Origin: Spizellomyces punctatus DAOM BR117
Taxonomy: Eukaryota; Chytridiomycota; Chytridiomycetes; Spizellomycetales; Spizellomycetaceae
Reading direction: 5' to 3'
Assembly (NCBI RefSeq): GCF_000182565.1
Contig: NW_015971543.1
Coordinates: 1,401,701 to 1,465,700, forward strand
DNA length: 64,000 nucleotides
The notes under the pieces are model-generated. The model was not told the DNA's origin. It saw only the letters and a program-made list of their open reading frames with translations, and made no database searches. Made by a program: the position numbers and the translations under genes. This document shows positions 1 through 64,000 of the stretch, in pieces; within the stretch, counting starts at the first letter, position 1; each line of letters begins with the position of its first letter.

Positions 1-584
1 GTGTTGCTCGACATTGGTCAAATGGGTGCAATTAGCTTTCTTGGACAAAGGATGTATAAAACACTGGATGATGGCTAATAAATATGTGGCGAGCAAATCA
101 TAACGATTGCCCTAATTTGATCGAGTCACAATACTTTTACGAGAAACTCCAGCATCTTGCTATGCGAGAGCCCTTAATTGTCACGTCATTATGCTGACAC
201 GCTCCAGTTCTCTGGCGGTGAAAGCAGAAATATTTCCAGTCTTTTAACCATCTATGTTCATAAAACCAAACGTCCATCACAGTCCATGGGCCGCCTGTAC
301 CAACTTTGTACATGAAAGAAAGAAAGGACGAAAAGACAAAGAGAGCACACAGAAAGAGGAAAACCAAACTAAGGGTAAAAAGGATGGAGGAAAGGTGGAA
401 AGGACAGACACTACTGGCAGAGAAAAATGTACGGAAGAAAAGCCATCAGAATTTAAGTCCATGGCATTCTGTCCCACTCCCTCCCAAACGAGGCTTTGCC
501 CATCGATGGGGACCACCAGGACAGTCCTGTACCGTGAATCTCTAATCGTGACTTTCCCAACCAAATTTCGCTGTCTATGCTCTC
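1..584. other. Intergenic, 3' flank of GSK3
   Basis: No gene is supported here. Short overlapping open frames exist on both strands (the longest 113 codons) but none shows recognisable domains or splice structure. The last exon of the GSK3 gene ends at 585. Confidence 0.6.
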
Positions 585-2298
585 TTAATCGCTGAGTGAA
601 GGCCGCTGAATCGGCACCGGTTGGAATTGATCCAGATCAATTCCTCTAGCGCGCAATGCTGGCTCGGCGTGTGCAGGAACAAGAACCCGGTTCAAATCAG
701 GTTGAATAGACAGTTCTACGTTACAGAAAAAAGTCAGAATAGTCCACCATTAATCCGACAAAGATAAAATTACCCAGAGTTGAGAAGTCAAACAACGGTG
801 GGAAATCCTTTCCGTTCATCATTTTTGTTTCAGGGAGGCGTAACTCATCAAAGAAGTTGTGGGCCATGGCCTCGACGGCAGTTAATCGGTTGGGTGGTGT
901 GTATTCGAGAAGCTTGCCAATGAGATCGAGGGATTCGGGGGTGGTGGGTTTGTTCTTAAACACCTGGATGACGGAAGTAGGATGAGTGCCGCCCACAACT
1001 GTCAACATACTATAAGACAAACCTTGGGCCATGTGGCAGCTTTGATTTGAGGGAATTTGTACTCTGTGTAGTTTCGGTTCATAGACTTTATTTGTTCCCG
1101 CGTTGGAGTGCCGAGAACTTTGATAATTTCAACCAATTGATCTACCCCGGATTCTCCCGGGAAAATAGGTTGGCCCAGCATGAGCTCAGCCATTACACAT
1201 CCAGTCGACCATACATCTACAGAGACATGTATTCAGCCATATTATCTCAGATATGGGTCAGATGTATCCTGGAACTCACCAATGCTGACGTTGTAATCGG
1301 TACTTCCGAATATCAGCTCTGGGGCTCGGTAATATCGGGAACATATGTAGCTCACGTTGGGTTCATCCTTCACCAGAATCTTTGCACTCCCAAAGTCACA
1401 GAGCTTAAGAACACCAGTTGCGGGATCAAGCAGCTATACATCAACATAGTGACTGTTAGAGGATGTAACCTGCATTGTGTGGGTAATCGACTTACCAAGT
1501 TTTGTGGTTTAATATCACGGTGGCAGATGCCCAGTGCGTGGATGTAAGCAAGCGCTCTGAAGAGTTGATACATGTAAAGCTGACGACAGAGAAAATTAGC
1601 CACATCCTTGTTGACGCATGATGTAGACATGCAAGCATAAACAAACCTTGATAGAGAGCATCGGCATTGTTTGCTTGATCTTGGCGTAATGCCGTGAAGC
1701 CCTGTATATTGTTTCGGGTATATACTCTAGCGTAAGGTTAAGGAACAGCTCGTCCTTTTTCTCTCCGTTGGAGTAGAAGAACGCCTTCAGACTGCAGATA
1801 TTGCGGTGGTCAACTAGTCGCATGATTTGCAATTCGCGGTTCTTGTAGCGAAAGGTGTTAGTTAAATTATGATTAGAGATATCCCTCGATATGAACACAC
1901 CTTGAACCGCTTGTCCTGCAATACTTTCTTGATCGCGACAGGCTCTCCGTTTGGGAGAAGCTTTGCTTGGAAGACGACGCCAAATGATCCATTACCGATG
2001 ACTTTGTAGTTGGTATATTGGAGATCTATCGGTTCGCCGGTCTTTCCATCGTTTGCGGGAACAATGTTCACCTTGGTCGAGTCTGGTTCACCTGAATTAT
2101 CAGAGAGAAGGATATTGGTAAATGAAGTCGTCATAAATGAAATTCATAACAGCAACAGTAGACATTGCATCCACTGCTGTTGACTCCCAAGTGCTACTCA
2201 CTGCTTAATCTCACACCATTAATTACGCTACTTCCTGTTCCTGCTTTGGCCGAGTTGTCCAAAAGAGGTTGTACAATATTTCTTTTCTTGGTCGACAT
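585..2298 (-). CDS. Glycogen synthase kinase 3 (GSK3/shaggy family Ser/Thr kinase)
   Basis: A multi-exon protein kinase. Visible motifs in order: the glycine loop [12 protein letters not shown] with VAIKK (ATP binding), HRDIKPQNL (catalytic loop), CDFGSAK (DFG) and [13 protein letters not shown], which contains the activating tyrosine typical of GSK3. The last exon (715-585) is reached through an intron at 773-716 and gives [16 protein letters not shown], the conserved GSK3 C-lobe tail; without it the frame would end in an unrelated stretch at 721. I start at 2298 (MSTKKRN...), joined by a 110-nt intron (2201-2092) to the conserved [21 protein letters not shown] segment. An alternative ATG at 2134 lies inside that intron. 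GSK3 kinases phosphorylate primed substrates in the nucleus and cytoplasm. Family assignment is certain; the first exon is less so. Confidence 0.93.
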
Positions 2299-5200
2299 TA
2301 TCGTATAATAATGTTTGCAGAGAAACGTAAGGGGAAAACAACAGAGAAATAATTATTCACAGAAAAGGGGACGCCGTGGTGGAAAGTGGCAGCTGCTTGT
2401 CGAGACAGGGGACGAGATTTGTGGGTCAAGAATCCGCTAATGAGGATGCGCAGGAGGCCGAGTTGACAGCAGAGTCGGTGTGAGTCCCTGAAGTGGGGTT
2501 GAGGAAAGAAGAGGAGGGAGATGGAAGGGATGAGCAAACAGAGTGCATCTCTACATGTGCTGGTGCTCATAAGTGAGCTCTTTTACAAACGCCGAGGAGT
2601 GTCGTACACGTGTATCGTGTGCATGCAGGGGCAACAGCGATGACGACGATGTTGCGACAGTAAGAATGAACGGTCACTCACAGATGCTCTACACCTGCCC
2701 AGCTGCGAGCGATAGCTCGCTGCGCAGATGCACTGCAAGGCCACGTTTGTGGGAACACGTCCAACTGTCACACATCATAGCTTTGACTCACCTCGCTGAA
2801 AGAAGACAAGGTTGACTTCGTCCGTATGTTGCACGTCAAAGGTATTTGTGCGCACTAGAGCCAACACTTGGCAGGGAAGCGAGGCAGGTGGAAAAGGGAC
2901 AGCAGGTCTCTTGCTGGTGTTGTAACGACGGACAAGGCGCTGACTTTGTTCGTGTGCGTTATGTAAACAGAGCAACTGGCCCGACCGGGGCGTAACGGGT
3001 GGAGATGATCCCCAAAGGCTGAATCGGTTGCGGGCCCCGATTCACTATGCAAATTCCACAGAGCGGTAGATGGGAGGAAAAAGATAGACTATACTATTAT
3101 TGTTTGGCTTATTTGATTTGCTCCCTTTGTTGATGGAAAAACGCGTGTCCCTCAAAAACGACGTAACAGAGCAGAAGGCCGAAAGCAAAATACGCGGACT
3201 AGCAGCAGGAGCAAGAAGAGCCAACGACACAAAAAGACTGAGAGGTGCGAGATATGGCCCTTTTTGAGATCGATCAGGTCCTCGTATGGCAAAAAGGAAT
3301 GGAAGTAATAGAAGCAGCCGTGCTTATTGAATCAAGCGATAAATAAGCGAGGAGAGAAAAAAGGGATATTTTCCAAACGTAATATCGAGAAGAAAGAAGC
3401 CAACGACGACGACGACGACAGCCAAAAAGTCAAAGACGTCAAAACGCATCTGCAAACAGAAGGAACCCAAAGAACACTTCGGAGGGAAACTTGTAAATTA
3501 CTTCAAACCTCCCGCGTACTTGTGTTGGGTCATGGGATATAACCTTATCTGGTAACATTACAGTCACATGAATCAGAATTCATTAATTAAAGCGCCTAGA
3601 CGCCCAATGGAACGTCATTTAATAGTGTGCAGGTGGTAGAAATTGTCACTAGAGACAAATTCTCCCTCCAGCCCACTACAGCCGGTTCTAATTTACAATT
3701 AGCCAGCCTGTCCAACCCTTCATAACCTATCCTGCAAACGAGTCCCACCCCTATCCTAACTCGCTACAGGTTCCAGCCTGGGTTGAACTGGGGTATGTGA
3801 AAAGCTAACTACTACTAGGCCCAATGACACATGCAATACATTACGGTTGTTCTAACCGGGTAACTAAGCCCACCACATGAGAGGAATCCTACTAAGCCCT
3901 TGATTCCGAAATTCTTTAGTCAGAGGATGTTCAGATACTAAGGTAGATCAGAATAATTAGACTGGGAATACACGTGGGAAAATACAAAGATAATGCATAC
4001 CTGCGATCGTAGTAATATAGTAGTAGCAGCGTTTGCAAGGGGTTATGTTGTATTTGCCAGCAGGATTCTCATGATGGACTTGAGAGTTGAGCGTTGGCAG
4101 ATGCTTGTGTTGTGAGTCGCGGATGGGTAAAGAGGAAAGAGGGAAGGCCCCCCTTTTATAGACCTTTGGCATGCACCACATCGCAGTTTAAAAAAAAAAC
4201 ATTACATGCATGCCACACCGCTTTAAGTGATAGATGGGGGCGCTGATTATGCGATATGATTAACCGGATTAATCCGGATAATAATGGGTCCTAGTGCCAT
4301 TTTCAATCACCTCCACACTAAGAATAAGATGTTTATGTAATAGATTACATAATATCAAGTTCGACTCTCGCCGGTCACACTCCGGGGATCCCAGTTCACA
4401 CTAGCGGTTTTTATTGCCCTGGTACGTGAGTCTACAGTCCTTGTGGCCTTTTTATTACACTGATTTGGCAGCAGGAGTAGCCCGTTATGGCATTAAGTTT
4501 ACTCTGCACCGCTTTCTTTGGTATTTGCTGCCAAATCTTGTCAGCTTGTTTTCCCTCTTGCCACTTTACAGGGTGCCTGTTGCCAAATATCGATGGTTTG
4601 CCAGACTGCTTGTCTATACGAACTTCCGCACTGCTGCAAATTCAAGGTGTGCTCCCCATACCGTATCCATTGACGTATCTAAAGCACAAAGAGGCGGTAC
4701 GGGGAGACAACGGCGGAGCACGCTGAAGGCGCACAGGATCGCACCGCAGCCATGCTCTTTCTACATATGCTCTTCATTGCATACCAAATCCATGAAGATG
4801 GTGGTGGTAGTACCGCTTTGGTAAAGTTCATTCATAAAGCCACATCACCTGCCCTTGTGCAAGTATCTGTGCACAAATTGTGCCTCTGTTGGAGGGCCGT
4901 CTCTCCCTGGCGGCAGCTATAGCTTCTATGAACAAAACGTGAGCTTTCCAAGCGTGACAGATTAGTGGTCACTGTGAGATAACTTTCTTCCAGTCCCTCA
5001 ACCACCCGGTTGGGAAGCAAGCCTCGAGCTCGTGAAATCTCGTGCGGTCTACGCTTCCGTCGGTTCCTTCCGAGACCTTGGTTAAACGCCCTTTAATGGT
5101 AGGTGGCAGTTCATGAAATTGTTGCACAGCAGGGAGACAAAAACCAGACGGAACTTTGAACCCAGACAACTCAACCCAGAGGAGCATTGCCTTCGAAAAC

Positions 5201-6281
5201 AACAAAGTAGTGATGTCGCCCATATTTCTTCCATGCTTGCATATGCTGTCAAAGTTAAAGATGTTGTCCAAAAAGTCTCTCGTATGAACACACAAGGTTG
5301 CAAACATCACCATAATGAGACAATGTCGATTGACATCAAAATAAGGCTTTTGCGACTAGCAGGGTAATGATTACGATATGGGTATTACAGCATCCCCTGA
5401 CCTTATTGAAGGACCTCAGCCAAAGTCCAGAACGATGTCGACCAAGCAGGGTTTTCTTTTTCCTAGCCTGTGCCAAAGTCCCAGTTACTTGGTTTTCCAA
5501 GCCCATCTCGTCGTTGAAAGGGGACGAGAACAAAACGAGGTCGTTCGAAATGGGAAGCGCCCCTGCTTTTGGTTTGTCTCCCCCACCGCGACATGAAAAG
5601 GGCGTTCGTCATGTCGTTTTTGTTCGCTTGGCGAATTACGTGAAGTGTTTTGGTCCAGGAACAGTAAACAAAAGATACCCCCCTTCCACCGACACTCTGG
5701 GTTGTTGTTTCCTTTTTGTGTGCGCGGCCGAGTCATTTGAGACAGGGCTTTCAAAAACGATTTTCCTTTGGGATGATTTTTGTCTAGTTCCAAAACTCCC
5801 TAGAAAGACCAAGGGCTTTTTTGACTTGAAGCGTTTTGCTGTGAAAAGCCTCAAAGGAGAAAATAAGGGAATGGCAGGTTGGAAGCCCCTTTGACGCGAA
5901 AATATCACAGGCTTGTTTGTAAATCGTTGTCCCCGTAGCTAATCAGTAACAATAACTTGGTGAAAAGATGGGGGTCCCATTGGGGATAATCTTATGGTTA
6001 TTGTATATCATCATTAGTTTACCCCCACTGGTTCCTCCAAGGGGAGGAAGGCTGCAAGCTCTGCCCATCCCGCAACCCCCAGGCTTTTTTACGGGGAGAG
6101 GGGGGCGACATCGAGCCGGAAGGTCTCACTTTGAGGTCGTTGGAATTTCACACTTGTACGGAAAAAAAAAAAGGCTGTCCCCCTCGTGGACTTGGGTCTC
6201 ACTTTTTGCTATTCGCCTGCCGGTTCTCAGCAAAAAACAACACACTAGTCTTTGTTGTGTCTCCTGGGTTCCTGGTGAGGG
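2299..6281. other. Long gene-poor region between GSK3 and the bZIP gene
   Basis: Nearly 4 kb with no recognisable gene. It contains low-complexity tracts such as GAC repeats at 3408-3420 and an A-run at 4191-4200. A 175-codon open frame at 5367-5894 (+) lies in a stop-poor stretch that is also open in other frames, and its translation is Phe/Pro/Lys-rich with no domain I know. It may hold the promoters of the two flanking divergent genes and possibly unrecognised short-exon or non-coding genes. Confidence 0.5.
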
Positions 6282-6288
6282 TATAAAA
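6282..6288 (+). promoter_or_regulatory. TATA box of the bZIP gene
   Basis: TATAAAA lies about 340 bp upstream of the bZIP start codon, followed by a pyrimidine-rich leader. Transcription would be expected to begin near 6310. From there to 6625 I find no ATG, so the leader appears free of upstream ORFs. Confidence 0.6.
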
Positions 6289-6624
6289 AGGGCAATGCCT
6301 GAGCTTTGCACACGTTCTCTCCACATATTTCCAAACGTTTATCTTGTTATTACTCCACATTTTTTTTTTATTACGTCTTAGCTGCACTGCCCTCGCTTGC
6401 TCTTCCCGATCCTTCCAAGGCGTTAGTTTTTAATCGTCCATTTCCCAATCTCCTCTTTGCACATATCACTGTTACCCCACGTAGCCCAGCTTTCACTTTT
6501 GGCACGATACCCACTACTCTTGGTCGTGAGAGTCATCATCATCCCATTCTCGGGCCTTTTCGTATACGTTCTTGAACCCTGGAAGAGTAAAAACGTACAC
6601 AACAAAAGAAGACTGTAGCGCATC

Positions 6625-7859
6625 ATGTCGGCAGACCTACTTAACCACACCTCTGTGCTCTCGGACACCGCTGAAGCGATCGTGGCATCGGCAAATGCCT
6701 TGCAAACACCCGTGGACGAGACACAAAAGATTGAGTTCCCGCTCCAGTGTATCGACATCAAGGATGTGAACAGTGTGGAAGAGGGCATCACTGAAACGTT
6801 CCAGTTGCATTCGCCTATCAGTCCGGCGACAAGCGTGTCCTTACAGACATTTGGAACCGAATTGATGGCGACGACTGCGGGTCCGCCTATTACCGCTCTT
6901 TCAGGAGACTCTTCGCCGTCCGTATCAAGTCGAGGGTCTACGTCGTCTCCGCTTTCTCCGCCAGTTCGACACAGCGGAAGCTCCTTCACATACCCTCCCT
7001 TCGAGGGGCAATTCTGCATTCCCCCTCCTGTACATTCCGAGATTCCCACCTACGACGTTCGCAGACTGCCTACTCGGCAACTTCACTTTCGGTATACCCA
7101 AAATGAAATTGCTTGCGCGGCGGATTCGGGACTGGAACGGTACACTCCCCAACACTCTGCCCTTACATTGAACATTCCTGTTCAAGCGGTCAGTGGTCAG
7201 CTAGACAACTTGCCCGCTACTCCACCACCTAGTGAGACCTGCACTGCATCGCCAACCAACGGGACACCTTTCACATTCGGTGCACCACCCTGCTTTGAAC
7301 CTGTACCGAACCTGGAGCAGTATCTAAAACAAGAAGACCAGGATTTGGGATCCCTTGGTTCCTCAGCAGGAGAGTCGTCCCCAATGATCCCCGAACCACG
7401 GATAAAAAGGCTTCGGAGCGCCTCGGATTCGTTCTTGCATTTTTCAATGGAGCCGGCAATGTTGATGGGCATGTCGCCTTCTCAAGCTGCGGATATTGCC
7501 AATGCATCCAGTATTGCTGCAGATATCCAACGACGAAGAGCAAAAAACACTGAGGTAAGACTGATGCTTTCTACAGGCGTTGGATATCTTGAATGTGTCT
7601 CTAATCCCTCATCCAGGCAGCCCGTCGTTCTCGACAAAAGAAGGCCTGCAAAATGCGTGCGCTCGAAGACAGATGCCACGAGCTCGAATCCCACGTCGTG
7701 GACCTTGAACGCCGCTACTCTGATCGGTGCCGTGAAAAAGAAGAATGTCTTGCCCGGGAATCACTTCTCCGTGACCGCATTTCGTCATTGGAGCAGATGT
7801 TGCAAGAGTCGCACAGTCTTGTTGTCAAGTGCTTTAATTGGAATGCTACGGAACAGTAG
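6625..7859 (+). CDS. bZIP transcription factor, Gcn4/CPC1-like
   Basis: A 390-residue protein from two exons (6625-7554 and 7617-7859; 62-nt intron with GTAAGA and CCAG ends). The intron falls inside the DNA-binding region: joining gives RRRAKNTEAARRSRQKK, the basic region with the N-x7-R pattern and the NTEAARRSR core of the Gcn4 class, followed by a leucine-zipper coiled coil (LEDRCHELESHVVDLERR and on) at the very C-terminus. Residues 1-300 are Ser/Pro/Thr-rich and probably hold the activation region. Gcn4-type factors bind TGACTCA sites as dimers and control amino-acid biosynthesis or stress genes. The start is the first ATG after the TATA box. The DNA-binding class is clear; the exact orthologue is inferred. 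Confidence 0.9.
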
Positions 7860-9540
7860 CGAGATATTTTTGGTCAATTTGCTTAAAGCCCGTACGTAGC
7901 GGTGACTACTTGCACGGATGCTGAGGATAGTAAGATTCTTATTCTACAAAAACTTCTTTGCGGGCAAGGATAAGTAGCAAAAACTGGCAAGCTTTCATAC
8001 ATTTAGCTCTGGTGTAAATGTGCCATTGACGGGATGTACATTGCTAGGCACTTTTCTTTTTTTTAATATTCAATAACATGAAGAAGTGACCTTTATGACC
8101 ACCTTTGGTGAAATAGCACCAACGATCCATGAGAGTAATTATAAATCATCTTCCCATTCCTTGTCATATTCACATTTACATGGAAATTTACATTTAAGCC
8201 CGTTCACTTTTGCACCAGGAGCTATCAAGAGCATTGACCTTTTGCTCGATGGAAATGCTCCGTGGTTAGCGAAACGGCCAACTCTCCCCAATTGAGCGGG
8301 AATTCTGGTGAACCGTGGCGCCTGAATGCGGAGAGGGCTGAGTTGCAAGGAAATTGATACTGGCGTTATGCAGGTAAATGGGATCATTTAAACCCAGCTT
8401 TTGATCGAGAGGGTCAAAGGGAAACGTTTGCCCAGCTGGAAATCCTGGCGCGCAATGTGTTCCCCCTACACAATCTTACTAACACCCCAGGGTTAAGTGG
8501 TTAGCGCCCTGCTTTTAACGATAAGAAACAAACGGCCTTGCCGTGTCAAAAGGGTGAACAGGAGTCCTGTCCGTTCCAAGCGGCCGATCCTGCTGTGGGT
8601 TGATTCCCCCCCCCCCCCCCCCCCCAAAAACACACAGCTAAAAAACAGCAGTAGAAGAGATGGATAACGGGAAGATTCCAGTTCCTTCCGAACGGCTTTC
8701 CATTAACGCTGTGATGCCCAACGAATAAAATAAAATTTCCTACCATCTCTTCCCCACATCTGTGTTGCATAAAGAAAAAAGATGCTTTTGAATGATGAGA
8801 TTTCTAGGGGCCTTTCCAACCTATCAGCTTGCATACGCGTCACTAGCATTACTAAAGGTATTTAATTTCAACTTCCACGGGGGGCTGGGGGGGAGGAGAT
8901 CATTCAACAACGAGGGGAGGAGATGCATGGTAAATTGCCCACGGTTACATTTCCTTTTGTCACATGCAGAGACCATAGAACTCCCCCCCGTCGTCGTCCT
9001 GCCTGACTATTCCTTTCAACGGTTCCGATGGTCGTGTTCGCCCCCTTCCCCAAAACACAGTTTCCAAAAGGGAAAATACCTCCCTTTCAGGCCTCCCTCA
9101 GATTTGTCATCGTGTTCATAAAAGCCTCATGGAAATATCGCAAATGGGATTTGTCAACGCTGTCACGATGGTTATGGTTGGGTCGCTTGTCTTTTTTTTT
9201 TTTCAACTATATTTTGCATCGTGGAACATTTTCTTGACGTACTTTTGGGGGCATCTGTTTGTAAAGAGCAATGTGGATAAGTTGTCGTAGGAAACAGTTA
9301 ATATAGGGCTCTGTTGACGAATAAAAGAGTATAAAGAGGAAACGGACGGTCTTCGTTTCTGTTTACTTTTATTGTTAATACATTTGGATCCCGCCGGCCG
9401 ACATCCGATACCCGCATCTACTCTCGGTCGCTGTATTGCAAAGCAGATCCGCTATCCGCTATTCGTAAGCGCTTGACCGCCTATATCGGACTACCGTTCT
9501 CGAATCTAGCAATTTCAAAGCCACCTCTCCGATAACAAAA
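7860..9540. other. Intergenic with a 20-nt C tract
   Basis: No gene recognised. A run of 20 C lies at 8606-8625, and other G- and T-rich tracts follow (8880-8900, 9190-9200). A TATAAA-like element at about 9330 probably belongs to the next gene. A degenerate tRNA-Lys-like fragment near 8492-8525 does not fold. Confidence 0.5.
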
Positions 9541-9954
9541 ATGTTTGACTCTGGTAATTATGGGTCCAGCAACCCTTCGACAGACTCAACAACATCCTCA
9601 TCATCCTCAACATGGACCCAAGATCCAGCATCTATGGGTATCATCATCGGTGTCATTGGCGTCATATGTCTCCTAGGCATTGCACTCCTCATTTGGTCTT
9701 GCTACCGCTATCGTCGTGCAAAATTACCTACCTATGAAGATGCCGTTTCCCGAGGACCCAACCGGAATGTGGTATTGGAACCATTACCACCATATGAAAA
9801 AGACGATGAGGTAGATGAGATTCGATGCGATACTACAAGTGACATGAATGAGACGGCGCCAGGCGAGGGTAATGATGAGCAAGAAGAGGATCTTCCTCCT
9901 GCAATATATTCCCCTGCTGAAACTCTTCCTGTGGAAATTGTCGTAAGAGGATGA
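9541..9954 (+). CDS. Small single-pass membrane protein with LPxY motifs
   Basis: An unspliced 137-residue protein. Residues 1-33 are Ser/Thr-rich and contain NPST and STTSSSSS, resembling an O-glycosylated ectodomain. A hydrophobic helix (about 33-52, GIIIGVIGVICLLGIALLIW) is followed by a basic stop-transfer CYRYRRAK. The tail is acidic and carries LPTY and LPPY, two LPxY-type motifs that bind WW domains of Rsp5/NEDD4 ubiquitin ligases. There is no signal peptide, so the helix probably acts as a signal anchor with the N-terminus outside. I do not recognise a named family. A role as a ubiquitin-ligase adaptor is inferred only from the motifs. Confidence 0.75.
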   Translation: MFDSGNYGSSNPSTDSTTSSSSSTWTQDPASMGIIIGVIGVICLLGIALLIWSCYRYRRAKLPTYEDAVSRGPNRNVVLEPLPPYEKDDEVDEIRCDTTSDMNETAPGEGNDEQEEDLPPAIYSPAETLPVEIVVRG

Positions 9955-10511
9955 TTTTCCCACCTCATGCCTTTACTCCCAACCAATTTCCTCTCGAGAA
10001 AACCAGCCGAGTACCTTCCCTTGCTAAAACTCTAATACCACAAGTTATTATTTGTACATAGAATTTTTATCATGTATAACTTCTGTTCTTGAACCAAAAT
10101 CTTTGTTTATATATATTAATTATAAAGTATTTACCGCTATCGATCGTTTTTGTCATTTTAACTTTCATGGACATTCCTCTCATGAGACCAATATTACTGA
10201 GGATTTATTATTCATAAGCCCATGTAGGGCCCAACCCGTTCTTTCACAATACATCAATGTTTACGATAGTCACGTCATGCATCCGCCGAGAATGATCTTG
10301 GCCCAGCAAGTGCCAACCTTCATCTGGTCTATATAACAGGATCGTTGAACCTCGCTTGCCCGCCAAAATCCTCAGTCTCTTTACCTTTTGCCCGCTCAAA
10401 TTCATATTCCTATCCCACTTGCCCGCGTAAATCCTGGGTTTTCATCCTTTACTTTGCCCCAGAAGCACCCTTTTGACTGAACCCTATCCGCCGCATATAA
10501 TTATATCAAGC
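9955..10511. other. Intergenic; TATA box at about 10329
   Basis: No gene seen. TATATAA at about 10329-10335 precedes the next start codon by about 180 bp and is followed by a pyrimidine-rich leader. Confidence 0.5.
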
Positions 10512-11110
10512 ATGCAACTCAAGAGTCTCATTTTCCTTGCTCTAGCAACAACGGCTTTAGCCCTCCCTTCTCCCACCAACGACAAGGACAAGAAAAAGCA
10601 TTGGGACCACAACAACGATTGGGAGAACCACGACGACAAGAATGACAACGAGACCAACAGTACTACTGCTTGCCCGCCTCAAAGTCCCGTCATTGGATTA
10701 TCCGAGTGTGTCATTAAATGTCTAGACAGCTATAATCTGCGAGCTGCTACAAACATTGGAGCAATTGTCACCGCTGTGTGTACGTACCCGCAGGAATATT
10801 TTGATGGCGGGTGGAAAAACACCCAGAATCCGAATGATTTTGGATACTGCGAGAAGAACTGCCCAGATGGTTCTCAGGTAGGAACCCTCCCATACACAGC
10901 ACTCACAATTAGATTTTCAACTAACGAAATCATCTCCAGTTGGTGTCAATGCTTGGCTATCTCCGAAACAGCACATTGTGCAACATCAACATTCCAGGCA
11001 TTACTCTGCCGCATCCTTCAATAAACACTGGTGAAGAACCAGGTTCAGCAACAGCGACCGCGACAGCTACAGCCGCCGATGCTTTCTGGGGAAATACACA
11101 AGAAAAGTAA
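10512..11110 (+). CDS. Secreted cysteine-rich protein, unknown family
   Basis: Two exons (10512-10877, 10940-11110; 62-nt intron) encode 178 residues. A signal peptide is evident (MQLKSLIFLALATTALA, cleavage expected near LALP-SP). Next comes a very hydrophilic segment of Asp, Asn, Lys and His (about residues 22-50), then a domain with seven cysteines (ACPP, SECVIKC, VCTY, YCEKNC, TLCN) and NST/NET glycosylation sequons, ending in a Thr/Ala-repeat tail. The cysteine pattern recalls small fungal extracellular domains such as CFEM, but spacing and number do not match that family. It is probably an extracellular or wall-associated protein. I chose ATG 10512 because the signal peptide starts there; an in-frame ATG at 10473 would place 13 polar residues before it. 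Confidence 0.8.
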
Positions 11111-12236
11111 AGTATCCGATCAAAAGATGCCAATGACCCAGATGAATTGTAAAATGGATGATTGTAAAGTTTATGTAAAGTAAAAAAAACCTGTACACAT
11201 GTTAAATAGTAGTAGTAAGTCATGATCCTAGTGCTCATTACCTTATGCAATTGGGTATTTATTCCAACTTCTCCTTCACTAATGTCATGTCCACGTTATG
11301 GCAAGTACAAAGTTGAAATCTTGACAAAGAAAACCACCGCTCCAGAACGACCAGGCTCATCATTCACTTTCAGCCTGGTGGCTCTGAATGGTGGTTTCTA
11401 TGACAAGTACTCAACAGATGGACAAGGGCAAGCAACAGATTCCGTCGTTTTCGTTCATCCGCAGATAGAAAACCCACATCCAGAGAGACGATTCCCAATC
11501 AAGAAACAAAATAGCCAATCGTGGCTCTGAATGGTGGTTTCTATGAGTGTATGACGAATAATCGGATCGTAAAAACTGCGTCGGAAAGAAAGTCCGGAAT
11601 TCTAGCAGAACAGAGCCAGTGGACACACGAGGCCGATCGGAGCAAAGGACAAGGGAAGAAGCACAACCCAGTGAGTTGAAGCAAGAGGAAAAGGTGAGCG
11701 TCCTCCTTTTTATAACCCGCAGAAGCTGCACACGTGTGCAAAGTGCAAACTGCGGCTCTTCCATCATGTCAAAGACAAAAAGGACAGGGAGGTGTGAAGG
11801 TGTGAAATGGAGACAGTGTGGTTAAACGGGCTATTCTATAGTTATTTGCGGTTCACTAGAATCATGAATTCAATTTTGTCGCATCAAGCGCTCAGACACT
11901 GTAATGCATTGTAGTGTCATGCATCCGTTATCGCATTCACATGCTGGAAAGGAAAGCGACTCACGGCGCGCGCATGTGTAAAGAATGCAATTCTTGCTAT
12001 TCTTGGAAATGCATTTGCTGGATTCAGGTTATTACTGGTGATTTTGTGTTTTTTGCATTGCGCACAGGCCTGGTCAACGCTGCCCAAAGGAATAGTTTCG
12101 TGGTGGCATTGGCGATGGAGGAGATGGCGGTGGTTGGAAACCCGCTGTGATGCATTCGGAAAGAATAGCACAGCAATTTCCAACAATTTCCAATCTCCAT
12201 GAGGTATACCATGCCCAACCCGGTTATAGCCGGGTT
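11111..12236. other. Intergenic with a 26-bp direct repeat
   Basis: No gene supported. An exact 26-bp direct repeat occurs at 11378-11403 and 11521-11546. Open frames on both strands have no recognisable content. The region separates the secreted-protein gene from the convergent dehydrogenase gene. Confidence 0.5.
11378..11546. repeat. Direct repeat, 26 bp, two copies
   Basis: The sequence beginning GTGGCTCTGAATGGTGG is present at 11378-11403 and again at 11521-11546, 143 bp apart, identical over 26 bp. There is no obvious flanking mobile-element structure. Confidence 0.8.
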
Positions 12237-13454
12237 TTACCAAGATCGGAAGCCCAATGCATCAGACATCCACTCGGGAACAAAAGTCTGCATAACGTTG
12301 AACCAAAGTGCATCCATGCCCACTAAATATCTCTCCTTGGGCCATCGGCTTGTCATTGCATGCACTACTGCTGCGGCAACGTGATCAGGAGGAATCGCCT
12401 CTTCTTTGGCTAGGTAAGCCATTTCTTCACACATTTTGAACAGCGGTCGGTACATCTTTTTGAGTTCGGGAGGAGCATCGCTGTAAATTGGGTCGGTCGA
12501 AAATGTCTGAAATCCCGCAGTTTTTTCTTTTTGGCTTTCATGGGCGGCTATGGAGTCGAATCCTTTGGTCCAAATCTCGCTTTGGATCGAGCCTGATTTT
12601 TTGGTAAAGTATTCAACGCCAGAAATCCATTAATGCCATCAAACTTTGATGAACACTCTACCTGGCTCGACGAAACTGACGGCTACACCGCTCTTGAAGA
12701 GTTCCCGCCTCCACACGGTGCTCAAAGATGACAGGGCTGCCTTGCCGACATGATATGCTCCAAAACCTGGCAAATGAAAAGTCCAAGCCATCATGCTACT
12801 GATATTGATCACTCTTCCTTTTGCGAGTCGCAAAGCCGGAAGGAATTTCTTTGTTAATTTATAGGCTTGAAAGAGATTCACGTCGAGTGAATAGTAAAAA
12901 TCTTCGTCCCGAAAGAGTTCGAGAGGGCCAACGATTGCTCCGCCGGCGTTGTTGATGAGTCCTGCAAGACCTTTTGGGCCACAATGGCCGATGACTGTTT
13001 GCACAGCGCTGGCAACGTCTTCATCTTTAGCGACATCCAGTATCACTGTGTGGATGCTGGAGAGTTTGAGTTGAAGTTTTTGCCACCCTTGTGCATGTGC
13101 AAAGACCCGAGAAACTCACCTCCCCTTCCCTTTCCCAATTTTAACCTTGTCTTCAAACTCTGCTACTAGCGACTCTCCATCTTCTGTGCTTCGAATCCCA
13201 GCAAATACCTCATAACCTCTCTCTGCTAACCGCATGGCAATACATCTTCCTATCCCTTTGCTCGCACCCGTAACCAACACGGTTGGTTGTTCATCAACTC
13301 GGGGAACTTTGGGTTCAAAGCTGGGTACCCAGCGTAAGAGATGAAAGAACCAAAACAGAATGTTATGAACGATGGTCAACAGAGGATTGATAATAGAGAA
13401 TGATACAGAGTTGAGAACTGAGATGAAATGGAGGACAGAACGTGGAGTCTTCAT
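12237..13454 (-). CDS. Short-chain dehydrogenase/reductase with N-terminal membrane anchor
   Basis: Three exons (13454-13120, 13056-12662, 12592-12237; introns of 63 and 69 nt) give 361 residues. A hydrophobic N-terminal segment (about residues 8-40, VSFSIINPLLTIVHNILFW) looks like an ER or lipid-droplet anchor. The Rossmann fold follows: TGASKGIG (NAD(P) binding), NNAG, an ISS catalytic-serine region and YHVGK (YxxxK catalytic pair). The C-terminal third is typical of the 11-beta-HSD/retinol-dehydrogenase-like type of classical SDR. Substrate cannot be told from sequence; oxidoreduction of a hydrophobic alcohol or ketone is likely. The start is the first ATG before the anchor. Confidence 0.88.
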
Positions 13455-14468
13455 TCTTGGATTTGTACAGAGTTTGTGAAATTGGCAGTAATAAGTCTCA
13501 GATCAGTACGTGAGCACCATAACCGACATTCAGAATAGGCGATAAAACTAACACATCCACTATTGCCAATGCGTATGCATCAGCCTTTGTCACATTTCGT
13601 AAGGGGGTTTAATGTGCCGCAGAGAATATGGCATTACACACGGTCAAGCCGTCGATTCACTAATGATACGCTGACATGCATCATCGGTTGACTCTGCAGT
13701 ACTTGGAGCCCCGTAGAAAGACTATGGACAAGTATTTTAGAAGGCTAGAATCGAACAAGCCAACACAACAGTAGCTGGCATCACCAGAAAGGGCAAATGA
13801 ATTTCTGGCCATCTCCGGGACAAGTCTTAAGTAATGGCAATACGGTCATCAGGGCCCACTGCCTCCTCAAAGGCAAAAACAAAAACGTACAAAGCGCAGG
13901 AAAGACAGGGTGCTTGACAAGAAGCCGTCCAGCCGCCCAGACACTAAAGCACCATGTTACGTAACAAGTCTTGGCCTATTGCTGATGTGTCATGAAGAGC
14001 CAAAATCAAGAGAAACTCGATGGGGCCCGCTGGCATCAGTTTAAAGCTTTGACGAACGTCTTGCCGCAGGGTTAATTTGCATCATGAGATCATTAACTCC
14101 ATCTTTTGTTCGATAATTGATAACGAAATCCCTTTTACTTTTCGGTGCATGATCAATTACGTTAAAGAGAGTGTAATGTCGACGTGTCACCTTCTGGGTG
14201 AGAGATTGGGGTCCTGGTTTTAGGATGTCATCGTCCAGTCTGTGTCATTGCCCCGGGAATGGGATTATTATGCATTAAACATTTCTATCAAGAAGATCTC
14301 AGCAGTTCTCCATTGATCTTGACGATACCCTAGCACATTAAGATCGGATAACTATAATTCTTCTTTGTGAAATTGTACCATCTGCTCGACATCATGTTGA
14401 CATCTGTAGAGATGCCGATTCAAGTGTATCATAGCCATTTTAAGGTTATATCGCACAAGCGTCAATCA
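13455..14468. other. Intergenic, shared upstream region of SDR and GT4 genes
   Basis: About 1 kb between divergent genes; nothing else recognised. An in-frame extension of the GT4 first exon back to ATG 14394 is possible. Confidence 0.5.
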
Positions 14469-16219
14469 ATGGTATGCTTCACGTTAATAGAATATCCTTT
14501 TCCCGGTGCTTGTAGACCAAAGCCGTTAGCTTTCCTCCTACCATTTCTCCTACTTTACCTCCCGAATCAACCGATCATCTCCGAATATTTTTGATCCAGT
14601 CAGCTCATGGGCTTTATGCATCGTCAGGTATGTAAATAGTCGTGCCGAATCAAGAGTTACGCTAATACCTGCCAAATGTCCCCCATTCCAGGAGGCTATC
14701 GAGCCAATATCGCGCTAGCTCGCGCAATGCGATCGCGAGGACATGTCATTAAAATGCTTGCATCTGTATACGCCAACGAGGTCGCTACCATCCCTCATAC
14801 TCGGACAGTCGAGAAATTCGGCCACAGGGTGATTCCCGTGTATCGCTTCTGGTATGGGCAAATTGACGTTGTCGCATTGGATGCGGATGAGTGTCGGGAA
14901 GCTTTCAATCGGTCCAAAGAGGTGACTGAAATGATGGAGTCTTGGCTGGAGGTACGCCATGTTTGATCTCTGATGGGATTGAAAAACAAAAGGTTTTCTT
15001 CTAACTTGCGGTCGTAGAATGAAAAGGACGTTCCACTCCTCACCGCAAGACAAGAATTCGTGGCAAAGGAAGTCGCCTCCTTTCATCCATCCCACGTAAT
15101 CATGAACGATTACTGTTCCCTCAAAGCTATTCTTGAGGCACGCATTCCGCCATGCACCAAAATCTTTATCGTCCATGATGCAGAGGACCTTCCCTTTGGA
15201 CCGTTTGCTCGAGGACAGCCGTGTTTTGGTGAGTGTTCTTTGGGATATTTTTCCAGTGGCTACGCGCTTTCTGATGGTAAGATCTTCCACATAATGGACT
15301 GCGCCAAACCTCCATCACTCGCACTACATCAGACGGGTACACGATCAAAACATCCTACCGTCGCCTTCAACACGTCGATGGCCTGTGGGCCGTCAGTAAT
15401 GCCGTTGCAGATTACTTTGCAAACTACGGTAAACTAACATGCAGGATCTTACCGAACCATCCTCTCATTTACGGTGACGACGTCCATTCACTGCCGTTTT
15501 ACCAAAACTTTGACAAGCCGTATATTTGTGCAATTAATCCTGGTTATCTGAAAGGATTCCCGATTGTCAAAGCAATTATGGAACGGATGCCTGAAAATCA
15601 GTTTTTGATTGTTAAATCTTGGAACATATTGTGGAATCCGTTTGTGTTGGAAGAGTTTGAAAAGATGGAGAATGCCATGTAAGCTGGGCCGATGTCCTTT
15701 GTGATAGACAGTGCCTCAGCCGTCTATATATCGCTAATAGATTAGCGTTGGGCCAGCTTGATGGATCCAGTTAGCGACATGGAAAGTCTCTGGCCGCAAG
15801 TCAAAGTTCTCTTAGTCCCAAGCCTCTGGTATGAAGCCTTCGGTCTTGTCGTAATTGAAGCTCTTCTCCGCGGGATTCCTGTCCTGTCTTCGAACGCGGG
15901 CGGCTTGATTGAGGCCCACCTCGGCGTTCCCTACGTTGTCCCCACCAACAACATCACTGGAGAACGCGAAACAGACCAAGAACTCGTAAAACGACAGGGT
16001 ACGGACTACAAAATTCCGCAAAATTCCGCTGATCCTTGGGTCCGTATCCTTCGCAGTCTCATGCATGATCAGGAATTGTACGAACGGATCCGCTTGCAAA
16101 GCCGGATCGCTGCTGTTGCATATGTCAAGGGATTGGATTCGCAGATGTATGAGGATTATATGAAGAGTTTGGAGCAGGTACAGCGAGCAAGGGTTGGAAA
16201 GAACCATCTGGTGGGATAA
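14469..16219 (+). CDS. GT4-family glycosyltransferase
   Basis: Six exons give 464 residues: 14469-14471, 14516-14627, 14692-14951, 15018-15228, 15333-15678 and 15757-16219. Joining restores LRIFLIQSAHGLYASSGGYR with ANIALARAMRSRGH, the N-terminal strand and glycine-rich acceptor loop of GT-B enzymes, and DVLLVP-type VLLVPSLWYEAFGLVVIEA, the donor-binding EX7E region (E-A-F-G...E), then SNAGGLIEA. These motifs are diagnostic of nucleotide-sugar-dependent GT4 retaining transferases. No signal peptide or membrane segment is seen, so it is probably cytosolic. The weak point is exon 1: ATG directly abuts the donor GTATGC, and the same frame stays open upstream to ATG 14394. Sugar donor and acceptor are not predictable. 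Confidence 0.82.
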
Positions 16220-16473
16220 TGACAAAGACTTGGCTGTGGCTGTTGAATATATGCTGTGTATTTTACATGTTTGAGCACCGTATGGAGTAACCTACAGCGC
16301 TGGTAGAGCTTTACCGCTTTTAGATGGACGTTGTAACGATGCAACTTCTTCAAGCACAGCATTTGTTCTGCTGTCCGGCTGCAATCCATTCGAATGCAAT
16401 AAAATGGCCAAGTAACGTCATGGATGGTTTCAAGCGATGGGTCTGGCCTTCTTCCCATTAAGAGTTTACCGAA

Positions 16474-17514
16474 ATGTCAACCGACGGACATTACGACAAT
16501 ATAAAGGACTATTATGGCAAAGTTCTCTCGTCCACAAAAGATCTGAAGACATCTGCTTGTTGTGCTGCCGAGAAACCGCATCCCATTATTCGACAACACC
16601 TCCTCCAGATCCCCGAAGCAGTCCTGAGCAGATTCTATGGATGTGGTAACCCTGTCCCACTGGGCATAGAAGGTCTATCGGTACTCGACCTCGGATGTGG
16701 AACTGGTCGAGATTGTTATCTTGCTGCTGGGTTGGTCGGTCCCAAGGGCGCAGTGATTGGTGTGGACATGACGGAGGAGCAGTTGAAAGTCGCCAGGAAC
16801 TCATTACAGGAGTTTGAACAAAATATTGGCTATAAACCTAATATGAGGTTTGTTCAAGGATTTATTGAAGCACTGGACGACATTATTCCCTCTTCGTCGA
16901 TTGATGTTTGTATTTCAAATTGCGTCATCAATCTGTCCCCTGATAAGGAGGCAGTCCTCAGAGGAGTTTACAACGCATTGAAACCCGGCGGAGAGTTTTA
17001 TTTCTCGGATGTCTATGCAGACCGACGGATACCCGCTCACGTACAGTCCCAGAAGGTTCTCCAAGGAGAGTGTCTTGCAGGAGCACTATATGTTCAAGAC
17101 TTTCTCCGTCTGTGCCACAAAATAGGCTTCACAGAGCCCCGCCGCTTATCGACATCTACGATCGATGTCACCGACCCTGATCTTTCTGATATATGCGGAA
17201 ATATCAAGTTCTACTCTATCACCTACCGACTCTTTAAACTCCCCGAATTAGAGAGCATATGCGAGGATTATGGACAGGTCGCTACGTACCTGGGCACACT
17301 ACAAGGACACAAACACTACTATGATTTGGATGATCACCATCAATTTGTGACAGGGAAACCAATGTTGGTGTGCGGAAATACAGCGGATATGGTGGGTCAG
17401 TCGTGGTTAGGAAAGCATTTCAAGGTGGAGGGAGACCGGAGTGTACATTTTGGGGTATTCGAGTGTGGGACCGGCAAGGAGAATGATAATGGAAGGGCTG
17501 GCCCTTGTTGCTGA
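16474..17514 (+). CDS. Arsenite S-adenosylmethionine methyltransferase (ArsM/AS3MT-like)
   Basis: Unspliced, 346 residues, 254 bp after the GT4 gene. The N-terminus has HYDNIKDYYG and CCAAEKP. The SAM-binding motif is VLDLGCGTGRDCYLAA, followed by GVDMTEEQL. The downstream cysteines of NCVINL and GECLAGAL match the catalytic and As(III)-binding cysteines of the AS3MT family, and FYFSDVYADRR follows the canonical pattern. A Cys pair ends the protein (GPCC). The enzyme methylates arsenite to mono-, di- and trimethyl arsenicals in the cytosol. ArsM genes in fungi and protists are widely thought to derive from bacteria, and the lack of introns here would fit that; this last point is inference. 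Confidence 0.93.
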   Translation: MSTDGHYDNIKDYYGKVLSSTKDLKTSACCAAEKPHPIIRQHLLQIPEAVLSRFYGCGNPVPLGIEGLSVLDLGCGTGRDCYLAAGLVGPKGAVIGVDMTEEQLKVARNSLQEFEQNIGYKPNMRFVQGFIEALDDIIPSSSIDVCISNCVINLSPDKEAVLRGVYNALKPGGEFYFSDVYADRRIPAHVQSQKVLQGECLAGALYVQDFLRLCHKIGFTEPRRLSTSTIDVTDPDLSDICGNIKFYSITYRLFKLPELESICEDYGQVATYLGTLQGHKHYYDLDDHHQFVTGKPMLVCGNTADMVGQSWLGKHFKVEGDRSVHFGVFECGTGKENDNGRAGPCC

Positions 17515-18685
17515 TTCGTTACCCGTCTCGGCGGTCATGGGTCATCGTAGATACACAATCATTGACAATATACAGGTCTGTTTATGAATAGAACCATTTG
17601 CATCTATACTATGACTTGAAACCTGCAAGTGTCCCATTAATGTCCTTACATAGTTGTCCACTACTGCAAACTTGTCGTCTTCCACCCAGTAGCGGTTCCA
17701 GCGGTCGTGTTTATGACAAAGGCCAACCAAATAGTGCCGGCACTTACAGGATGACGGAAAACGACCAGTACGGATCGCACTCTGAGGAAGCCCTTTGGCA
17801 TCGGAGCCTATACTTACCCGAAACCCACTCCAAAGTTGTGTGGATCATCGCATATCTTCTTGTCTTGGTCGTCTGCACGTAGTTCTGCATGGCTTTCGCC
17901 GGTAGATATCTTTGCAATTCCTGAAACTGCTTGTGTGGTTTCGAATGCATTCAGAACTCGGACTAGGACATGTATGGCGTACCCTTCATCGGTATCTATC
18001 TAAAGGTGTCTTCAACCCGACCCACTGAACTTCCCAGTCTCCTAGCACAGCTATAAGCATATTCCTGACCGTGCAATCCATCAGTTATCGAGGCTGAGTA
18101 CTTGAGCTAACCTGACCTCCTAAAGAGGCATCTAAACACCGGCGACAGCAACTAACCTGACAATTTCGGCAACTCCGTAATAGCTTGCGTTTGTGTCATG
18201 GATTTGGGTGTCAACGAGGAATGCCATTATGGGAAATGGTTGCTTTTAGCGCCAGTCCCGGTCGCTAGTACGATCGATACTTTTCTAGCAACGCTTTGGA
18301 ACCCAACAGTCCATTGCCAAAGGGCAATGGGGGCGTCAACGGCTGGTACAAATGTGGAATTTCAGCCATCCAACGGGCAAGGGACCAATTGTTCATATGA
18401 GCAATGGCCTTTTTGTCCCTCCTGCAAGAGTCACCAAATCGAGGGCCAAGTAACGTCACCGCATTGTAAGTTATTGGCTGCTTTTGAGACTCCAACCTCT
18501 CATATTTTCCGTCAATATTCGATGAAACACAAATGCCGGTCCGATTTCGCGGACTGGCAGTAGCAGTAGATAATCTACGCAAATCGATGCTCATTGTTTT
18601 GAACGCAGAATCAAAGCTAAGAGTATCTGTGATATTTACAATATGAATGAAAGCCCCACAAAGGAACATACACGCCATAACTCCC
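17515..18685. other. Intergenic between ArsM and the Sel1-repeat gene
   Basis: No gene recognised. Short open frames occur on both strands without coding-like features. Confidence 0.5.
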
Positions 18686-20760
18686 CTACATCCACTTTTC
18701 CTTCCATATCCATCCTTCACCTACAACCTCCTTTCCTTCTTGCACCGCGCTCCGAAACCACTTTGCACTTTCTTTACGGTCCTTTTTCACCCCCACACCA
18801 TTTAGCAAACAATAAGCCGTCTCAATCATTGCATCAGGATCACCTGCACAAGCCGCCGCTCGAAGGAAGTAGAAAGCCGCCGGAAGCGATTTTGCCACGC
18901 CCCATCCATGCCTAAAACATATTCCGAGTTCGTATAATGGTAAGGGAAGAATAGAGCGGGTAATACTCAAGTCTGTCAAAACATCGCCAGAAGTGAAGTT
19001 TTGAGTGGGGGAAGGTGAACTCGTTATGATTCTAGACGCTGTGGCAAAAATGGACCATGTGGACATTGGGCGTGAAACAGTTGAGGTGCGGGAGGTTGAT
19101 GATAAACGGCGGGTGAGAGAGGGAAAGATGGAGGAGGATCGGGGGGGAGCGATCATACCGTGACTTCTACTGGATGTGGGTAGCGAGTCACAGGAAGGTG
19201 ATATTCCCAGCCCGTTTGCAAGATTGGAAGCCGGTGGTACCACTCCGTTCCACGCACTGGATTTTGATTTTGATGAAGGTCTTTCAGTGGAAGATGTTAG
19301 ATCGCCCGGTGTCATGTGCTGTCCAGTGGTGGAGCTCGAACCCGAAGCACCAGAAGTTGGGTGCGCTTGCTTGTCTTTCCATCGCTTCCACACTTCCGCG
19401 ACACCGACTATACTGGCCTCTGCCCCTCGCACAAAGCACCTGACGGCCCGTATCCTGTCTTCCTCGACACCCCATCCATGGCGCAAACACATGCCCAGCA
19501 GGTATAAACCAAGCGGGTGCCCTTCCAATGCAGATCGTTCGAGGTAGTACACGGAAAGGTCTAGGTTGTCTGATTCGTGATAGTAGATTGCCAGTTGAAT
19601 GTTGTCGGTTGCCTCCAGGTGAGGAGGTGGCGGTGGAATAGTTGGTGGAGCATAATTGAGTGGCCGGGTGGGATCAATCGCAGGGTGAACGCTGGAAGGC
19701 TGTAGTGTCACAGATGGTGCCAGAGAGCATTCTCCCTTGGAATTTGCTCGCCTTCTTAACTTCCGCCAGGTCCGTTTTAAATGAGAAAGTCCACATAGTC
19801 CTCTGGATGTATCGTCGCCCGTTCCTTCAATTTTCTGCTTGTTTTCCTTGCGTATTCGGATGTCCTTATCTGCCACTTTAGACGACAAGTCCACCATTCT
19901 GTTCCGTGGAATAATCTTATTTATTACATTCTCTTCTGTTTCCCTTAACTTTGTCATCAAGCCCCGCACATCAAGATCTTGTCCCAATTCCCCCTGAAGC
20001 AAGTCAACCATCTCAGACGGGATGGATTGTAGTCTGCGTTCAATTGTTGCGTCCGAAAATGCAGCACGAGGATTGGTAGCGCGGATGGAAGGTTGGCGGG
20101 AGCGGGAGGCAGGCACCACATTGGACAGCATAGTTGGATGCGATGCCATAGATTGACGAGTCTCGGCATCAGGATTAGGGCCGGGATTGCTATTGGTATT
20201 GTCCATCGACGACTTTCGCGCTTTTCTTCCCAGGGTCTGAGATGGTCCACGCGGCTCGGGAAGATCTGCTATGACCGAGCTGCGGAACAACAAGGTTGGC
20301 TTTGGACGCAGTCCCCCGCAGTCTAAAGGCGACTTTCTTACCTAAGCCTCGCCAGCTCGTTGTTCAGTTCATCAATGTCACCGTCCATCAATCGGGCCGT
20401 GTCCCCATCATTATGGACTGAACTCGGCCGGGGACGTGACGCGGACGTCGATTTGCGACGTTCGGTTGTATTGGACTGCACTTGCAAGTTTGGGCTATCA
20501 GACAAACCCAAGTCGAGGTCCCTGCTGCGTTGGCTTGGGCTGCGTGAAGGAGGTATTGAAGCTTTTGGGATAGGTGAGGGTGTTATTGTGGGGACGGGAA
20601 AGGAAGTTGGGGACTGGGTCGTCTGTACAGGAGGCATATGGAAATTGAACGGGATGGATGTTGTTGAGGTTGACAAGTTTTCTGCAAGATTAAGTTTATC
20701 CACACTTGTCATTGTGCTGGCGTGCAATGCGAAGTTTGCATGGAGCATGAATGTTATCAA
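18686..20760 (-). CDS. Sel1-repeat protein, fungal Nif1/Dsf2-like
   Basis: Two exons (20760-20342 and 20279-18686; 62-nt intron) encode about 670 residues. The first 350 residues are disordered, rich in Ser/Pro/Thr and basic patches. Sel1-like TPR repeats follow: LAIYYHESDNLDLSVYYLER with ALEGHPLGLYLLGMCLRHGWG, and near the C-terminus LYELGICFRHGWGVAKSLP and AMIETAYCLLNGVGVKKDRK, ending GWIWKEKW. The LGxCxRHGWG repeat and terminal W-I-x-K-x-K/W motif recall fungal Sel1 proteins such as fission-yeast Nif1 and budding-yeast Dsf2, which regulate cell-cycle or polarity kinases. Orthology is inferred from motif style only. Alternative in-frame starts lie at 20748 and 20712. Confidence 0.8.
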
Positions 20761-21555
20761 CGGGTGAAAAGCGACAACGGAAACGTCTCAAACTTTGTCG
20801 CCCGCTTCGCGCCTGCTCCGGTTTCTGAGACCAAGTCCCGCAATGCTACGTTTTAACGGACAGTAAGCCCACTTCCCAGTAGGTTCCCCTACCGGCAAAT
20901 TGCCCTCCACAAAAAACTGCAGTTGAAGAAAGTAGAAGGATGACGTCGCCTTGGATTTGCAGTCAGGGCCAGGGCTTTGACGTGTTCCGCCCAAATTCGG
21001 GCAGTCGCTAATAATAACCACTGGTCAAAAGTATAATCAGAATAATCGAACGCACCCCATGAGATATGCTCGTCAACCCTGACAGCTTACACAATGCTTG
21101 CAGTGTCGGAGGGGTCAGCGTTCAATCAATCGTATCTTGCGATCCAATGATCGAACAAAAAGCATGTTATTTTTAGATTGGCCATGGGCCTATCTATAAA
21201 TTCATCCAAGAAAAGAATCGGCCCGGCAAACAAGGAGGGCGCGGCGCGCACACGGGGGGATTTGCATGCTCTTTTCCCCTTGCGCAGCCACGGAATGTGA
21301 ACGTTGCATATACTAATATCTCATAAAAGAAATCCCAATCACTTTGTTGTTGGAATGGCCAAAGAATCTTGGAACGCTTCACCAACATATATGATGCGAA
21401 TTTCAATGAACAACAAAAAAAAAGTCGTCGACAGCATATGAACCAATAGGCAACGGAAATGGAAACTCTTGTTCATCCGATAAAAGACACATGACACCCA
21501 CTTCCTCTATCAAGATGCTATCCATAAACCTCGGTCACCCTCACGACGCCAGCGG
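20761..21555. other. Intergenic between TOM40 and the Sel1-repeat gene
   Basis: Nothing recognised. A 77-codon minus-strand frame at 20788-21021 has no domain. Confidence 0.5.
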
Positions 21556-22995
21556 TTACGCTTCCAGCGTGAACCCAATACCAACACGTCCCTGACCACC
21601 GCCACCTTTTGCGTAGTCAATCTCCCCAGAAAGATGGAATGCCAACCCTCCCACAATACGCTCCTCCAATACAGCACTCAAGCGACCCATCGTATCAACC
21701 ATTCCACGGATGCTCGCATTGATCGTGTCAAGTTTGAAACCAACGCTAGCAATACCTTCTCTCCGACCTTCACCCATACGTCCGCCCTTGGTCATCAAAA
21801 GCTGAACTTCCGCACACACTTCCAAACGTTGATTCAAGCGACGCCAGTAGGTAGAGTGCAAAAGACCGCTGCCCGGCTGGAATGTGGCAGTAAATACTTG
21901 AGTAGGTGACTTAGGGTCAACCGGCGGGAAAGGCGATGGCATGCCCGGAGGAACTGTGGTCGGTGGCGGGAGTGGAGATGGCGGCGGTGCATAGCGCAAG
22001 GCATACGAAAGACTCGATTCCTCCACGTCAGCCATCATACGGTTGTACACAAACTCGGTACCAAGCGCTACAGATTGCGTAACAGATTGAAGATATGCTA
22101 ATTGGTAGATGCCCGTGGTGGAACTGGATCCTTTCTTCCCCCAAGACGCGGCCTTGTCCACCGGGTTGGGGTTAACCGCTTTCACATTAAAGGAATAGTC
22201 CGAACCAACGTGATCATGCTCCAGCTGAACCATATTTTGACCAGGCTGATTTGTAAAGTGGGCCGTTACTTTGGAAGTCGACGATAACTTTGGTTGCTCA
22301 GGGAGCTGGGGAGGAGGCTGCTCGTGCGGAGGCTTGGTTGGATCGTAAGCCGGTTGCGCTGCAGGATTCGCTGGCTGTGCTAGCCAGTTGTAATTTGCGC
22401 GGGCCTGCAGACCACCTTGATCATCCACCTGTCCGTGTAGCATGATCTGTCGACGCAAGGAATAAGACACGAGATTCTGTGGACCCTCTATATAGAGACG
22501 CTTATTCTGACCTTATCCTTTGCATAGACCGTACCAAAATGATATGTAGGAGGAAACTGCGATGCTCCCCAAGAGAAAGAATGCATGACTTGGAAGTGCG
22601 GTGTCAACACTGAGGTCAAATCAAACTTGGCTCCCTCGATCAAGAAGTTGGTAGGCTGCACCACTGGAACAAAAAACACCCTTGTTAAATCCATGATAAC
22701 GTTTGTTGTGGGTCAAGCGACAGTATTCAGGCATCCCATTGACGAGCGCGAACATCAATCATAGAAACGTCTACATTGTTCACTTCGGACAGCCACTTTG
22801 CGGATGTTCACTCCAATACAGGACCTCTCACTGCTTCCTCGCCATATAGCGCTTCTACTCACTCTTTGCTTCTCTGTGCAGGCCTTCCCAACTTCCCGGG
22901 GTTGGCAAGTTCATCTTCTGCCGGAACGCGGCAATCCGGTCAAAGAGACCACCGACTGCCGCCGGTGCCTGTGGCTTTGCGCTAGCATCGGCCAT
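21556..22995 (-). CDS. TOM40: TOM40, mitochondrial outer-membrane import channel
   Basis: Three exons give 391 residues: 22995-22863, 22663-22512 and 22446-21556. After splicing the conserved TOM40 order appears: LPTPGSWEGLHREAK, then EGAKFDLTSVLTPHFQVMHSFSWG, DKIMLHGQVDDQGGLQARANYNW, QLEHDHVGSDYSFNVKAVNP and the terminal strands LAFHLSG with EIDYAKGGGGQGRVGIGFTL. It forms the 19-strand beta-barrel pore of the TOM complex. A proline-rich insert (PPPSPLPPPTTVPPG) sits in a loop. Intron 1 is 199 nt, three times the usual length here. For intron 2 I use the 65-nt form (acceptor at 22447) because it aligns better with the family than a 35-nt alternative ending at 22477. The gene diverges from eIF3b. 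Confidence 0.93.
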
Positions 22996-22999
22996 ACTG

Positions 23000-23161
23000 C
23001 TACTTGCGTGTGAGTAGACCGCGAAGAATCCGTTTCAAATAGTCCTCGTAGCTGGAAATGGCCGACTTGGGTCCGCCCGATGCAAATGACGAAATTGGGA
23101 CTAGGAAGAAAACTCCGTCGTCGTCACCCTCGGAATGCTCGTCCATCCCGTTTGGTTCCAT
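23000..23161 (-). CDS. Possible 53-residue small ORF or uORF just upstream of TOM40
   Basis: An ATG-started frame of 53 codons (MEPNGMDEHSEGDDDG ... YLKRILRGLLTRK) stops with TAG only 4 nt before the TOM40 ATG, on the same strand. It has an acidic start and a basic amphipathic end and no clear membrane helix; I do not recognise it. It may be a uORF in the TOM40 leader, a separate tiny gene, or chance. Confidence 0.35.
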   Translation of the reverse strand: MEPNGMDEHSEGDDDGVFFLVPISSFASGGPKSAISSYEDYLKRILRGLLTRK

Positions 23162-23709
23162 GGCAACAACGGTTATAGAACCATATGGCGCAGCAGATTA
23201 TATATAAAAGGCTATATGATGAGCATTTATAGTTAGATGATAAGCCATTAAAGGGTTAATGATGCGCTCATTGGATTGGATGGAACTAACATAGCAACGG
23301 TTGCTATCCACTGAACACTGCATTTTTCATATTGCGCACCTGCGAAACTCACCAGGGCTGACGCAATTTGAAGATCAGACTGTAACGGGAAGACACGTAT
23401 TCACAGCGTTTGACATCTATTTTCCCCGTCTACTGCGATTGGTGAGTGTGCTGGGTGTTGGGTGATTGGAGATTATTGGTGCTTCGGCCAAAATGGCGGG
23501 AACTGGTTGCATTCTGAGAGATGAACTAGGAGCGAATCCAAGGCAATTCTGGCGGTTAGGGAACGTTAGGGGGTCTCGCGAGCTAATGATGGGGACTCTG
23601 TTCAAATGGCATCTGCTGACAGATATTTAGTCTTCACTGACATGGGGGGAATGTACTAGTATTTGACTTCAGTCTGACTTACTCTGTTAACCATAGGTCA
23701 GTTCTAAAG

Positions 23710-26193
23710 ATGCCGCCCGCGCTTGACACCCACCTCGATGAGGACGAGCTCGCAGAAATTGACTTCTCCGACATTGAAGAGCGATACCGTGTTGATCTTC
23801 CCACCGGCTTCGACACGGTTGTCGTTGTCGACAATGTTCCGGTTGTCGGAGACGCCAAAAGGGAGAAGCTTCTTACCATGATCCGTAAAATGTTTTCGAA
23901 TATGGGAGCGATCAAGGATTTGCATATGCCAACTGACCCGAAAACCGGGGAATCTAAAGGGTTTCTCTTCATTGATTTTGAGACACCTGAAGGAGCGGCA
24001 ATGGCTGTAAGACACGGCAACGGTACACGGCTGGACAAGAGGCACGTCCTTGCCGTCAACCGGTTTGACGATATTGAGACGTACACGAGTGTAAGCGACG
24101 AATATCAAGAGCCCGAAGAGGAACCTTTTGTGGAGAAGGAGTACATGAAGAGCTGGCTCGGGGATCCCCGTGCGCGTGATCAGTGGGTTATGATGAAGGG
24201 AGAAGACGTTAGCATTTACTGGAACAACAAAGGCGAGCAGCCTGATTTGGTGCACAGCAGAAGCGTAAGTTCTTGTCTTTTGCGCTGTACAGCAGCGTGA
24301 ACTGTTGGCTGATACGTATTCAATAAACAGAACTGGTCCGACATGTACGTCTCTTGGTCGCCCAAAGGTACATACCTTGCAACCTTCCACAAGCAGGGTA
24401 TCGTCTTGTGGGGAGGTCCAAGCTGGAGCAAAATCGTTCGATTTCCACATACCAACGTCAAGCTCATCGACTTCAGCCCCAATGAAAAATACCTGACCAC
24501 TTGGAGCCATGAGCCTTTTGTAACTCCTGAAGGAGAGCATCATGTAAGTGATAGATCGTCGTTTTGTTAGTATCTCCGTCAAATGATGATCACACAACAC
24601 ATGAGGAGTTGTATGAGCGCATACCAGCTCCTCGTTGCATGCGAGTAGAGCTATGTCGCGTGGATTATCAAAAAGAACAGAGATCTGATGACATACGCGG
24701 TTATTTCCTATCGCCATTTTCCAAATGAATTAAATCTTGATTCCTTCTAGCACATTGCGATTTGGGATATTGTTACCGGAAGAAAGCTGCGTACCTTCCC
24801 CCTTGAATCGTCAGCGTTAGGTCAACAAGACGGCAAACAGAACACAGTTAAAATTGACTGGCCTATGTTCAAATGGTCTCACGATGACAAGTACGTTGCC
24901 CGTATGTTACCGGACATGATCAGTGTATACGAGACTCCGGGAATGGGTTTGCTGGATAAGAAGAGCTTCAAGGTGCGCCTCAGGATTGCATTTTGCGATT
25001 AACTTCTTCTATAACTGACGTTCTATATGAACAACAGATCCCTGGTGTCAAGTCATTCGCTTGGTCACCCTCCGACCATATTTTGAGCTACTGGACCCCC
25101 GAAAGCGGTAATATCCCAGCGCGTGTCACTTTGACCCAGGTTCCTAGTCGCAACACCGTCCGAACCAAGAATTTATTCAATGTCATTGATGTAAGTATTT
25201 TGCCTTCGTTGGTCGGACCGACAGATTACTCATTGCTGAGTTCAGTGTAAATTGTACTGGCAATCGGCTGGAGACTACCTCCTCGTCAGAGTTGAACGAG
25301 TAAAAACAAAGAAGTCGACCATGACCAACTTTGAGGTGTTCCGCATGCGTGAAAAGGATGTGCCTGTTGACGTGTCGGAGATTGACAGCAACATAGAAGT
25401 TACCAATATCTTCTGGGAGCCAGCAGGGCCGCGCTTTGCGGTACTAGCTCAGGAAGGACAAAAGATTCTATGCAACTTTTATCAAATGGTCACAGCCAAG
25501 GATACGACAGCGGGAAAGAAAGGAGGCCCATCAGCAACTGACCTTGCTCAAGGCGTGAAATTGCTCAAGTCGGTAGATGCAAAGGGCACAAATCAGGTGA
25601 TATGGTCACCGAAAGGACGATTCTGCGTATTAGCGGGTGTTCGGGCTTTCCAAGGAGAACTTCAATTCTGGGATGTGGATGAGCTCATTTTGATGAACAC
25701 TGGCGAACATTACATGTGCACAGACGTTGAATGGGACCCTACTGGACGATACGTAACCACCTCTGTGTCCTGGTGGCGTGTTCAGAGTGATACTGGTTTT
25801 ATCATGTGGACATTTACAGGTCAAGTTCTGGCCAAGCAGAGCGTCCCATTCTTCAAACAATTGTTGTGGCGCCCACGACCACCTATTCTCCTGAGTCCCG
25901 AAAAACAAAAGCAAATACGAAAGAATCTCAAAGAGTACAGCAAGCAATTTGAGGAGGAGGATGCGGCTCAGACTAAAGCCGTCAGTCGGGAAGTGCTCGA
26001 AAAGCGGGTACGCCTTTGGAAGGAGTGGAACGAATATGTCGCTCGTGTGCGGGACGATTACGAACGTGCAAAGGATCTTCGAACCGATATCTGGGGCTTC
26101 GATCCTGAAGAGGTGGATGAAGGAGAAGTTGAGGGTGTTGAGGAATGGGTGGAGGAGATCATTGAAGAAACGGAGGAAATCGTGGAAGACTAG
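23710..26193 (+). CDS. eIF3b: eIF3 subunit b (Prt1-type translation initiation factor)
   Basis: Five exons (23710-24264, 24331-24543, 24751-24972, 25038-25190, 25246-26193) encode 696 residues. The N-terminal RRM contains [11 protein letters not shown] and GFLFIDFE; the WD/beta-propeller region includes [44 protein letters not shown] and [12 protein letters not shown], followed by the eIF3b hallmark FTGQVL with [11 protein letters not shown] and an acidic coiled tail ending [13 protein letters not shown]. eIF3b scaffolds the eIF3 complex on the 40S subunit and takes part in scanning. Introns 1, 3 and 4 are 66, 65 and 55 nt, whereas intron 2 is 207 nt and holds a box C/D snoRNA candidate. It shares a 715-bp divergent upstream region with TOM40. 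Confidence 0.97.
24578..24692 (+). ncRNA. Box C/D snoRNA candidate in eIF3b intron 2
   Basis: Within the only long intron of eIF3b (24544-24750) a perfect C box ATGATGA (24583-24589) and D box CTGA (24685-24688) are closed by a 4-bp stem GTCA/TGAC (24578-24581 with 24689-24692). The D box lies about 45 nt upstream of the probable branch site, as in the three snoRNA-bearing introns near 30.5 kb. An internal hairpin GAGGAG/CTCCTC (about 24603-24633) makes it longer (115 nt) than the others. I could not assign an rRNA target to the sequence upstream of the D box. Confidence 0.55.
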
Positions 26194-26392
26194 AGGCGGC
26201 GGGATGCCCAAATTTTTTATGATCTTGCAGGCGTTTGGGATCATACAAATATACGCATGATAGAGCACTGGCATGTCTATTCCAAAACCGCAGTGTTTGA
26301 GAAATTTCAATGTGATTCGACTCATTCCTAGCGTCCACTTGTATCTATTTTGTATGTCAGGTAATGCCCTTTATACATGCAATCCCTTTTCT

Positions 26393-27199
26393 TTACAGAT
26401 TTCCCTCCAGATCTCCCCATTTCTTCCTCTTCCTCCTATTATCCTTCGTCTTTGAAAATTCTCTCAGAATCTTTAATCCCATTGCACGCCCGCCTAGACC
26501 CCATCTAGCTGCAATCCAGTGTCGTTGTTCGATTTCAACAAATCCCGTGGATAGTATTATGTATGTCATCCGGTAGTGGCCTTTCCCGAGAACGATGGAG
26601 AGGACGTCTGGTAAGATGGCATAGGTGCAGGGTGCTGGATTTGTTAAAAGGGTCATGGCGGTTTCGAGGTGGTTTCGGAGTGCTGTGATGTACCACAGGA
26701 GGATTGTTATGGTTGTCTCAGGTGATGATCGGATGGTTGCTGGGGAGGGCGACTTTGACGTTGCCCATCCGATTCGGAGAAGAGTTACAGGAAGGTAGAC
26801 GGGTGGTGATGGAATAGGTGATGGGGGATATTGGAGGGCCAAAGCATCATGGCACCATATTGGGTTTCCTTTGTCTGGTTTTCCTTTTCGCACAATTTTG
26901 GAGGCGACGTAGCTAGCCAGGATCCGACAAGTCGTTTGGTCAAGCCAACATGCTGGCCACCTATTATGAAGAATCCCAATTTCCACCGTCCATAGTTCAA
27001 CTTTTCCGAGTGTCTCGGGATGTGTTGCGATCCATTTTGCTTTGGTGTGAGGGGAACGGATCAAATGTGATATTCTTCGACTGGTTAACGCGAGATGTCC
27101 CAGGGTGATGGGATGTGAAATGTTTAGGATAATCTGTAGGAGGATTTCTGGTGGTAGGAATGGAAGGGATGGAGTAGATGACAAGTTATGGTGTCCCAT
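26393..27199 (-). CDS. F-box-like protein, unknown function
   Basis: An unspliced 268-residue frame, convergent with eIF3b (200 bp apart). Residues about 12-50 (LPFLPPEILLQIILNISHP ... LALTSRRISHLI) resemble an F-box: a proline-started LPPEILLxII helix followed by a second helix with xLxLTSRRIxxLI. The rest contains W- and P-rich segments and a basic tail (KTKDNRRKRKKWG), with possible ankyrin-like helices near ILPDVLSIVLGKGHYRMTYI. If the F-box is genuine, it would link substrates to a Skp1-Cullin1 ubiquitin ligase. No substrate domain is recognised. Confidence 0.6.
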   Translation of the reverse strand: MGHHNLSSTPSLPFLPPEILLQIILNISHPITLGHLALTSRRISHLIRSPHTKAKWIATHPETLGKVELWTVEIGILHNRWPACWLDQTTCRILASYVASKIVRKGKPDKGNPIWCHDALALQYPPSPIPSPPVYLPVTLLRIGWATSKSPSPATIRSSPETTITILLWYITALRNHLETAMTLLTNPAPCTYAILPDVLSIVLGKGHYRMTYIILSTGFVEIEQRHWIAARWGLGGRAMGLKILREFSKTKDNRRKRKKWGDLEGNL

Positions 27200-28097
27200 T
27201 TGCGACAGTTTTTTTGGGTCGATCGAGCTTTGCGATTGCCGACAAGGTAGTTCAGATTGGCTTACGTGACTGTCCGCTTCATGTCGGGCCTACCAGGACG
27301 CAGCTCTTGGTTTCTCTCCCGCGCGATTTCGTACCGTTGGTTGAGGCAGTGAACTGGGAACAAATATGGCTGGACGTCTATAGTACATGTAGCGACAGTT
27401 GACAACGGACAAATATTAATATACACGCGATCTGTATAGATGCCAGTGTGGGCACCGGGGCAACCTACTGCAGATAACGACAGGAAAGATGTAGCAGGAA
27501 GCGTAAGGCTGTCAAAACGCTTGTTGCCATGTATCGCACAAGGAGGGACCGCTGATGAAAACGTGTCAACCTTATTACAGTTGGGTCAAGCCATCAAACC
27601 ACAAGGTTCTTGTTCTTCTGACAAACAACCATGGTTCGACATTTTCTCCAAGAATAAGGGATGTGTGATCGGTTAGCAGGCAGGTATTGTGCTCAGTGGC
27701 CTTTCAAGTATCCTTCTCCTCGGTTGAGTACCTGGAGCTTTATTTTCCACAATCCGCTGAATGTGACAGCTTGGGTTAATTCCTTTTACAATAGCATCTA
27801 GCGACTTCCATGGCAGTCCATGGCAGTCCGTGGTCAACGGCACAACTGCAGTCAACCTACAAAGGATAGGTGACATACGCAAACCTGCCAGTGATGATTT
27901 TGTGGATAAGATGGGCTTGTTTTACGTAAAAACTTTGGTCTCTCAAAACTGAATAATCGCGTCATGGTTCATGTACAGAGAGGCCTGCGTAAAAACTACC
28001 TACAAGCTGATTCCCTTCGTCCATATTCACACAGAGCAGCGCAAAGAATTCTTGATACCACCAGAATCTCAGCTTTCAATCACTCCATACTCACGCC
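27200..28097. other. Intergenic with a short CCATGGCAGT repeat
   Basis: Nothing recognised apart from a tandem TCCATGGCAG unit repeated about 2.5 times at 27806-27832. Short open frames look non-coding. Confidence 0.5.
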
Positions 28098-28493
28098 ATG
28101 GCTTCTCTAACATCGATCCGCCGCTTCACGACAACCTCTCTTGCCTTCAACAAAAATCCTTTAAAGCATCCCATCAAATCCGCTGCAGAAGCCGTGAAAA
28201 ATGCAGCACAAGCCTTCAAAGAAGACGGTTCAATTGGAAAGCAGTTTACTACAGAGGGCGCGGTTGGCGGTACCGCCGAGAAAGTAGCAGAAACCACCGA
28301 ACATCTGGCGAAAAAGGTTGAACAGAATCCTGATGAGGCCAAAGAGGAGGCAAAGCGAGCTGCCGAAAAGGCAAAGCATGAGACTAAACGCTCTGCTGAG
28401 GATACAGCGAACAAGGCGAGGAGGACCACCGAGGAACTGCGGGAGAAAGCCAAAGATGCTATTGCGACAGATCCCGGCTTCAGGAGGGTTTAG
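28098..28493 (+). CDS. LEA-like mitochondrial protein
   Basis: An unspliced 131-residue protein. The N-terminus MASLTSIRRFTTTSLAF is rich in Arg/Ser/Thr, lacks acids and resembles a mitochondrial presequence. Next come SIGKQFTTEGAVGGTAEKV, common in fungal LEA-like proteins, and a long amphipathic Ala/Lys/Glu helix (EEAKRAAEKAKHETKRSAED ...) of the group 3 LEA type, ending DPGFRRV. Such proteins are disordered when hydrated and protect membranes or proteins during desiccation or stress. Matrix location is inferred from the presequence. Confidence 0.78.
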   Translation: MASLTSIRRFTTTSLAFNKNPLKHPIKSAAEAVKNAAQAFKEDGSIGKQFTTEGAVGGTAEKVAETTEHLAKKVEQNPDEAKEEAKRAAEKAKHETKRSAEDTANKARRTTEELREKAKDAIATDPGFRRV

Positions 28494-28839
28494 GGAGACA
28501 ACATTTTGTGAGATTATACTGCATACATTGCAATTCCCAATCTGTACATGGCTTTCTGAATACTTGAGGTCATTCTGCTTGTATTGCTTGATGTCGATTC
28601 CTTTGAACTCTTTCCGACTGTTATGTAATATACTCAGTATGGCGCAGTCATGGTGTAATTTATCCCCAAACGGTCGATCTCCCTCCTTCGTGTTTCTCCG
28701 CTCTTTCGTGTTCGTTTGAGGCTTTTTGTCCGCCAGTGCAGCATGACGCATTAACATCAACAACCTTATTTCAAGCAGACCGCTGTCGCCTTTCATTGAG
28801 TTCACCCCACCAGACGTCCTCTGTATATTCATTGCTATT
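28494..28839. other. Short intergenic spacer
   Basis: No gene seen; it contains the 3' flank of the LEA-like gene and the probable promoter of the DUF1295 gene. Confidence 0.5.
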
Positions 28840-29802
28840 ATGGGCCCCGCTGGAGAGACTCTGCTCACCGTCCTCATTCTGGACTATGCCATTCAGCTCG
28901 CCTTTTACCTGATATCCGCCCCGCTAAAGACAGAAAAGCTGTACGATGCGTCTGGAGCATTGACTTTCTTTGCATGCACGCTCACTGCACTGCTCTGGCG
29001 ACGAGATGGGCAGAGTCTGGACGATTTGTCGGCTAGGCAGATCTTGGTTGCGGTGCTGGTGATCGTGTGGTGCCTGCGACTAGGAACCTTTCTGGCGATT
29101 CGGTGCGTACAGAATTACTCTATATAGTCAGAACTATGTTTATGCTAAGTTCATTTTTCACGTTAGAGTGTCAAAAACAGAGGACAAGCGGTTCGAAAAA
29201 TTCAAACATAACCCGATCAAATTCTCAGTCGTGTGGTTCATGCAGGCATTTTGGGTGTTCATGACCGCCTTTCCAGTTTACATTGTTCTGGGAAACCCTA
29301 GCAAAAGCCAACGATCCTTTGGTGCCTCTGATATTATTGGCCTTATAATTTGGGTGTACGGATTCGTCGTTGAAGTCGTGGCGGATTCCCAAAAGTTTCG
29401 ATTCAAGAACCGCCACCCCAGAGACTTTGTTAGTACTGGCATATGGCGCTACTCTCGCTATGCCAACTACAATGGTGAGATCTTCCTCTGGATCGGAATG
29501 TTTATCCTCTGTGCACGAGGATTTGAAGAAGGGTGGCAGTGGGTCTCGATCATATCCCCGATTTTCGTGGCCTGCTTGATTATCTTTGTCAGTGGGGTAA
29601 AACTGTCCGAGCAAGCGGCGGCGGAAAAGTACGGTGATCGCGAAGGTATGTGAGACGTGGTTGATAGCACTTGAATATTTAACCAAGAACTCATCCAATG
29701 TCTATAGACTATCAATTGTATAGGGCGCAAACGAGTAAATTCTTTTTGTGGCCACCAAAGAACATTAAGTCGAAGGTAACAGACCAACAGGCAGCTGTTT
29801 AG
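28840..29802 (+). CDS. DUF1295 membrane protein (steroid 5-alpha-reductase-like fold)
   Basis: Three exons (28840-29102, 29167-29645, 29708-29802; introns of 64 and 62 nt) give 278 residues. Several membrane helices are visible (LLTVLILDYAIQLAFYLI, ILVAVLVIVWCLRLGTFLAI, FMQAFWVFMTAFPVYIVLG, IIGLIIWVYGFVVEVVADS). The family signature follows: DSQKFRFKNRHP, GIWRYSRYANYNGEIFLWIG and KYGDRE-DYQLYRAQTSKFF, the last completed by splicing. DUF1295 proteins share the C-terminal catalytic fold of steroid 5-alpha reductases and ICMT-like enzymes and sit in the ER; substrates are mostly unknown. Confidence 0.9.
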
Positions 29803-30049
29803 CCATGTACTTAGATCCTGATACGGTTGTTATGCTATAGTCCACGTAGGCCAATAGTGTCGATAAGAGAATAATGATCTTACATACTAGTAAAACTACT
29901 GCGTTTGTTCATGTCTCATACATAAGCTCCCCCATGGCTTGAATTCGCTGTGAATTATGCCGATCATGAGCTGGTTCATGAGATCGGGAGCATATCACGT
30001 GATTGTAGCTGCGCCACACCTTTTATTTCTTTTTAAACGAGCCCATCTT
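29803..30049. promoter_or_regulatory. Probable promoter of the snoRNA host locus
   Basis: A 10-bp palindrome ATCACGTGAT (29994-30003, E-box core CACGTG) and an AT-rich TTTTTAAA element (about 30029-30036) lie just upstream of the inferred first exon. CACGTG sites are frequent in promoters of fungal ribosome-related genes; the assignment is inferred. Confidence 0.35.
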
Positions 30050-30274
30050 CGATCGTAGCTCACTTGTCGTCTTTACCTCCTAGCGGAACTGGTTGGATAC
30101 AAGAGCATCCATGCTTTCCATGTCGCCCGATCCAGATCCTTTCTAGGCGGATATGACGATACTGGAGATAGTATGTGACTCCTGCTTTTGTGTGGATCTC
30201 GCCATCTGCTGGGCACACTTTGCGCTTGAGACCATTGGGTAAGTCCACACATCTGTTTTCTGCCCTGTGCTACC

Positions 30275-30362
30275 ATTTCCATGAGGAAAAGATGACCTAT
30301 ACGATCGGAAAGCCCCATGTCGATATTAGTCATTAGAAAAGTTTCAGCCTTGTCTGAGAAAT
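30275..30362 (+). ncRNA. Box C/D snoRNA, snR41-like 18S guide
   Basis: In intron A. C box ATGAGGA (30281-30287, one change from ATGATGA) and D box CTGA (30354-30357) are enclosed by a 5-bp stem ATTTC/GAAAT. The 14 nt 30339-30352 (AAGTTTCAGCCTTG), one nt upstream of the D box, are a perfect antisense match to the conserved 18S segment CAAGGCTGAAACTT. The rule of the fifth nucleotide upstream of box D picks the first G of AAGG, the residue I remember as yeast Gm1126, guided by snR41. The D box is 48 nt upstream of the branch site. Confidence 0.82.
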
Positions 30363-30501
30363 CGTAGCCTAGAGCTTGAATGTTTGCATATGAGTATCAG
30401 TCGGCTAACGTGTTTGTTTTGTGTACGTTAGAGCGTTGAAAAGGTGATACCTTTCAGCGAAGCGATACTGGTGAGTTGATATTTTTTGTATGGGAGGAAT
30501 T

Positions 30502-30588
30502 GGGGAATGATGAAGTCATATAGACGGGCGGACGGAAAGGTGTCTTACAAGCACCATTTATCATGTCGAATGTCTATTTGCTGACCCT
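30502..30588 (+). ncRNA. Box C/D snoRNA, snR70/SNORD43-like 18S guide
   Basis: In intron B. Perfect C box ATGATGA (30507-30513) and D box CTGA (30581-30584), terminal stem GGGG/CCCT with one G-U pair. An internal D-prime-like box CGGA (30533-30536) is preceded by GACGGGCGG (30523-30531), antisense to the decoding-centre sequence CCGCCCGTC of 18S rRNA. The fifth nucleotide upstream of that box pairs with the C equivalent to E. coli C1402, methylated in yeast (C1639, snR70) and human (C1703, SNORD43). The guide duplex is only 9 bp but is GC-rich. The D guide target is unknown. Confidence 0.75.
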
Positions 30589-30759
30589 TGCGTATTGGGC
30601 GAATTGTCGACTCTCTTTGTTATGAGATACTAATAAGGTCATTCTTCTCGCTCAAAGGTTGACACCTAGATATCACTCGCCGACTGGTGCCTCCGAGATG
30701 TCTTGCCATAGCTTACGGTAAGTGTCTCAAATGTCAAAACTGATGGATGTTGGGTTGGG

Positions 30760-30848
30760 CGCTTTGAAATGATTAGTGCGTTTACGTCTGCAAAGCCAGA
30801 CCAAATCATGGTGAATAAAAAACGTTCGGTTCATCAATGATCAAAGCG
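30760..30848 (+). ncRNA. Box C/D snoRNA candidate, target unknown
   Basis: In intron C. An 8-bp perfect terminal stem CGCTTTGA/TCAAAGCG (30760-30767 with 30841-30848) encloses a C box variant ATGATTA (30769-30775), a D box variant ATGA (30837-30840) and a C-prime-like ATGGTGA (30808-30814) preceded by a possible D-prime CAGA (30797-30800). Length, one-nt spacer between stem and C box, and D-to-branch distance (about 53 nt) match the two neighbours. Neither guide region matches an rRNA sequence I can recall. Confidence 0.62.
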
Positions 30849-31010
30849 AATGGTTTCGGATTGTTTTATAAAACTTTCACTCTGCCTTGTAACTAATGGT
30901 TTCTTGTCTTTCTTTCTTTGAAGCAGGTACGTGGTCAACATTTTGTTGTGATAGTATTAGCTATTAGAGTTTGCAGACACAAATGTTTACAATAAAATGG
31001 ACGAGCTATC

Positions 31011-32284
31011 ACCTGATAAAGCGGACTTGTGTGTGTTTCATCATCTTTTCCCTTGCAGCCCTGTTGGTAGATGCTCGAACCACGACGCTTCCGTCTTGGT
31101 GTACAGCAAAGGAGGCAATACGTTGGTGACAATTCATGGCATAGCTTTGACATTGCAGAGTTACTTGCTGATACCTGAGCGGCGCCATATGGATGTCTTG
31201 GAATTCATTGCATCAAGGGTTCGTTCATGCCCAATCAACTGTAGGTAAAATCTCTTTTGGATTGTGTGATGTAGCGCTGATTGAATGCAACTTCCCCACC
31301 AAGAACCCCTGGACACACGGTTTTTTTTTTTTTTTTTTCAAAGCTTGAGGACCGTTCTGTAGGGATCTTTTAGCGTTATGAAAAGGAATGACTGTCTGGT
31401 AACTCTTGGCTCCGATGGAGACATGGAGGGGAGGCTCACCGCTCTTGTGACTGATCGTTCCTTTGCCTTGCAACTTTATATAAAGATGCATTTGCAAAAG
31501 ACTTACACCATCGCTAGTCTTGACCGGTTCCGTTGATTTCGCCTGACCAAATTCCAGGTAAATTGTTGTTGGATTCTTATTCCCGTCGTGGTAAATGCGA
31601 CTGAAAAGCCCACTTTCGAATTGGAGCCGCTTTTTGTGGAATGCCACAAGTTACTCAAATCATTTTTCTTCTCCTGTCTCTCCCCCCAAAAGCAAACAGC
31701 CCAAAAGCACAGCCAAAAGACAAAAAATCAACATTTGCTCACCTGATGGAGAAATCACTCTTCACCCCACCTTGCCTAATGCAGATTATGTTCACAAAAT
31801 AAACGGGCGAAATAGTCATTTCTTAAAGGTCCCACAAAGTTTTGATGGAACACACAATTGTCCAAAGGTGTGAGATCTTCATCATCTTGCAAAACGCGTT
31901 GAACCGCTAGACTTGTTTTTTTTTTTTTCCTTCTGTGCGTTTCTGGCACACTTCCGCTTCCAAAGGGATTTTGAAGAAGAAAAAATAAAGTGAACAGAAG
32001 GGGGACAAACGGTGCCGCAAAAGGGAAACTCACCACAAAAGAGAAATATATGACTTGTTAAGAAAAAAAAAAACCATAAGTAACATTACTCCCAATGGTT
32101 TTGTTTGAGTTGCAAGCTGTGCAATTGTTTCACTAGTTGAGAGACTGGACCATTTTTCTTTTTATTCCTCTGAACCTCATCATTTCCCCCACGAAACTCT
32201 ACATTCTGGAGGGCTTTTAGTGTGCTTTTTAAGTTTTCTTTATGGACGTTTGTCGTCTACGATAGCCCCTCATCTCCACCAGCT
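31011..32284. other. Unassigned region with poly(T) tracts and a minus-strand open frame
   Basis: A T18 run (31321-31338), a T-run around 31917-31928 and an A-run around 32063-32073 stand out. On the minus strand, 31647-31225 is open for 140 codons and contains a plausible segment (GLFSRIYHDGNKNPTTIYLE) followed by a strong donor GTAAGT near 31510; splicing to an acceptor 63 nt on keeps the frame (SGEPPLHVSIGAKS), but it then runs into the poly(A) tract. I cannot identify a product and leave it uncalled. The 5' part of the Frizzled-like gene follows. Confidence 0.35.
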
Positions 32285-34146
32285 ATGGCTCAAAGCAACA
32301 GCACCGCAGCCTTTCGGTGCCCATATCCTTTTACAACCTTTGTGGGATCAACAGCGAACCCAGGCTGCTTTGATTTGCCGGGAGGGAAATGTTGCTTGGT
32401 ATGTATGGTTTGCCATAATGTAGCTGTTTGGAATCAGAGGATATGTTTTTGCTAAAGTTGTCCTGATATTTGTAGCCATGCCCGAAAGCGGACTACTTTT
32501 ATCCTCCTGGGTAAGCTCGCTTAGAAAAAAGGAGCACACTGGACTCGAGGCTCACATGAAAACTTTGTTACAGGCAACAGGATTCGATCATGACAATGTA
32601 CCAAGTCTTTTTCGCCATCTCGTTCGCCTGTGCCCTCTTCATCTGCACTACCTACATCCTCCTGCCGGGACGAAGACGGTATCAAGGATTTCTCATCCTA
32701 ATCAACAACATTGGATTGGCTCTGTATACGGGCTCATCTCTCATAGCTCTACCCAATCCCAAAAAGACCGTCCAGTGTGCAGCCGACGGACTGACAGATG
32801 CCAATTGGGATAACAACACCAGGTGTGCTGTGCAGGGAACAATGTTTGTCTTGGGGACGCACATGTGTCTATGGGCTGCTCTGGCCATTATGATCAACCT
32901 TCATGTGGTAAGTTGAATGCGCGCGATCATTGGTGTATGATCAACGAACATGTTGGCTCACCCTACCGCCAGAATGTCGTCTGGCGAAGTAAAATTCTGG
33001 AACGCTATTCAATCCTCGTTTATTCTACCATCATCTTGATTTCCGTCGGCCTTGCTGTCATTCCTGTCATTCAACGAGACATTGAAGCTCAACCTGGATT
33101 CCTCTGTGCAGTTTCAGCCGATGTGGTCAATCAGATATTTTTCTATCCACAAAGCGTTGCAGTTGGTGGTATACTACTACTCCACATTGCCACTGGCTGC
33201 TGGATGTTTGCTGTCAGTCGGCGAGTGTCGGATGGAAAGAAAAACTGGAAAAAGTGGGTGAGAAAGCAGATTCGAATGCAGTGGCGACCGGCAGCGTTTA
33301 CTGCACTGTCTCAGGCGGCGTGGTTCGCATTTTTCGTAAGTTTTGCTTGCTTTTTTTTTCGCGCAGCTTTTGATCGTTTGTTCCTAACGGAGACTGTTTA
33401 ACAATCACTAGATCGTCTACCGCACCAACTATGACAAGATCAAAAATCATGTCACGAGTGAAACTCCCTGGATTCGGGCATGGGTGTTCTGTATCCTACA
33501 AGTGAACTCAACGGAGGGACCGGCAAAGTGCCAAAGCATTGCAGCACCTTACGTTCCAGGCTTGGGCGGAGCGGCCTTTGGAGTTAGCATTGGTATCCTC
33601 ATTGGAGTATTCAATTCACTCGTTCTTATATCTCCTCAAATTATGCGGGAGTGGAGGGAATATCTGGGATTCGCGAGACCTATGTCACGGGCCACATCGT
33701 TGTCCAGTGGTACCGATTTTGAAATGTCTGTCAGCGATGGAAAAGACGGAGCAAAGTCCGGATCAACCTACCCAGTAACTCGCCAACCAAGCCAAACAGC
33801 TCCTATCGAGGAGGCCGGAAAGCGCACGCGGACAAGCTCAGAAGCCTCGTTCAATCTATCTAGTACCGTAGAATCACGCTCCCCATCCCCACCCGCTACT
33901 CCCACATCCACGACCCCAATCATCAGTAGCAAACGCACACGTCCCGGCGTAGAATTCGCCGATACACATCTGAACCTCCCATCGTCACGACCCATTTTGC
34001 GTTTAGATCCCATAGCTCCCCCACGAGGTGCACCGTCGATACTAACGGATAGATTGCAGTATCCAGCACCTGTCGATATAGATACCCGTGTATCTGGGGA
34101 TAGCACTGGACCCGGTGGGCGATATACCAAACCTGACGGATGGTGA
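32285..34146 (+). CDS. Frizzled/Smoothened-like seven-helix receptor (class F-like GPCR)
   Basis: Five exons (32285-32398, 32476-32510, 32574-32907, 32973-33335, 33412-34146) give 526 residues. A short Cys-rich ectodomain (FRCPYPF, NPGCFDLPGGKCCLPCPKAD) precedes seven helices: the first reads YQVFFAISFACALFICTTYI, the third follows CAVQGTMFVLGTHMCLWAAL, with an ECL-type CAVSADVVNQIFF. This CC-CPxxxxFYPPG layout matches the Frizzled/Smoothened-like membrane family described in Dictyostelium and early fungi. The classical ~120-residue Frizzled CRD is absent. The tail (about 170 residues) is Ser/Thr/Pro-rich and probably phosphorylated. No signal peptide precedes ATG 32285. Ligand and G protein are unknown. 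Confidence 0.82.
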
Positions 34147-34512
34147 TAATTGATAGAGCGTCTTGTGTAAATTTTGAAAGCTTGAATGGACCTGTAGAAT
34201 AGAGAGGGAGGGAGGAAGTCGAGCAACAGACTACCATGTCAGGTTGCGGGCGACTTGATGTTTGTTTATCGTTTCTTGTTTTGCTGTAGTTGGTAATTAG
34301 ACGTCGTCGACAGTTTTATGCACATTACTTGTTTACCAATAATAGTGTGTGACTGCATGTCCAGTAGGATTGTCCTCCTCAGGCGTGTTGTCTATTCTGG
34401 ATTTAGATATAGAATACATGAACACAAATAAGAAAAACTATACAGTAAATTCAAGTAGCATAACACCAAAAAATGGAAACGATTGTTCAGTTATGCTCTC
34501 CTATCCTAAGTC
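34147..34512. other. Short spacer between convergent genes
   Basis: Holds the 3' flanks of the Frizzled-like receptor and the Ca2+-ATPase; nothing else seen. Confidence 0.5.
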
Positions 34513-37500
34513 TCAGACTTCTTGCCCAGCGGCCTGCTTGTTCACTTTCAAACCCCCAAAATCGTCTTTGCGAACCCTCCGCAACGCTTTGAACACCCGC
34601 AAGGACATGCGCACATCCTTTATTGCCCAGTCCCATTCCATACGTTGTTGGGAACACGGATTAACAACCGTACGTTCTCGCTCCCATCTTGGGACACCGC
34701 AACAGTCAGGTATGATACGAATTAGCTGTAGAGGGTGAACAAGATGAGTTTTGTTCTTTGACAAACAATGACAAGCCGAATCAACATACCAGCCCAGCGA
34801 TGAGAGAGATGGATCCGAAAGCGACGCTGAAGAGCCATAGTGTGATTGGTAATGGAACCGTACTAAACACTTTCCCTCCAAACTGGACAATCAAGACCTG
34901 TCCCAACACGGTGCCAACATTGACGCCCACAAAGAACTTATTTCTGAGAATCCCACGAAAAGGCACCGCAAAAGAGTCCCACAATTTCCACACCCAAGAA
35001 AGCCTCCTTCCTTGACGCCGTGCGTTACTCAGCCCATCGATCACCCGACAATTGATTTCATTAAACAATTGCATGAACACAAATGCATTGAAGCAAACCG
35101 TTTGCAAAATCGCCTTGTCGTGATCGTTTCCGTCCACGTCCAATCCCAAGAGTTTTGGACCTAGGAGAAGCAGCCCGAGTGATCCTATAATCTGCACAAC
35201 AGCTTGCCCAATGATCATCTTATACATGGGAAAGGTTATCAAGCTGGCTGTGCGTTTATCGGGACGTCGGTTGAGCGATTCTTCTGTTGGGGGATCAGTC
35301 GCCAATGCCAAGGCTGCAAATGTATCCATGATGAGATTGACCCAAAGAAGTTGGACAGTGGTGAGCACAGCGGTGTTTTCAGAAGATAAAAGGGCGGAGA
35401 TGAACGTCAAGAGGACCGCAGTGATGTTTACGGTCAATTGAAATTGGAGGAACTTGCGAACAGCGTCGTTCACGGCTCGGCCCCACATGATAGCTTTGAT
35501 GATTGAGATGAAGGAATCATCCAACATGACGACATCCGAGGCTTCTTTTGCAACCTATCATAGCGAAGAAATTAAACAAGAGTCCAGAAAGAGCAAAACG
35601 TTGATATATACCTCTGTCCCGCTTCCCATACTGAATCCTACATCCGCCAAATGCAGGGCAGGTGCATCGTTCGTCCCGTCTACATCAAGATCATTGCAAA
35701 CATGTAAGAATACACTGGTAACAAGCCGAAGCTAATGTCACAACGTACCACCAGTCACAGCTACCACTTGACCCATTTTCTTCAACCACTCTACTAACAG
35801 TCTCTTATCCGTAGGTGATGACCGAGCCAGGACTTGAAGCTTTGGGATGAGCGCCTGCATTTTGTCGTCGGACAGCTCCCGAAAGTCATGACTGTAAAGA
35901 AAAATGTCAGAAACATAAAGCGATTCCCGTAACCAAAGCAAAATGTTAACCTACCCTTCGATGCATAACCCGCCACGAGTGTATATACCGCATTTGCGTG
36001 CAATAGCTTGGGCCGTTACAAGATTGTCACCCGTCACCTAAACAAGACATTGACATGAGGCAACGGACTTTGTGGCATACTATGTGGGACGTGACTAACC
36101 ATCCGGACAATAACGCCTGCTTTCCGGCATTTTTTGACGGCATCTAGCACGCCTTCGCGTAGAGGATCTTCGATCCCAACGAATCCGATGAGAACGAGGT
36201 CACTCATATCGGCTTCTTGGTCGCCTTCAGTGGGTTCGGTGCTCTTGCCCTGGGTCTTCGGTTGGTTTGGTTGAGCGTCTGAAGGGTTTTCGCCGTTTCT
36301 TTGGTCTTTTTTAGTTATGGGCTTCTCCCTTTTGCTGTTGGATTCGTTGTCGCTATCATCCATTTCTTCGTCAGTCTGGATAGCTTCATCTTTGGTTGTG
36401 ACTGCTCCATTCGCGTCCTCTTTCTCTGTTTCCTTCACATCGCTGCTTCTCTTGACGGACTTTTGCTTCTTGTTTTTTCGCTTTTTATTACTTTCCTTTC
36501 CAGGTTCTTGTCTCCGATTTTCATTTTCCACCGGTTTATCATCCGTTTTTGTATTCAATTTCTTGTTCGTCTCTCCGGATTCTTCATCTGGTTTATTGCT
36601 CTTCTTCTCGTTCGCCTTTCCATCTTTTTTGTTGCCGGAATGTTTCGGTTTTTCGTTTGGCGGGTTACCGCTGACATCTTTGTACGCCAGTAAAATAATC
36701 CTCAGAGCATCCTCTGCGTACCTCCTCATAATTTTCCTGAATTTCTCTCTGGCTTCCTCGTCCAAGGGTTTCGGAGCTTCACCCTGCGCTTCCAGGTACA
36801 TCGTACAATCTCCCAAAAGACATTCGGCGGCACCTTTAACGTACAGCCGTTGGGTACCATCGTGATTGATAAGGGTAGCTTCGCATTTCTTTTGAGAACT
36901 GAATGGATATTTGTGGATGATGTTTGCTTTTTCTCGCACCTCTGTGTACTCGGTACCAAGTTCGCGTGCCAGTTGAAGGAGGGCAACGTCCGTGCGCGAA
37001 CCTATAAATGTTAAATTCTTGGATTTGTTGGTATCCTTTGGATGGTCTCCTTGGGCATTGTCATTGGATGAATGCGTATCGCCATCTCGTTCATTGTTAG
37101 TACCCTCCGAGTTATCATCAGCGTCTTCCTCTTCGAATGCAGTGGAGTTGATTGAAATACTCTCAGTGACTAAGGACAATAGTTCGTCTCCTAATCGTTC
37201 TTTGAAATGGGAAATACGGTGTTGGGAGCTATGGTGCTGATTTGCATCTCCTTCACTGCCACTGCTTGTCGGAGACTCTGGACTTCCATTCGTTTCGACA
37301 TGCTGATCATGGTCATCTTCGGAAGGACGTTGCTGTTTGCGTGGGGGTAAAAGTTCCACTCCCCCAATTTTCGCTCTGACAACGGTCATCTCATTTTGAG
37401 TAAGGGTTCCAGTCTTGTCCGAGCAAATTGTTGTTGCGCTTCCCATCGTCTCGCTAAAAACGAGAGCAGGCATATCAGAGAAAGATTAAACCGTGATTGT

Positions 37501-39211
37501 TTTAATGTGAGCGTATTTCAACATACCAAGCAGAAAGAACTCTAACTAAATTTCCATCCGTCATCATTCTGGTCGTAGCATATGCCAACGCAATGGTTAC
37601 GGCCATAGGGAGACCTTCCGGAACAGCGACGACCACAATCGTTATACTCTGGATCACGATGGCCACAATAGCGCTGACAATGTTAACGGCGGGAGGGATG
37701 TCCTTGTCTCGCTGGCTGGGTGGTGTATGTTGCCGCGTGACGAAATACTTTATCAAAAGAGTGCTGTAGGTGGGCAAATGTGGTCAGTCGATGCGACCCA
37801 ATTTTCAATGATCAAATGACAAAAGTATTGATCCTCACATGAGCATTAGGATTGCTGCTGCGATGCCGAATTTGGCGATGCGCTCTGCCAAAGCCTGTAG
37901 CTTTTCTTGAAGCGGTGTAGCAGCATTTGCATCATCGTCGCGAATTGACTGGTGAATTACCATCATCGCTGCGTGAGCAGGTCTCGCAGGTGTAAACTCC
38001 AAACGACCTTGCATCACGTACCATCATAGCACTACCCATGACCGATTTTTGCCCTGAATGTTCGCAAACCCGCCAGAAACCATGTCAACATTCTCATTTG
38101 TAGGCCAACACACGTAGCAACCTACCGACGCAACAGACGACTCCTCTCCCCATTCCCTCCTGGATCCTACTACCACTCAACAAGACGACATCCTCACCGA
38201 TCTTCTTCTGAGTACTCTCACTCTCCCCCGTAGAACTTGATTCGTCCACTTTGAGCTCCGATCCACGGACCAGGAGACAATCTGCGGCTAGGATTTCACC
38301 AGAATCGAGAAGGTAAATGTCCCCAACAACTAATGAGGTGCTTGGAATCGTCACTTCCTTGCCGGATCGAAGGACTTTGACTTTCCGATCACTCTTTTTT
38401 GCGTTCAGTTTCCGGAATTGGCGTTCTTTTTGGTCTTAATGACGAATACTTTGGTCAGTGCGCATCCCAACAATAGCTCTTTCCATATCTCACGTACAAT
38501 CGTTCACAGAGTTTGTCAAGACCACGACCAAGACCGCGACCAGGATTCCCGCTCCATCGACCCATCCAACGCTAACAGATTCCGAAAGTTAATACTTGGG
38601 GTCGTTCCATAGGAAGCGAAAAGGGCCCCGTATACCCACCGAGGCTCCTCTGGATCATGTAGTCCTACAATGTAGACAGTCAATGGCGAATCAACCGAGA
38701 ACAACATTGGGCGGCACAATTCACCAACCAGAAAAATAATCCTCCCATATACCAATCCCCAGTGAAATGAGTGCCGCTATGCTCAAAAGAACTGCGAAAA
38801 TGTCAATGTAAACATGTTTGGAAGGTTCGGAGAGAAGCGATTCGAGTACACCTACTCAAAGTCTTATCGGACAATGCCTCCCACATGAGCTTACAAAATG
38901 GTTTTGATTTCGCTTCTGGAAGTACCTATACACTATGTCAATCCCAGTGTTTCAAATATGAAATGACGGCTACATACATTCTCGCCATATTCTTCTTTCC
39001 GCGACTTTTCATCCTTCTTGTCCAATCCCTTATCAGGATCCACTTTCAAGCTCTCCAAAACCCCATCAACTCCTCCCAAGTCATCAAGAAGCGCCTGATT
39101 CTTGTGGTCTTCAAATACAGCAGCGAGTTTGTCTGTTATACCAGATGACTGATCGTTCGAGTCAGAGGAGGTCCGGACGGGATGGTAGTCGCTGCTTCGT
39201 GGGCGTGCCAT
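34513..39211 (-). CDS. Plasma-membrane/vacuolar-type Ca2+-ATPase (PMCA, P-type IIB)
   Basis: A gene of about a dozen exons. In order: [20 protein letters not shown] before M1, the A-domain STGES motif ([10 protein letters not shown]), [15 protein letters not shown] (phosphorylated Asp), KGAAECLL (nucleotide binding), [33 protein letters not shown] (completed across an intron) and [22 protein letters not shown] in M6, then M7-M10. This is the PMCA/Pmc1 pattern: Ca2+ export from the cytosol into the vacuole or across the plasma membrane. The C-terminal exon ends with a basic Trp-containing helix ([20 protein letters not shown]) that could bind calmodulin (inference). Two large low-complexity inserts are present, one after TVVRAKIGG and one of about 150 residues between the N and P domains. 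The start at ATG 39211 is the first ATG. Confidence 0.95.
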
Positions 39212-40149
39212 GATGGTGGAAGCATAGGACAAAGGAAACTTTGGACAAGAAACTGTTCAGAGGAAGAGCGGAGCGTGGCTTCACGCTTATTACGTCACTT
39301 GGTTTTTAGAGTTTACAATGCAGGATCGAAATTACAATATACCCTAATTTGGATTCATTAAGTAGATGAGCAATTAACCTTCCATAACTTCGGCACTTTT
39401 CCGACTCTCCAACCGCTTTCCGGGTTATCGGCCCAGCAATTCACCATATGGAAATACAGACCCAATTCCCAACTATGCTATCGAGGAACTGAGACCAAAA
39501 AGTACGCAGCGCTGCGGAGCTACCTTGAGGTGGGATGTTCAGAGTCGACAAGGAGGCAATAATGACATGATACAAAACGGCGCTGTGCAGGCTAAACACC
39601 CGGAGCTAAATCTCAGCATTCTGCATGGCAATTGTCAATATGTGAATATGTGAGTGGGCGGTCAGATGTGGCAGTGGAAAATGCTGGCCGTAGTAATTAT
39701 CTGACACCATTAACCCAAACCCATATCGCACTGGTCATTCCGACGCTAACCAGACTCAATATCCCTTTTTGGAAGGCAAACGTTTGGAACAGGTGACGGG
39801 TGAGGGTAGTCACTCTGCACACTTCATTCAAGTCATCCGCATGTCGGACGAATTGCTTTGCCGGGCGGCGAAAACGTTGTAGCTGTCAAAGATGTGGGCG
39901 CCTCGGTTGTCCTTATTGTGAGCTCCGCTGGCCTCACGTCCAGAATGACTCTGGATATTGGGTAATATTGCATAGAATGCAGGGCAGACGTTATTCCAAA
40001 GTAGCGTCAGTCTCAAATTACATCTCATCTAAAGGAAACTCCTTCTTGGAGAAAAAGAAAAATGCCAGAAAATCTATCTAGAAAATTGTATGCTATATAA
40101 CGAGCTACCATAGAAGGACCCCCAAAACAAGAAAAAAACACATGGCAAC
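39212..40149. other. Intergenic upstream of the Ca2+-ATPase
   Basis: No gene recognised. A 93-codon plus-strand frame (39800-40081) has a few cysteines but no known domain. Confidence 0.5.
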
Positions 40150-41448
40150 TCAACTATAACCACTATACGGGCCTTGACTCCCGCTATATGGATTTCCATA
40201 ATTGGCAGATCCACCGACATTTGCTGTCGTTGCACCATAGCTTGTCGCATATCCATTTTTTCCGTAGCTTACGGGAACGGGCGAGCTTTGGCGCGACAAA
40301 GTTCCTTCATAGTATCCTCGGAGGTCATACCCATCATCAACGGTTCGCGTGTCGCTTTTGCTTCGCAACCGGCTGTAGATTACGTAGGGCGTACTCGCTG
40401 TCCAAGCTGCTCGGCCGGTTCCAAATACGAGCCAAGAACAGATTCCGACAATCGCCCCAGCGTATTCTCTAACGCCAGCTTCCTTGTCACTCTCTGAATA
40501 TTCTTGTCGAATGACAGCGCGGATCTGCCTAAAGTTGGCGCACACCATGATGGTCAAAAAGACTATCCCCCACATTCCGAATCGGTAACACATTCCCAGT
40601 GATATCCGGGTCGTTGCGCTACTGTTGTTACTGTTCGAAAATCCCTTGCTCTGGGATGATGTCGCTCGTTCGGCGTCGGTGTCAATACGTTGTCGGTAAA
40701 TCAGGAGCTGGACACCTGCATGAACTAGAACGTACGACAAGGAGCTTGAGAGGCCAGTACATGTGAAGCTACAAGGGTGATCATGTACATACCGATCATG
40801 AACAAGGTCGCTACGACGAACAGGGAATTGAAGGGTAGTGGGCCGTACGCGTAGCCATTGATGGGAAATTGATATGTGCAGTATACTAATAGGATGCGTC
40901 AGCCGTTTATTTACGTCTTTCAGAATGAGATTGAAGGCGCGATCTTACCAGCATGTGGACCAAAGCCAATTCCTTTTGGTTTTTGACTGTTCATGATACC
41001 GACCACAATGGTGGGTATCAATGACAAAACCAACGACGAAAGAAGGAACCAGCCGAACCGTCGGCGTTCCTGGTCTCGAAATTTGCTCGTGCATACCGCA
41101 CTCCACACGTTGAAGGTGAGAAAAAAATTGAGGACATAACTGTATAAGAAGAAATAGTGGTCAAGCTCAGTGTCGCCTCAACACGCTTCTTCCTCATACT
41201 TACAGCATACTCAACAGGTACAACAGTACGAGTGCCTGCACTCTACACACTTCGGGATCCAAATCCTTGATTTCCCCTTTTGTAATGCCCATCCCAATGA
41301 AGATTACCAGCGCAAACACGATGTAAAGTCCTGCAAAGACTCGTAGAGTAATGTTCTTTTTGACACGTGTATATATGAGGATGAGTTCAAAGGCAGCGAG
41401 GGCGGAGATGGCGTAGAGGGCGAGGAGGACAATGTTTTTGACCTCCAT
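40150..41448 (-). CDS. Unclassified seven-helix membrane protein, GPCR-like
   Basis: Four exons, starting at ATG 41448 (MEVKNIVLLALYAISALAAF) and ending at 40150. Seven hydrophobic helices are visible, including LRVFAGLYIVFALVIFIGMG, VCRVQALVLLYLLSMLYVLNFF, FGWFLLSSLVLSLIPTIVVG, FNSLFVVATLFMIVHAGVQLL, YRFGMWGIVFLTIMVCANF and AGAIVGICSWLVFGTG. A loop with HAGYCTYQFPINGYAYGPLP precedes the fifth helix and may carry a disulphide Cys. The C-terminal tail is Gly/Tyr/Ser-rich (YGNPYSGSQGPYSGYS). The topology suggests a G-protein-coupled receptor, but I cannot assign a class. Confidence 0.72.
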
Positions 41449-42740
41449 AGTGAAATTACTTGAACGGTGGCAATAGAAAAGGACCGAGTTGCGAAGATGA
41501 TTCCCGTGATATTTTGATTCTAGTCGCGCGCAAGGTCAACGTCCCATAGGGCGAGACGCTCAATTGGAAGGGCTAGGAGGGACGCTCAAGTAGCGAAATG
41601 GACGGACGGTAGCTCGAACAAGCACTACTCGTTCAACGTCGTTAACAAGGCCATCGACACGGAAAGTAAAACGACGACGGCAAACGGAAGACGAGCCTGG
41701 TGGGGGGAAGCCGAAAGCAAGTCTTTTTTTTTGTCTGTTAGCGTCTGATTTTTTTTTTGCCTGTTTTTGCCTTTGACTTTCCGTACACAACGTTAGTGGC
41801 CATCGAGAGGCTTGAAAAACCCAATTTGATTAAATCGACAAATGGCGTGGGTGTTTAAATTGCTGGCAACATAAGTTGCAAAGTGACAATTGTCACCAGA
41901 CATCATCAACATTGTCATCATTTACCCTTTCTTTCCAAATTGTCGCACATTTCTTGCATTGATAAATGTTATACTTCAAGCAAAGCATTGCACCATCCAA
42001 GTCTGCCAGCATGTCCCCATGGGAGGTCTCATCGTTTTTCCTTTTACTGTTCAACTGTGGTTTAACAAAAGGAGGTGCCCGATCTGCGCACATCTGGGGC
42101 GTTGGCAGGCAGGCAAACGAGCAATACACCAGTACTGCACAGAAGGAAAGTCTCTTCTTTGGCAATGAAAGACGCAAAAAACAAAGTTCTGGCTGGTACC
42201 ATTGGTACGGCAGAGGAAGTTGGACACGTGTGTTACGCTACTGACAAATTTGCAAAACGAAAAGAAAAATCTGTCCTTCCCTGTCACTTTGTCTCGTGGA
42301 CAGGCTCCTTTGCCTCCCGTAAGTGTGGCTCTCTCTCACAGCTCCCATGCTCCGTAGTCGTGAGACATGCAAGTCAGGTGGGCTTGTCAGTGCAGTGCGA
42401 AGAGGAAGTTGCAGTGCCTCCAAGTGGAGAGGAGAGCATGCAAGTTATGGCATTACTCTGGTCGACACACCACCTGTGGCCTTATCGCAAGAGCTGCGCA
42501 CCAGGGGATAAGATAACAGAGTAGTAGTGTACACCTGATGTATGGCTTCCATCCACATCTTGAGACAGAGTTTAACCAAAGTTCATTGCGGAGATTCTAA
42601 TTTCCGATTACCATATCCCCAACTGGTCATATAACTTAAAAAGGCAAATGGTGCATTTTGCACGTGATCGTAATTAGTCCGTATTAGGCATAATTAAACC
42701 ATTGGAACCAGAAGCGGTTTTAATTTACGCAACCCGCGAA
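41449..42740. other. Intergenic upstream of histone H4
   Basis: No gene seen. No divergent histone H3 is present, unlike many fungal H3-H4 pairs. A-tracts and T-tracts occur near 41720-41760. Confidence 0.55.
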
Positions 42741-43290
<550 letters not shown>

Positions 43291-43668
43291 GCAAGTTGAT
43301 TATCTTCGCTCGGCGTATGCATTTTGGCTTTGTGGCTCGGTGGGAGCCTGTGTTTTGTCAACACTTTTGAAGCCTGTGTTTCTTTTTGTCAACACACTTT
43401 GAGCATCTTATTGTATAAATTGATACCTTTTGTAAATACAAACCATGCAACACCACATCAACCGCGTAATTGTGCGGAAGTTTTGTTTTTTTGACCGTTA
43501 TCGTTATCTATTTTTTTTCTCTGAGTGGCTCGAGTGGCTCGACCACCAGCTGTGACGCGCTTGGCGCGCGATGAACGCATGAGCAAGTGATTTCAGGGGT
43601 GTATCCTTTATTAGGATCCTTTCTACTTAGATTCTACATAGAAACCACGTGGCAGCAAGGGGTATAGT

Positions 43669-43741
43669 GGGCCTATGGCCCAATGGACAAGGCGCCTGAC
43701 TACGGATCAGGAGATTCCAGGTTCGAATCCTGGTAGGCTCG
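43669..43741 (+). tRNA. tRNA-Arg (anticodon ACG)
   Basis: A 73-nt sequence folds as a complete cloverleaf: acceptor GGGCCTA/TAGGCTC (one G-U), D stem GCC/GGC, anticodon stem CCTGA/TCAGG with loop CTACGGA giving anticodon ACG, T arm CCAGG TTCGAAT CCTGG, discriminator G. There is no intron. A run of 9 T about 20 nt downstream is the likely Pol III terminator. Confidence 0.97.
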
Positions 43742-44290
43742 ATCTATCGACACTACGATCTTTTTTTTTCAAACCTTTTTTCATATCCCCTCTTGGGTGG
43801 CTGATGGACGCATCTTTTTCTGTTTCATCGTGACAAGGTGGACATGCAACACTGGAATGGATCGAGGCAGAACGGCATCATTTTAATGACCACACCATAC
43901 CCACATGGTGCACACACAGAGATTTATACACACACACACACACAAGTGGTTTTGTCCTACTGGTGAACCATGAAGCATTGAGCACATCTAAGCAATCCCC
44001 ATATATGCTCGTGTTGCATATTTCTTTTGTGGTTATTGGACCGACTCACCGCATTGCCTCGCTTGACATTCCACTGGGAAGCCCCATTGTAACAACTGTA
44101 ATCACTTTATAACTCTATTAGACAAGTGCAATCAGACATGTCCATATGTAAATGCCATGGATAGCCATGTTCTAGTGAGATGGAGAGAGATGGAGAAAAA
44201 GAAAATCGGAAGCGCGTCATGTTCGCAGTTCTAGTTTAAACTCGTTTGTAGATGGCACAGCAATTACGTACTTTCCCCCCCCTCGTTTTG

Positions 44291-44324
<34 letters not shown>

Positions 44325-44903
44325 TCCTTTGCTCATTTCGCATCTGGTGCTGGTTCCTTTCCCCAGATTTTTATTTTTTTTTTATTTTCTTTCTTGTTTA
44401 TTCTGTTCAATTATCGTATTGCTTTTCAAACGGGCATTCATCATAACAAGGCTTTACAAAGGTTGAAAGCAAAAAGGACACACACAAAAGGGCCGACGGA
44501 AGTTGGGCGTCAGTTTAGGATTTTTGTTCCCCTCCGTGTGTACGTTACGCCAAAAAAAGTGACGATTAGCCGCCTAGCCGTGTGCGCGTGAAAAAAGCCC
44601 CTTCACCCCGCCGGGACCCACCCAACTGCCCACCACCAACACACACACAGATAATCCAACACGACGACTGCAGTCTGCCCCAAACACTCGCCCCACATCT
44701 CATTGTTCGTCGAGCCCAACTAGCAAAAGGCACCGCAGACTCGGGACCTCCGACTTCCTCTTGAAAGGAGCAGACCTTGCGGACTCTGGTGACTTTTTTG
44801 TGGGGAGCAACAAGGCATCCGAGAATGAGGCGGGAGTGATTCAACAGAGACCTTTTCATTCCTCAAACAAGAACAGCAACAACGTACACAGCAAGTAGCG
44901 CAA
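43742..44903. other. Intergenic with CA/TG microsatellites
   Basis: Contains the Pol III terminator T-run (about 43761-43769), a (CA)n stretch at about 43928-43944 and a (TG)15 stretch at 44293-44322. No gene is recognised. The start of the O-GlcNAc transferase gene follows. Confidence 0.6.
44293..44322. repeat. (TG)15 microsatellite
   Basis: Uninterrupted TG dinucleotides over 30 bp directly after TTTTGCA. Confidence 0.9.
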
Positions 44904-47900
44904 ATGGCCGTTCCCCAACAACCTCCTTCTCCTGCCAATATTGCAAACTCACATTTTGGTAAGTAGTTGAAATGCCTGAGTGATTCCCAACTGAGGTACT
45001 GGTGAACGGCGTCGTGTGTATGCAACGAGGACTGCGAGTCGACCCTGCACAAGGCCCGGAACCTAGGCAAAAAGGATTTGCCATTCTGCTTCTGCACAGT
45101 CAGTTCTCGACCCGATTTACAGAGTGCACCGCACATCCACATGCTACCTCAATCTTGCCAAAGAGATTTGGGACTAACTTTTCCCTTTGGCGGTCTTTTT
45201 CTTGCTAGGGTTTGGGCATTACCGAAGGGATTCACGGACCATGATGGGGCAGACGGCAACCGACGCTCGCTTGCTACTCGAACGGACCGGTTCCGATCTT
45301 CAAGCCTACTCCATTTCTACCACACAGACGAACGTTCTTCCCCAACGGACAGCCTCCAGACAACCTACCTCGTACCCTTTACGTAGCAGCTCTACCACCT
45401 TTGCCCGGCACGTTGGATCTGCAACACTGGCAACTCCTGTTCAGTTGTACGCGCCGTCAAACACCGATCCAGCATTGTACGCACAATTCCCACAACACAT
45501 GCTAAAGCCCATTGTAACGCTGCCACCTGTCCAGCAAACTCAGCAGCCAGCATTTCTCGGTGGCGCTTCGGCCGAAACCTACCATCAACACTTTCAATCT
45601 TCCCTTCAGCAAACGTACGCTCAACCGCATGCACCACAACTGCAACAACCAACAGCTGCACCATCTTCACAATCGCTGCAACTCTTGCAGCCGCTTGAGC
45701 CTCTGCAATCCCTCCAACAATCCGTTCAACAGCCGCAACAGCAGCAGCAGAATCACCATCATGCATCAACGCTCTATTTTCCGCAGCACAACCTTCCCGC
45801 CGGAGCCACGGCCGTTGTCCCCGTCGCCCCCGGCGCCGCCTATCCCCTCCACGCCGTCAATTACATCAATGTTGCGAATCCAAGCCCGTCATTTGCCCAC
45901 TTTACTGCCAACATTACCCAAATGCCGAATCAAATCTACTATCAGCCGATCATGTATCACCAACCTCATCCGATGCCGATGCATGCACTCGCATATGGCG
46001 GTTTGGCATACAGTGGTCTTGGAACGCAGGAAATCGTTGGAGGCTCGACATTTAGCGCGCTGGGAACATCAGGTATTGATGGGTGTAGCATTGGAACAGG
46101 GTCCATACCTGGATCGGCAATGGGACTGGTTCCTACGCCTGCTTCCATTCCTCCGACCAGGGAATGGTTGGGTATGTCCTTGCAAATTTTAGTAGTGTCG
46201 CGGTGAGGTGATTGACTTGTTCTTTCCTCTATAGAACAAGGACTCAGTATAGCTCATGACAAGTACAATGCGGGCGACTTTACCGGTGCCTACAACCTAC
46301 TGCAGACGCTGTACCAAGCGAATCAAGCACATCTTCCTACGCTACTCCTACTCGGATGCACATGTTATTCGCTGAACCTGCATCAGTTGTCCATTCATTA
46401 CAACAATCTGATCCTGCAACTGGATCCGCACTTTGCAGAGGCGTTTTCCAATCTCGGAACAACCTATCGGGTATTATTCATTGTATGTTTATCTGTATGG
46501 GCGTCTACTAATCGTGTCCTGCAGGCTATGGCGCAGAGTGGTGTAAACAATACCGGAAGTCCAAGCTACAACCTGAACATGGCTGAGCAGTACTATCGCA
46601 TTGCGATTTCAATTCGACCAAAGTACTGGGATGCGAGTATCAATTTGGCAGGATTGTTAAGCGCCCATGGCCGTTATGATGAGGCGATTCTCGTGTACAC
46701 AGCATATGAGCGCGCTCTGGAAGAAGAGTTTGAAGCGGATGAGAGATTTGATTTGATGGTCGATATGGCCAGAGACGGCGCAGAAGACAGTGACTTTGTG
46801 ACACTGCTGACCGACATTGAGAAGCGACGAAAGGCGCGCATCACCTATGAAAAAGCATCCGGTGCAAGTGCCACTGGTGAAGGTAGCGGCTGGACAGATG
46901 GACGGCGTCGAGATTTGTATTACGCAAAGGCCAGTCTTATTTATGCGATGGGGGATATCGTTCGCGCCAAGTACGAGTTTATCAAGGGTCTGGTGGCGAT
47001 TGGTCTAGATCTTGTTTCCGTCTATTCTCAGGCTAGCAGTGGGGTGCTTCCTCTTCCAACCGTCACACCAGCGCAATCTTTGGTGGCCTTGCAACAGCAG
47101 CAGCAACTTAAGGGCCTCAAGATGAATCTCGAGTACAATAACACAGCCTCAGCCATCCTGCAGACCCTGGCAAAGATTTACCAGGACGCCCAGCAAATGG
47201 CGTTGGCTGTGTCATTCTACTACATTGCGCTGAGTATCTGTCCCAATGCGAATACCTGTAACAACATCGGTATTCTGCTTGCTCAACAGCGATTACACGA
47301 AGCTATTTCGTGGTACGAGTTTGGACTGAACCTCGAGCAGAACCACGTGCATCTTTTGACGAATCTAGGGTCTGCGTTGAAGGATCGAGGGCAAGTGAAT
47401 GAAGGGATCGCGTGCTACCAACGCGCAATATCTATTCAACCCGATTTCTTTATTGCCTTGGCGAATTTGGCGAATGTGTATAAGGATTTGGGTCGTGTGG
47501 AAGAAGGAATTGACCTCTACCGACGAGCCCTTAAAGTCAAACCCGATTTTATCGAAGCCTTTTGCAATTACGTCAACAGTCTGTTGTTTATTTGCGATTG
47601 GGAAGAGCGGGATAACAATCTGAAGAGGATCTATCAGATTGTTGATCAGCAGCTTCGAGATGGTCGCAAACAGGTGCCGAAATTGGTACCGACTGTTCTA
47701 CCATTCCACACATTTACCTATGCCAGTTTGTCGGCTTGGATGGTCCGTGAAATCAGTCGGCGGAATGCGGAGCGGGTGCTGTGGAATGTGTTGGTTAGCG
47801 ATTGGTTCCCTGGATTCCCAGAGCGACCTGTTAAAGGGGCGGCTGGACTATTGGATGGCAGAAATAGTAGAAAGGTTTCAACGGTGCAGCCTAATGCAAT

Positions 47901-50198
47901 GGAGCAGGCAATGCATTACCCGTATCCTTATCCACCACCACCACCGCCGAGCCCACACATTCGGGTTGGATACTTGTCGTCCGACTTTAATAACCATCCA
48001 CTGGCACATCTCATGCAGTCCGTGTTTGGTCTGCACGATCGGACGCGGTTCCAAGTTTATTGCTATTCGCTTTCTCCCACGGACAACTCACCATATCGGG
48101 CCAAAATCGAACGGGAAGCAGATGTCTTTTTGGATGTGTCGAGTTGGTCCATCAAGGAAATCGTCGAGCGTATCGCATTGGTGGATCAGATTCATATTCT
48201 GTGCAATTTGAATGGGTACACCAAGGGCGGACGTAATGAAGTCTTTGCTGCGCGTCCGGCTGTTGTGCAGATGCAATTTATGGGATTCGCTGGGACGATG
48301 GGCGCGGGTTCCGTTTACGATCCTGACAATGATAAGGAAGGTGATAGCAAGGGGCAATCAAAGATTGAGGAGTTGTTAGATGATGGAGACGATGTAAATA
48401 CGACTGAAGAAGACGATGATGAGATGTTTGACAATGTCAAGGAACGGTGGTTGGACTATCTTTTAACGGATGAAATCGCATCTCCGCGCAAATTTGTGTG
48501 TGGTGAACCGCTGGAAGCAGACGAAAAGTTACCTACGGATGGTACAAAGCTGATACATCGTGGTCTTGTCCGCCGAAAGGATGATGCAAATAGGATTTAC
48601 ACGGAAGGGCTGGTGTTTATGCCCAATACCTATTTCGTAAACGATCATCGGCAGGGTTTCCGGGAGACGGAGGACGCTGAAATTGATGACATTGTCATGG
48701 GCCACGGGGCGTCTGTTAAGGTGGAAAACGGCAAAACCGGCGATGTGGATGAAGGATATGATAGCGATGATGATTTAACAGAGGATGAGCGGTGTCGCTG
48801 GCGCAAAGAGCAGATTCGGCGGTTGAAGATGCGGGGAGAGCTGTTCCCATGGTTGCGGGAAGATACTGTTATATTTGCAAATTTCAATCAGTTGTACAAG
48901 GTATGCTGTGTTGGCTTTGCTTTCTCACTGGTTCATTTTAATAATTCTTTCGGTGCTAGGTGGATCCTGAGATTTTTGCAACGTGGATGAGGATTATCAA
49001 ACGCGTTCCAAATTCAATTCTTTGGCTGTTACGCTTTCCTCCTGCAGGAGAAGCGTATTTGAGAAAGAAGGCTGTGGAATTGGTTGGAGAGGCGGTTGCT
49101 CAGCGGCTCATCTTCACTGGTAGGTAAAAATGGTTATGTCTGTTTGTATAAGCGTGTGTCACCAATTGAATTTCTGCAGATGTGGCACCCAAACATTTGC
49201 ACATCCATCGCGGCCGTATTGCGGATGTTTTCTTGGACACGCCAGAGTGTAATGCCCACACGACTGCCGCAGATATTTTGTGGAGCGGAACTCCGGTCGT
49301 CACTTACCCAAAATATGATTTCAAAATGTGCAGCCGAGTGTGTGCATCCATTGCGTATGCAACGGGCCGATGGTCGCGATCGGATCTAGCTGGTTTGGAA
49401 GGAGGGATCGAGACTGCTGAACAAGCCCGGGCGGGTATTCGGTTGGAAGGTGTGGAGCGGCTCAAGGACAAGTGGCTTCTGGGTCATTGGATGGTTGTCA
49501 AGAGTTACCAAGAGTACGAAGATATCGCTGTGAGACTCGGGCGTGGAATGAAATGGGGCTGGAAACGCGTTGACGCTTGGAGAGATCATGTACGAATGAC
49601 CAATAAGCGACCGGTGGTCAATACCATTGTGGAATCGAGGGCTATTTCTACTAATCCGGCAAGCACGAACCCGCGTATCCCCCCCAGGCATATCTTGGCT
49701 CAACCACAAACGTCGCAAGAACACAGTCGACAAGTTACTCGATCTCAAATCAGCCATACCAGCAACAGCAGCCATATCCCCATGTCGAGCAGTATTGCGT
49801 ACGTCCTGAACCCGACCACCGTACCATGTCTTCCAGATACACCCCCACCGCATCTGGCCCCTGCTACACCCTTTTATCCCACCCGCCCCACCTGCACGCA
49901 CATTTACACGCCCTTGTCAAGCACCCTCGCCATCCGCCTCCGCCGCCGTCTCTTTCTGACGCGAGATGAGTGCGCCCTCTTTGATACACCTCGTTGGGTA
50001 AGAGGTCTTGAACAAGCCTTTGAGAAGTCCTACGCGCGGTGGGCTCAGGCGTGGGCAAGACTTGAGCGAAGACGGGGCATCCCGTCTAGCACGAAACGGA
50101 AGCAACGGGCCACGTCACGATGTTTGTGGATTAGGGACACTACTGTCCATGGTGGACGGACGGGGCATTTGAATTCTATTCAAACCGAGAGGATGTGA
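44904..50198 (+). CDS. O-GlcNAc transferase (GT41, TPR protein), unusually long
   Basis: Six exons (44904-44958, 45209-46171, 46235-46470, 46525-48900, 48960-49119, 49180-50198) encode about 1,602 residues, against about 1,046 in human OGT. A 340-residue Gln/Pro/His-rich leader is followed by TPR units (AEAFSNLGTTY, YWDASINLAGLLSAHGRYDE, HLLTNLGSALKDRGQVNEGI, FFIALANLANVYKDLGRVEE). The catalytic halves are clear: IRVGYLSSDFNNHPLAHLMQ (catalytic His), HILCNLNGYTKGGRNEVFA, MPNTYFVNDHRQ, FANFNQLYK-VDP (UDP-contacting Lys) and DTPECNAHTTAADILWSGTP. Acidic inserts split the domain, and a ~100-residue disordered stretch precedes the terminal helix. The enzyme transfers GlcNAc to Ser/Thr of nuclear and cytosolic proteins. 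Intron 3 (46471-46524) is in frame but has a perfect branch site. Exon 1 is the least certain; ATG 45241 is an alternative. Confidence 0.93.
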
Positions 50199-51072
50199 AG
50201 GGAGAGCTGAACATTGGGATACACAATGGATTGAGTTGTGTGTTTTATTTTCTTGTGTAATTTTCTCTGTGTGTTTTATTTCTCTTTTTTTGTATGTAGT
50301 CTGGGTGGGATGTATCCTCAAGGTGAGAGAGTATAATACGGGTTTTACAGTTGGGAATCATTGGGTGGAGTGTGTTTTGGGCGTGGTAGACTTTTTTTTT
50401 TTTTGTTGCGTTTGCTGTTTTTGCTGCCAGTGCGGTGCAAAACAAGTTTATATTTTCTTTTTTCCAAGATGTACTTGAGTTTGTATCAATGTGGGATTTC
50501 AACTTGTGTATGTCGGACTTTGAGGTTTTGCGTCCTTGTGGTTGACGATCACCTTGTCGCCGTAAGTCATGTCTATGTCTGGTTGCCTGGATATCATATC
50601 TGGGCGGTGAAGCTCCTCCAGTGCCCGTTCATATTATTTTCAGTTTGCGACCAGAAATATGGGAATGATATCTGTTCATGTTTGTGCAGTACCACGGTAA
50701 CTTATTAAAATACCAAGGATTATTCGATAGCGAACAAAAGACATGAAATGGAATAGAACTACTCTCAAGGTTGTCTGCGCTTGTTGCGAACAATCACTCC
50801 CCAAAGACCTCCAATTATCCGTTGTTCGTTGAGCAAAATGCACACGCATTACTAATGGAACAAACCAAACAAATCGCTTGCGTCGTAGCACGGATCTGCC
50901 TTTCCGGATGTTCCACTTGATTAGTAAAGCGGGTCGCGCAATATCATTTCTCATCAACAATAATCAACAATATAAAAAGGGGGCATCGTTACTTGTTGCA
51001 TCACTGCATCATTCAACGTCTTTCGCTTAACGCTTATATCTCAACAAGCCTTTTTTCATCGTCCAGCTTATA
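50199..51072. other. Intergenic, T-rich 3' flank of the OGT gene
   Basis: A T-rich stretch follows the OGT stop codon (T-run at about 50391-50405). TATAAAA at about 50970 lies about 100 bp upstream of the GST start codon. No gene recognised. Confidence 0.55.
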
Positions 51073-51945
51073 ATGGGTATCAAGGTCCACGGAGCACCTT
51101 TCTCGACATGCACGCAGCGTGTTGCTGTTGTCTTGAGGGAGAAGAACGTCCCTTTTGAAATTGTTCCCGTTAATTTCGCTGCAGGACAGCACAAGGTGGG
51201 TTTGGCAATTGTTTTATTTTTTTTCGCATTATTGTGTGTATAGAAAATGAGTGAATTGTGTGATTCATGATTTTATGGTTGTGACAGAGCGAGGAGTTTC
51301 TCAAGTTGCAGCCGTTCGGACAGGTTCCTGTTCTAGAAGACGATGGGTTCTTTCTTTTCGGTGAGCGTGCGCTGGAACTTTGCAGTACGTAAAATGCTCC
51401 TACTGATGGGTTCCTATGTATGTTACCAGAGTCCCGTGCAATTGGTCGGTACATTGAAAACAAGTACAAGTCCCAAGGCACCTCGCTTGCGCCATCTGAT
51501 CTCAAGGGTGCTGCCGTGGTTGAGCAATGGGCTTCTGTCGAGGTTGCCAATTTTGATCCGTATGCGTCAGGAATTGTTGCTGAATTAGTGTTTAAAAAGT
51601 GAGTAGGAGATGTCAGCGTGTTGCGAATGTCCGTGCCTATATGCTAATGATGTTATGCCGCATAGATTGTTCAACCGTGGCGAACCCGACTTGGAACGAG
51701 TAAAGCAGCTTCGTGCAAAGCTGGACGCTACGCTCGACGTTTACGACAAGATTTTGGCAAAACAACCCTTCCTGACGGGTCAGCAAGTGTCCCTTGCAGA
51801 TCTTTTCCACTTACCCTATGGTGCCAAATTGTTTGTTGCTCAACACGGTGATGCGATTACATCTCGGCCTAATGTGAAGGCTTGGTGGGAGAGGTTGACT
51901 TCCAGACCGACTTGGCAAGAGACCGCGGCAGCTGGCGCTCATTAA
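51073..51945 (+). CDS. Glutathione S-transferase, phi-like
   Basis: Four exons (51073-51195, 51288-51360, 51430-51598, 51666-51945) give 214 residues, the normal length. The thioredoxin-like half has GAPFSTCTQRVAVVLREKNV, where the Ser/Thr/Cys of FSTC are at the catalytic position, then QPFGQVPVLEDD with the cis-proline and FESRAIGRYI binding glutathione. The helical half includes KILAKQPFLTGQQVSLADLF, the N-capping box, and RPNVKAWWERLTSRPTW. It resembles plant and fungal phi-class enzymes that conjugate glutathione to electrophiles or reduce peroxides in the cytosol. The start is a single clear ATG after a TATA box. Confidence 0.94.
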
Positions 51946-52798
51946 GCTTGTTATTGTTACCAATCTTAAAGGGCATTATCTTTGTTAGTTTTTGAAAACC
52001 TGAAAATGAATATCTAACATTTTAAGGATCTACATCTACTCAGCAGCTGTTTTTGGGTTGAATGCATGTGTCTCCTCGATTGTTTCCACCCGGGACGGAG
52101 CTCCATTGGGCTTGAAGCCACTTCTTTGTTTTACATCCCCACCATGTTTAAGCAAGTCTGTAGGGGCTGTAAGGTGCAATGACCCTTTGTCTCCTGTGGT
52201 GTGAACCCTGTGGTTCCTGCAAACAGATCGCGATTTGAAATTTGAGAATAATACGACTACGCATGGCTGAGTGCGTCTCACTGGGATCTTTTAGGTTGAA
52301 GGTTCACCACAAAAAGGGTAACACTGTCCAGGTCCGCCCCCATGTCATGTCCACAGACGCATAATCAATCGTCGATACCATGAAGAAAATATCTGGTAGC
52401 GCGGCCACAAATAGCAAGCAACCCTGAGCATATTGTCGACGCAGTTCTTTGACGTTGTGTTCAAAAGTCGGTCAATAACATTTCTCCTGGGCCTGGTTGG
52501 GTTCTGTCCAGAACTTTTTCTGACCCCAAAATATAGACCGTTGCTGTTATTTTCCTCCCTCCGTTCTGAGTGCAAAACCCGCCCAGATGAACTTGAGCAG
52601 TTTTTCAGACTTTCTGTAACCTGCACTTACTCTGATCACTACCAAGCACTCGATTTTAAGCACTCACTGAATTGGGAGCTCCACGGAAAGCCTCTTGGGT
52701 CAGTTATTTTTCGTAAAAGTAAGATAGTATTATCGAAAAGACATTTAATCCGCTACTGTCGGTGCAAACAGAAGTACATTCTCTATCAACATCCAGCC
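51946..52798. other. Intergenic; open frame extends upstream of the next gene
   Basis: No separate gene seen. The frame of the following 7TM gene stays open back to 52433 but contains no ATG before 52799 and reads like non-coding sequence. Confidence 0.5.
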
Positions 52799-53728
52799 AT
52801 GTCGGTATGCTCAGATGTATACAGTGACCCTGTGCTGACGGCCGTCTATAACAACAATCGGGACCTAATGATTTACGCACTCATTATGGCGGTCCTGTCT
52901 CTTGGATTTGTTTGGGATTATCTACCTAGTCTCCCCATGCGGGCGAGTCGATATGCCATAATTATTACCGCTGTATCGAACGTCCTGTGGACAATTGTAG
53001 AGATTCTCGACTGGACTTATCCTTGGTCCTGTCAAGCATTCGGCCCAAGGGGTCTAATTACCATGCAAATTCTTACGTTGATCTTTGACAGTATTGCGAA
53101 CAGTGGCTTTGTCTTCTTCACCATCTACCGAACGGTGAAACTCTTGACGAGAAATGAGCGAATTCACATGCTTTCGTCAACTGTGCTAGCCCTCCTCGCC
53201 GGCACGACGTCCATAGTCGCTTGGACAAATTACATCAAAAAGCTCACCAGCGATGAAAGTATTCTCGTCGAAATATACGACAATTGGGTTATCATCTATT
53301 ACGTTCTCTGGACAACGGCGGTAGAAATGGGTGCTTTGACGATAGTTTTGCTCAAAGTTTTTCAGGCCGCTATTGTTCGCAAGAGAATCACCAGCGTGCA
53401 GCAACAAAGTAACGCAAGCTTATGGCACGCGACGCTTGGAATTGCCATCCGCTACGCACTCATCATCGTGCTCCAGTACTACAATCTCAAGTACTGGTTT
53501 TCAGCCACCCCCACAAACATTGCAACTGCGTGTTATTCAACCCTGCGTAGTATCATGGTCATTCTTACGCTTACAGACCAAGTGAAAGTACAAACCATCC
53601 TTGGTATGAACAATGCGAGCCAAGCGTCGACTGACTCAAATCCTCGAAATCCTGTGAGCAAAGCCTGTGCTACAGGGGCAGGCCGAGTAGGGTCGATTCT
53701 GAGGACTGATATACAGGATTCGGTTTGA
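52799..53728 (+). CDS. Seven-helix membrane protein, unknown family
   Basis: An unspliced 309-residue protein from ATG 52799 (MSVCSDVYSDPVLTAVYNNN). Seven hydrophobic segments are clear: LMIYALIMAVLSLGFVWDYL, YAIIITAVSNVLWTIVEIL, ITMQILTLIFDSIANSGFVF, MLSSTVLALLAGTTSIVAW, WVIIYYVLWTTAVEMGALTI, IAIRYALIIVLQYYNLKYWF and TLRSIMVILTL. A short polar tail follows. The out-in topology and length fit a receptor-like protein, but no class motifs (DRY, NPxxY and so on) are visible. It is convergent with the ABC transporter gene. Confidence 0.72.
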   Translation: MSVCSDVYSDPVLTAVYNNNRDLMIYALIMAVLSLGFVWDYLPSLPMRASRYAIIITAVSNVLWTIVEILDWTYPWSCQAFGPRGLITMQILTLIFDSIANSGFVFFTIYRTVKLLTRNERIHMLSSTVLALLAGTTSIVAWTNYIKKLTSDESILVEIYDNWVIIYYVLWTTAVEMGALTIVLLKVFQAAIVRKRITSVQQQSNASLWHATLGIAIRYALIIVLQYYNLKYWFSATPTNIATACYSTLRSIMVILTLTDQVKVQTILGMNNASQASTDSNPRNPVSKACATGAGRVGSILRTDIQDSV

Positions 53729-53997
53729 GGACTTCGTTTCTGGAGATGCTTTAATGTGTAGGGTTATTCTGCTACGCGTGTTTGAATATGTTTTGAAGGG
53801 TTACCTTGGATGAGAACCGTTGTCTGTAGGGAGCTCATTTATGTACGGGCACATTGGAAGACTGAGTGCTCAACAGTTTAATATTATATTATTTCTGGTC
53901 GACTTTCCGGTGATGAGAGTACTGTTGTATATTATATATGTATCTACATATTTCTCAGAAAATCATAGCCCTCTCTACATCTAACTTGTCATCATCT

Positions 53998-56900
53998 TCA
54001 ACTCCAAAAAGGACACAGCGCCAATGCAGCCAGCCTGAAATGCATTTTCGCAAATGGCCAAAAAATAACCGTCAACGTGAGGAGAAATCCGACCATGCCA
54101 TGCAACATCGCAATGAATATGCCAGCGACAATGATGACTCCATAATTAACGAGAGCTAGATACCACTTGGGTAGCTTTCTCACTCTCCCTTCACGTTCTC
54201 GCTTGGGGTCCAATCCATATGGACAGACGGTCATTGGCACGCGACGCAGAATCCACCAAGCACCGGGAAGCAAGACGATCGTCAAAGCAACCAAGAAGGC
54301 GCTACAGATGTATACCAAGGCCAGAAAGAACCCTCCGAACAGTGCGAATAATCCATTGGCGATCATTGCAGTAATTCCTGTGATTCTTGACGTTTCTGTA
54401 AAGTATTTGAATGGTACTTTCGTTGGAGTCCTGTCACCCTCGTCTCGTGCATCCGCTTGACGTGCGAAATTCAGAAAAACTTGCTCCAGTGATGTCCGGC
54501 TAAGGGCATAGTCTTCGATGCCCGCATCTTGGACATTTTGGCGGTAGGCTTCGATGGCTTCGAACACAGTCGCGAGTGACCCAATGGAATGCTGCGAAAT
54601 TTCATATCGTAGATGTCGGTTACCTTGTTCAACGAGCTGAGCGTTAGGGAACGTGTTTGAGACGAAATCTTGAACTTGAGAGGTTGACTGTTTCGATCTA
54701 GTCTGAAGATCGAGTTGGTATCCGGACCCGTAGCGTGTCCTTAGATGTTGAGCACTACCGAGGCAGCGCAGTTGTCCAGCAGTCATAACTCCGATTCTGC
54801 GATCAGTGATCAGAATTTGAATAAAGCAACCCATGTACATAGATGTGCGCCGCGATATGATTACCTCGTGCTAATCGCCTCGGCCTCCTCCATACTGTGA
54901 GTTGTCAATATGACTGCATGCTCTTTCCTCAAGTCTTGGATCAGATTCCACATTGATCGCTTGCTGACTGGATCCATTCCAGTACTTGGCTCGTCAAGAA
55001 TGATGACCGGAGGTTTGCCAATGACGGCTATGCCAACAGATAGTTTGCGGCGATTGCCCCCACTGAGATGGCGACTCTGTTTGTCTGCATGGGGAACGAG
55101 GTCGAGCGACTGGAGAAGAGCGTTCACGGTCATTGTGATTTGTATCGTTGGGACACCTTTCAGCCGCGCGTAAAGTTCCAAGTGTTCTCGCGTGGTCAGC
55201 GTGGGCTGTGATTCAAGTTAGGAAGCGTACAGGAAACAAAGTAGCGAGTAAAACCATTTCTTACCAGTAAAGCGTCGAATTGAGGCGTGACACCCATTGA
55301 CCGTTGTACCCTCGAGAGGTTGTCAAGAATCGAGAATCCATTTACAACACAATCGCCTCCAGACGGCAGCTGATCGCCAGCCAAGATTGACAGCGTTGTA
55401 GTTTTTCCTATTGTCGGCTACATTGAGTGCCACGCTCAGTGTCGTGTGGTGATCAACGATGCTCACCTGCTCCGTTTGGTCCAAGCAATGCAAAGCAGTC
55501 TCCACGATTGATGCCCAAGGACAAGCCCTTCACCGCTTGCTTTTCCCTCCCATCCGCGTTGGCTCCATAGTATTTGATTAATCGTTTGATCAGAACTGCA
55601 GAGTCTTTTCCAGCTGCCTTCTCCACACGTTGTCGTTCTCTGACTACATCCTCATCATCATCTTTGAGATCCTCTGCAGATCCTCGATGCGCTTGACGCT
55701 TTCGCAACGCTTTCGCGGACAACCACAGCACAAATCCATCCCACATATCGCTGCCGACCGCTCCAAAGAAAAATACAAAGCACTGTGCAATCTGGATAAT
55801 AAGCACAAAAGCGATTGTCTCCCTAGGTGTGCGAAGCGCAATATCGCCAACAGTACAACGCAGTGGCCCATAGTTTGCAAGTGCTAGGAAGTTGTAAACA
55901 AATCCCGCGGCGGGACTGTAGACAGAGACGATACCAGTAACAAGATTCAGCGTAGATTGCGGTGATTGAGCACCGTAGAAAAGATTCATCAACAGGGTAA
56001 TGAAGAAGAAACCGGCTCCAAGCAGGATCGCAAGGATACTGCCAGTAGCACCGGCGGAAGTTTCAAATCGAGAGTGAAGCGCATACTGCCAGTGGGTAAA
56101 AACAGGCACAAACATAAGCTCACGTCAATAGTGGACACTCGAAAGGGAATGATAGACATACCCCGAATGCAGATGCCGACAAAAGGTACACTGTATGGAG
56201 GGAAACCATCAGTAACCAATAATGGGTGCGCATGTCGAATCTACATCAAGGACTTACGTAAAATTGAGCAGAATATCCATCCCAACGCATCTTTGATCAT
56301 GGGCGTCCTGAACGCTGCAAAAATGACGGTAGCAGCGGCAGCAATAGCAACGGCATTGATCACATCCCACAGCCAATAAGCCAGCCAATATGCCAAGGGC
56401 CTTGCCCCACTAACTCTTTGCTGATGCATCGTCTTGCCCATACGCTCCCTCACCAGCGATGCCGTTGACAGGGCAGGAAGAAGAGCAAAGACAGCAACGA
56501 GCATCAGGGCCCCGCCTATCGTGCCACCGTCTGACACGTCCATAGCGCGCGGGGATGAGAAGCGATGGATAGCTGAAGATATTGCATAACGACCTGCTGG
56601 GGCGGCTGGGGTATTGTTGAAACGGGAAGCGATGAAAGCATTGTGGGCCAGGTTGATAAGGCTTGCCTGAACCACAATTTCCCCAGAAAAATCTGCTTGT
56701 GCAGCGTTATATGACCCATCCCAGGTAGACGTGTCTGCGTTGGCGACAAAAGTCGAGAACTGAAGGGCCGCACTGAAGTTGTATATGGAATTATCGACGT
56801 GAAATTGGTACGCTGTATCATCGGGCACCACAAACGGCTGCACAGTCGGGTCGACCAGATACACAATCGCATTGTCAGGCTGAACAATGAGAGGCTTATT

Positions 56901-59900
56901 CGACCAGTGGAGAGGAACGACTGGCTCTGCCGGGGAAGGTGTGCAAGTACCATCCAGGTTGCGCATCATCCATGCCACTACGATTGTAGCAACGATTGGC
57001 GCCACGAAACGGACGATGGGAAGGATTGGTTGTCGTCGGTTGAGGAAAACCACTTTACGGAAAAGAGTGTACGTCTGCTGGGCGAAACTTGGTAAGCGCT
57101 CTGCCTGGGCGCCAGTTTGGAACACGGTCTGATTCTTGCCAGCGACATTGATCACTGTCATCTCATGACCACTGGCATCTTGAAAAAATAATGAGGATTT
57201 GGGCAGTATAACATAGGAGGCCGACTGACATTACCAAGAGAGACCTTCTCGTCATGTCGTACAAGTGTAGACTCATCTTTCTCCTCAGCACTCACGGCGA
57301 TTTTCATCAACACTTCCTCTAAACTAGTTACCGAAAGCTCGTAGTTTTCCACACCTAGGGCCAACCCCTTATCTCCCTCAAGACTCCTCAAAAGCCGCGG
57401 GAAACTAAATCTAGATTCTTTGGGCAACTGGAATGCAATTTCCCGACCGGCCTCGCTCCGTAGTATCGCCTTCCCCACAAAGGTCTTTACAAGCTGTTCA
57501 ATGGCTCCAACGTCCGACAGACCGTTGCGCAGAAGCGTTAAGGTGTAACCAACTCCGAAGCGTTCCTTTAAGAACATGGAAGTACCCCAAGCGCGAAGTT
57601 TGCCAACTGCCATGATAACGATGCGGTCTCCCAAATGATCTGCTTCGTCCATGAAATGGGTCGTCAGGACAACAGTGCGCCCTTCCTTATTCATTCTCAC
57701 AACGTCCCAGATCGCTCGACGACTCAGAGGATCCATTCCTGAGGTAGGCTCATCCAAAATCACAATCCGCGATCCGCCTAGGTACGCAATTGCAACTGAG
57801 AGTTTTCGTTTTTGCCCGCCAGACAAAGTTGATACATAACTGTCTGCCTTTTCGCTTAGATCGCATCGGGTGATGGTTTGCTTTACTTCCAGTGCAACTC
57901 CTTGCCTAGCCGCCCCCTTCAAACCAGCGAAAAGTTGCAGATGTTCTCGGACTGTCAGGGTTGGCCATAAAACGTCATGCTGCGGACAAATTCCCAAGGT
58001 ATCTTCGGCGAGTTTGGCATTTCGGGCGTCTCGAGGCTTCCTGCCCCGGAGGAGTGCCTCCCCGGCAGTCGGCGAGAGAAGACCTGTAAGCATGGAAATC
58101 TACGGCGGAAGAGGATGAGCATCACCACACCAATTCCAAGTTATGGAAGAGCACGGTAGCCATCTCACCAACGTGGTCTTTCCAGCTCCGTTCTTCCCTA
58201 GCAAAACCATTGTCTCTCCCTGATAAGCGTTCAAGGTCAGATCTTGAACCGCATGCTGAACTTTTCCCGTTGTCGGGTTTCGAAAGCTTCTGCTCAGATC
58301 TCGTATGCTGATACCAAACTGGCCGCTGCTAAGAGTATCTTCAATTAGCGGAGCATCATTGCCCAAAGGTGAAAAAGCCGTGTTGCGGATTTGATGAGCT
58401 GGGTCTTTCCTCCAGAACGAGTACCAAGGCTGATGTCCGCTTGACACGGATGTGACAGTTATCTCCAAATACCATCCGAGACATGTGTATAAAATCGCAT
58501 CAAGTACGAGAATGAGAAGACAAGTTGTAAAGCGAATGCCCTGATATTCCTCTGTAGACGAGCTATCATTTTAGTAATGAACGTATTTTGCCTGGAAAGA
58601 AGGCTCCATACCGCTCCAATTGGCAAACTGGACCCCAATTAGCCGCCCTTCTTGATGTGCGATGACCCGGTTGGCGTAGACAAAAGAAAATGGCGAAATG
58701 AAAGAGAGCGCCACTTTTGCTGCAGGTCCGAGGTCCCACTGATTATTGTTGATAAACATGGCAGCAGCACTGACGCCAGTAAACAGCCTTTGTATGTGAC
58801 GCATAGCCGACAATGTTAGGGCAAAAACATAGCAAGCAGTGTTTGAGCAACTTACGCTATCGAAAACAGTCCACCTGATCGCGGCGACTTCATTAAGACT
58901 TCAAGAATAAAGGCCCAGCCAATGACCGGCAAGCTCGAGATAACAAGCCATAGAAACAATATGAACAGATTCGTCCTTGTATAAAATGTGACCTTCATGA
59001 TGACCGCGGAGATCAGCCACGCTGGTAGAAACAACACGGTGTAGGTAACGAGCCAGCTGATGTTGTAGGATGTTCGACTGAGACCCATCATGAACATGCC
59101 CTCTCGAAGTTTCGACTATGTCATCCAGGGCGTGAGTAGATTTGAATGGCCAAAATCGATCGTCAATATACATATCGAACAGCATACCTTTTTTTCCTCT
59201 AGGATGGCGGCCACGATCGAATAGAGCATCGGAAGAAAAACACATATGAGCATACCACCAGACCCTATGATCTTCTGTGAGGAGTACGGACTATTTTATC
59301 CAGGTGAAAGCAACGTACATCCTTCCATGAAGGCATAGAACATCGCCTATTATAAATGATCACACCCAGCTGCTTAAAAACTAAGTGTCTGAACATGTAC
59401 CGGGAAGTCCACATACCTTTACAGCGGCTCCCTGAACCTGCTGAGTCGAGACTTTACTTGCACTAAGCGTGCTAGCCAACGTTGGATGTATAACAGAAAT
59501 GATGGATCTTTCAATTGCGACCTGGACATCGGCCATTGCTTCCTGGGGGAATTGCGAGGAGCATTAATATGTAGGCGAGTTTGCATTGTGTCACTTGAAT
59601 GCGTACTGGAGGTTTGACTTGAAACCGCGCCCATTGACGGTCTATCGGATCCATTCTCAATGTATAATTCCATCCACCAGCAGAGGTCGGACCATGCAGT
59701 ACAATGCCCGCCAAGCAGTCATTGATACGGCAATACTCATTCATTTGGTTATCGGAGGCAAACTGGCGAAGGCTGCCAGCGGACCGACTGAGCTCGGTGA
59801 CAATCGCATTCACCTCGGGACTTGCAGCATCAATGACATAGCCGAGGGGCCCTAGATTCGATACTAGGTGGCGAATATCACTGTGGACAGGCTGAACACT

Positions 59901-60199
59901 TGTGTTTGCAAAGTTATTGAAATTGCTCCAACTAGTAGTGATCGGGAGAGTAAATAATCAAACGATGAGACTGATACTCTGAATGAGAAAGTGCTGTGGA
60001 CTTACGTGTATACTACAAGGGCAATGACTACTAGAGGAAGCAGGAGTGCAATACAGAACTAGCTTACAATGACGAATTTAACATGGAAGGACTACCGTGT
60101 CTACGATCGTAAAGCTACCTGGGATGCTAAGGCCCGACGGCGGACCTGATATTCCTTTCTAACGAGTAAGCCTATGGGACGCAAAAAACCGCGCGCCAT
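53998..60199 (-). CDS. ABCA-type full ABC transporter with C-terminal YccF domain
   Basis: A multi-exon gene from ATG 60199 to 53998. The layout is TMD1-NBD1-TMD2-NBD2. NBD1 has [12 protein letters not shown] (Walker A), [28 protein letters not shown] (signature), [14 protein letters not shown] (Walker B) and [13 protein letters not shown]2 has [18 protein letters not shown] across an intron, [14 protein letters not shown] and [13 protein letters not shown] with [10 protein letters not shown]. These and the ABCA-type regulatory segments after each NBD mark the lipid-exporting A subfamily. Fused in the last exon (about 54400-53998), after NBD2, is a further membrane domain with VCPYGLDPK and the [19 protein letters not shown] repeat that matches bacterial YccF (DUF307). 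The fusion lies in one uninterrupted frame. Substrate is probably a lipid (family inference). Confidence 0.93.
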
Positions 60200-61435
60200 G
60201 GTGAGACTGGTGATTGTCGTCTATGAGAAATGTAAAAGGACTTGTAAGAGATCAAACGGGAATATGTTGGAACTTGGGCGATAGGGTTCGTCGGCTTGAT
60301 GCTGACCGTTTATTTATGAGATGAGTAAAATCGGCCATAGTGTTCGGAGGAGCCAAGACTTGGTTAGCGCCGAGCCCCAAGGAAGGCTGTGTTCATTTCT
60401 CTATTTATTTCTTTTTTTCTGCTTCAAATTGTCAGTGCTTTGGCGGTCCCTCCAGCACGACCATGCTGCCAAATGTGCTTAAGCAAGTAAATGGTGATTC
60501 ACGGTTTGGTCGACAATGACTAAGCAAGCAGCAAAAAATTAACAAAAGTACAAAGATATTTGCATGCACGCTCTCCAGTCCAAACCTTCTCGTTTTCCTT
60601 GCTGTCTTGTGAAGTTCAGACATTCCAAAAACCTTCCTACTTCATTTACAAGTACGATTCTTGGCATTATCCGTGGCAGTGCCTACAAAGCCAAGACAGC
60701 GCGCAAGACTGACAATGCATAAAAAACGGAAGAAGAAAAAGGAACGCGCCCTAAAAACTTTTAGTGAGTCATTTAATTCCATGCTCTGGGCGGGAGTTTG
60801 ATAATCGTGGCAAAATGGAAACTATGCCAGTCAACAACCTTCGAAAACACACTCCAGAGCTACCTAACTAGAACTATTTGTTTTAGATATTTTCATCTGG
60901 GTATAGCGATGACTGAGAATTCACTAAGAAGCCTTGTGGTGTGCATGCCCGTAGTGTTTGAGAGAATCGGGCATTGATAGCAGCTGCCGTCCCATCGGTA
61001 TCATCTTCCGGCCATTAATACCTCTCCACTCTGGCAGTGTTTTTGTATAGCCAATCCATCGCACAGCAGCTCCTGCAAAGAGTACAAGGCGTGATAAGTA
61101 GGAAACGAGATTGGCAGCATTTAAAAAAGATCTGTGATATGTAAGCTATGGGCTTGAAAAAGTGCAAGAGTATTCCATGTCTTTCCAGGGCGTGACGGTT
61201 GTAGTAGGGGGTTTTCGCCTTCTATCTAGTACACAGAGAGGGTGGATTTTCACATATGCAGTTGTTATTAACGGTCCGTATATACATGGATTTACAATTT
61301 CATCTCTATGGTACAGCTATCGTGTATACAATGTATAACCCTCCAGTTCCTCTATGATGAGGTAGTGATGTTCGCACCACGCTCTCCGTAACATCGGGTA
61401 CCTTCTCTTCCACGCTGAATCGGGGTTTGTGCATA
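60200..61435. other. Intergenic upstream of the ABC transporter
   Basis: No gene recognised. Only short open frames; several A/T tracts. Confidence 0.5.
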
Positions 61436-62029
61436 TTAAGCGTCGGCAGCAGCCTTGCCCTTCGCAGCTTTCTTGGCACCAGCCTTGCCCTTCTTGGCAG
61501 CAGCCTTACCCTTCTTTGCCGCCGCCTTCTTGGCAGCAGCCTTAGCCTTATTCGCAGCTGCCTTCTTTGCACCCTTCTTCGCACCCTTCTTGGCACCCTT
61601 TTTGGCAGCCTTTTTCGCAGCCTTTTTGGCACCCTTCTTTGCAGCCTTCTTTGCAGCCTTCTTGGCAGCCGCATCCTCTACATCGCCAGCAGCGGCCGCG
61701 ACTTCTGTCCCATTGTTGGCAGCTCCCGCATTAGGATCAAGAACCGCGACAGCGTTAGGATCGGCAGGAGCAGTCGCATTGTCTGCAGTGTTCGGATCGA
61801 CCAAGGCTGCGGCGAGTCCAGCGCAGTCTCCACCAGTTGCACCGTTATTGCAGTCAGCCTGAGCCAGGCCCTTGCCCTTACCCTTACCCTTACCGGCGTG
61901 TGGGGCTATAAACAGCAACAGCATATCAGTCCAAACAAGTCACGCGCGGCAAACAACAAAGATCCCCAACTTACAGGCAAGGGCAACTGCGGCGAGGACA
62001 GCAACAGTGAAGAATGAGAGCTTGACCAT
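61436..62029 (-). CDS. Secreted Lys/Ala-repeat protein, histone H1-tail-like
   Basis: Two exons (62029-61975 and 61905-61436; 69-nt intron) give 173 residues. The signal peptide MVKLSFFTVAVLAAVALA is followed by HAGKGKGKGKGLAQ, a short acidic/neutral domain with two cysteines (ADCNNGATGGDCAG), DPN repeats and an NAT sequon, then about 75 residues of AAKK, GAKK and AAAKKGK repeats to the C-terminus. The tail resembles the H1 C-terminal domain, but the signal peptide argues for secretion. No family is recognised. A wall-binding, DNA-binding or antimicrobial cationic role would be speculation. The promoter region has a TATA-like TTATAAAAG about 95 bp upstream. Confidence 0.8.
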
Positions 62030-63271
62030 GATTGAATTTGCGTTGTAGTTTTTGTTTTGGGAATACGATGTTAAGGTCAGAAGTTTAGATCTGGGATCGG
62101 GATCTCATATTCCGTAGCTTCTTTTATAACCCAAGCCCAAGGGAAGTCAAGCGCAAAAGCCAACTGGACCCTAATGAAACAAAACCGCGATCTAATTGAT
62201 TATTTAAATGTTCCACTAGCATCAAAACTATTCGATATCTCACCATAACTCTTTTGTTTCAGGGGCTCCCGGAACACTATTGGGTACGTCAATGTGGTAC
62301 CTATGCGGATCATCAACCGAAACAACCCCTGTGTTTGCATGTTTGCACCCTTGACTTGCCTCCCTCCGTTTCCGCAACTATCGGAACCTTTGAATATTGA
62401 ATTTCGATTATTTCTTGTTACCCCTACCGAACATATCCGTTATTACGGGGTGCACCTGTGCTCACCAAACTTGTTTCGTCGCCGCTCAACATAAGGACAA
62501 AATTACGCCGAGGACCCCTATAATATGCAACGAAGGGCGATTCATCAGATGCTGCATTTGCGCCGCACTTAGACGGATAGTGCACGTTGCGTCTGCTGTG
62601 TCATTTTGTGTAGACATTCGTATTTCCAATGCCTTTCATGAAAGGCATTCATCCCATAATTCTAGGATTACAAGTTGGAAATTCACAGATGAGAAGCGGA
62701 TGCATTCAGCTTTTCTGAGGTACAATTGACACCTGGTGTGTAAAATATTTTTGGATGAGCAGTCACCAACTAGAAATATTGTCAGGTGTGACGAGGATAA
62801 GAATTAGTGGATTGGTGGGTCTCTGTAAGGTCCCTCGTCGCCGGGTGTGTATGGTACCCCTATGATGAACCATCATACGTTACAATGCGGCAATGGTTTA
62901 CGGGGAGTGTCATTGGATCCTCAGGTTGACAAGAAATAAAAACAAGATCAAACGTGGCGATCCGCTGGTGTCCATTAATCAGCAATTGTGTAATCAAAGT
63001 TACACGCTCCTACACCGTTAAAATCACAATATGTAGGTTATAGTGCATTAACTCAATCAAGTGCACTCAGTCATTGCCCACATCTTCACGTTAACAGCAT
63101 GGTTGCAATCTCGGTGTTTAACAGTGTACAGTACAGTGTACCGTGTACGAGTGATACACGGGATCTAGCATTTGTGTGAAGTGGGTGCACCCGCCAGCAC
63201 TTTGATACGCATCTACTCTCCCACAAGAACCGTCTCACAGCAAACAGCTCGTTTTGCTCCTTTCTCCTCCG
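62030..63271. other. Intergenic with a 22-bp perfect palindrome
   Basis: No gene seen. A perfect palindrome at 62628-62649 and short CAGTGTAC repeats at about 63122-63148 are the only notable structures. Confidence 0.5.
62628..62649. repeat. Perfect 22-bp palindrome
   Basis: Two perfect 11-bp arms (AATGCCTTTCA and its complement) meet without a spacer around CATG. It is not in a coding region and lies about 600 bp upstream of both flanking divergent genes. It could be a dimeric factor site. Confidence 0.75.
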
Positions 63272-63651
63272 ATGACTGCACGAGGCTCAACCAATAATGG
63301 ACCAAGAAAGACACAGAAGCGGAACCTAGTGCATAAGACCAAAGGGAAGGAGCCACTAAAGAAGGGAAAGGAACGTTTCCAGGTATGAAGTTTTGTACGC
63401 GAGGGCAATATGCATAGAACTCAACTTCATGATGTTTCTTTTGGCTCTGGTAGGGTCGGGTCGAAATTACCGGCAATGTCGCTTACTTACTACTGGACCA
63501 AGCGCCAGGTGAAACGACTCAGTCTTGGGACAAGTAAGGCTACCAGGCTTTAATAGGTTTACCTTGCTCTAGAAATGAGAGAGTGGCGGATGCGTGATCA
63601 TCGCAGGGAGAAGATGCACAAGACTTTTGCAAAGATCAATATAAAGGTATG
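63272..63651 (+). CDS. Small basic protein, unknown; may continue past the window
   Basis: Three putative exons (63272-63382, 63454-63508, 63573 onward), with introns of 71 and 64 nt that match the local intron size, give about 80 residues: a Lys/Arg-rich start (TQKRNLVHKTKGKEPLKKGK), GRVEITGNVAYLLLDQAP, and a basic helix MREWRMRDHRREKMHKTFAK. The end shown is the first TGA in exon 3, but a GTATGA donor just before it could lead to more exons. If intron 2 is not spliced, the frame stops at 63535 instead. No family recognised. Confidence 0.35.
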
Positions 63652-63860
63652 ATAATTTGGATTCAAAGTTGGATAAATTTTTATATATTGCAAGTATGTC
63701 ATCCTTATTGGTAATTTTTCTATAGTAGTAGTATCTGATATAAATAATACTTCATATATAAATTGTTTGAGGTTACAATTATTAGCATTATTGGTCTATC
63801 AACTAGATGTAGGTTATATTTAAACCTATCCAAGGGCTGGATGGGTCACCCAGAATTGGG
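63652..63860. other. AT-rich patch next to the tRNA-like sequence
   Basis: About 200 bp markedly richer in A+T than the rest of the window, with TATATAT and TAATAAT stretches and no gene. The composition would fit inserted mitochondrial DNA, but nothing else proves it. Confidence 0.4.
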
Positions 63861-63942
63861 TAACCTGTGGAGAAATTGGTAAACTCAGTGGACTCTAAAT
63901 CCACCGTAGAAATACTTGTGGGTTCAAGTCCCACTGTAGGAA
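63861..63942 (+). tRNA. tRNA-Leu-like class II sequence with anticodon CUA, acceptor stem degenerate
   Basis: D arm TG-GAG..AATTGGTAAA..CTC as in organelle and bacterial tRNA-Leu; anticodon stem GTGGA/TCCAC with loop CTCTAAA, giving CUA (reads UAG); long variable arm with stem GTA/TAC around GAAA; T arm GTGGG TTCAAGT CCCAC; discriminator A. The 3' acceptor strand TGTAGGA does not pair with the expected 5' strand at positions 2-5. Chytrid mitochondria such as Spizellomyces use UAG for Leu with a CUA tRNA and repair 5' acceptor mismatches by editing. This may be a nuclear copy of such a gene. Function in the nucleus is doubtful. Confidence 0.55.
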
Positions 63943-64000
63943 CGACTCTGATAAACCGGTTCGCTTAAAAAAGCATCAGATGACCTTGATTGAGGTTTCC

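Follow-up and report, generated by a model that had tools for sequence, protein, structure and literature searches.

Between positions 30050 and 31010 of a window of 64,000 nucleotides from the chytrid Spizellomyces punctatus (the window being the whole stretch of DNA that was analysed), there is very probably a spliced, non-coding RNA polymerase II host gene whose three introns each carry one box C/D snoRNA, and these snoRNAs would target 18S G1126, 18S C1639 and a predicted site, 25S G1152. A first-pass annotation of this DNA had already proposed a non-coding host with one C/D snoRNA per intron, and this is still the best reading, supported by the analysis described here. The introns, the boxes and terminal stems inside them, the complementarity of the guides to rRNA and the closed reading frames across the exons are directly visible in the letters. 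How would such a gene work? For the three-intron host, we infer transcription, splicing, processing and methylation in the following way. The non-coding gene would be transcribed on the + strand by RNA polymerase II and then spliced; each intron would be debranched and trimmed by exonucleases back to the terminal stem, until a single box C/D snoRNA is left, shielded by Snu13, Nop56, Nop58 and fibrillarin. These snoRNAs would then pair with rRNA and direct 2'-O-methylation of 18S G1126 via the D guide of element 1, of 18S C1639 via the D' guide of element 2, and of 25S G1152 (yeast numbering) via the D guide of element 3. The spliced exons would be by-products.

Anatomy of the locus

All the features of the host lie on the + strand and are delimited by splice signals. 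Exon 1, predicted from the sequence, is placed at 30050-30238 and runs to the donor GTAAGT, its start at 30050 being the bound adopted in the first-pass annotation. It is followed by intron 1 (30239-30431, 193 nt; GTAAGT...GGCTAAC...TTAG), exon 2 (30432-30470, 39 nt), intron 2 (30471-30657, 187 nt; GTGAGT...TACTAAT...AAAG), exon 3 (30658-30717, 60 nt) and intron 3 (30718-30926, 209 nt; GTAAGT...AACTAAT...GCAG), where each string gives the donor, the branch region and the acceptor, and the branch sites proper are CTAAC, CTAAT and CTAAT. A predicted exon 4, or 3' part of the host, occupies 30927-31010 and includes an AATAAA hexamer at 30991-30996. One box C/D element is found in each of the three introns. 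From the donor to the start of box C, the distances are 42, 36 and 51 nt in introns 1, 2 and 3, respectively; the end of the D box precedes the branch A by 51, 49 and 56 nt, and 74, 73 and 86 nt separate it from the end of the intron. Thus, the three GT-AG introns of 187-209 nt with good branch sites and tiny exons that had been annotated at first pass are confirmed in coordinates and lengths, as is the presence in all three introns of a C/D element whose terminal stem lies one nt from the C box. The spacing of 44-53 nt then given between D box and branch site stands in kind and changes slightly in value to 49-56 nt when counted to the branch A, the earlier range having been counted to a slightly different base. 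In animals, a D-box to branch-site spacing near the one seen here favours the processing of intronic snoRNAs. For Neurospora, it is reported to matter how far an intronic snoRNA lies from the 3' splice site, and distances from the 5' splice site are mainly 41-60 nt (PMC2780460).

Directly upstream of the host, on the same strand, lies a gene for a DUF1295 (steroid 5-alpha-reductase-like) protein at 28747-29802, apparently with introns, whose stop codon is at 29800-29802. When a piece of 179 residues from its product is compared with a Spizellomyces sp. 'palustris' protein, the two are 98% identical in an alignment that covers 90% of the piece; for eight other named chytrids the identity is 57-74%. 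The neighbours on the 3' side of the candidate host are hydrophobic frames beginning at about 32560, which give no Pfam match above the cut-off.

There are also signs of a possible fourth intron at 30927-31058. A donor-like GTACGT stands directly after the GCAG acceptor at 30926, and a T-rich CTTGCAG is found at about 31058; this option implies an exon of zero length, comparable to the juxtaposed introns described in PMC3596301. No convincing C/D element is present in 30927-31058. A candidate for a fourth C/D RNA in 30927-31060 was rejected: the letters resembling boxes C and D are part of a hairpin or adjacent to it, its best rRNA match (10 bp, in the eukaryotic large-subunit rRNA of record L042, introduced below) overlaps the D-like letters, and its fold has a z value of +0.42 against shuffled sequences.

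The three box C/D elements and their predicted rRNA targets

A box C/D guide is expected to form 10-21 bp with rRNA, and its target is the nucleotide opposite the fifth position upstream of box D or D' (PMC2780460). To which rRNA should the guides be compared? In the genome of the organism itself (24.0 Mb in 29 contigs, the scope of all the genome-wide searches), the 5.8S rRNA model found no match among the 39 of 786 candidates that were scored, and neither one 18S word nor one 25S word had an exact match, so that the assembly apparently lacks the rDNA array. Five bacterial genome records containing an 18S word (L038-L042; Blastococcus, Planomonospora and three MAGs) were used as the eukaryotic rDNA reference. 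In the three of them that were run through Rfam, the 18S word lies within eukaryotic rDNA, evidently a contamination of these records. In L041 the eukaryotic 18S is complete, and upstream of it a 5S gene is encoded on the opposite strand; L038 and L041 consist partly of N. In viral contigs the 18S word was absent, and the 30 stretches there with an LSU 15-mer were taken for chance matches.

Element 1 (30275-30362) appears to be a box C/D snoRNA of snR41 type. Its box C, ATGAGGA at 30281-30287, differs by one change from RUGAUGA, its box D, CTGA at 30354-30357, is perfect, and its terminal stem has five pairs, with one nt between it and box C and none between it and box D. The D guide at 30339-30353, AAGTTTCAGCCTTGT, pairs with GCAAGGCTGAAACTT in the 18S of L041; the duplex of 15 bp, including one G-U, falls in the range of 10-21 bp and brings the D+5 base opposite 18S G1126, which is the snR41 site Gm1126. 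The Rfam snR41 model (RF01218) matches the element with 30.6 bits (E 0.0081), below its gathering score of 50, and the Aspergillus Afu_455 model does so with 28.3 bits, also under its cut-off. Since the score is below the gathering cut-off, the element is named snR41-type by its guide and not as a member of the Rfam family. In the search of the whole 24 Mb genome, in which 55 of 1982 first-look candidates were scored, it is the top of the six snR41 places listed (E 0.027), the other five having 21.5 bits each. As a control, the same model at E <= 10 gives matches in nine of 14 prokaryotes (bacteria and archaea), none of them above the cut-off. No complement of at least 8 nt that could serve as a second guide for 18S Am541 was found in 29800-31500. 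Compared with shuffled sequences, the fold of element 1 is at most mildly better (z -2.07).

Element 2 (30502-30588), assigned to the snR70/SNORD43 type by its D' guide, has a perfect box C (ATGATGA, 30507-30513), a perfect box D (CTGA, 30581-30584) and a terminal stem of four pairs, one of them G-U, which is separated from box C by one nt and adjoins box D. Its D' guide, GACGGGCGG at 30523-30531, is followed by an A and then by CGGA as box D'. The D'+5 position is, as the position rule expects, opposite C1639 in the small-subunit rRNA of L041, the snR70 site Cm1639, in a duplex of 9 bp, one below the usual minimum of 10. The Rfam SNORD43 model (RF00221) matches with 18.3 bits (E 1.2), below the gathering cut-off of 45, in an alignment driven by the D' guide segment. 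Among nine weak SNORD43 places in the genome, element 2 ranks seventh, and six places elsewhere score higher (19.3-21.4 against 18.3 bits); these six span 38-61 bases compared with 64 positions in the model, and from scores and spans they were taken for chance. The SNORD43 control at E <= 10 gives matches in 11 of the 14 prokaryotes (bacteria and archaea), again with none above the cut-off. A target of at least 10 bp for the D guide was not found in the references, in which the first third of the LSU is covered by other eukaryotes only, and the fold is at most slightly better than that of shuffled sequences (z -0.62). The support for element 2 is weaker than that for element 1. Together, the guides for Gm1126 and Cm1639 bear out the earlier assignment of the first two elements to the snR41 and snR70 types, in the order known from yeast.

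Element 3 (30760-30848) is a predicted box C/D snoRNA defined by an 8-bp terminal stem and a 14-bp LSU guide. Both boxes, C (ATGATTA, 30769-30775) and D (ATGA, 30837-30840), are one base off the consensus. The stem formed by CGCTTTGA and TCAAAGCG has eight pairs, the strongest of the three, and again leaves one nt to box C and abuts box D. The guide at 30822-30835, whose complement is one nt from the D box, makes 14 of 14 Watson-Crick pairs with GATGAACCGAACGT in a provisional reference sequence of yeast 25S, and is predicted to direct methylation of 25S G1152 in yeast numbering via D+5, the target being the fourth base of GATGAACCG in the LSU. The corresponding segment has one mismatch to the 14-mer in L042, which is LSU according to Rfam, and two in L039, a eukaryotic sequence without an Rfam assignment. 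In both records its distance from the first base of GCAGAACT(G/T)G, which we take to be the snR61/U38 site, is 18 bases, and the predicted G1152 is 19 bases beyond the snR61 site. The 13-mer core of the guide occurs only once in the whole genome. In the yeast table of PMC8307265, Am1133 is followed by Cm1437 without an entry between them, and none of the compared entries in Table 1 of PMC2780460 lies near 1133 of Neurospora 26S, the number that corresponds there to the target of element 3. Rfam gives no match on the + strand of element 3 at E <= 10, and its fold has z -1.17.

What do the altered boxes mean? In the kink-turn of box C/D RNAs, the sixth base of box C pairs with the first base of box D as the first pair of stem II. 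The two changes in element 3 would turn this pair from G-C into U-A, which suggests compensation more than degeneration, as judged from one sequence only and not from a covariation test. The passage on the kink-turn in PMC8413462 describes this structure without that particular pair.

Other C/D-like candidates occur in the window. One on the + strand at 24583-24688 has perfect boxes, a 4-pair stem and a box-and-stem score of 24.9, the same as that of element 3; it is outside any intron frame, and its rRNA complement is shorter than 10 nt or not among the top rows. The other Rfam matches at E <= 10 number nine; they include one to SNORD52 (29867-29917; 16.8 bits, E 2.5) and one to SNORD105, which overlaps element 3 on the minus strand (16.3 bits, E 5.1), and were attributed to chance.

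Chance, decay and other possible hosts

Could the entire arrangement have arisen by chance? By box-and-stem score on the + strand, element 3 is joint first, element 2 third and element 1 fifth, and element 1 drops to ninth when the rows of the - strand are added; taken by themselves, such scores are nothing unusual for a sequence of 64 kb. What distinguishes the three elements from other candidates is the intron frame and the pairing with rRNA. If an intron frame requires a donor before the element and, after it, CTAAY followed by an AG, only three of the 164 C-D pairings with a score of at least 15 (98 on the + and 66 on the - strand) lie in one, all three being elements 1-3, and none of 92 candidates with a score of at least 21 does so in 30 simulated first-order Markov strands of 64 kb, counts that are descriptive because the scoring rules were set after the finding had been seen. 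Exact Watson-Crick complements to 18S and to the 3' two-thirds of 25S, the latter in a partly provisional reference sequence, were sought within 0-2 nt of all 1088 boxes (CTGA or ATGA) that the two strands contain: the longest belong to elements 1 and 3, with 14 nt each, and the next reaches 10, while the maximum in shuffled controls (20 single strands) is 10-13 nt. With no intron-frame case in the simulation and two such complements standing apart from the next best, we give practically no credence to chance as the explanation of the whole. Element 3 taken singly deserves somewhat more doubt, since a degenerate copy, or boxes and a stem that occur together by chance and make no working snoRNA, would account for a C box and a D box that each deviate by one base and for the lack of a same-strand Rfam match at E <= 10. 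However, its 8-bp stem, its placement in the intron similar to that of elements 1 and 2, a perfect 14-nt rRNA complement near the D box that ties for the longest in the window, and box changes that would restore the C/D pair as U-A in place of G-C, all argue against decay, and ATGA has a precedent as box D in fungal clusters (PMC3596301); on balance, an inert element 3 is unlikely.

The host itself can also be questioned. The snoRNA introns might belong to the 3' UTR of the DUF1295 gene, or to read-through from it, and not to a separate gene: that gene is on the same strand, its frame closes near the point where a Spizellomyces homologue ends, and its end is about 250 bases upstream of the assumed start of exon 1. 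However, the donor pattern GTRHGY has no match between 29800 and 30170, so that such a UTR would extend a long way without any splicing before the first snoRNA intron is reached, and the hosts of the related fungal cluster III are non-coding host genes according to PMC3596301. We consider this origin improbable, a little more so than an inert element 3. Still further down stands a protein-coding host with unrecognised short exons, of the kind represented by RPL7 and NOG2, which carry intronic snoRNAs (PMC8476143). A stop-to-stop frame of 95 aa at 30961-31248 could speak for it, but a word-based search of 5.8 billion proteins found no candidate homologue of this frame, it has no Pfam match, and no match at E <= 1 was obtained for the five ORFs, from both strands, chosen among the 59 listed in the region. 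Moreover, when the exons are joined as predicted, there are stops in all three frames ahead of the 95-aa frame, and we regard a coding host as very improbable. That the exons have no shared reading frame, as had been noted at first pass, thus holds for the assumed splicing; a long conserved protein encoded across the exons, which that annotation named among the observations that would speak against its reading, was looked for and is absent from the ORFs examined. The reading of a separate non-coding host with three intronic C/D snoRNAs is the one we follow below.

Relation to cluster III and other snoRNA hosts

The nearest known counterpart is cluster III of fungi, snR41-snR70-snR51, which is intronic in Euascomycetes, Basidiomycota and Rhizopus oryzae and, in part, in other Ascomycota; its hosts have short and even missing exons and yield spliced RNAs with little coding potential, and S. 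cerevisiae and its close relatives have lost the introns, so that the intron-less state is derived (Luo et al., 2013, PMC3596301). The chytrid host carries two of the three members in order. It has in common with cluster III of PMC3596301 the first two guides and their order, an own intron for each, small non-coding exons and the lack of a long shared frame, while in the third place it has a different guide and not snR51. In the yeast table of PMC8307265, Gm1126 is assigned to snR41 and Cm1639 to snR70; yeast snR41 also guides 18S Am541 there, for which element 1 has no guide. The polycistron of S. cerevisiae likewise has two of its three members and their order in common with the host here, and differs from it by being without introns (PMC3596301). 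The first-pass annotation had set introns here against the processed polycistron of yeast. This contrast is not new, an intronic cluster III being already described for many fungi in PMC3596301.

Where, then, is snR51? Neither strand of 29800-31500 holds an exact complement of at least 8 nt to the words around 25S Um2729 or 18S Am100, and element 3 is not snR51-like, its guide being predicted to target another LSU site. One exact pattern run on the genome gave a single place, C6:1139427, with eight matching guide letters before ATGA, which sits inside an open hydrophobic frame and was rejected. The genome may still encode an snR51-type RNA at another place, with a guide or spacing that has diverged.

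Mammalian UHG and gas5 hosts are spliced genes without coding function in which every intron holds a single snoRNA, at a preferred distance from the branch site. This layout is that of the chytrid host, although the snoRNAs are different and the mammalian genes longer. Among fungi, Neurospora crassa has UHG-like hosts with intronic C/D snoRNAs in non-coding genes as here, which were demonstrated with RT-PCR (PMC2780460). Its CD9 is given for 18S Gm1122 only, which equals the D site of snR41, and in this it is like element 1 without the Am541 guide; its cluster III is described with CD9, CD6 (snR51) and CD17 (U45), unlike the host here, and none of the compared entries in Table 1 of that paper is a homologue of snR70 (PMC2780460).

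As for chytrids, none of the papers listed in the literature search describes this locus or a chytrid host of C/D snoRNAs, and a survey of fungal snoRNAomes (Canzler et al., 2018) may cover them. The main text of PMC3596301 has no occurrence of chytrid, Batrachochytrium or Spizellomyces, and a paper on U3 snoRNA mentions Chytridiomycota once (PMC5832005). The present case extends the intronic snoRNA cluster to a chytrid, and it supports the idea that the intronic state is ancestral in fungi and that the yeast polycistron was derived by intron loss. Only tentatively, we would go one step further: an intronic snR41-snR70 pair in a dedicated non-coding gene may predate the split of chytrids, and it may be accompanied here by an undescribed third snoRNA, with co-changed C and D boxes, that would methylate an LSU G unmarked in yeast and Neurospora. 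Do chytrids methylate LSU G1152, and can a box D of the form AUGA function when box C has the matching change? Element 3 poses both questions in a form that can be tested. Hosts of this kind are already known, and what the present gene adds to them is a chytrid example, together with a third snoRNA where cluster III has snR51.
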